Assembly: GCA_014879675.1 (NCBI GenBank)
Contig: JACSRQ010000159.1
Coordinates: 1-32,132 of the forward strand
Length of the DNA stretch: 32,132 nucleotides
Direction: 5' to 3'
Source: Ignavibacteria bacterium
GTDB lineage: Bacteria; Bacteroidota; Ignavibacteria; Tepidaquicellales; OLB5
How positions within the stretch are numbered: position 1 is the stretch's first letter; the number at the start of each line of letters is the position of its first letter. A model generated the notes under the pieces. That model did no database searches. It worked only from the letters and a program-made list of their open reading frames with translations, and was not told where the DNA came from. The position numbers and the translations under genes were made by a program. Below, piece by piece: positions 1 to 32,132 of this stretch.

Positions 1-55
1 AAAAACAATATTTAAAAAAATCTTAAACAATTATTTGAGGCTTTCTATTTAACAT

Positions 56-74
56 AAAAGGAGGGGAGCAAAAG
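56..74. repeat. Boundary copy of the palindrome-rich repeat, 5' of the DUF559 gene
   Basis: The 18 bases at 57-74 (aaaggaggggagcaaaag) are identical to the right end of repeat module 2 at 960-977. The core aaggaggggagc is the reverse complement of the left end of both modules (about 463-474 and 782-793). It lies 8 bases upstream of the DUF559 start codon, so that gene is bracketed by inverted copies of the module ends. Confidence 0.75.
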
Positions 75-82
75 ATAACAGG

Positions 83-451
83 ATGCATAAGAATAAACTT
101 CATAATCTTGAAACGCTTAAAAATCGGAGGAAGCAGCTTCGTTCAGAAATGACTCCGGCAGAAGCTTTTTTGTGGACTAGGTTAAGTAATGGGAAACTGG
201 ACGGCAGAAAATTCAGAAGGCAGCACAGTATTGGCAATTATGTTGTTGATTTCTACTGTCCTTCTGAAAAACTAAGTATAGAACTGGATGGCATGCCGCA
301 CTTTACCGAGGAGGGAATTGAGAAAGATAAAAAAAGGACGGAATATTTAGCAAGTTTGAGAATAAAAGAGATCAGGTTTGAAAATGCGGAAGTTTTTGAA
401 ATGACCGATGAAGTGTTAGCAAAAATAAAAGCATGCTTCAAAAAAGTATGA
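83..451 (+). CDS. DUF559 domain protein, Vsr-like PD-(D/E)XK endonuclease fold
   Basis: This 122-residue protein is full length for the DUF559 family, which is related to very-short-patch-repair (Vsr) endonucleases and other PD-(D/E)XK nucleases. The diagnostic block runs from about residue 18 to 105. It includes the basic FRRQHSIGNYVVDFYCP segment with D56, then SIELDG with E67 and D69, and H73; these are candidate metal or catalytic residues by analogy. There is no signal peptide or membrane segment, so it should act in the cytoplasm on DNA. The gene begins 8 bases after one boundary repeat and ends 6 bases before the start of repeat module 1, so it fills the space between inverted module ends. 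That placement suggests the nuclease belongs to the repeat element rather than to a host operon. Its DNA target and role are unknown. Confidence 0.85.
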   Translation: MHKNKLHNLETLKNRRKQLRSEMTPAEAFLWTRLSNGKLDGRKFRRQHSIGNYVVDFYCPSEKLSIELDGMPHFTEEGIEKDKKRTEYLASLRIKEIRFENAEVFEMTDEVLAKIKACFKKV

Positions 452-457
452 ACGTTT

Positions 458-677
458 TTTAAGCTCCCCTCCTTCTGGACTGCCCTGGCAGTTGAAGCTG
501 CGCTAGCAGCAGGTAAGAAGGGGAAAGATTCAGCATTAGCCGAATCAGGGGTGGTTTAGTTCTTCTGAATGATGTAGAAACGAATACCAAACCACCCCGC
601 CATAACTCGCTGGCGCTCGTTATGTCTGCCCCTCCTTGATCCCGCTGGCGCGGTATCACAAAGGAGAGGAGCAAAGA
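458..677. repeat. Palindrome-rich repeat module, copy 1
   Basis: This is a MITE-like module of about 220 bases. Its ends are inverted (tttaagctcccctcctt at 458-474; aaggagaggagcaa at 661-674). An inner inverted pair, ggggtggttt at 547-556 and aaaccacccc at 589-598, surrounds a poorly conserved centre. Small hairpins are nested inside: actgcc-ct-ggcagt at 479-492, gctgc-gcta-gcagc at 497-510, an imperfect one at 528-547, ataac/gttat ends at 602-622, and an imperfect one at 638-657. The module is noncoding; ORFs crossing it are not conserved between copies. The hairpin at 479-492 is absent from copy 2. Confidence 0.8.
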
Positions 678-738
678 TTTTGGATTAGTAGAACAGGAGT
701 ATGGTTTAATGCTTCTGTGTATTTAGGAAGCTTAAGAA

Positions 739-776
739 TAAACCACCCCGCCATAACTCGCCAGGGCTCGTTATGC
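739..776. repeat. Partial internal copy of the palindrome-rich repeat
   Basis: This fragment repeats the inner arm of the modules (aaaccaccccgccataactc, from about 740) and then a variant of the following hairpin with its centre changed from ctggcg to ccaggg. It joins directly to the left end of module 2 at 777. Together with 678-738 it looks like a module that has lost its left half and right end, so the 458-977 block is a mosaic of about two and a half units. Confidence 0.6.
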
Positions 777-977
777 TTTAAGCTCCCCTCCTTTGAAGCT
801 GCGCTAGCAGCTGGTAAGGAGGGGAAAGATTCGGCATTAGCCGAATCAGGGGTGGTTGAATGTTTCTGAATGTTAAAGAAGCTAAGACTAAACCACCCCG
901 CCATAACTCGCTGGCGCTCGTTATGTCTGCCCCTCCTTGATCCCGCTTGCGCGGTATCCAAAGGAGGGGAGCAAAAG
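777..977. repeat. Palindrome-rich repeat module, copy 2
   Basis: This is a second module with the same layout as 458-677. The left end is identical over 17 bases (777-793 versus 458-474). The hairpin at 828-847 is perfect here (gattcggc-atta-gccgaatc), and agctgc-gcta-gcagct is extended at 797-812. The inner arms ggggtggtt and aaaccacccc flank a divergent centre of roughly 30 bases. The right end at 960-977 matches the boundary copy before the DUF559 gene exactly. Downstream, 971-1005 is purine-rich with repeated gcaaaa-like steps. No gene is seen between 977 and 1124. Confidence 0.8.
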
Positions 978-1124
978 CAAAAGCAGGAGCAAAAGCAGAA
1001 CAAGACAAAACTTAACACCATTCACAATTGTTTCACCTGTATCAGCAGTTATAGGCTTTAAATAATTAACATCCACCACATTACCCGGGATAGATATTAT
1101 CATGAAAAAGAACGCGAAGGCACA

Positions 1125-3137
1125 GTGCAGTTAATCCAGGATATAGTTATAATTCTGTTTTCTGCAGTTGTGATAATTGTTATCTGCAGTAAGCTTAAAA
1201 TTCCATCGGTAGTTGGTTTTTTACTGACGGGCATTATTATCGGTCCGTATACAACCGGGATAATTAAAGATACCCACGATATTGAGCTGCTTGCCGAAAT
1301 TGGTATCGTACTGATGATGTTCATTATCGGCATCGAGTTTTCCATAAAAAAGCTCAACCGCATAAAAAACCTGATACTTTTTGCCGGGGGCGGACAGGTA
1401 GTATTTACAATTATTGTGGTTATGGGTATCGCGCTTCTGTTCAACCTTACATTTGCACAATCATTATTTTTCGGATTCATCGTTTCGCTCAGTTCAACTG
1501 CAATTGTTCTGAAGCTGCTGCAGGATAAAAAGCAGCTTGATTCACCCCACGGCAAAATTGAGCTTGCAATCCTGCTATTCCAGGATCTGTGCGTAGTGCC
1601 GATGGTAATATTGACCCCTATACTTGCGGTGAAAGAAGGCTCGGATATCGGGGCGAACCTGCTGCAGACAGGTATTGCGTTCGTATCAATAAATATTATA
1701 TTTTTCACCGCCCGCAAGATCATGCCCTTTATACTCAATGTAATTGTAAAAACGCGGCTTAAAGAAATTTTCATTCTTACTTCACTTTTCCTTTGTATTG
1801 GAATGGCATTTTTGACAAACTACCTCGGTCTTTCGCTGGCGCTTGGTTCATTTATAGCAGGACTAATAATTTCTGAATCGCGTTACAGTCACCAGGTGGT
1901 TGCGGATATTCTGCCGTTTAAAGAAAGCTTCAACAGCATATTTTTTATATCGGTGGGAATGCTGCTGAATGTTAATTTCGCTATGACGCACATTCCAAAC
2001 GTGCTGATGTTTGGCGCGGGTATATTTCTGCTGAAGGCACTTGTGATACTGATATTTGTATTGTTCTTAAAATACCCGTTCAGGGTTGCGGTTATATCCG
2101 CGATGGGACTCGCACAGGCGGGTGAGTTCTCGTTTGTGCTGGCAAAGCTTGGACTTGGTTACTCAATTTTAAGCGAAGATATGTTCCAGCTATTCCTTTC
2201 GGCTTCAATACTCACGATGATGTTTTCGCCATTCGCGTTTTCACTCTCGCCGGGCATTGCAACGAAGGCCGAAAAGGGCAGCTTTATCGGCGGCTGGCTG
2301 AAACGCAAAGAAAAAAAGACAGAGCTTAATTCACAGCCCGATACTTCAAAAAAACCGCCGGAGGACCATGTGATAATTGTTGGCTACGGACTCAACGGCA
2401 GGAATCTGGCTAAAGTGCTCGATAGCAGGAAAATACCATTCATGATAGTAGAGCTTAATACCGATAACGTTAAGGAAGCCGAAAAAAGAGGACACAGCGT
2501 TATATACGGAGATGCTACAAAAAGAAAGATATTGGAATCAGCCGCCATAAAAACCGCTAAGGTAATTACGTTTGCTATCAGTGACTCGCTGGTTATAGAT
2601 CACGCGGTTGCGACTGCCAGATTTATGAACCCGAAGATACTTATAATAGCCAGAACCAAATACGTTACCGAAATTGACGCGCTGTATGAGCTTGGGGCGG
2701 ATATAGTTTTTGCGGAAGAATACGAAACCTCGATCGAAATACTGGCGAAGGTAATGACAGCCTACGGTTACAGCAAAGAATCAATTAACCGCGAGCTAAG
2801 CGTGCTGCACAGCAAACGATACGCGATGATACGCGATAAAAGTACGCCCGAAGAAAACACCGCCGATAGCACCCGGATATCAGATAAGATCAACCGGGAA
2901 ATGTACGCGGAAATTGATATACATAAATTCACAATTACCGGTAAATGCACAGGTAAGGGAAAGAGTATATCCGAGCTCGGCATCCGGACAAATTCAGGCG
3001 CCACAGTAATTTCTGTAATTCGCGAGGAGCAGCATATACCAAATCCGCAGGCAGATTTTTTGCTGCTGGAAGGCGATACAATTGTACTCATGGGCACAAC
3101 CGAACAGATAGAAAAAGCGGTAGGGCTTCTGGCGTGA
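1125..3137 (+). CDS. CPA2-family monovalent cation:proton antiporter with TrkA-N and TrkA-C domains (KefB-like)
   Basis: This inner-membrane exchanger of 670 residues probably swaps K+ or Na+ for H+. Residues 1 to about 385 form a Na+/H+ exchanger domain with around a dozen hydrophobic helices, including GFLLTGIIIGPYTTG and the SLALGSFIAGLIISES segment. A cytoplasmic linker leads to a TrkA-N (RCK) Rossmann domain with GYGLNG at 420-425 for nucleotide binding, followed by a TrkA-C ligand domain (about 595-670). Length and order match KefB/KefC and related proteins; the transported ion and the gating ligand cannot be told from sequence. The start is GTG at 1125, preceded by gaagg; the ATG at 1102 is out of frame and soon stops. 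The gene stands alone, with repeats on both sides. Confidence 0.93.
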   Translation: MQLIQDIVIILFSAVVIIVICSKLKIPSVVGFLLTGIIIGPYTTGIIKDTHDIELLAEIGIVLMMFIIGIEFSIKKLNRIKNLILFAGGGQVVFTIIVVMGIALLFNLTFAQSLFFGFIVSLSSTAIVLKLLQDKKQLDSPHGKIELAILLFQDLCVVPMVILTPILAVKEGSDIGANLLQTGIAFVSINIIFFTARKIMPFILNVIVKTRLKEIFILTSLFLCIGMAFLTNYLGLSLALGSFIAGLIISESRYSHQVVADILPFKESFNSIFFISVGMLLNVNFAMTHIPNVLMFGAGIFLLKALVILIFVLFLKYPFRVAVISAMGLAQAGEFSFVLAKLGLGYSILSEDMFQLFLSASILTMMFSPFAFSLSPGIATKAEKGSFIGGWLKRKEKKTELNSQPDTSKKPPEDHVIIVGYGLNGRNLAKVLDSRKIPFMIVELNTDNVKEAEKRGHSVIYGDATKRKILESAAIKTAKVITFAISDSLVIDHAVATARFMNPKILIIARTKYVTEIDALYELGADIVFAEEYETSIEILAKVMTAYGYSKESINRELSVLHSKRYAMIRDKSTPEENTADSTRISDKINREMYAEIDIHKFTITGKCTGKGKSISELGIRTNSGATVISVIREEQHIPNPQADFLLLEGDTIVLMGTTEQIEKAVGLLA

Positions 3138-3140
3138 GAT

Positions 3141-3216
3141 AGGTTTCATGTTGCAGGTTTCATGTTGCAGGTTTCATGTTGCAGGTTTCATGTTGCAGGT
3201 TTCATGTTGCAGGTTT
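3141..3216. repeat. 14-bp tandem minisatellite, five full units
   Basis: The unit aggtttcatgttgc is repeated five times without change (3141-3210), with a further partial aggttt. The array starts 3 bases after the antiporter stop codon. Perfect identity between units implies recent expansion or continuing turnover. The 134-base gap between the antiporter and the next gene contains nothing else that I recognise. Confidence 0.95.
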
Positions 3217-3271
3217 GATATTATAGATAACAGGTTTTTAACACGGCATTAAAATATATAAATTTACTGAT

Positions 3272-4528
3272 ATGAAAAATTTACCTTACCTGGAACTATA
3301 CAATCTACTTAAACAGGAGTTTGCTTCGGCAGAAAGGGAGATCAATATTCCCGCCTTAGGAATAAAAATAACGCGCAGCAAATTTCACTCCAAAGGTGCA
3401 GCCGTATTGCCGGGCAGAAAAAGCTATTACTGTCCTAAGCATGATAAAAAATTTCCGGGCGAAACAACCTATGAAGGCCTGCCCGAAACGGGGGAAGGAT
3501 CGATACTTCACACCCACGATAGCGAATTCACATGCAACGAGGGTTTTGAATATATAATTATCAACAACATTGATCCTGCAGAACCGGGAAACACATTCTT
3601 ATCTAACAACGCAATTTTGCTGTTCCACGGACTCAACGAAAAGAGGTGGGATAAATACCTGCCATGGGCTTACAGTCTGCTGAGATCCACAGGCAAGCCG
3701 GTAATACTTTTCCCGCTGGCATTTCATATGGATCGCGCGCCGGCAAGCTGGTCAGATGCCAAATCCATGAATCGCGTTGCGAAGGAGCGCGCCCGGACGG
3801 GCAAATTGAACAGCCACACATCGTTTGTAAATGCGGCAATAAGCTCAAGGCTTGAGGCTAATCCCCAGCGCTTCTTCTGGAGCGGCTTACAAAGCTATAT
3901 TGATGTTTCCATGTTTCTGCATGACCTCAGCCGCGGCAGGGTACCGGGTTTCGCGAAAGGAACTGCCGCCGATATATTCGGTTACTCTATCGGCGCGTAC
4001 TTCGGGCTCATACTTATTATGGCGGGTGCCGGGGGACTTACAGATAATTCAAAGCTGTTTACTTTCTGCGGCGGGGCTACGCTGGATAGAATGTATCCCA
4101 TTTCAAAATACATACTGGATGCGCATGCGGCTTCGGCAATAAGCAGCTATTACCTTGAGCTGCTGAACAATGATTTCAAGAGTACCGAGCGGCTTAATCA
4201 CTACCTTAGCGATGAACATCCCGAGGAAAGTTATTTTAAATCCATGCTGCTATATCACCACAATAAGGAATTACGGGAGTTAAGACTTCGCGGTGCTGCA
4301 GGGCGGATACATGCCGTGGCGCTCAAGCAGGATTCCGTGGTGCCGCCGGTTGAAGTGATGAACACTCTTCGCGGCGAAATGCGTGATATTGATATTACAG
4401 TTGATGTGGAAGATTTCCCGTATGAATACTCGCATGTAACGCCATTCCCTCTAGCGCCTAAGTACGCGGAGCAAACAGATGAGGCGTTTAGAAGGATAAT
4501 GAAGAGGGCGGGGGAGTTTTTGGGGTGA
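3272..4528 (+). CDS. Uncharacterised protein with alpha/beta-hydrolase features (possibly DUF6051)
   Basis: The protein has 418 residues and no signal peptide. It contains ILLFHGLNEKRWDKYLPWAY (about 115-135), which resembles an oxyanion-hole HG motif, and GYSIGAYFG with S239 as a GxSxG nucleophile elbow. HAVALKQDSVVPPVEV near residue 350 would place an acidic residue in the usual position, and histidines near the C-terminus (YSHVTPFPL) could complete a triad. These features point to a serine hydrolase fold. I have a weak recollection that Bacteroidota proteins of this kind are classed as DUF6051. Substrate unknown. It is transcribed with no close partner: repeats lie upstream, and a convergent gene follows. 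Confidence 0.6.
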   Translation: MKNLPYLELYNLLKQEFASAEREINIPALGIKITRSKFHSKGAAVLPGRKSYYCPKHDKKFPGETTYEGLPETGEGSILHTHDSEFTCNEGFEYIIINNIDPAEPGNTFLSNNAILLFHGLNEKRWDKYLPWAYSLLRSTGKPVILFPLAFHMDRAPASWSDAKSMNRVAKERARTGKLNSHTSFVNAAISSRLEANPQRFFWSGLQSYIDVSMFLHDLSRGRVPGFAKGTAADIFGYSIGAYFGLILIMAGAGGLTDNSKLFTFCGGATLDRMYPISKYILDAHAASAISSYYLELLNNDFKSTERLNHYLSDEHPEESYFKSMLLYHHNKELRELRLRGAAGRIHAVALKQDSVVPPVEVMNTLRGEMRDIDITVDVEDFPYEYSHVTPFPLAPKYAEQTDEAFRRIMKRAGEFLG

Positions 4529-4582
4529 GGTTGCAGGCTGCAGGTTACAAGGTGCAGGTGGCAGGCGTGAAACGTTAAATCG
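4529..4582. repeat. Degenerate short repeat after a stop codon
   Basis: Immediately after the stop codon the DNA reads as imperfect copies of a ttgcaggt-like word, then caggcgtgaaacgttaaatc. The first part echoes the 14-bp minisatellite at 3141-3216, and the second echoes the repeat at 24974-25110. No gene is seen between 4529 and 4688. Confidence 0.45.
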
Positions 4583-4688
4583 CCTCTCACTCCGCTTGAT
4601 AAGAGAGTTGTGAAGTGTTAAAGATATAACGCTAAAAATTTAAACCCTTAAATATTAAATGAATATATTTATCAAAGATAGAATTATT

Positions 4689-5138
4689 CTACCCCCTCGC
4701 CCCGAGGCTCCAGAACCATTTGTGCACGTTGTGCGGGAAGCCGGGTTTATCGAGGAACATTAAGATACACTCGCCGGCTATTACATTCATATCGTTTTGC
4801 AGGCAGTAAACTATAGCCTTATTGCTTTCAGCGCCCTGCTGCATCCATACGTTTTTTACACCTGCTTCATGCAGCTTAACCACAACTTTTTCGGTTTCTG
4901 CCGGGGGAACTACAAGTATAACCGCATCAGGCTTTATAGGCAGCTCTGCAACCGAAGGGTAACACTTTATACCGTCAACTTTTGCGGCCGTGCGGTGTAC
5001 GGGCAGAACGTGCAGCTCCTTTTCAAGCATATGCTGCAGGATATAGTTGCCGAACTTTTTCTTTTTGGTTGATACACCTATTATGGCGAATGTACGGAGC
5101 TTCATGAAATCTGCGATCTGGGAAAGTGAGTTTTTCAT
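4689..5138 (-). CDS. CoA-binding domain protein (YccU-like)
   Basis: This is a small cytoplasmic protein of about 149 residues with a single CoA_binding Rossmann domain. Visible blocks are FAIIGVSTKKKKFGNYILQHM, with the glycine-bearing first strand and loop, then CYPSVAELPIKPDAVILVVPP, then VKNVWMQQGAESNKAI, and near the C-terminus IAGECILMFLD. The length and order match YccU-type proteins, which bind CoA but whose role is poorly known. I chose the ATG at 5138; the longer frame begins with TTG at 5177, which falls inside a possible -7 element (taattttg on the minus strand, 5182-5175). Convergent with the 3272 gene and divergent from the 5345 gene. Confidence 0.85.
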   Translation of the reverse strand: MKNSLSQIADFMKLRTFAIIGVSTKKKKFGNYILQHMLEKELHVLPVHRTAAKVDGIKCYPSVAELPIKPDAVILVVPPAETEKVVVKLHEAGVKNVWMQQGAESNKAIVYCLQNDMNVIAGECILMFLDKPGFPHNVHKWFWSLGARG

Positions 5139-5282
5139 TACAATTTCAGTATGGTTTACGGAGTTAGCCTTAAGCAAAATTAAACAATTGGTTTGGCAAG
5201 TATTATGATATATATCAAACCGGAATATGATTAATATATCAGGCAGTTACCTGTTTTTTGCGAATCCGAACCGCTTTTTGCA

Positions 5283-5313
5283 TTTGATAATGAGCCCTGC
5301 TGTTATATTTTTG
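5283..5313 (+). promoter_or_regulatory. Bacteroidota-type sigma-A promoter
   Basis: TTTG at 5283-5286 and TATTTTTG at 5306-5313 are separated by exactly 19 bases, an exact fit to the TTTG-N19-TAnnTTTG form described for the Bacteroidota primary sigma factor. Transcription would begin near 5319-5321, giving a leader of about 25 bases before the ATG at 5345. This argues against translation from the in-frame ATG at 5315. Confidence 0.65.
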
Positions 5314-5344
5314 TATGAACGAAAATCAAAACAAGAACACAAAT

Positions 5345-5752
5345 ATGAGAAAATTATCATTGTTTATCCTGGCTATATTTATCATTTCAGCCGTAAATGT
5401 TTCATATGCAGGCGAAAAATGGGCAGAGCTTGAGGCTTTCCATAAGGTGATGTCACAGACATTCCACCCGGCAGAAGAAGGCAATTACCAGCCAATTAAA
5501 GATCGCATCGGGGAGATGGTGGGTGCAGCATCAAGCATGGTTACAAATCCCGTGCCCGCCGAATACAATAAACCGGAAATCCTGGACGCAGCTAAAAAAC
5601 TGGAAGCTGATTCAAGGGCGCTGGAAGAGAAGATCAAAGCCGGCAGTACAGACCAGGCAATCTTTACCGATCTGAATGCGCTGCATGATACATTCCATAC
5701 TATTGTTGGATTGTGCAATCCGAAAGAGGAACACAAAGACGAGAAGAAATAG
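5345..5752 (+). CDS. Small exported protein of unknown function, helical
   Basis: The protein has about 135 residues. It begins with a signal peptide (MRKLSLFILAIFIISAVNVSYA) with likely cleavage after SYA. The mature part is predicted by eye to be mostly helical, with heptad-like stretches in ILDAAKKLEADSRALEEKIKAG and a C-terminal FTDLNALHDTFHTIVGLC. It ends in a charged tail, HKDEKK. Spaced histidines (AFHKVMSQTFHP, LHDTFHT) and a single cysteine could bind metal or haem as in cytochrome b562/c'-like bundles, but there is no CxxCH. The ATG at 5345 is preferred because the promoter just upstream would leave the ATG at 5315 without a leader. An intrinsic terminator follows, so this is probably a single-gene transcript. 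Confidence 0.75.
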   Translation: MRKLSLFILAIFIISAVNVSYAGEKWAELEAFHKVMSQTFHPAEEGNYQPIKDRIGEMVGAASSMVTNPVPAEYNKPEILDAAKKLEADSRALEEKIKAGSTDQAIFTDLNALHDTFHTIVGLCNPKEEHKDEKK

Positions 5753-5786
5753 CAGGAATCAAATAACAAATAGTAGAGTTGAAGAG

Positions 5787-5813
5787 AATCCCCGTTTATA
5801 GCGGGGATTTTTT
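5787..5813 (+). terminator. Intrinsic terminator
   Basis: A perfect 8-bp stem, aatccccg (5787-5794) with cggggatt (5802-5809), has a 7-base loop and is followed by a run of T to 5813. It lies 35 bases after the stop of the small exported protein. Confidence 0.85.
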
Positions 5814-5930
5814 ATTGTTCAGGCTCACGACGCTGATAGTAGATTTGTCGGTATGCAACATCCCCATCTGAGAACAAAGCGGATGAAAGATAATACTGCA
5901 ATTTCAGTTTTACGTGTATTAGAGAGATGC

Positions 5931-5948
5931 TCCCCCTTCAAAGGGGGA
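5931..5948. repeat. Short GC-rich hairpin between convergent genes
   Basis: A perfect 8-bp stem, tccccctt with aaggggga, has a 2-base loop. The motif resembles the outer arms of other repeats in this window (cccctctcc-aaa-ggagagggg at 8394-8414). It lies 40 bases beyond the 3' end of the minus-strand protease gene. It could be a degenerate repeat or a weak terminator. Confidence 0.4.
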
Positions 5949-5989
5949 ATTACTATTGGCGGGGTTTTTTGTTTGTTCAAGCACGGAGA

Positions 5990-6883
5990 TTATCTTACAA
6001 GCATCCGGCTGTTGGGTATATCGATCGTTAAGCTGCGGTCCCTGAACATACCGCTGCCGATAAGACCTTCGTATATCAATCCCTGCCTGAAAATCAGACC
6101 GGCATTCAGAACTTCGGGAAAGCTTGTTCCGCAGAATCGTAGCGAGCCCGCGCTTGAAATATAATCAACCAGTCTTTTCTTTTCCGTTGGAGTTACATAT
6201 GGTCTGTTCGGCGTTGTTGAGGAATCGGCCCCGAGGCTCTTCATGTAGTATGGATTTATCAATAGTGCATTATAACCGCTTCCTGTATCAAACTCCGCTT
6301 CTATATTTACACTATCATTCAAACAGATATCAACGAATATATCCAGCGAGGTTTCGGTAAATCTGTGCAGCTTCAGCGGGATTTGGGCCACGGCGGTGTT
6401 TTCAATAGCCGGCAGGCTTTCCGCTGTTTCAATTGTGAATGTTTTGTTTTTGAAATCTATTGTCAGGGCGGTATTTTCGAACTCTTTCAGCGATACAACT
6501 CCCTCAATGCCGTAATCATCAAGCGGGGGATAGACCGCAGCCTTTACGTTATAAACCGTACGGCCGGCAATGGTCAGCTTCGGAATAATAAACAGCTCCC
6601 CATCGAGGCGCTCGCCGTCATGCCTGAAAGCGGTGAATACTCCCGCGGGCTTAACCGTTGGCTTCAACAGGTTAAACAATTTTTGCGATACCACGCTTAA
6701 TCCCGCGCCTGTATCAAACATCAGCCTGGTTCTAACCGTATCGTTAAACGCGGCGTCAATAAATATATAACCGTCCGGCGTGATATATGCCGGTATTGTT
6801 TCAGAATGAAGGGTTTGTAAATGAAGATGATAAGTGCAAAGTAAAAATAATATTGAAAAGAAGAATTTACTTTTTGTTTTCAT
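5990..6883 (-). CDS. Exported retropepsin-like aspartyl protease with two DTG motifs
   Basis: The protein has 297 residues with an N-terminal signal peptide (hydrophobic FFFSILFLLCTYHL). Two retropepsin-like halves are visible. The first has RLMFDTGAGLSVVS with D57, the second has EAEFDTGSGYNALL with D199. Each D-T-G-A/S is followed by the hydrophobic pattern expected for the family, so the chain may form a pepsin-like two-lobed site within one molecule. Substrate unknown; the location should be periplasmic or cell surface. It is 38 bases downstream of the lipase gene on the same strand, so the two exported hydrolases probably share a transcript. Confidence 0.8.
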   Translation of the reverse strand: MKTKSKFFFSILFLLCTYHLHLQTLHSETIPAYITPDGYIFIDAAFNDTVRTRLMFDTGAGLSVVSQKLFNLLKPTVKPAGVFTAFRHDGERLDGELFIIPKLTIAGRTVYNVKAAVYPPLDDYGIEGVVSLKEFENTALTIDFKNKTFTIETAESLPAIENTAVAQIPLKLHRFTETSLDIFVDICLNDSVNIEAEFDTGSGYNALLINPYYMKSLGADSSTTPNRPYVTPTEKKRLVDYISSAGSLRFCGTSFPEVLNAGLIFRQGLIYEGLIGSGMFRDRSLTIDIPNSRMLVR

Positions 6884-6921
6884 TGTATTTTCCCCCGCGG
6901 TTTATATTAACGGAGTATTTA

Positions 6922-8016
6922 TTACTTCATGTACTCCTGCTTAAGCAGGAAATAATATGCGGGCATCATGTGGTGCACAAATGCGCCGGCAATTCCACCC
7001 GGTGAAACAAACTTCTGCCTGTACTCTTCGGTTGGCATTAGTATTACCGGCGATGCCGTTACGGTGTAATCCATAGTGCTTACATATTTCGGCTCCTGGA
7101 AATCAGGCAAGAAAGTTTTGATCACCTTGTAAAGCTCTTTGCCCGTATATTTCATCAATATATCGCGCGCGTCATCCATATCACCCAATACCGATTTCTG
7201 TATCAGCCCTATGATTACCCTCGGGAAAAATCCAAGATTAGCAGCGAGGGTTGAATCAACCGGCGTGAACGGGTCATTGTGTTTAAAATCATATCTTGTC
7301 TGCACGCTGGGCGGCATCTGCGGCACCCAATCCATTTGGTTAACCACGCGGTGTGACCAGCCGCCGCGGGTGATGTATTCAAAATCATACGCGTAATATA
7401 GATTGCCCGGTTTCGGCGCCGCGCTGTTGTAAGTTTTAATGGTAATATCCGCCGGTATTGTTCCGTATGGCAGGTAGTGCAGGTATGAGCGCATCAGGTA
7501 AGCAATAGCCGCGCCCTGACTGTGGCCGCAAACTATAAAATCCTTAACACCCTTGTTGTAGTACTCATTTATTTTTTCTATCACTGATGGGGCAAGATAG
7601 TGCATGCCAAGCAGGAAGCCTGTATGCACCGCTGCGTTTTTATCCGATGCCAGCTTATAGGTGAATATTTCCTTTCCGAATTTCAGCGAGCCCTCTGCAG
7701 GAACCATTGGCGCGTAGAAATCGAGCATCCACGATTTTTCGCTGGCTATTGTTCCGCGAATATTCATTACCGCAACAGAGTCGCCGCTTAGCCACATATC
7801 CCACAGGTTATCCAGCCCAACGGTTTCCGAGCGGAACACATGCGTCCACCCAAATGGATATGGATCAGCCGGCGGCACCTTGGTTGTATCAGCGAACCGT
7901 TCGGTCATTTCAAGCAGGCGGGCATATTCATTTGCATCAAATCCGGGTTTAAGCTTTTGCGCAAAGGCGGAAGCCGCAACAAAGAAAAAAACAATAACGA
8001 GCAGTATATTTTTCAT
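6922..8016 (-). CDS. Exported class 3-type lipase family protein
   Basis: The 364-residue protein begins with a clear signal peptide, MKNILLVIVFFFVAASAFAQ. The nucleophile elbow is FIVCGHSQGAAIAYL with S166, preceded by a strand and followed by a helix as in class 3 lipases. MNIRGTI near residue 85 matches the family's oxyanion strand. The segment YNSAAPKPGNLYYAYDFEYITRGGWSHRVVNQMDWVPQMP resembles the lipase_3 region that carries the catalytic aspartate (VVNQMDWVPQMP), and a late histidine (AFVHHMMPAYY) could complete the triad. It should hydrolyse acyl esters in the periplasm or outside the cell. It is the first gene of a likely two-gene unit with the protease at 5990-6883. Confidence 0.85.
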   Translation of the reverse strand: MKNILLVIVFFFVAASAFAQKLKPGFDANEYARLLEMTERFADTTKVPPADPYPFGWTHVFRSETVGLDNLWDMWLSGDSVAVMNIRGTIASEKSWMLDFYAPMVPAEGSLKFGKEIFTYKLASDKNAAVHTGFLLGMHYLAPSVIEKINEYYNKGVKDFIVCGHSQGAAIAYLMRSYLHYLPYGTIPADITIKTYNSAAPKPGNLYYAYDFEYITRGGWSHRVVNQMDWVPQMPPSVQTRYDFKHNDPFTPVDSTLAANLGFFPRVIIGLIQKSVLGDMDDARDILMKYTGKELYKVIKTFLPDFQEPKYVSTMDYTVTASPVILMPTEEYRQKFVSPGGIAGAFVHHMMPAYYFLLKQEYMK

Positions 8017-8078
8017 ATTAATAGTAATTTATAATTGCGAAGTTAAGCAAAAAGTGAAAAGTAAAAAGGCAAAAAAAG

Positions 8079-8158
8079 TGAAAACTTTCATAAAGCGAAA
8101 GTCAGGCGTCAGACGCGAAATGTCAAACGCGAAACGTCAGATGTCAAACGTGAAGTAT
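8079..8158. repeat. Intergenic repeat with a covarying hairpin, locus 1
   Basis: The sequence from 8079 matches 25021 onward over about 30 bases with only two differences, and those two pair with each other in a small stem (ctttc/gaaag here, cttcc/ggaag there). After it come gtc/cgaaa-like steps (acgcgaaatgtcaaacgcga) that are a degenerate tandem repeat. It lies upstream of the minus-strand lipase and outside any gene. Confidence 0.65.
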
Positions 8159-8163
8159 TAAAC

Positions 8164-8258
8164 CTTCTCCCACTTGGTTAACGGGTGAAAGAGAACAACG
8201 AAATTTTGAGTTTTTTCTCCCCTCTCCCCCCGGGAGAGGGGGCAGGGGGTGAGGGGTT
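8164..8258. repeat. C/G-run repeat element, copy A
   Basis: This element shares its order of blocks with the reverse complement of 27628-27747: an aacgaaattttgag-like core at 8197-8210, then ttttctcccctctcc, a hairpin, then gggggtgagggg. Its hairpin is cccctctccc (8219-8228) with gggagagggg (8232-8241). It lies 200 bases upstream of cysS. No gene is seen between 8017 and 8459, a stretch filled mainly by repeats. Confidence 0.65.
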
Positions 8259-8360
8259 ATAAGCAAAGTCCATGCTCACATACTTTCTGTCACTTACTTA
8301 GCTTAAAAGCTGATAAAATTTTCTCTATTTAACCATTACACAATAAAAGTTATCTTACGA

Positions 8361-8420
8361 CCTCACCCCTTGCCGCACCGGTCGTGCGGCATTCCCCTCT
8401 CCAAAGGAGAGGGGAGGGCA
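8361..8420. repeat. C/G-run repeat element, copy B, with inserted 8-bp-stem hairpin
   Basis: Cctcacccct at 8361-8370 is followed by the perfect hairpin tgccgcac-cggtc-gtgcggca (8371-8391) and by a second hairpin, cccctctcc-aaa-ggagagggg (8394-8414). In the related element at 27628 the equivalent place after cctcaccccc holds a different hairpin, actgcc-tt-ggcagt. It ends 40 bases before cysS, so it may lie in that gene's leader. Confidence 0.65.
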
Positions 8421-8459
8421 GAATCTTAATAATTTATTAGTCCAGAACAGTTAGTTCTT

Positions 8460-9881
8460 ATGAATATCACTTTATTTAATACATTAGGCAGGCAAAAACA
8501 GGTATTTGAACCAATTGTGCCGGGTAAAGCCGGATTGTACACCTGCGGACCCACGGTTTATGATTACCAGCACATCGGCAACTTTCGTACATTCATGTTC
8601 GAAGATCTTCTGAAGCGTGTGCTGATCTACAACGGTTATGATGTTACGCATATAATGAATATCACTGATGTTGGCCACCTGGTTTCCGATGGCGACGAAG
8701 GCGAAGACAAGATGGAAAAAGGCTCAGCGCGCACCGGTAAAACAGTTTGGGAAATTGCGGAGTACTACACGCAGTTCTTTCTTGACGATGCGAAGGCGCT
8801 GAACTTGCTGCCGCCAACAAAATACACGAAGGCTACCGATTATATTCAGGAACAGATCGATATGGTTAAATGCCTGGATGATAAAGGCTATACATATATT
8901 ACCCGCGACGGCGTTTATTTTGATACATCGAAGCTTAAGGATTACGGCAAGCTTGCAAATCTTGATATAGAAGGTTTGGAAGAGGGCTCGCGCATACAGT
9001 TTTCGACCGAGAAGAAAAATAAAACCGATTTCGCGCTGTGGAAATTTTCACCGAAGGAAACAGATTCTAAAAGGCAGATGGAGTGGGAATCACCTTGGGG
9101 CAAAGGTTTCCCCGGCTGGCATATAGAGTGCTCGGCGATGAGTAAAAAATTCCTTGGTGATACGTTCGATATTCACTGCGGTGGGATTGATCATATACCG
9201 ATCCACCACACCAACGAGATCGCGCAATCCGAAGCATGCACAGGCAAGCCGTTCGTTCATTACTGGATGCACGGCGCGTTTTTGGAGGAAGAGTCCGGCA
9301 AGATGAGCAAATCAAAGGGTGAGTTCTTACGCGTCAAGACTCTGATCGATAAAGGATACACTCCATTGGATTACCGCTATCTGTGCTTAGGCACGCATTA
9401 CCGCAAGCGGCTGCTGTTTAGCTGGGAAATTCTTGACCAGGCAAAGACGGCAATGAACCGGCTTAAACAAAATGTGCAGCAGATCCGCGATGAAGCAAGG
9501 AAAAATTCAGATTCCCGCGACGCATCAATGCCGGAAGGCGAGAGGGAGAAATTCCTTGAAGCGGTGAACGATGACCTGAACATGCCGCAGGCCTTAGCTG
9601 TGCTGTGGGGCGTTATCCGTAACGATAAGCTGACAAGCATTGAAAAGATGAACCTTGTTAATGATTTTAACCGCGTGCTTGGGCTGGATCTGGATAAAGA
9701 TATTGAAGCGGGCAATACAAACGTTCCCGAAGAAGTGATGGAGCTGGTTGAAAAACGTATTGCTGCGAAGAAGGCGAAGGATTTTAAGAAGGCTGATGAG
9801 CTGCGCGATGAGCTGAAGTCCCGTGGGTGGGAAGTTGTTGATAAGAAGGATGGAGTTGAAGTGAAGGAGATTGGGAAGTAG
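8460..9881 (+). CDS. cysS: Cysteinyl-tRNA synthetase
   Basis: CysRS charges tRNA-Cys with cysteine in the cytoplasm. The 473 residues match the usual class Ia monomer. The HIGN signature is at 38-41 within CGPTVYDYQHIGNFRTF, and KMSKS is at 281-285. Zinc-ligand candidates are C29 (YTCGP), the cysteine of HIECSAMSKK and HxxE of HTNEIAQSEA, which together select cysteine. GFPGWHIECSAMS and HCGGIDHIPIHHTNE are intact, as is the helical anticodon-binding C-terminus (RIAAKKAKDFKKADELRDEL). The ATG start lies 40 bases after a palindromic repeat. The next gene follows only 9 bases after the stop codon, so cotranscription is likely although the products look unrelated. Confidence 0.98.
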   Translation: MNITLFNTLGRQKQVFEPIVPGKAGLYTCGPTVYDYQHIGNFRTFMFEDLLKRVLIYNGYDVTHIMNITDVGHLVSDGDEGEDKMEKGSARTGKTVWEIAEYYTQFFLDDAKALNLLPPTKYTKATDYIQEQIDMVKCLDDKGYTYITRDGVYFDTSKLKDYGKLANLDIEGLEEGSRIQFSTEKKNKTDFALWKFSPKETDSKRQMEWESPWGKGFPGWHIECSAMSKKFLGDTFDIHCGGIDHIPIHHTNEIAQSEACTGKPFVHYWMHGAFLEEESGKMSKSKGEFLRVKTLIDKGYTPLDYRYLCLGTHYRKRLLFSWEILDQAKTAMNRLKQNVQQIRDEARKNSDSRDASMPEGEREKFLEAVNDDLNMPQALAVLWGVIRNDKLTSIEKMNLVNDFNRVLGLDLDKDIEAGNTNVPEEVMELVEKRIAAKKAKDFKKADELRDELKSRGWEVVDKKDGVEVKEIGK

Positions 9882-9890
9882 AAGTTAATT

Positions 9891-10880
9891 ATGAGAAAAT
9901 TCATAGCAATAATAGTGATGTTAATTTCAACGCAGATATTAACTCAGGATTACAACACACCAAACCAACAGAACCGGGCGGCATTAAGATCCATTTCGAT
10001 TATAAATGAAATTCTTTCAGCTATTGATACCACAAGTGATGCACAATTTGAAAAGAAACAGCCCGGAATAGTAGATTCAATATGCGGAAGATATAAGACA
10101 ATCAGAGACTACGAGGAGGAGAAAGTATCAAAAAGGATTTCGGGGAACATAGAAGACCTTGGAAATGAGCTCAGATATTATTCGCATTTTCTCGAAGACT
10201 TAGAAGTAAGATATGTTACGTATAAGATATTCTTGTTTAAGATCAGCTTCAATTTTAGATTTAGGTATGCAACTTTAAATGGTAAGACGTTTGAATACAT
10301 TCCATCAGATGAATTACTCGATTCGCTAATTCAACAAGCGAGGTTTCCTGTTAATATTAATTTTAGGAAATATGATAAAAAACCTTTCGGGCTTAGCTAT
10401 AGCGTTTATTTAAACTCAGCTAAAGAGCAACTATTAAAATATAAAAAAGATTTAATAGTAGACATTGAAATAAATGAATCGGATGATGATTTAAAAAGAG
10501 AAGTTGATAATACCAACGATCCCGCTAACAATCTTGAATATGGTTTTGGCTGCGGAGTTGGCGGTTCTGCACCGAAAGGATTGGGAGTTTTTGCTGAATT
10601 AGTGCATTATAAAAAAATCAATATTATTGAACAGTTATTATATTCCCCAAATCCGGTCACTAGACTTATGGCGGTTGATGCGATTGAGTACTATACCAAT
10701 AATAATTTTTATTCTCCAACTAATAAAATATTAGATAAAATGAAGGAAGTAACAAATGAAACCATCATTATCAGAACGTGTTGGGGTTGCTTTTTCGAAA
10801 ATCTTACAATGAAAGAAGCAAATGTTAAAGCCGTAGAATCCAAAAAACATTTATATGATAATTTTATTTTTCTAAAATAA
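9891..10880 (+). CDS. Exported protein of unknown function
   Basis: This 329-residue protein starts with a short hydrophobic signal-like segment (MRKFIAIIVMLISTQILTQ). I do not recognise a family. The middle is rich in charged helices (KVSKRISGNIEDLGNELRYYSHFLEDLEVRYVTYK). Near residue 265 the stretch YSPNPVTRLMAVDAIEYYTNN resembles a HEAT-like helical repeat. TCWGCFFENL near residue 300 has two cysteines that could form a disulfide or bind metal. Base composition is visibly more AT-rich than cysS upstream, and the codons are A/T-ending, which would fit acquisition by transfer. It is 9 bases from cysS and 10 bases from the next gene, so it may be part of one transcript. Confidence 0.7.
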   Translation: MRKFIAIIVMLISTQILTQDYNTPNQQNRAALRSISIINEILSAIDTTSDAQFEKKQPGIVDSICGRYKTIRDYEEEKVSKRISGNIEDLGNELRYYSHFLEDLEVRYVTYKIFLFKISFNFRFRYATLNGKTFEYIPSDELLDSLIQQARFPVNINFRKYDKKPFGLSYSVYLNSAKEQLLKYKKDLIVDIEINESDDDLKREVDNTNDPANNLEYGFGCGVGGSAPKGLGVFAELVHYKKINIIEQLLYSPNPVTRLMAVDAIEYYTNNNFYSPTNKILDKMKEVTNETIIIRTCWGCFFENLTMKEANVKAVESKKHLYDNFIFLK

Positions 10881-10890
10881 TCTCATTAAC

Positions 10891-11241
10891 ATGAAAAAAC
10901 TACTCGCCTCTGTTTTCTTTCTGGTTCTGATTTTTGTAGCTCGCGATGCTTATTCACAAAAAGCTTATGATCTGGAAGGCAGGTATTCGGTTGGCAAGGC
11001 GTACTGTACTGTTGAGTGGAGTGAAAGCTCGAAGGCTTTCCGTGTGTATTGGGATAACGGTACCGGCTACACGCTGCTGTTTTACAGCGATGAATATCCG
11101 AACGGCAACCTGGTTTACACCGAGTATGAAAACGACGGCGTTACTTATACCGGCACGTTCACATTTACCGATAGCGCATGCAATACCGGAACATATGACA
11201 GGTGGGATGGCAAACAGTTTTCGATCAAAAAGCGAAATTAA
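10891..11241 (+). CDS. Small exported protein of unknown function, likely beta-rich
   Basis: The protein has 116 residues. A signal peptide (MKKLLASVFFLVLIFVARDAYSQ) precedes a mature domain of about 93 residues with alternating aromatic and polar residues (AYCTVEWSESSKAFRVYWDNGTGYTLLFY), typical of a small beta-sandwich or lipocalin-like fold. I do not recognise the family. It begins 10 bases after the preceding gene. Its 3' end is followed directly by a truncated RAYT gene and a REP palindrome, so the insertion happened just outside its stop codon. Confidence 0.7.
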   Translation: MKKLLASVFFLVLIFVARDAYSQKAYDLEGRYSVGKAYCTVEWSESSKAFRVYWDNGTGYTLLFYSDEYPNGNLVYTEYENDGVTYTGTFTFTDSACNTGTYDRWDGKQFSIKKRN

Positions 11242-11249
11242 TTATTTTC

Positions 11250-11638
11250 TTGTAGGTCAAACGCATGCGTTTGACACTCTTGAAGTCAAATCTATTCCAA
11301 CCGAAAATGAAAAGAAGTCTGTGAACGATAACAGGTCAGATCAAGTTAAAAAAATGCATAAGAAGTTATCGATAGTTATAGGTTCGTTTAAGTCAGCAGT
11401 TTCAAAGCTAACACACAAAACAACGCCGGAAATACATTTTGCATGGCAGACCTCATTTTATGATCACATTGTAAGAAATGACAGGGAACTGGAATACATA
11501 TCAGATTACATTAGAATGAATCCGTTAAATTGGAAGAATGATCTTGAAAACCGTGAATTTATGTCAGATATTTCAAGCCTCGAACGCACCACGAGAACAA
11601 AGGATCACTATGACCGCCTGTTCAAGAAAACTTTATGA
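11250..11638 (+). pseudogene. Truncated RAYT (REP-associated tyrosine transposase), C-terminal part only
   Basis: The frame encodes a block that aligns with residues 113-200 of the intact RAYT at 12985: VIGSFKSAVSK, then WQTSFYDHIVRNDRELEYISDYIRMNP. The catalytic tyrosine candidate (SDYIRMNP) is kept, but the N-terminal half with the HUH histidines is missing, so it should not be active alone. The frame also reads through the perfect palindrome at 11256-11275 as VGQTHAFDT, at a place comparable to where the intact gene reads its own REP as VGQAATPT. The stop codon is followed after 2 bases by a second copy of the palindrome. The frame stays open further upstream, but only as a shadow of the 10891 gene. 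Confidence 0.75.
11256..11275. repeat. REP-like perfect palindrome, copy 1
   Basis: Gtcaaacgcatgcgtttgac is a perfect 20-base palindrome. Its flanks, gta on the left and a on the right, match the reverse complement of the copy at 11641-11660, so the two copies face each other. They bracket the RAYT fragment. The sequence is read in frame by that fragment. Confidence 0.9.
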
Positions 11639-11640
11639 TT

Positions 11641-11660
11641 GTCAAACGCATGCGTTTGAC
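11641..11660. repeat. REP-like perfect palindrome, copy 2, inverted relative to copy 1
   Basis: This is the same 20-base palindrome as at 11256-11275, starting 2 bases after the RAYT-fragment stop codon. The bases outside the palindrome (ctac on its right) mirror the gtag to the left of copy 1. The inverted pairing is the usual layout of REP doublets (REPINs or BIMEs), though here the spacer is a gene fragment. Confidence 0.9.
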
Positions 11661-11733
11661 CTACTTGAAGATTAGGGTGTAACCCGAAACAATCCGCCCT
11701 TCCGCCAAGTATCATATAAAAAAGGAGATTAAT

Positions 11734-12846
11734 ATGAATTCCGCCAAAATCCTTCTGCTGCTTACCCTCTTCGGCTTGATATTTATTTCAGCACAGGATA
11801 CACGCGTGAAGGCGGATAGCGAATCCAGCTCTACTTATATGGGCGATACATGCCGCTCGTGGAATGATGCTGAACGCCTCAAGAATACACCGGCCATAAT
11901 TGTGGGCAGACTGCAGAAGTTCACACCATGGGAAAAAGGCAAAGGCGCGGGACATATGTTCTGGCAGTATGAGATCCAGCTTGCCGATAGCACCTCCATC
12001 CCGGTTGTAAATACAGATAAATCTGACGGCGAATCAATACCCTTTGATGAATACCTGAACAGCGATGTTATGATTTACGGAACGGTATATTACGGTATCA
12101 TAATAGGCGATAGTAACCCGGAGCACCAAAGCATGACCGGCTACAGGATAGATGCCGGGGGGATTGATTTCCTGCCAGGTTATGAACCGCAGAAATCAAT
12201 TGATACATGCAGGATATTTTCCGATCTGGAAGCCAATGCAAATAAAAAAATAATCGCATCGGGAAAATTACAGAAGTATGAACCGCCGCGCGATGGCAGT
12301 AAATTGGGTAATGATCAGGTTTGGGATTACGTGCTTGAAATGCCGGATGGATATATACTTCCCATTTTAAAAACAACAGCAAACCTTGAACCCGAATCAT
12401 TCATAAACCGTAATGTCTTCATTTTCGGATTTTTGAAGCATGGCATAATATTCGGCAGCGAAAATACAGCCAACCTTGTTGGCTACGGGCTGGACCCGTT
12501 TGAAATTAAGGTAAACGAAAAAGGAAACACGGCGCCATTTAATGAATATAAAATCAAAATTGACCTCAGCCAGTTTAATGACGAAGGTTACAGGGTTTAT
12601 CCCAATGGCGAAAAAAGCTCCGCGCATTATGAGTTTTGCATTCCTGCGGTTGATTCATTACTAGCAGAAGTAAAGGCAATCGACCCCGAAGCCGCCGAAA
12701 TGAAGGGCTCCAAAGGCCGCTCAGGCTGCAGCGATAAGGAGTGGCTTGTGATTTCTTCAACGCGCAAACCGGGATTTATAGATATCATCAAAAGAACAGC
12801 GGAGCTGAAGTACATTAGAAAGATCACAGAGACGTTTTGGGAGTAA
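11734..12846 (+). CDS. Exported protein with an internal domain duplication
   Basis: The protein has 370 residues. A signal peptide, MNSAKILLLLTLFGLIFISAQ, is followed by two similar domains of about 100 residues. Domain 1 opens with DTCRSWNDAERLKNTPAIIVGRLQKF and domain 2 with DTCRIFSDLEANANKKIIASGKLQKY; each continues with a strand ending in a P(V/I)-rich segment, then MIYGTVYYGIIIGDS or FIFGFLKHGIIFGSE, and ends in GY. The pattern (GRLQKF ... YGTVYYGIIIG) suggests an OB-like barrel, a guess from strand order. A third, unrelated domain of about 100 residues follows. The ATG has a good ribosome site, aaaggag, about 6 bases upstream. I do not recognise the family and propose no function. Confidence 0.72.
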   Translation: MNSAKILLLLTLFGLIFISAQDTRVKADSESSSTYMGDTCRSWNDAERLKNTPAIIVGRLQKFTPWEKGKGAGHMFWQYEIQLADSTSIPVVNTDKSDGESIPFDEYLNSDVMIYGTVYYGIIIGDSNPEHQSMTGYRIDAGGIDFLPGYEPQKSIDTCRIFSDLEANANKKIIASGKLQKYEPPRDGSKLGNDQVWDYVLEMPDGYILPILKTTANLEPESFINRNVFIFGFLKHGIIFGSENTANLVGYGLDPFEIKVNEKGNTAPFNEYKIKIDLSQFNDEGYRVYPNGEKSSAHYEFCIPAVDSLLAEVKAIDPEAAEMKGSKGRSGCSDKEWLVISSTRKPGFIDIIKRTAELKYIRKITETFWE

Positions 12847-12874
12847 GCAATGAAATCGAATAGAATTTGCAGCA

Positions 12875-12969
12875 GTCGGGCCTGCCCGCCAGAAGTGGCG
12901 TCAGGCAAGCCATGACGCCTACAAGATAAATGATTCATTTTTTGTAGCAGGCGTGGCTTGCCCGCCTGC
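12875..12969. repeat. Inverted pair of REP-like repeats upstream of the intact RAYT
   Basis: The first arm at 12895-12922 (starts gtggcgtcaggcaagccatg) and the second at 12944-12969 (starts gtagcaggcgtggcttgccc) are in opposite orientation around an AT-rich spacer of 21 bases. The first arm matches 25 of 28 positions with the copy inside the RAYT gene at 13286-13313. A related short palindrome, cgggcctgcccg, sits at 12877-12888. This is the REPIN-like arrangement expected beside a RAYT. Confidence 0.8.
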
Positions 12970-12984
12970 AAATAGCAATGTTAT

Positions 12985-13590
12985 ATGCCATTTAAAAAAT
13001 ACAAATCATTAAGATTAAAAGAATATAATTACAGTCAACCCGGTGTTTATTTTGTAACAATATGCACAAAGGATAGGAAATGTTTATTCGGTGAAATTTC
13101 CGGTGATGAAATGATCCTGAACGAAGCAGGTATAATTGCGCAAAATGAAATTGTAAATATACCGGGTCATTACCATAATATTGAAATTGGCGAGAACATT
13201 GTAATGCCGAATCATATTCATATGGTTGCTTATATTTATGATTTAATGGGCGTTGAGCAAACAGTGACGCCTGCGGTTTCTGAAAGTGGCGTCGGGCAAG
13301 CCGCGACGCCTACGAAAAACATCAGGCTTCAGGATGTTATAGGGTCTTATAAATCAGGCGTGACCAGAGAAATAAGAAAAATAAATGGATATGAAAACTT
13401 TAAATGGCAAAGATACTTTCATGATCATGTCGTAAGAACTGATAGAGCGCTTGAGAATATTTCCGATTATATAAGGTTAAATCCTATGAAGTGGGCAGAG
13501 GATATCGAAAATGAATTATATATTACGGGTATAACAGATAAAACGAGAACAAATAAAGCGAAAACCTTTTATAGAAATTTAACAATATAA
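12985..13590 (+). CDS. REP-associated tyrosine transposase (RAYT, Y1_Tnp / IS200-like HUH enzyme)
   Basis: RAYTs are single-stranded DNA nucleases that recognise and probably move REP palindromes. This 201-residue protein has the complete layout: YNYSQPGVYFVTICTKDRKCLFG near the N-terminus, the HUH motif MPNHIHM with H77 and H79, and SDYIRLNPMKW carrying the candidate catalytic Tyr162. WQRYFHDHVVRTDRALE lies between them. Residues of about 92-110 (QTVTPAVSESGVGQAATPT) are encoded by a REP copy inside the gene. Two arms of the same repeat lie just upstream (12895-12969), which ties the enzyme to its likely target. The start ATG at 12985 has no strong ribosome site. Confidence 0.93.
   Translation: MPFKKYKSLRLKEYNYSQPGVYFVTICTKDRKCLFGEISGDEMILNEAGIIAQNEIVNIPGHYHNIEIGENIVMPNHIHMVAYIYDLMGVEQTVTPAVSESGVGQAATPTKNIRLQDVIGSYKSGVTREIRKINGYENFKWQRYFHDHVVRTDRALENISDYIRLNPMKWAEDIENELYITGITDKTRTNKAKTFYRNLTI
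13286..13313. repeat. REP-like repeat located inside the RAYT coding sequence
   Basis: The 28 bases match the upstream arm at 12895-12922 except at three positions. The frame is preserved and reads SGVGQAATPT (residues about 101-110), in a segment between the HUH motif and the C-terminal helix block where RAYT sequences are expected to vary. The preceding bases 13263-13273 (gtgacgcctgc) look like part of the opposite arm. Confidence 0.85.
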
Positions 13591-13594
13591 TACT

Positions 13595-13879
13595 ATGAAA
13601 TTTACAGTATCCACGGTGCATTATTTGGTGAATGTTATTACCAAACCCGAAGTAGCAGATCACCTTATACCGAACATTAAAAAATTTGATATAGTGTATT
13701 GTGTACGGGAAGACCTTAAAGGCTCACGCCCCACCGATGCCGACGAGAAGAACATTACCAAGGTGCAGATGCTATGCCGCAAGGGAACACTGGGCGAGCT
13801 CATGAGCTATGTGAAGGAGTATTATATAAAGGGTTACGGCGCCGTTTGTTATTACGAGGAAGTCAATGTGCCCATGTAA
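13595..13879 (+). CDS. Hypothetical 94-residue protein
   Basis: A short cytoplasmic protein starting 4 bases after the RAYT stop codon. It has no signal peptide. VHYLVNVITKPEVADHLIPNIKKFDIVYCVRED and GYGAVCYYEEVNV suggest alternating strands and helices in a small ferredoxin-like fold. Three cysteines are spread through the chain and do not form a recognisable metal motif. I do not recognise a family. Codon use fits the host genes better than the RAYT, so the RAYT and its repeats probably inserted upstream of it. Confidence 0.6.
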   Translation: MKFTVSTVHYLVNVITKPEVADHLIPNIKKFDIVYCVREDLKGSRPTDADEKNITKVQMLCRKGTLGELMSYVKEYYIKGYGAVCYYEEVNVPM

Positions 13880-14041
13880 CAGGCAGATTTAAACGCTTCT
13901 TATATAGCTGGAATTGGTTTTCGGTGCTGCAATAATTCCCGCCAATTCTGAATAGCCGCATTTCCGCAATAGTGGCACGTTAACAGTTTGACCTTTGTTA
14001 AATCCCTTATATGAAATAATATAATTAGTTATTTTTGTTTT

Positions 14042-14887
14042 ATGGGAGAGCTTAAAGCAAAAGATTCCGTGCTGCTGAATTACCCGGTGGATTATGTTTA
14101 CCGCACGGTTACCGATATTGCTTCATACAGCAAATGGTGGCCGCATGAGGTAAAAAGTGAGCTGGAGTATCTTGACCCTGCAATAATAGGCACACGCATC
14201 AATGTGCAGAACGGGCCGTTTGTGAAGTGGAAATCGGTGGTGAGCGGATTCAAAACCAACAAGCTGCTCGCGATTGATTACGTTGATGGCGCCTGGATAG
14301 GCAAAACCGCATGGCGTTTCGAAGAATCCGGCGGCGGCACCATGCTTACCATGGAAATCGATATCAGCTGTAACCGCCTGTGGCTGAAGGCTGTATCAAA
14401 GGTTGTTAATCTAAGCAGGATGCACACACGGCAGATCACACGCATCTTTGCGAACCTGGGTAAACATCTTGAGCACAATTTTGATGAATACAGAAGGCAG
14501 CAAACCGGCGGCGGTATTTCTGTTTCGGGAATAGATCATCTCATACTCCGCGTTACGGATGTTAACCGCTCTGCGGCGTTTTATAAGGATGTATTCAGAG
14601 TTGAAAATATTTCTAACGGAAACGGCGAAACATCGCTCAAGTTCGGCAGCCAGAAAATATTGCTTGTTCATCACAGCGGCCCTCATGCTGTAAGCAAGGA
14701 TGAAGTGATATTCCGAATGGAGCTGAACACACCGCTTGATAAAGTAAGGGCTATCCTGAAAGAAAAAGGTATTGCCATCCTGCCGGGTCCGCTTTACGCC
14801 TCCGCGCTAAACACAAATAACGATATGTTCTTCATCAAAGATCCTGACGGATATTTGATAGCATTAAGATCAAATAACAGGGGATAG
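14042..14887 (+). CDS. SRPBCC (START/polyketide cyclase-like) domain fused to a VOC (glyoxalase/dioxygenase) domain
   Basis: The 281-residue cytoplasmic protein has two parts. Residues 1 to about 150 form an SRPBCC domain: LNYPVDYVYRTVTDIASYSKWWPHEVKSELE at the start, then GTRINVQNGPFVKWKSVVSGF, a hydrophobic cavity fold for small lipophilic ligands. Residues 160-281 form a vicinal-oxygen-chelate domain beginning SGIDHLILRVTDVNRSAAFY, with H166 as the first expected metal ligand. The strand near 224 (IFRMEL) may supply another, but the usual C-terminal glutamate of DPDG-x-x-x-E-L is A274 here (DPDGYLIAL). The VOC half may therefore bind ligand without chelating metal in the classic way. Substrate unknown. 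A 40-base gap separates it from the next gene. Confidence 0.82.
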   Translation: MGELKAKDSVLLNYPVDYVYRTVTDIASYSKWWPHEVKSELEYLDPAIIGTRINVQNGPFVKWKSVVSGFKTNKLLAIDYVDGAWIGKTAWRFEESGGGTMLTMEIDISCNRLWLKAVSKVVNLSRMHTRQITRIFANLGKHLEHNFDEYRRQQTGGGISVSGIDHLILRVTDVNRSAAFYKDVFRVENISNGNGETSLKFGSQKILLVHHSGPHAVSKDEVIFRMELNTPLDKVRAILKEKGIAILPGPLYASALNTNNDMFFIKDPDGYLIALRSNNRG

Positions 14888-14927
14888 CCCTCACCCCGTT
14901 TAATTCTCATTTATTACAGTCAAAAAA

Positions 14928-16163
14928 ATGAAAACATTATTCTTTGTGCTTTTAATTTTCTCGGCAATTCAATCTTCAATTTTCGGGCAGGATGCGGCCA
15001 CATACTCTAAACAGGGCGACTCTTTGTATTACCTGAAGGATTACGAAGCCAGCGCAAACAAATATGAGGTATCATTGCAGATCGATCCGGCAAACCCGGA
15101 TGTTGTTTACAACGCAGCATGCGTTTATTCATTACTAAACAGGCCGGATGATGCCTTTCGCAAACTTGAGATGCTGCCGGAGCTTGGATACGAAAATGTA
15201 AAATGGATCTCTGCGGATACAGATCTTGAAAAAATGCGCAGCGATAGCAGATGGAAACCGCTGATAGAAAAGCTTCAGGCTAACCTTGATAAAAGAAAAG
15301 ATATCGGCAGCATGAAAATTATCACCGCTGATATTGATAACTTCTGGATTATGTATGATGTTTATAAAACCAGCGGCAGCATAGAAGATATTTCAAAGTT
15401 GTATTTTGATAAAAGAAGCCCGGGACTTGATGCGTTTACAAAAGTTCGCAATATTAATTCCGTGGAAATGCAAAAAGTACTGAAGCTTTTTCCGAAGTAT
15501 ATTGAGTCCATCAGAAGCAACACCCTAAAACTTGAAGGCATTAAAGAAAAACTAAAGGGTTACTTCCTTAAGCTCCGGGAGATCTACCCTGATGTTTATT
15601 ACCCTGATATTTACTTCACTATTGGATGCTTCAATACCGGCGGAACAGTTTCCGGCCGCATGCTGCTGATAGGGGCAGAACTGATGTGCGCTGATGACGA
15701 CTCACCCAAAGACGAGCTGAGCAGCTGGCTGAAAGGCAATGTCGGGAATTTTGAAAATATAGAGCAGATCGTTATGCATGAATCAATTCATACACTTCAG
15801 TCAAGCAATCCGAAAACTCTTCTCGGCTCGGCAATAAGAGAAGGTGCGTGTGATTTTATTGCATCCATGGTAACGGGTAACGAGCTGGGTTCTGCGCACT
15901 ACGTTTACGGAAATAAATACGAAAAGGGACTTTGGAAAGAATTCAAAAAGGAGATGAATGGTACGGATAACTCCAGGTGGCTTTATTCCGGTGATAAATC
16001 GATCGGCAGGCCGAGCGACCTTGGATATTTTATGGGTTATAAAATTTGCGAGGCGTATTATGAAAATACAGAAGATAAAAAACAGGCCGTAAAAGATATA
16101 ATAGAAGTTCAGGATTTCGAGACATTCTTTAAGAAAAGCAGGTATGGTGAGAAATTCGATTGA
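14928..16163 (+). CDS. Exported TPR protein with a DUF2268-like zinc metalloprotease domain
   Basis: The protein has 411 residues and a signal peptide, MKTLFFVLLIFSAIQSSIFG. Residues 22-120 form TPR-like helices (QGDSLYYLKDYEASANKYEVSLQIDPANPDVVYNAACVYSLL). Residues of about 210-330 hold a metalloprotease core: VMHESIHTLQ gives HExxH at H284-E285-H288, and REGACDFIASM supplies a downstream glutamate, E305, in the gluzincin-type position. This order matches DUF2268-type predicted proteases. It should act in the periplasm; the substrate is unknown. A strong hairpin terminator lies between this gene and the convergent lipoprotein gene. Confidence 0.8.
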   Translation: MKTLFFVLLIFSAIQSSIFGQDAATYSKQGDSLYYLKDYEASANKYEVSLQIDPANPDVVYNAACVYSLLNRPDDAFRKLEMLPELGYENVKWISADTDLEKMRSDSRWKPLIEKLQANLDKRKDIGSMKIITADIDNFWIMYDVYKTSGSIEDISKLYFDKRSPGLDAFTKVRNINSVEMQKVLKLFPKYIESIRSNTLKLEGIKEKLKGYFLKLREIYPDVYYPDIYFTIGCFNTGGTVSGRMLLIGAELMCADDDSPKDELSSWLKGNVGNFENIEQIVMHESIHTLQSSNPKTLLGSAIREGACDFIASMVTGNELGSAHYVYGNKYEKGLWKEFKKEMNGTDNSRWLYSGDKSIGRPSDLGYFMGYKICEAYYENTEDKKQAVKDIIEVQDFETFFKKSRYGEKFD

Positions 16164-16187
16164 AGATAGATTTATATCCCAAAAACA

Positions 16188-16214
16188 AAAAGGAGGCCGT
16201 AGCAGCCTCCTTTT
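16188..16214. terminator. Bidirectional intrinsic terminator
   Basis: A 10-bp stem, aaaaggaggc (16188-16197) with gcctcctttt (16205-16214), has a 7-base loop. There is an A run before it and a T run within and after the right arm, so it can work for both convergent genes (14928 plus strand, 16235 minus strand). Confidence 0.85.
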
Positions 16215-16234
16215 GTTTAATGCTAAATTTTAAA

Positions 16235-17071
16235 TTACTTCAGCGGGCTATCCGGTGCAAGCAGTCCGGATATCTGATCCTTCGATAGAGTTACTTCTAT
16301 CGGACCTACAGCGTACGCGGAAATCTCATACGGGTTATAATAGAACGTTATGCTTCCTTCTTTATTTACCGTGTAATTATAATTGAACTCGATCTTATTT
16401 TCAAATAAGTCGCCTTTATCAGCAAGGTTATCACCCGGCTTTAGGTTTTTCATCTTCCGGTATTCAGCATCAATAAGCGTATTCAGCTTTTTTTCAAAGC
16501 CTGAAGCAAACAAAGCGTTAAGAGAAACCGTATCGCCGGTTTCTTTATTGATGTTTAAGTACGACATATATGTGTTCGGATGTGCGCCGCCCATGTACGA
16601 AGATATTGTTGATGCAAGCGAAACGATCTTCGGGATCTCGTTTGCCTGTATCATGGTGTACTCAAGATACCAGAACTGTGCTGATTCAGGTACTTCTTTC
16701 CTGAAAGAAACATAATCTGTCATGAACGAATCCGCTGCCGCCTGTATTGTTGTTGGGGTAGTTTCTCCCATAGTAAGTGACCAGTTAACTTCGCCCACCA
16801 GGAATTTATTGATCTTATCTTTGTTTTTCCCGGAAACCGCCTCAAGGTAATTTACCTGGAAATAAGTACATGTATCCGATGGTTTGCAATCCTTATGTGA
16901 TTTGAAAAATTTCTTCTCCGCAAATTTCAGTGTGCCGTCGTCTGTAGTTTTGCTTTCTGTGCTTTTGTTTTCGGTTGTGGTTTGTTTCGGGTCGGTGGTT
17001 GTGCTTTCATTTTTTTTGCCGCATGCTATCAGGAATACAGCAGCCAGTAATACTAACAGTATTTTGTTCAT
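16235..17071 (-). CDS. Lipoprotein with DUF4163/DUF3298 domains (RsiV-like fold)
   Basis: The protein has 278 residues. The signal sequence ends in a lipobox, FLIAC, so it should be acylated at C17. A low-complexity Thr/Lys/Glu linker (about 20-46) precedes the domain pair. DUF4163 lies at about 60-130 and DUF3298 at about 140-270, with GGAHPNTYMSYLNINKETGD and YYNPYEISAYAVGPIEVTLS as clear family signatures. Related domains occur in RsiV, an anti-sigma factor whose cleavage is triggered by lysozyme, but this protein has no anti-sigma segment and no transmembrane helix other than the signal. Ligand unknown. A possible -7 element (tatatttg, minus strand, 17114-17107) lies upstream, without a matching -33. 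Confidence 0.88.
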   Translation of the reverse strand: MNKILLVLLAAVFLIACGKKNESTTTDPKQTTTENKSTESKTTDDGTLKFAEKKFFKSHKDCKPSDTCTYFQVNYLEAVSGKNKDKINKFLVGEVNWSLTMGETTPTTIQAAADSFMTDYVSFRKEVPESAQFWYLEYTMIQANEIPKIVSLASTISSYMGGAHPNTYMSYLNINKETGDTVSLNALFASGFEKKLNTLIDAEYRKMKNLKPGDNLADKGDLFENKIEFNYNYTVNKEGSITFYYNPYEISAYAVGPIEVTLSKDQISGLLAPDSPLK

Positions 17072-17124
17072 TAATGTTTTTTAATTCTGAATTGTTTAAT
17101 AATATACAAATATAGTCAAAAATT

Positions 17125-17820
17125 TCATTCAGTGTGTTTCAGCTCGGCATATGCGGCAGAACATATCCATATAACGCCGGCACCCGAGCGCTTGAGCACT
17201 GATGCGCACTCAATAATAGTTGCGCCGGTTGTTATAACGTCATCAGCAAGTATGATCCTCTTGCCGCGGATGTCTTCGATATGTTCAGGGTCTGCATCGA
17301 ACGCGTGAAGTACGTTTTCCCGCCTTTCGGCCTTATTGAGCTTTGTTTGGGTTGATGTAAAGCGTGTACGGTTCACCGCGCCTTCGAGAATTGCCGTGCG
17401 GGTAATGGCAGAAATTCCTTCAGCGATACAGAGGCTTTGATTGAAGGTTCTTTCGCGCTGTTTGGCTTTATGCAGCGGTACAGGGATTATATAATCAAAC
17501 CCCGGTGCAGTTCCGGCTATCCGTCTGCCGATCGCTTCACCAAGCAGCCTGCCTGCGGATCTGACCTTTTGATATTTCATTGCATGCAGCAGCGGCTGGA
17601 TAGGCGTACCTTCGCGGAACCAGTAAGCGCTGATGGAATTTTCGATAATGCCTGCTTCTACAAATTCCTTTTGCCAGGGATGAGTATCCGTATATGGTTC
17701 AAGCTTTGAGCTACAGTTGCCGCAAAGGTATCTTTCGTTTTCAGATGTACTTTCTCCGCAAGAGAGGCATGTTTCAGGCAGAACAAAGTTAAGAAATCCC
17801 CGCAGTATGTGCCTTATCAT
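17125..17820 (-). CDS. comF: ComF family protein, phosphoribosyltransferase-like
   Basis: The protein has 231 residues. The N-terminal zinc-ribbon-like cluster CLSCGESTSENERYLCGNC gives four cysteines at 18, 21, 33 and 36. The C-terminal half is a type I phosphoribosyltransferase fold, with ILADDVITTGAT (D193-D194) as the PRPP-binding loop. FDYIIPVPLHKAKQRERTFNQS and RFTSTQTKLNKAERRENV are typical of ComF/GntX proteins. In naturally competent bacteria ComF helps import single-stranded DNA; elsewhere the role is unclear. The gene is divergent from rnhB, with 167 bases between them. Confidence 0.92.
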   Translation of the reverse strand: MIRHILRGFLNFVLPETCLSCGESTSENERYLCGNCSSKLEPYTDTHPWQKEFVEAGIIENSISAYWFREGTPIQPLLHAMKYQKVRSAGRLLGEAIGRRIAGTAPGFDYIIPVPLHKAKQRERTFNQSLCIAEGISAITRTAILEGAVNRTRFTSTQTKLNKAERRENVLHAFDADPEHIEDIRGKRIILADDVITTGATIIECASVLKRSGAGVIWICSAAYAELKHTE

Positions 17821-17987
17821 GAGAAATATTTTAAGGTTAATATGAACATTAAGTTGCCATTGAAAAAGATAAATTCCCTGAAAAATACGTTATTAAGATA
17901 ACTTTTTGAATTTTAAATTCAAAGTAAAAATGGTAAATTTTTCTTTTACAGCAAAAATCTGCATTATCCGCCGGCAAACTGAGAAAA

Positions 17988-18632
17988 ATGGCAAAAGATC
18001 CGTCTGAAAGAACCCGGGGTATTATAGAGTACGATAGCAGGATCCGCCTGGAAACCGGCCGTCTTGTCTGCGGACTCGATGAGGCTGGCCGTGGTCCGCT
18101 TGCCGGGCCGGTTGTGGCTGCCGCAGTAATTTTCAGTGACGATGTATATATAGAAGGCGTGTATGATTCCAAAAAAATTACCCGCAAACACAGGGAAGAA
18201 CTTTTTGAGGAGATAACCTCTTCGGCGCTTTGCTGGGGGATCGGGATAGTTGATAATCTGAAGATAGATGAGCTGAATATTCTGAACGCCACCAAAGCTG
18301 CAATGACCGCAGCAATTGATAAATTGACCGAACCGCCGGGGATAATTATAGCGGACGGAAATTTTTACAGTCACCCCATGGCGCAGGTGAAAAATGTGAT
18401 AAAGGCGGACGAAAAAAGTTTTTCTGTTGCGGCGGCATCAATACTTGCAAAGGTAACCCGCGACAGGATCATGTGTGAGTATGAACAGGTTTATCCCAAC
18501 TTCGCATTCTCTTCGCATAAAGGATATGGTACTGCCGCACATATGGATGAGATACTTGAGTTTGGCTATACGGATATTCACCGCCGCAGCTTTAAGCTGA
18601 AGGCGATCACCCAGCTTGAGCTGGGGCTGTAA
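17988..18632 (+). CDS. rnhB: Ribonuclease HII
   Basis: RNase HII cuts the RNA strand of RNA-DNA hybrids and removes single ribonucleotides from DNA. The 214-residue protein has LVCGLDEAGRGPLAGPVVAA with catalytic D31 and E32, IIADGNFYSHPM with a third acidic residue, and SFSVAAASILAKVTRDRIM with the last one. The C-terminal GYGTAAHMDEI and HRRSFKL blocks are intact. It opens a run of collinear plus-strand genes: yraN follows 23 bases downstream, a gene pairing common in bacteria. The ATG at 17988 was chosen because it gives the family's usual N-terminal length. Confidence 0.96.
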   Translation: MAKDPSERTRGIIEYDSRIRLETGRLVCGLDEAGRGPLAGPVVAAAVIFSDDVYIEGVYDSKKITRKHREELFEEITSSALCWGIGIVDNLKIDELNILNATKAAMTAAIDKLTEPPGIIIADGNFYSHPMAQVKNVIKADEKSFSVAAASILAKVTRDRIMCEYEQVYPNFAFSSHKGYGTAAHMDEILEFGYTDIHRRSFKLKAITQLELGL

Positions 18633-18655
18633 AATATGAAACAGCGATCGAGATC

Positions 18656-19006
18656 ATGAGGCTGGGCAAACACGGCGAAGGATTTGCGAAAAAATATTTT
18701 GAATCGTTAGGCTATGAGTTTGTATCGGAAAATTACCGGTATGAACGCGCCGAAACCGACCTGATATTTAAGGACGATGTAAAAAAGCTGCTGGTGTTTG
18801 TTGAAGTCAAAACACGCCGCAGCAAAAAATTCGGTGAGCCGGAAGAATCAATAACCGAAAAAAAGATGGAGCAGATGATAAAATCTGCCCAGGGATTTTT
18901 AATGACGCATGAGGGATATGATGACTACGAAAAGAGGTTCGATATTGCAGCAATAATGAATGAGAACGGCCGGATGAAGATTAATCATATAGAAAATGCA
19001 TTTTAA
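18656..19006 (+). CDS. yraN: YraN/UPF0102 family predicted nuclease
   Basis: The 116-residue protein matches UPF0102 in length and order: GKHGEGFAKKYFESLGYEFVSENYRYERAETDLIF, then VFVEVKTRRSKKFGEPEESIT, then RFDIAAI near the end. The E, D and E-x-K positions fit a PD-(D/E)XK nuclease fold. Its biological role is not established; in many genomes it neighbours rnhB, which suggests a link to DNA maintenance or recombination. The start is the ATG at 18656, 23 bases after rnhB. The following toxin-antitoxin-like pair starts 23 bases downstream. Confidence 0.93.
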   Translation: MRLGKHGEGFAKKYFESLGYEFVSENYRYERAETDLIFKDDVKKLLVFVEVKTRRSKKFGEPEESITEKKMEQMIKSAQGFLMTHEGYDDYEKRFDIAAIMNENGRMKINHIENAF

Positions 19007-19029
19007 GTTATTCTGTAAACTCTAAAATC

Positions 19030-19513
<484 letters not shown>

Positions 19514-19516
19514 AAT

Positions 19517-20236
19517 ATGCTTGATAGAGTAAACATAAAAAACGTTCTGGTGCTTGATATTGAAACTGTACCACAGTATGCAAGTTATGACGAAGTGCCG
19601 GATAGGTGGAAAGAGCTGTGGAAGAAAAAAATGCAGCGCGAGCTGAAAGAAGGGCTTACCCCCGACGGTTTATACCAGCGTGCAGGCATTTATGCAGAGT
19701 TTGGAAAGATCATCTGCATATGCGCGGGATATTTTTTTGAGAACGGAACAGGGCTGCAGTTCAAAGTAAAAGCATTCTACGGCGATGACGAAAAAGCGCT
19801 GCTGCAGGATTTTTCCGAAACACTGAACAAAAGCTTCAGCTCTGATGAACATATGCTGTGCGGGCATAACAGCAAAGAGTTCGATTTTCCTTATATTGCC
19901 CGCCGCTGCCTCATTAACGGGCTGCCGATACCATACCTGCTTGATAATGCGGGCAAAAAACCTTGGGAAGTGCAGCTTCTGGATACTATGGATATGTGGA
20001 AGTTCGGCGATTACAAAAATTTTACCTCGCTGAACCTGCTGGCAGCCTTGTTCGGAATTGAATCACCCAAAGATGATATTGATGGCAGCCAGGTATGGAG
20101 CACATACTGGATCGATAAAGATCTTGAGCGGATAAAGACCTACTGCATGAAGGATGTTGTAACTGATGCGCAATTGCTGCTTAAGTTCAAAGGCATGGAA
20201 TTACTGAAACCTGAAAACATAAGTTTTACAAATTAA
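19517..20236 (+). CDS. Predicted 3'-5' exonuclease related to the PolB exonuclease domain (DNA_pol_B_exo2)
   Basis: The protein has 239 residues and no polymerase domain. Motif Exo I is VLDIETVPQ with D14 and E16, Exo II is CGHNSKEFDFPYIARR, and Exo III is YCMKDVVTDAQLLLKF with Y and D, making it a DEDDy-type nuclease. GLPIPYLLD and LDTMDMWKFGDYKNFTSLNLLAALFGI match the family. It may proofread or trim DNA ends, but its precise role is unknown. It ends with TAA at 20234-20236; the next gene starts with TTG 6 bases later in the same frame. Confidence 0.9.
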   Translation: MLDRVNIKNVLVLDIETVPQYASYDEVPDRWKELWKKKMQRELKEGLTPDGLYQRAGIYAEFGKIICICAGYFFENGTGLQFKVKAFYGDDEKALLQDFSETLNKSFSSDEHMLCGHNSKEFDFPYIARRCLINGLPIPYLLDNAGKKPWEVQLLDTMDMWKFGDYKNFTSLNLLAALFGIESPKDDIDGSQVWSTYWIDKDLERIKTYCMKDVVTDAQLLLKFKGMELLKPENISFTN

Positions 20237-20242
20237 GATAAG

Positions 20243-22159
20243 TTGTTAGAGACAATTGGAAATATAAATCAAGATTTTAATAAAGACGAAAAAAAAGTCT
20301 TCGAAACATTACTTGAGACTTTAAAGAACAAATGTAATGGGTTAATTTATCCCAAATATCATTTAATGTATCGAAATGATAGGGATTGCGAAATCCTTTT
20401 ATTTATAGAACCGAAGAATAATTCAGTGTTTGAATTTGGCGAAAAGAAAGCTTATAATTTAATGATTTTAATTGAAGTTAAGGGTCATTCTGATTTTAGG
20501 TTAACGCAGAACAATGAAATAATAGTCAAGTATACAGATGGCGAAAAAAACGCACTTGATCAAGTTAGCATTAGCCAAAAAAAACTCAATAGTTACGTAA
20601 AATCAAACCTTAAGAGTAACACATGGATATATAAATTCGTTGCATTTCCCAATATTAAAATAAACGAAAACCACCCTCAGTTAAAAAATGCTTATGAAAA
20701 TGCTCACATAAATAAATTCTTATTGCTGTTTGAAGAATTAACACTGGAAAACATATTGGGAAAGTGTATTATGCAAAGATATGCTATAGGGAACGAGGTA
20801 TCTTGGTTTACAAGTCATGTAAATGTAAATGATTTTAAAGATAATTTTAAGAACTTCAAAGTTTTATTAAGCGGACTGGAAAAACCGATAGAATTGGGTT
20901 TATTTGATAGAAAAAGAGTGGAGAATATTGCAAACAATAGAATTAAGATAGAAGAATATTTAAGATTAATTGACAACAGTAATTTATTGATAACAGGTAA
21001 GGCTGGTTCTGGCAAAACGATTGGTTTGATTAAATTAGCAATTCGTTTACTATCGAGTAATAAAAAAGTTTTAATTTTAACTTACAATACTGCTTTAGCG
21101 ACTGATATTTATAGAATGGTGGTTTATTATTTTGAGAATTTTAATAAGAATTTTTTTCAAGACAACGACATAAAAAAGCTTTTCAAAATCATTAATATTG
21201 ACCAATTAGTATGGGATAGTTACGATTTAGCAAAATCATGGATTAATGCAAAAATGCCCGAGGGCTCCTATAATGTAAAATACAACCATATAATGAAATC
21301 TCTTGCAGAATTCATCAACCAAATGGGGAAAAAAGAGGCAAGATATATTTTAGACTTTGATTACAATTATATATTTATGGATGAAGCACAGGATTTAGAT
21401 GATGATGCCGTTAAGGCTTTATTAAACTTAAATGATAATTCAGCTAGAATAGTTTGCATAGATAGTCCAGACCAAAGCCTAAAAAATCGAAGACCTAGTA
21501 TAATTGATGACAAGAAGGATTTTATCGAAAGGACAAGGAGTGTTAATTACAGAAACTTCAAAAAAATTCAGAAGTTTTCAAATAAAATTAATAGAAGTCT
21601 TTTAAATAAATTAAAAGGGCTAGATTCTTCTGATTATCTTGATGACGAAATGGAAAGTGAGCTAGGTGACGGAACTGTTGAAATATTACAAGACGATAAA
21701 CTTTTTGAAAACGAAAATCTACTCAAAATCATAAACGAAGCGGAGAAAAAAGGTGGAGATAAATGGTCAATATTAATTATGCAGAGCAAATCGGATCCTG
21801 ATAAGAATAAACTTTTTGAATATTTAAAAACAAATAATATAGATTTTTGGGATGGCCATGATGATGATATTAGAAAAGATTTTAAGAGTTTTCCGAATAA
21901 AGTCAGAATAATTGATTATGAATCTTGCAGAGGTTTAGAGGGCTGGACTGTGATATTAAGAAACGCAGATATAGCTCTTAATTATTCATATTTAACTGTT
22001 GCGCCAAATGAGGGTTTTATCGATGAACAGACAAAAAGAGAACGCTCTAAAAGATTATTATATGTAGCTTCTTCTCGTGCAATAGAGAAGCTTTATATAA
22101 CATACGCAAATGAAAAACTACTCGCGACTGCTTTAAAAGAGTTAAGTAAAAATCTATAA
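20243..22159 (+). CDS. NERD-like nuclease fused to a UvrD/SF1 helicase; possible defence or repair enzyme
   Basis: The 638-residue protein has two parts. Residues of about 15-125 resemble a NERD/PD-(D/E)XK domain: [13 protein letters not shown], then [10 protein letters not shown] with E78 and K80, then [10 protein letters not shown] with a conserved-looking Gln. From residue 245 it is a superfamily I helicase: Walker A GKAGSGKT at 252-259, DEAQD at 380-384, IDSPDQSL at about 406, RSVNYRNF at about 432, RGLEGW, and [13 protein letters not shown] near the C-terminus. It should use ATP to unwind or translocate on DNA or RNA. The gene is clearly more AT-rich than its neighbours, so it is probably acquired. 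It starts with TTG, in the same frame as and just beyond the previous stop. Nuclease-helicase fusions include known phage-defence proteins, so defence is possible but unproven. Confidence 0.85.
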
Positions 22160-22165
22160 TTAATA

Positions 22166-22191
22166 ATATTGGATTCCCGCCTCCGCGGGAA
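22166..22191. repeat. TGGAT-hairpin element upstream of aconitase
   Basis: The stem ttcccgc (22174-22180) pairs with gcgggaa (22185-22191) around a ctcc loop. It is preceded by ttgga. It ends 12 bases before the aconitase ATG, with gaggaa between. It is one of three related elements in the window (24538-24561 and 27917-27940) and belongs to a widely seen GGAT-tcCCG-type repeat. Confidence 0.75.
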
Positions 22192-22203
22192 CGAGGAAAA
22201 GAA

Positions 22204-24456
22204 ATGTTTGATCTTGATCTAATCAAAAAAGTTTATTCAGAATTTAAAGGAAAAGTGCTGGCCGCAAAAAAGATACTCAACAGGCCAATGACCTACGCCG
22301 AGAAAATTCTTTATACGCACCTGTGGAATGACCCTGCTTCGTTCTACACCGGCGGCAAGGATTTTGTTGAGTTTGCGCCCGATAGGGTTGCGATGCAGGA
22401 CGCAACGGCGCAAATGGCGCTGCTGCAGTTTATGTCCGCGGGCATTCCCAGGGTTGCGGTTCCTTCTACTGTACACTGCGATCACCTTATACAGGCTGAA
22501 GTTGGCTCGGTTAAAGACCTGCTTAAGGCGGAAGATGAAAACAAAGAAGTTTATGATTTCCTTGAAAGCGTTTCCAATAAATACGGCATCGGTTTCTGGA
22601 GGCCCGGTGCGGGAATAATACACCAGGTGGTGCTTGAAAATTATGCGTTCCCGGGCGGAATGATGATAGGAACTGATTCACACACACCAAACGCAGGCGG
22701 ACTCGGAATGATCGCTATCGGCGTTGGCGGCGCAGACGCCGTGGATGTTATGGCGGGTATGCCCTGGGAGCTGAAATTCCCCAAGCTGATCGGGGTGAAG
22801 TTAACCGGTAAGCTAAGCGGGTGGACCTCTCCTAAAGACGTTATACTTAAAGTTGCAGGCATACTCACAGTAAAGGGCGGAACCGGCGCGATTGTAGAAT
22901 ACTTTGGCGAAGGCGCAGATACAATTTCATGCACAGGCAAAGGAACCATCTGCAACATGGGCGCTGAGATCGGGGCAACAACATCGCTCTTTCCATACGA
23001 CAGGAAGATGTATGATTACCTTGCCGCAACCGAAAGGGAAGAAATTGGAAAGCTTGCAAACGATATCGCGGAATACCTTAGGCCGGATGAAGGCAGCGAA
23101 CAGTATTATGACCAGGTTATAGAGATTAATCTGAGCGAGCTTGAACCGCATATAAACGGTCCGTTCACACCTGATCTTGCATGGCCGATCTCTGTATTCA
23201 AACAGGCGGTTAAAGATAAGGAATACCCCGAAGAGCTGAAAGTTGCGCTTATCGGAAGCTGCACAAACTCTTCGTATGAAGATATGGAACGCTCGGCTTC
23301 GGTAGCAAAGCAGGCACTTGAAATGGGGCTTAAGGTTAAATCAGAATTTACAATTACACCAGGCTCGGAGCAGATACGCGCAACAATAGAGCGCGATGGC
23401 CAGCTTGAGATATTCGAAAAGGTCGGCGGTCTGGTTCTTGCAAACGCATGCGGTCCCTGTATTGGACAGTGGAAACGCCATGATGTTAAGGAGGGCGAGA
23501 AGAATTCTATAATAACATCATATAACAGGAATTTTTCAAAACGTAATGACGGGAATCCCGCGACAAATGCATTTGTTGCCTCGCCTGAAATAGTGACAGC
23601 GCTGGCATTTGCAGGCAAGCTTACGTTTAACCCGTTAACCGATACCTTAACAAATTCGGAAGGCAAGGAAGTTAAGCTTGCCGAGCCGAAAGGCGAAGAG
23701 CTTCCTAAGAACGGTTATTTAAAGGGAGTGAACGGTTATGTTGCTCCCGCAGAAGACGGCTCGAGGATAACGGTTGAAATAAATCCCGAGAGCAAACGCC
23801 TTCAGCGGCTGTTCCCCTTTGTGCATCCCAATTACGCTGTTGATTTCAGCAGCATGCGCCTTCTGCTAAAGGCAAAGGGCAAATGTACCACGGATCATAT
23901 TTCAATGGCAGGCCCGTGGCTCAGGTTCCGCGGACACATTGATAATATTTCAAACAACATGTTCATTGGCGCTCTGAACTGGTTCAACGATAAAACCAAT
24001 TATGTTAAAAATCTGGTGACCGGCGTTTATGACGAGGTTCCAAACGTAGCAAGATACTATAAGGCTAACGGCATCCCCTGGGTTGTGATTGGCGAAGAAA
24101 ATTACGGCGAAGGCTCATCACGCGAACATGCGGCAATGGAGCCAAGGCATTTGGGCGGCAAGGCTATTATTGTAAAATCATTTGCCCGCATACATGAAAC
24201 CAACCTGAAAAAACAGGGCATGCTGCCATTGACGTTCGAAGATCCGGCAGATTATGATAAAGTACGCGAAGATGATATGATAGATCTTGATGTGAAAGAA
24301 ATTGCTCCGGGCAGCCAGGTTAAAATGACCCTGAAACATGCAGATGGCACAACTGATGAGATAATGCTGAACCATACTATGAACCAGCAGCAGATCGATT
24401 GGTTCAAAGTAGGCAGCGCGTTGAACCTGATGGCGAAGAAAGCAGTTAACAGTTAA
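22204..24456 (+). CDS. Aconitate hydratase (mitochondrial-type)
   Basis: Aconitase isomerises citrate and isocitrate in the TCA cycle. The 750-residue protein matches the mitochondrial-type family in length. The [4Fe-4S] ligands are Cys353 in SCTNSS and Cys416 and Cys419 in [28 protein letters not shown] (about 160-180) and [36 protein letters not shown] near residue 640-670 are intact active-site segments. The protein ends AVNS, whose codons are part of a 7-bp repeat that runs past the stop codon. The gene has its own spacing and a hairpin element directly upstream; the only near neighbour, the helicase, looks acquired and unrelated. Confidence 0.97.
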
Positions 24457-24505
24457 CAGTTAACAATTAGCAGTTAACAGTTAACAATTAACAGTTAGCA
24501 ATCAG
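24443..24505. repeat. Nine-unit heptamer repeat overlapping the aconitase stop codon
   Basis: Nine consecutive 7-mers start at 24443. Units 1-3 and 5-6 are cagttaa; units 4, 7, 8 and 9 are variants caattag, caattaa, cagttag and caatcag. The aconitase stop codon TAA (24454-24456) is formed by unit 2, and the last coded residues come from unit 1 and part of unit 2. The bases after it (24506-24530) hold no gene. Confidence 0.9.
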
Positions 24506-24532
24506 CAGCGGTTGTTCAGTTTATAAATACTT

Positions 24533-24561
24533 AATTAATGGATGCCCGTTTTAACGGGCAT
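24533..24561. repeat. TGGAT-hairpin element upstream of rhodanese
   Basis: Atgcccgtt (24542-24550) pairs with aacgggcat (24553-24561) in a 9-bp perfect stem. The element also carries a mini-ORF starting at ATG 24538, MDARFNGHKEF, whose TGA (24571-24573) overlaps the TTG start of the rhodanese gene by two bases. The stem bases differ from the copy at 22174 in a compensating way (ttcccg/cgggaa versus tgcccg/cgggca). Confidence 0.75.
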
Positions 24562-24569
24562 AAAGAATT

Positions 24570-24971
24570 TTGAACAATAAAATAATAATAGCAATTGTTG
24601 TTATAGCTGCGCTGGTACTGGTGTATAAATTTTTTCTAAGCGGACCTAAATCAACGGGTGCAGATATTGAGCCTGCCGAGTTCAGCGACCTGGCAAAAGA
24701 TAAAGATGCCGTTATAATTGATGTACGCAGCGGATTTGAGTTCGGCGGCGATAAGATCACTGGCGCGAAAAATGTCAGCTATACATCAGGCGGATTCAAG
24801 AGTTATGTTGAAAAGCTTGATAAAGATAAAACCTATCTTGTTTACTGTGCAAGCGGTTCACGCAGCGCGGGAGCCGTGAATACCATGAAGCAAATGGGAT
24901 TCGAAAAAGTGTATAACCTAAAAGGCGGAATGGAACACTGGAAATCAGCAGGTATGCCGGTGGTAAGATAG
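24570..24971 (+). CDS. Membrane-anchored rhodanese-like protein
   Basis: The 133-residue protein starts with a membrane anchor (IIIAIVVIAALVLVYKFFL) and carries one rhodanese domain from about residue 34. The catalytic loop is YCASGSRS with C93, and VIIDVRSGFEFGGDKITGAKNVSY is the usual CH2A-like N-terminal motif. It may transfer sulfur or reduce thiols in the periplasm; its partner is unknown. The only plausible start is TTG at 24570, since the next in-frame ATG is beyond the anchor. The stop codon of a hairpin-encoded mini-ORF overlaps this start. The 3' flank is a long tandem repeat. Confidence 0.9.
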   Translation: MNNKIIIAIVVIAALVLVYKFFLSGPKSTGADIEPAEFSDLAKDKDAVIIDVRSGFEFGGDKITGAKNVSYTSGGFKSYVEKLDKDKTYLVYCASGSRSAGAVNTMKQMGFEKVYNLKGGMEHWKSAGMPVVR

Positions 24972-24973
24972 GA

Positions 24974-25110
24974 ACGTGAAACGTCAAAACTTCCAGAAAA
25001 CGGAAGTCAGGCGTGAAATGTGAAAACTTCCATAAAGCGGAAGTCAGGCGTGAAATGTGAAACGTCAAAGCTTTCGGAAAACGGAAGTCAGGTGTCAAGC
25101 GTGAAAGTTT
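24974..25110. repeat. Tandem repeat of about 37-45 bases, three units, with internal hairpin
   Basis: Three imperfect units share the pattern cttcc-(6-7 bases)-ggaag, then tcaggcgtgaaatgtgaa (hairpin arms at 24990-25005, 25027-25043 and 25071-25086). The second unit also matches 8079 onward, about 17 kb away. The array begins 3 bases after the rhodanese stop. No gene is seen between 24972 and 25268. Confidence 0.8.
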
Positions 25111-25268
25111 CTCTTCCTTCGCTAATTTTTGTGAGGCATGCATAACGCGGAATAAAGACTTTCAGAAGCAGAACCTGTATTTAAAGCTTAAGTTATTGAT
25201 TCAACGGGCTTTTAGCTAAAACATTCTTTTCAGTTTTACTAAGCAAAATTATTATGTATATTTAGTAT

Positions 25269-25505
25269 ATGACGAAATTAGCAAATAGAATAATAGTAGA
25301 CGACAATATCTGCAACGGCAAACCGATCTTAAACGGTAAACGAATAACCGTTCAAAGCATTTTGGAATTTCTGGCATCGGGAGATAGCAAAGAGGATATT
25401 TTAAAACAATTTCCGTCGCTTGAGCCGGGCGATATTGAAGCATGTCTGAGTTTCGCCGCCACACTTCTTGATAGACAGTACATCATTAAACAACAAACGG
25501 TTTAA
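25269..25505 (+). CDS. DUF433 protein, probable antitoxin of a type II pair
   Basis: The 78-residue protein fits DUF433: RIIVDDNICNGKPILNGKRITVQSILEFLASGDSKEDILKQFPSLEPGDIEACLSFAATLL. This family contains a winged-helix-like region and commonly precedes a DUF5615 PIN-like gene, as here. It would be the antitoxin. It overlaps the next gene by one base (TAA/ATG sharing A at 25505). The TTTT-N19-TATATTTA sequence at 25234-25264 is a near-promoter match but would place the start of transcription at the ATG, so it is uncertain. Confidence 0.88.
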   Translation: MTKLANRIIVDDNICNGKPILNGKRITVQSILEFLASGDSKEDILKQFPSLEPGDIEACLSFAATLLDRQYIIKQQTV

Positions 25506-25846
25506 TGGCAAAGTATTTGGTTGATGTAAACCTGCCCTATTATTTTTCGTTCTGGAATTCCGATGAATTCATACACCTGAGAGATATTAATGATGAGATG
25601 AAAGATGAAGAAGTTTGGGAATTCGCAAAAAGCAACAATCTAACGATAATATCCAAAGATTCTGATTTTTCAAACAGGATAATAGTTTCAAATCCCCCTC
25701 CTAAGGTCATTCATATTAAAATTGGAAATGTTAGCTTAAAAGAACTTTACAGAATTTGTTCTTTATTATGGCAAGATATTATGAAAATGAATCAGGACTA
25801 TAAACTTGTTAACGTATTTAGAGACAGAATTGAGGGAATAAAGTAA
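25505..25846 (+). CDS. DUF5615 PIN-like protein, probable toxin
   Basis: The 113-residue protein starts with MAKYLVDVNLPYYF, where D7 matches the conserved first acidic residue of PIN-like nucleases. Further candidate acidic residues occur at DEEVWEFAK and SKDSDFSNR (D53-D55 area). It should be a ribonuclease-type toxin neutralised by the DUF433 product; activity is inferred from the family pairing. The start and stop each overlap neighbours by one base, so translation of the three genes is likely coupled. Confidence 0.88.
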   Translation: MAKYLVDVNLPYYFSFWNSDEFIHLRDINDEMKDEEVWEFAKSNNLTIISKDSDFSNRIIVSNPPPKVIHIKIGNVSLKELYRICSLLWQDIMKMNQDYKLVNVFRDRIEGIK

Positions 25847-26664
25847 TGGGTCTCCCCAGACTACAAGAGCAGCAATATATAAAAACACGTAGGAGGATAC
25901 ACTCCATAGCGAAGCTTGTTGGCAGGCTGCGCGAAGTATTAGTTGAGCCTATTGCCAAAAACGACAACCTCTGGCTTACAGCCGGAGAAAAGGGATTCAG
26001 CACGCCGGCTATATCGAAGTATAACGGTTTGGAGATAGGGTTTAACCCGGAATTGCTCTGTATAGAAATTACCGATGAAAGCAGCCGGTACGGTTCTGTA
26101 ACGGTTACGGGCAAAACCATGCAGGAACTTGGCAGGGAAGTACTTGAAGTACTAAAAAATGATTTCAGCATTACGCCCGCAGTTGATGCCGCGGAATTTG
26201 ATGCCGGGCGGAAGATAGAAATCGATGCAGCGGCTGCACAGGATTTCCTGCAGCAGTTCGCCTGGTTCACAAACGCCATCAATGCCTTCCATAAAACTAT
26301 CGGATTCTCAGACGGCGTCAAAACGCAGGTTTGCCTATGGCCGCATCATTTTGATAATGCGTTCAAATGGTTCAGCGGGCGGAAGATAGATGAAACCGAT
26401 GAATTCATGGGTATCGGAGTCTCGAACGGCGACGATATGTATGAGCTGCCATATGTGTATATGACAATTTATCCCGAGCTGAGGAAAATGAATACGCTTG
26501 ATATTCCCGATGGCGCGCATTTGCATGATTCCGGCTGGCAGGGTCTGCTTCTAACCTATGAAGCAATTACAGAAAAGACTTCGCCGGAAGAACAGGCTGA
26601 GATGGTTAGTAATTTCTTTGCAAAGGGATTCGCAGGTATAAAAAGGGGATTCAGCAAGAGGTAA
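25846..26664 (+). CDS. DUF5996 family protein
   Basis: The 272-residue cytoplasmic protein matches DUF5996 in length and motifs: RRRIHSIAKLVGRLREVLVEPIAKNDNLWL, then VCLWPHHFDNAFKWFSGRK, GIGVSNGDDMYELPYVYMTIYPEL and HDSGWQGLLLTYEAI. The histidines in LWPHHFD and HDSGW could bind a metal or ligand, but the function is unknown. It overlaps the DUF5615 gene by one base and so forms the third gene of the unit. That link to a toxin-antitoxin pair is unusual and could be chance insertion of the pair upstream. Confidence 0.85.
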   Translation: MGLPRLQEQQYIKTRRRIHSIAKLVGRLREVLVEPIAKNDNLWLTAGEKGFSTPAISKYNGLEIGFNPELLCIEITDESSRYGSVTVTGKTMQELGREVLEVLKNDFSITPAVDAAEFDAGRKIEIDAAAAQDFLQQFAWFTNAINAFHKTIGFSDGVKTQVCLWPHHFDNAFKWFSGRKIDETDEFMGIGVSNGDDMYELPYVYMTIYPELRKMNTLDIPDGAHLHDSGWQGLLLTYEAITEKTSPEEQAEMVSNFFAKGFAGIKRGFSKR

Positions 26665-26698
26665 CTTTTTTTACAGCATACGTTAACTACGGCGCAAA

Positions 26699-27559
26699 TT
26701 ACATATCTTTAAATACACGCTCCAAATATCCCATTACATTTGTTTCCTCATCTATATTATAATCGTATCCCAGCTTACCGGCTGTACGCTTTGCGAGTGA
26801 GGCGAACAGCTCCGTCATAACCAATAGGGAGTTTTTATTTCGCTCTATATCGGCATCGGGATACGTCAGAAGCAGCTTCTCGTATATTTCAGGCGGCAGG
26901 TGTTTAAACATAAACTTTCCGCCTTTGCCGGTGGAAACCGAAAAATCTGTTTCGCAGCCGATGTACCACTCAATAATACGCATGAACATGGGGCGGATTG
27001 TGGTTTCGGTAACTTCTTTGGCATAGGTTATCTCACCCCTTGCGAGCCCTTTAGCCGCATACGTGCACACCCACCAGAATTCATTACATGTATCTGCAAA
27101 TAACTTGGCGGATGGTTTTGTTATATGGTGATCCTTATCTGATGGCGGCTTTATTCCTGTAAACAAGCCGTCTTTATCAAGCCATACTATTGAAAGACTC
27201 TCGGGGTGGTAATTGTCGTCGAGTTTATCAATTGGGTATAGAGTCAGATCTATACGATTGCCGTCTTTGAATAACATCAGGTATGAAAATCCCGCTCTAT
27301 GTTTATCTGCATCACCCGGGTATAACTCCATTTCATCCGGAAGCTGCATAACTATTTTCTCACCGAATACATTAATCCATTTATGATCGCTTGTAAAGCT
27401 GCTTATATCGTTCACATAATAAACGATGTCGAAATCCCTGTAATTATCAGCAAGTACATTTGGATTAGCCCTTGAGCCGTTAAGTATAACGGCGCGGATG
27501 AGGGGATCGGTTTCCGCCGTTTTTTGTATAAGCTCTTTTATTTCTTCTTCGCTTCGCAT
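26699..27559 (-). CDS. Aminoglycoside 6-adenylyltransferase family protein (ANT(6)/AadK-like)
   Basis: The protein has about 286 residues. The nucleotidyltransferase signature AVILNGSRANPNVLADNYRDFDIVYYV has the GS-x-x-x-N and D-x-D spacing (D46, D48 region) of the streptomycin-modifying ANT(6) group. Later segments WWVCTYAAKGLARGEITYAKE and MFMRIIEWYIGCETDFSVSTGKGGKFM match the family's C-terminal helices. Such enzymes transfer AMP to streptomycin; chromosomal homologues are common and do not always confer resistance. The ATG at 27559 was chosen over TTG at 27568. The gene is convergent with the DUF5996 gene and followed upstream by a repeat element. Confidence 0.85.
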   Translation of the reverse strand: MRSEEEIKELIQKTAETDPLIRAVILNGSRANPNVLADNYRDFDIVYYVNDISSFTSDHKWINVFGEKIVMQLPDEMELYPGDADKHRAGFSYLMLFKDGNRIDLTLYPIDKLDDNYHPESLSIVWLDKDGLFTGIKPPSDKDHHITKPSAKLFADTCNEFWWVCTYAAKGLARGEITYAKEVTETTIRPMFMRIIEWYIGCETDFSVSTGKGGKFMFKHLPPEIYEKLLLTYPDADIERNKNSLLVMTELFASLAKRTAGKLGYDYNIDEETNVMGYLERVFKDM

Positions 27560-27627
27560 TTTTTTCAATCCATAAAAATACCTCTTAGTACACGACAGGA
27601 GTACATTTGATTTGATAATTTGTTTTT

Positions 27628-27747
27628 CCCCTCACCCCCAGCCCACCTGACTGCCTTGGCAGTTCTCCCAAGAGGAGAGGGGAGAAAAGCCTCAAGAATT
27701 TCGTTATTCCCCCTCTCCTTTCAGGAGAGGGGGTTAGGGGGTGAGGT
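27628..27747. repeat. C/G-run repeat element, copy C, with nested hairpins
   Basis: The element starts cccctcaccccc and ends gggggtgagg, giving inverted ends. Between them are the perfect hairpin actgcc-tt-ggcagt (27650-27663), the pair tctccc/gggaga, the core ctcaagaatttcgttattcc (27691-27710), and the hairpin ccctctcc-(tttca)-ggagaggg (27711-27731). In reverse it is collinear with 8164-8258. The region 27560-27947 holds this repeat and AT-rich DNA (27748-27912) in which I see nothing else. Confidence 0.7.
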
Positions 27748-27913
27748 CAAGTATTGCTGAAATTTTAAAAAACCTTACTTCAAACAGAGGTTTACACAGA
27801 TTAAATTATTGTCGTGCATCTTAAAAATACCTTAAACTCAAATTATATACTATGAATTATCGTTGCAACCTGTTAATTTTGCACTTCAAATCTAAAAGTA
27901 ATTACAAATTAGT

Positions 27914-27940
27914 TTAATGGATACCCGCTTTCGCGGGTAT
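27914..27940. repeat. TGGAT-hairpin element upstream of exonuclease III
   Basis: Atacccgc (27921-27928) pairs with gcgggtat (27933-27940), loop tttc. It is preceded by taatgg. It is the third copy of the family also found at 22166 and 24533. An ATG inside its right arm (27939) is in frame with the exonuclease III gene, 9 bases before the likely start. Confidence 0.75.
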
Positions 27941-27947
27941 GGATCAG

Positions 27948-28727
27948 ATGGCAAAAAAGGAACTTAAAATATTCTGCTGGAACGTAAACGGCATCCGCGC
28001 AGCATGGAAAAAAGATTTTGGCAAATGGCTGAAAAAAGCATCGCCCGATATTTTATGCCTGCAGGAAACCAAGGCGCAGGAAGAGCAGCTGGGTGACGAG
28101 ATCAAAAAAATAGATGGCTATTGCTGCCACTTTTTTTCCGCCGAGAAAAAAGGGTACTCAGGTGTCGCGGTTTATTCCAAACCCGAGCCCATTGAAGTGA
28201 AAAAAGGATTCGGCAATCCGTTTTATGATAATGAAGGCAGGGTTATAGAAGCGAATTATAAGGACTTCACTATATATAACGTGTATTTCCCTAACGGCGG
28301 GCGCGGACCCGAGAGAGTAAAGTATAAGCTGGATTTTTATAACGAGCTGTTTTTCCACGTGGAGAAAAAACGGAAGAAGCAGAAGAACATTATTATCTGC
28401 GGTGACTTCAATACCGCGCACAAAGAGATCGATCTTGCGCGCCCGAAGGAGAATGCCAAAAATACCGGCTTCCTGCCGGAGGAAAGAGCGTGGATAGATA
28501 CCATTGTTAACCTGGGCTATATAGATATCTTCAGGGAGTTTAACGATAAGCCGGAGCAATATACATATTGGGATCAGATCACGCGCTCGCGCGAACGCAA
28601 TGTTGGCTGGCGAATTGATTATTTCATGATATCAAAGGAAATGCGTAAGCTTGTAACTGATGCAAAGATACATCCCAATGTTATGGGCAGCGACCACTGC
28701 CCCATAGAGCTTGACCTGAAAATATGA
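27948..28727 (+). CDS. xth: Exodeoxyribonuclease III
   Basis: The AP endonuclease and 3'-5' exonuclease of base-excision repair. From ATG 27948 the protein has 259 residues, close to the family length. Motifs are FCWNVNGIRAAWKKDF with N12, LCLQETKAQEEQL with E40, FPNGGRGPERVKYKL, ICGDFNTAHKEIDLARPK with the catalytic Asp and Asn, GWRIDYFMIS and GSDHCPIEL with the final Asp-His pair. All are intact. The ATG at 27939 is also in frame but lies inside the hairpin arm and adds only three residues, so 27948 is preferred. An intrinsic terminator 17 bases after the stop codon ends the transcript. Confidence 0.95.
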   Translation: MAKKELKIFCWNVNGIRAAWKKDFGKWLKKASPDILCLQETKAQEEQLGDEIKKIDGYCCHFFSAEKKGYSGVAVYSKPEPIEVKKGFGNPFYDNEGRVIEANYKDFTIYNVYFPNGGRGPERVKYKLDFYNELFFHVEKKRKKQKNIIICGDFNTAHKEIDLARPKENAKNTGFLPEERAWIDTIVNLGYIDIFREFNDKPEQYTYWDQITRSRERNVGWRIDYFMISKEMRKLVTDAKIHPNVMGSDHCPIELDLKI

Positions 28728-28744
28728 TCAATCAGGAAACCCCG

Positions 28745-28768
28745 GGGAGGCGATAAGCCTCCCTTTTT
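28745..28768 (+). terminator. Intrinsic terminator
   Basis: A 7-bp stem, gggaggc (28745-28751) with gcctccc (28757-28763), has a gataa loop and a T run at 28764-28768. It lies 17 bases after the exonuclease III stop. Between 28769 and 29014 I see only an AT-rich leader region with a lone -7-like tatgtttg (28925-28932). Confidence 0.9.
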
Positions 28769-29014
28769 GCTAGCCATTTTGCTTATTGGAAACACCTATG
28801 CTGCATATTACGCGAACTTTAACCCCTTCACGTCACAACTCCAAGACACCTAAAAACAAGACATTAGCATCCTAATTGAAGCGACTACCATAATCACGGT
28901 ATAGCATACACTAACCATATACGTTATGTTTGAGCAACAACATGATTAACGTAAACAGCTATTCAACATGACGAATTTAAATTGCATATTAGTACCGGAA
29001 ACAAGGAGAAGAAA

Positions 29015-31171
29015 ATGAAAACCTTTATTACGATCATTCTATTGATATTTGCAATTTCAGAAGCCGCTGCACAGACGGGATGCGAAGTTGGGCTTAACAA
29101 TGCTATACCGCCGGCACCGTATTCAGAAGGCTACCTGGTATTTGACGGCTCGGGAGATTTTCTGCGCACAAACGATATCAACGGGCTCGAGTTCCCACCG
29201 AACTCAACAGATAGCTTTACAATTTCTACCCGGTTTAAAGTTACAAGACCGCATGCGCCAATGTACATTCTCGGCAAGATGCGGACAGCCGGCTGGGCGC
29301 TCGGTTATCACACAGTTGAGTACGGCTATGTAAGCATACTGTTCAACAATGAATGGAAAAGAATTTATAATCTTGGTACAGATACAAGCTGGCACAATTA
29401 CAAAATAGTTTATAACCGTTCTTTGCAAACGTTAACAGCAATAGTTGATGGTAATGTAACGGAAGTTCACAATAATTTTACTTACTCAAGTCTTTCAGAT
29501 AACTCAGCTTTTTCTGTAGGCAACGTTGGATTTTTTCCGCAGTACGGTCCATTTTCTGTGAACCTTTCGGCGTATTGGTTCAAGGGTGCTATTGCCAGCG
29601 TTAAGATCAATTCAAACGCGCTGTGTATTGTTGATTACAGTTTTAATGAGGGAGGCGGACAGGTTGCCCGCGACTCCTCATCTTATTTTTATTCCGATAG
29701 AACCCTGCCCGGCAGCACGACTTGCGGCACATCGCACATGATGCTTGGTTACATGCCTTCGGAAGATACGTGCGACCCGGTTTGGTCTGCTTTGGATACA
29801 CCGGTTGAATCAGGATTTTCATCGCTTGGTACGGGAATGATGTACATATACTCCGGTCAGTACGGCGTGTACAGTACAGATCATTATTCGATGGCTATGA
29901 CAGTATGGAACGGCCAGCTTATTAACACAGGGGTCTTTAATATCGCCGGCGGTGTAAGCGCAAACCATATAGCTTCATGGGATGGCAGCACATGGTCGCC
30001 CCTTGGAGCAGGGCTTAACCACGAGGCGCAGGCGGTTTGTTCATACAATGGCAATTTGTATGCGGCCGGATTTTTTGATTCAGCCGGCACAAGACCTGCA
30101 AGTTATGTTGCAAGATGGGATGGCGCCGAGTGGGACGAAGTTGGCGGCGGTATAGATAATATCGGCAACGTAATGACTACTTTCCGCGGTGACCTTGTTG
30201 TGGGCGGATGGTTCACGCAGGCAGGCGGCGAAAACGCGCTATCAATAGCACGGTGGGACGGTACGGCATGGCACAGCATGAAAATCGGTATGAACGGACC
30301 TGTATATTCGCTGTGTGAATATAACGGCGAGCTTTACGCAGGCGGAAATTTTTATTTTGCAGGCAACGAGATCTGCAAAGGCATAGCAAAGTGGGATGGC
30401 TATAAGTGGTATCCGGTTGGAACAGGTGTTGCAGGCGGCGAAGCAGGAGTTTATGCGCTTGAAGTTTATAACGGCGAGCTTTATGCAGGCGGCTCATTTA
30501 TTACAATGAACGGTGTATCAGTTTATAATATAGCAAAGTATAACGGTTCTGTTTGGAGCTCTGTTGGAAGCGGCGCGACCGGCGCGAACTGCAATCCCTC
30601 ACAGGGAATAGTAAGCTCTCTCCGTGTTTGCCGCGGCGAGCTTTATGCTGCAGGTATGTTCACAAGGATGAACGGAACAACGGCCAACAAGCTTGCGAAG
30701 TATAATTCATACACATGGTGCCCGGTAGAGTATGGTGTGGATCTGAAACCAAGGGCAATGGTGGTATATGAAGATGAGCTTGTAATAAACGGTGATTTTT
30801 ACGGTGCATCAGGTGTGCAAAGCAGTAACATTGTGAAGTACACACCAAGAACAGTTGTAACAGGTTATAACGGTAACACAGAAACACCAAAACAGTTCAC
30901 GCTTGGGCAAAACTATCCCAACCCGTTTAATCCCTCAACTGTAATTAAATACAGCGTTGCCAAGAACAGCACGACGGTTAAGCTTGCTGTATATGATGTG
31001 ACGGGTAAGATGGTAGCCGAGCTTGTTAACAAACAGGTTAACACCGGCAGCTACGAAGTGAAGTTTGAAGCATCAGCTTTGGCGAGCGGAATATACATTT
31101 ACCGTATCGAAGCCAGGGATAAAGACGGCGTAACATTTACCGAAAGCAAAAAAATGGCGCTTATTAAGTAG
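29015..31171 (+). CDS. Secreted protein with LamG-like and beta-propeller-like repeats and T9SS type A sorting domain
   Basis: The 718-residue protein begins with a signal peptide, MKTFITIILLIFAISEAAAQ; ATG 29015 has an aaggag site 6 bases upstream. Residues of about 35-210 form a LamG/concanavalin-like domain (YLVFDGSGDFLRTNDINGLEF). Then come about six blade-like repeats of near 48 residues with the pattern NGELYAGG and (I/V)A(K/R)(W/Y)(D/N)G (for example YNGELYAGGNFYFAG). The end carries FTLGQNYPNPFNPSTVIKYSV and AVYDVTGKMVAELV, ending GVTFTESKKMALIK: a type IX secretion sorting domain, so the protein should be exported and attached to or released from the surface. Ligand unknown; a sugar or surface-binding role is inferred from domains only. 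Confidence 0.92.
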   Translation: MKTFITIILLIFAISEAAAQTGCEVGLNNAIPPAPYSEGYLVFDGSGDFLRTNDINGLEFPPNSTDSFTISTRFKVTRPHAPMYILGKMRTAGWALGYHTVEYGYVSILFNNEWKRIYNLGTDTSWHNYKIVYNRSLQTLTAIVDGNVTEVHNNFTYSSLSDNSAFSVGNVGFFPQYGPFSVNLSAYWFKGAIASVKINSNALCIVDYSFNEGGGQVARDSSSYFYSDRTLPGSTTCGTSHMMLGYMPSEDTCDPVWSALDTPVESGFSSLGTGMMYIYSGQYGVYSTDHYSMAMTVWNGQLINTGVFNIAGGVSANHIASWDGSTWSPLGAGLNHEAQAVCSYNGNLYAAGFFDSAGTRPASYVARWDGAEWDEVGGGIDNIGNVMTTFRGDLVVGGWFTQAGGENALSIARWDGTAWHSMKIGMNGPVYSLCEYNGELYAGGNFYFAGNEICKGIAKWDGYKWYPVGTGVAGGEAGVYALEVYNGELYAGGSFITMNGVSVYNIAKYNGSVWSSVGSGATGANCNPSQGIVSSLRVCRGELYAAGMFTRMNGTTANKLAKYNSYTWCPVEYGVDLKPRAMVVYEDELVINGDFYGASGVQSSNIVKYTPRTVVTGYNGNTETPKQFTLGQNYPNPFNPSTVIKYSVAKNSTTVKLAVYDVTGKMVAELVNKQVNTGSYEVKFEASALASGIYIYRIEARDKDGVTFTESKKMALIK

Positions 31172-31260
31172 GTGAGTGGTTGATTAGGTGAGTAGTGAAA
31201 TAGCGAGATAGTGAAATGGTGAAATAGTGGTGTGTGGTTAGATAAGCGGTGATTAAGTTA
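31172..31260. repeat. Degenerate short-period repeat after a stop codon
   Basis: Following the TAG the DNA is a string of imperfect gtgaaatag- and gtgagtgg-like words, with A/G bias and almost no C. The rest of the 31261-31402 gap is AT-rich; a 14-base direct repeat tttcttcatgttgt occurs twice near 31353-31380. Confidence 0.55.
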
Positions 31261-31402
31261 AACAAGAAAGAGTATTAAATAAGTTACAAATAAAAAATGG
31301 AATTATGATTCAATAAAATATAAAAGTTTTAACCGCGAGAGTTTACTTCGTTTTTTTCTTCATGTTGTTTCTTCATGTTGTTGTTCTCTTCTCCATTCCC
31401 CC

Positions 31403-31440
31403 GGGCTGCTGCAGTAATGCGGCAGCCCTTATTTTATTTT
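31403..31440 (+). terminator. Intrinsic terminator in the 31172-31547 gap
   Basis: Gggctgctgc (31403-31412) pairs with gcggcagccc (31419-31428), 10 pairs with one G-T, loop agtaat, followed by a T-rich tail ttattttatttt. It is about 230 bases after the T9SS protein stop codon, so it may be its terminator or a boundary for the next gene. Confidence 0.75.
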
Positions 31441-31547
31441 GCTTTAAATCTTCCGGTTTTGAAGCCAATCATGTGTTTTCCTTCCCTCAATTAGAGTTGT
31501 AAAATCAGTTTGTTAGTATTATTTTATACTAATCAAATTGTACAAAT

Positions 31548-32132
31548 TTGAAAAACCTGCTTAAAATATCGCTTACTCTGTTAATAGCCATAGTTATGTC
31601 TGTTGGTGTTTTTAAACCTGAGATACTTATGGGTACCCCTGCATCACCAGCCGTTGGCAACTGGTACCAGCAATTTATGCCTGATATTGGCGGAAGAACA
31701 ATTTCCGACATTTATTTTCTTGATAGCTTAACAGGATGGGCTGTAACTCCCTATCGTTTTCAAAATGATACTGCTTATGTTTTAAAAACAACTAACAGCG
31801 GAGATACCTGGTTTATTGCCAATAGCAGAATCGGACAGTTTGTTGGGCATAACAAAGTGAAATTTCTGAATTCGTTAACAGGTTTTGTGTGCGGTGTATA
31901 CCAGACAACCGGTTTTGAAGGATTGAGCATAAGTACTGATGGTGGTTTCAATTGGGTATCGATAGATGTTCCAAATGTTACTTATAATGATTTGTCCATA
32001 TATAATGAAGACACCATATGGCTTGCAGCAAACGAAAGTTTAGTTGGCGGCGTCTTTCGCACGACCAACGGGGGCGTTAGCTGGGAACAGCAATTTACAG
32101 GCGGCACACAGAACCCTGACCATATATACATG
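31548..32132 (+). CDS. Secreted Ycf48/BNR-repeat-like protein, 3' end beyond the window
   Basis: The frame runs open to the end of the window, giving the first 195 residues. A signal-like N-terminus (NLLKISLTLLIAIVMSVGVF) starts at a TTG codon; the first ATG, at 31596, would remove most of it. The mature part has repeated strands with (T/S)(T/D)(N/G)(S/G)G-x-(T/N/S)W: KTTNSGDTWF, STDGGFNWV and RTTNGGVSWEQQ. This is the turn pattern of BNR/sialidase-like and Ycf48-like propeller proteins, here spaced by about 45-55 residues. It is likely exported, as is its upstream neighbour. Function unknown; in photosynthetic organisms Ycf48 assists photosystem II assembly, but that is not implied here. Confidence 0.75.
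   Translation, partial: MKNLLKISLTLLIAIVMSVGVFKPEILMGTPASPAVGNWYQQFMPDIGGRTISDIYFLDSLTGWAVTPYRFQNDTAYVLKTTNSGDTWFIANSRIGQFVGHNKVKFLNSLTGFVCGVYQTTGFEGLSISTDGGFNWVSIDVPNVTYNDLSIYNEDTIWLAANESLVGGVFRTTNGGVSWEQQFTGGTQNPDHIYM

Follow-up and report, generated by a model that had tools for sequence, protein, structure and literature searches.

The window, by which we mean the entire 32,132-nucleotide stretch that was analysed, comes from the beginning of contig C25 in a draft genome of Ignavibacteria type, and a DUF559 nuclease gene lies near its left end among palindromic modules (Table 1). Each half of a module combines a C-run/G-run hairpin with another hairpin, variable in sequence, and with the G-rich tail GGGGTGGTT. 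The sequence AAGGAGGGGAGC is present on the forward strand at 58-69, 661-672 (with one mismatch) and 961-972, and its inverse at 463-474 and 782-793, so that the gene stands between the copy at 58-69 and the inverted copy at 463-474, as the preliminary description of this DNA had proposed; these five matches (allowing one mismatch) are all that the window contains, all within 58-972, compared with 0.06 expected in shuffled sequence. On the left side of the gene, 16-18 bp of the module remain, and the 56 bp upstream to the contig start are not module-like; this bracket is a mere fragment because only 56 bases precede it, the MAG contig ending there. The modules fold better than shuffled sequences (z scores of -2.4, -2.4, -7.1 and -4.3), in agreement with the hairpins and inverted repeats first read from the letters. 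No Rfam family was matched in positions 1-1200.

Table 1. Features of the DUF559 locus and of related repeats in the window, with the brackets of other DUF559 genes.
Feature	Position	Strand	Details
Left bracket, truncated right end of palindromic unit	57-74	+	AAAGGAGGGGAGCAAAAG
DUF559 nuclease gene, EDxHD/Vsr-like PD-(D/E)XK	83-451	+	122 aa; PF04480 at 104 bits
Module 1, inverted dimer of two-hairpin units	458-680	+	CCCCTCC..GAAGGGG; second hairpin 527-546; G-tail GGGGTGGTT 548-556 / AACCACCCC 590-598, then hairpins, then GGAGAGGAGC
Partial module	681-776	+	tail AACCACCCC 741-749 plus hairpin half
Module 2, second inverted dimer without gene	777-977	+	
Solo hairpin dimer of the uvrC-type family (which brackets DUF559 inside uvrC, L001)	8218-8411	.	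cysS upstream region
Second solo dimer of the uvrC-type family	27626-27748	.	CCCTCACCCCC..hairpin..hairpin..GGGGGTGAGGT
Bracket of DUF559 at L001			CCCCTCTCCTGAGAGGAGAGGGG-type
Bracket of DUF559 at L002			TTTCCCCCTGAAAGGGGGAACACAAGGGGG
Bracket of DUF559 at L004			TAATTCCCCTCTAGAGAGGGG
Bracket of DUF559 at L005			CCCCCCTTCGGCTTCTATAAAGGGGG

The module at 458-680 is repeated at 777-977 (91% over 166 nt) and in part at 665-775, and it was also found on contigs C200 (85%), C48 (76%), C170, C212 and C233 of the source genome. The gene-free copies proposed in the preliminary description are supported. The window gene abuts GGAGGGGAGC and GCTCCCCTCC, paralleling the DUF559 gene of the unit in uvrC, which is bordered by GGTGAGGT on the left and ACCTCACC on the right. 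In species G208 and G216, recN and kefB (94% identical kefB) are 81-103 bp apart and the window element is missing between them; recN was not matched in the incomplete assembly of the source genome. Solo palindromes of the uvrC type were noted in frame within the repair gene recN itself (L244 of G208, 920-965; L245 of G216, 860-940). Elsewhere in the window are a lone hairpin, TCCCCCTTCAAAGGGGGA (5932-5947), similar to the L002-type repeat, and two genes resembling RAYT, the REP-associated tyrosine transposase (10946-11638 and 12985-13590; NF047646, below cut-off), that have no Pfam match.

The window DUF559 protein matches PF04480 and, weakly, PF18741 in Pfam, and has no Vsr domain (PF03852). 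Nine residues (E27, W31, D56, E67, D69, G70, H73, D82 and R98) are invariant in an alignment of 30 sequences. The closest solved structures by both sequence and fold are 3hrl (Neisseria NGO0050) and 3r3p (homing endonuclease I-Bth0305I); the window protein matches the latter with E=1.4e-6 and, as a model of pLDDT 89.8, with a TM score of 0.76, the positions of D69 and H73 not being identically aligned. The match of Vsr to the DUF559 model is weak (TM about 0.5). The predicted fold matches that of the EDxHD homing endonuclease I-Bth0305I, with E67, D69, H73 and D82 as candidate catalytic residues, and DUF559 has been grouped with EDxHD enzymes in a cyanobacterial genome paper (PMC9403480). The nuclease embedded in uvrC is under purifying selection, with pN/pS values of 0.10-0.21 and saturation of the synonymous sites, and DUF559 copies L016, L056, L257 and L271 contain stop codons, as decaying elements would.

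The source genome encodes five strong DUF559 genes, and the four outside the window are each bracketed by a different palindrome family. None of them lies beside the window module, which was therefore rejected as a universal DUF559 partner; the preliminary description had named such genes as evidence against the link that it proposed, and what stands of that link is that each DUF559 type is accompanied by a palindrome of its own. Bracketing of DUF559 was also found in Bacteroidota, Bacillota, Acidobacteriota, Planctomycetota, Armatimonadota, Chloroflexota, Pseudomonadota, Cyanobacteriota and Deinococcota, among relatives chosen by DUF559 similarity alone, with examples in Sinorhizobium, Azospirillum, Novosphingobium, Neisseria, Deinococcus, Pseudanabaena, Clostridia and Acidobacteria; a gonococcal copy (L096) is flanked by long direct repeats. 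The flanking repeats span 40-280 alignment units, are multicopy, and occur inside reading frames. Within one genus, 27 of 30 DUF559 loci are bracketed, and the flank-similarity measure gave no bracket for 27 of 101 DUF559 genes, about a quarter. Of 5,426 E. coli genomes, about 3,300 carry the DUF559 gene ycjD, in the arrangement sapF-ycjD-fabI (L104, L230, L231). A 71-bp stretch including its palindrome has a median of four matching places per genome. This locus was considered as a clean empty site and rejected, as the examined strains without ycjD have efflux genes there.

For all open reading frames in 37 twenty-kilobase regions from 37 genomes, the 400 bp on the upstream side were compared with the 400 bp on the downstream side; by this similarity DUF559 ranked first in 20 regions, with 2.7 expected. 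In a sample from the same phylum, 15 of 27 DUF559 genes were bracketed versus none of 30 true Vsr genes. The flanks of the same locus were more similar than the 95th percentile of mismatched flanks from different loci in 36 of 51 cases, and a gene's own downstream flank was its single best partner at 24 of these 51 loci (1 expected). At the scale of whole genomes, C-run/G-run hairpins were counted minus a control of reversed pattern, and their median density was 2.31 per Mb in 63 genomes with DUF559 versus 0.32 in 70 genomes without it (p=2.6e-8; p=2e-4 with shuffling within families). In the source genome the count is 163 such hairpins, against none for the control.

Nuclease type and repeat are paired. 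In one genus, nucleases of the same type (>=60% identity) at unrelated loci have a common palindrome, with a median score of 24 versus 11.5 for different types (p=1.5e-6, calculated from pairs that are not independent, those of L255 and L271 with the window possibly sharing a recN neighbourhood). Four cognate pairs are independent of the window: L266/L002, L261/L258, L263/L255 and L264/L257. The second hairpins of L263 and L255 differ in sequence while their pairing is kept (GTCCCGC..GCGGGAC versus GTCCGG..CCGGAC), and of 21 copies of the uvrC-type family in the source genome, 19 have T-A or C-G as the inner hairpin pair, above every shuffle. Across all phyla, nuclease divergence and repeat divergence are weakly coupled (rho 0.08, p=0.015), a relation seen only above about 55% protein identity. 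Orthologous DUF559 genes of more than about 75% identity are mostly at the same locus, and movement is therefore not rapid; a phylum-level tree required 13 changes for 13 labels and gave no support for transfer between phyla in the sample. The pair L016/L017 was dropped as a case of one element at different loci, recN being a likely shared neighbour.

Many DUF559 domains are in frame within long open reading frames, and DUF559 was found by Pfam to split UvrC, LeuRS (at two sites), MetH, HsdR (at two sites), HsdM and other DNA methylases. The palindromes on either side are translated, as in TSPPTPLLEGEGS...LPPLSSQERGTGGEV, and no intein domain was found in ten host proteins. The UvrC linker within a single genus is empty in four species (G209, G214, G215 and G217), carries a solo hairpin dimer in G207, and carries dimer, DUF559 and dimer in G000, G208 and G210, the dimers of the unit ending in ACCTCACCCCC...GGGGGTGAGGT. 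In LeuRS, one insertion site, a 29-residue stretch, is common to the unit carriers L069, L071, L181 and L157 and their uninterrupted relatives. At this same site, which is at the editing-domain boundary, L178 and L160 have other palindrome-like in-frame inserts that lack DUF559 and are translated as HVQHDISERHSELVSE and GHAELVEAPQT. The empty sites that the preliminary description had suggested looking for in related strains were thus found, at the UvrC linker in four species and between recN and kefB in G208 and G216. Exact junctions and target duplications were also sought in UvrC, LeuRS and recN-kefB, and none could be defined, the UvrC and LeuRS sites being variable linkers and all three sites too variable for exact junctions.

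The preliminary description had pictured a mobile element with terminal inverted repeats. Its unit-like presence and absence is upheld by the empty, solo and full alleles, but the 12-bp sequences taken for its ends are the arms of hairpins in a two-hairpin unit with G-rich tails, and the enzyme family is closer to homing endonucleases than to transposases. We favour the reading, at a probability of roughly 0.6, that DUF559 is a dedicated homing-type nuclease of widespread short G/C-run palindromic repeats, which targets its cognate repeat and travels with it, solo repeats being the nuclease-free copies. Each nuclease type has a repeat of its own, built as an inverted dimer of hairpin-plus-G-tail units, and would cut or nick cognate dimers that lack the gene. 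The donor, with two direct copies of the repeat enclosing the gene, would offer homology to either side of the break, and repair would copy the gene into the cut solo repeat; recombination between the flanking repeats, or decay, would regenerate a solo repeat. The UvrC allele series, the direct repeats that flank DUF559 and the homology to homing enzymes fit such a model. Bracketing by its own palindrome in most of the bacteria examined, across many phyla and sometimes with in-frame insertion into essential proteins, suggests that DUF559 may be the enzyme so far missing for the spread or upkeep of a widespread class of bacterial repeats. Against the model count the quarter of DUF559 genes that gave no bracket, the failure to find a target-site duplication or clean junction, the mostly fixed loci of close orthologues, the tree without support for transfer between phyla, the weak coupling across all phyla, and the different role reported for a DUF559 protein of Caulobacter (PMC12907096).

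The main rival is transposition of the REPIN/RAYT kind, in which DUF559 would itself take the hairpin unit as substrate, probably in single-stranded form at replication forks, and insert it at new sites, the solo dimers being transposed copies and not remnants of homing. It would better explain how solo repeats first arrive at new sites, and the inverted dimers of hairpin-plus-tail units resemble REPINs; the many solo copies, to which the hairpin count of the source genome attests, and the in-frame solo copies in UvrC, LeuRS and RecN also agree with it. Its probability is nevertheless rather low, as DUF559 has a PD-(D/E)XK endonuclease fold and not that of a HUH transposase, and neither a defined insertion junction nor a target duplication appeared at the three sites where these were sought. 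If instead the nuclease were a passenger on repeats moved by another enzyme (RAYT or host recombination) and had no role in their movement, the RAYT-like genes in the window and the other palindrome families at the same LeuRS site without DUF559 would be accounted for; this is unlikely, since the genome-wide abundance of repeats follows the presence of DUF559, nuclease type and repeat are cognate, and the nuclease is strongly conserved by purifying selection even inside uvrC.

A host function, in which a Vsr-like nuclease for repair or cruciform processing stabilises palindromes and the gene is nearby by chance or regulation, would agree with the weak fold match of Vsr and with the Caulobacter DUF559 protein VsrA, which has been linked to cytosine methylation and to methylation-dependent DNA damage, arising when methylation is lost, a role that differs from that of a repeat nuclease (PMC12907096). 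The unbracketed state of true Vsr genes makes this quite improbable, as do the sampling of the Bacteroidota phylum, in which 78 of 148 genomes have DUF559 and about half do not, and the in-frame insertions in essential genes and empty sites, which are unlike a housekeeping gene. Hairpins adjoining genes are often terminators, and the brackets might be ordinary flanking terminators or the product of chance and GC composition; this has very little probability, given that the feature is absent from other open reading frames of the same genomes and from Vsr genes, and that the repeats are of the length described above, multicopy, and found inside reading frames.

Among known systems, REPIN/REP sequences with RAYT genes (REPtrons; PMC3116915, PMC3733652) resemble the DUF559 units in their short palindromes, often in inverted dimers, in their many copies without a gene, and in a dedicated nuclease gene that has the repeat on either side. 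Unlike them, the gene between the repeats here is a PD-(D/E)XK nuclease and not a HUH tyrosine transposase, the RAYT-like genes of the window being elsewhere; the GTAG tag at the unit end is absent, the tail being G-rich (GGGGTGGTT in the window, GGGGGTGAGGT in the uvrC type); and insertions are frequently in frame within genes. MITEs and IS elements are similar in having gene-free copies beside a gene-bearing form, but no transposase and no target duplication was found here. Vsr endonuclease (PF03852) is a distant fold relative in a separate Pfam family without repeat brackets. The EDxHD homing endonuclease I-Bth0305I (PDB 3r3p) is alike in sequence, fold and candidate catalytic residues, although DUF559 is free-standing or fused in frame, has no intron or intein, consists of a single domain of ~120 aa with no extra DNA-binding region, and lies between copies of its presumed target instead of interrupting it. 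Free-standing homing endonucleases also exist. The CGTC REPs and Rickettsia palindromic elements, reported from groups that include alphaproteobacteria, Chlorobi and Bacteroidetes, are likewise palindromes that are often inside replication and repair genes, and Di Nocera et al. (2013) described CGTC REPs without a dedicated enzyme (PMC3733652). The window repeat lacks their CGTC tag (it has CGCC there) and their CCA tail (the CGTC REP stem being 8-9 bp), whereas DUF559-linked repeats at L102, L047, L017 and other loci have a CCGTC/GACGG tail that hints at kinship. DUF559 segments are recombination hotspots in Legionella (PMC12308824). No link between DUF559 and palindromes was found in the open-licence literature.

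Somewhat tentatively, DUF559-palindrome pairs may be a distinct pan-bacterial class of mobile element whose mobilising enzyme is non-homologous to RAYT and classical transposases, and which could be the source of most G/C-run palindromic repeats of bacteria, possibly including CGTC REPs and palindromes that encode protein. DUF559 genes are common and have no settled function, and their pairing with repeats supplies a testable enzyme for the short palindromic repeats found throughout bacteria, and E. coli, where the gene is ycjD, offers a new nuclease-target pair to study. Cognate pairing would also explain why peptides are repeatedly found inserted in frame in UvrC, LeuRS and other essential proteins.
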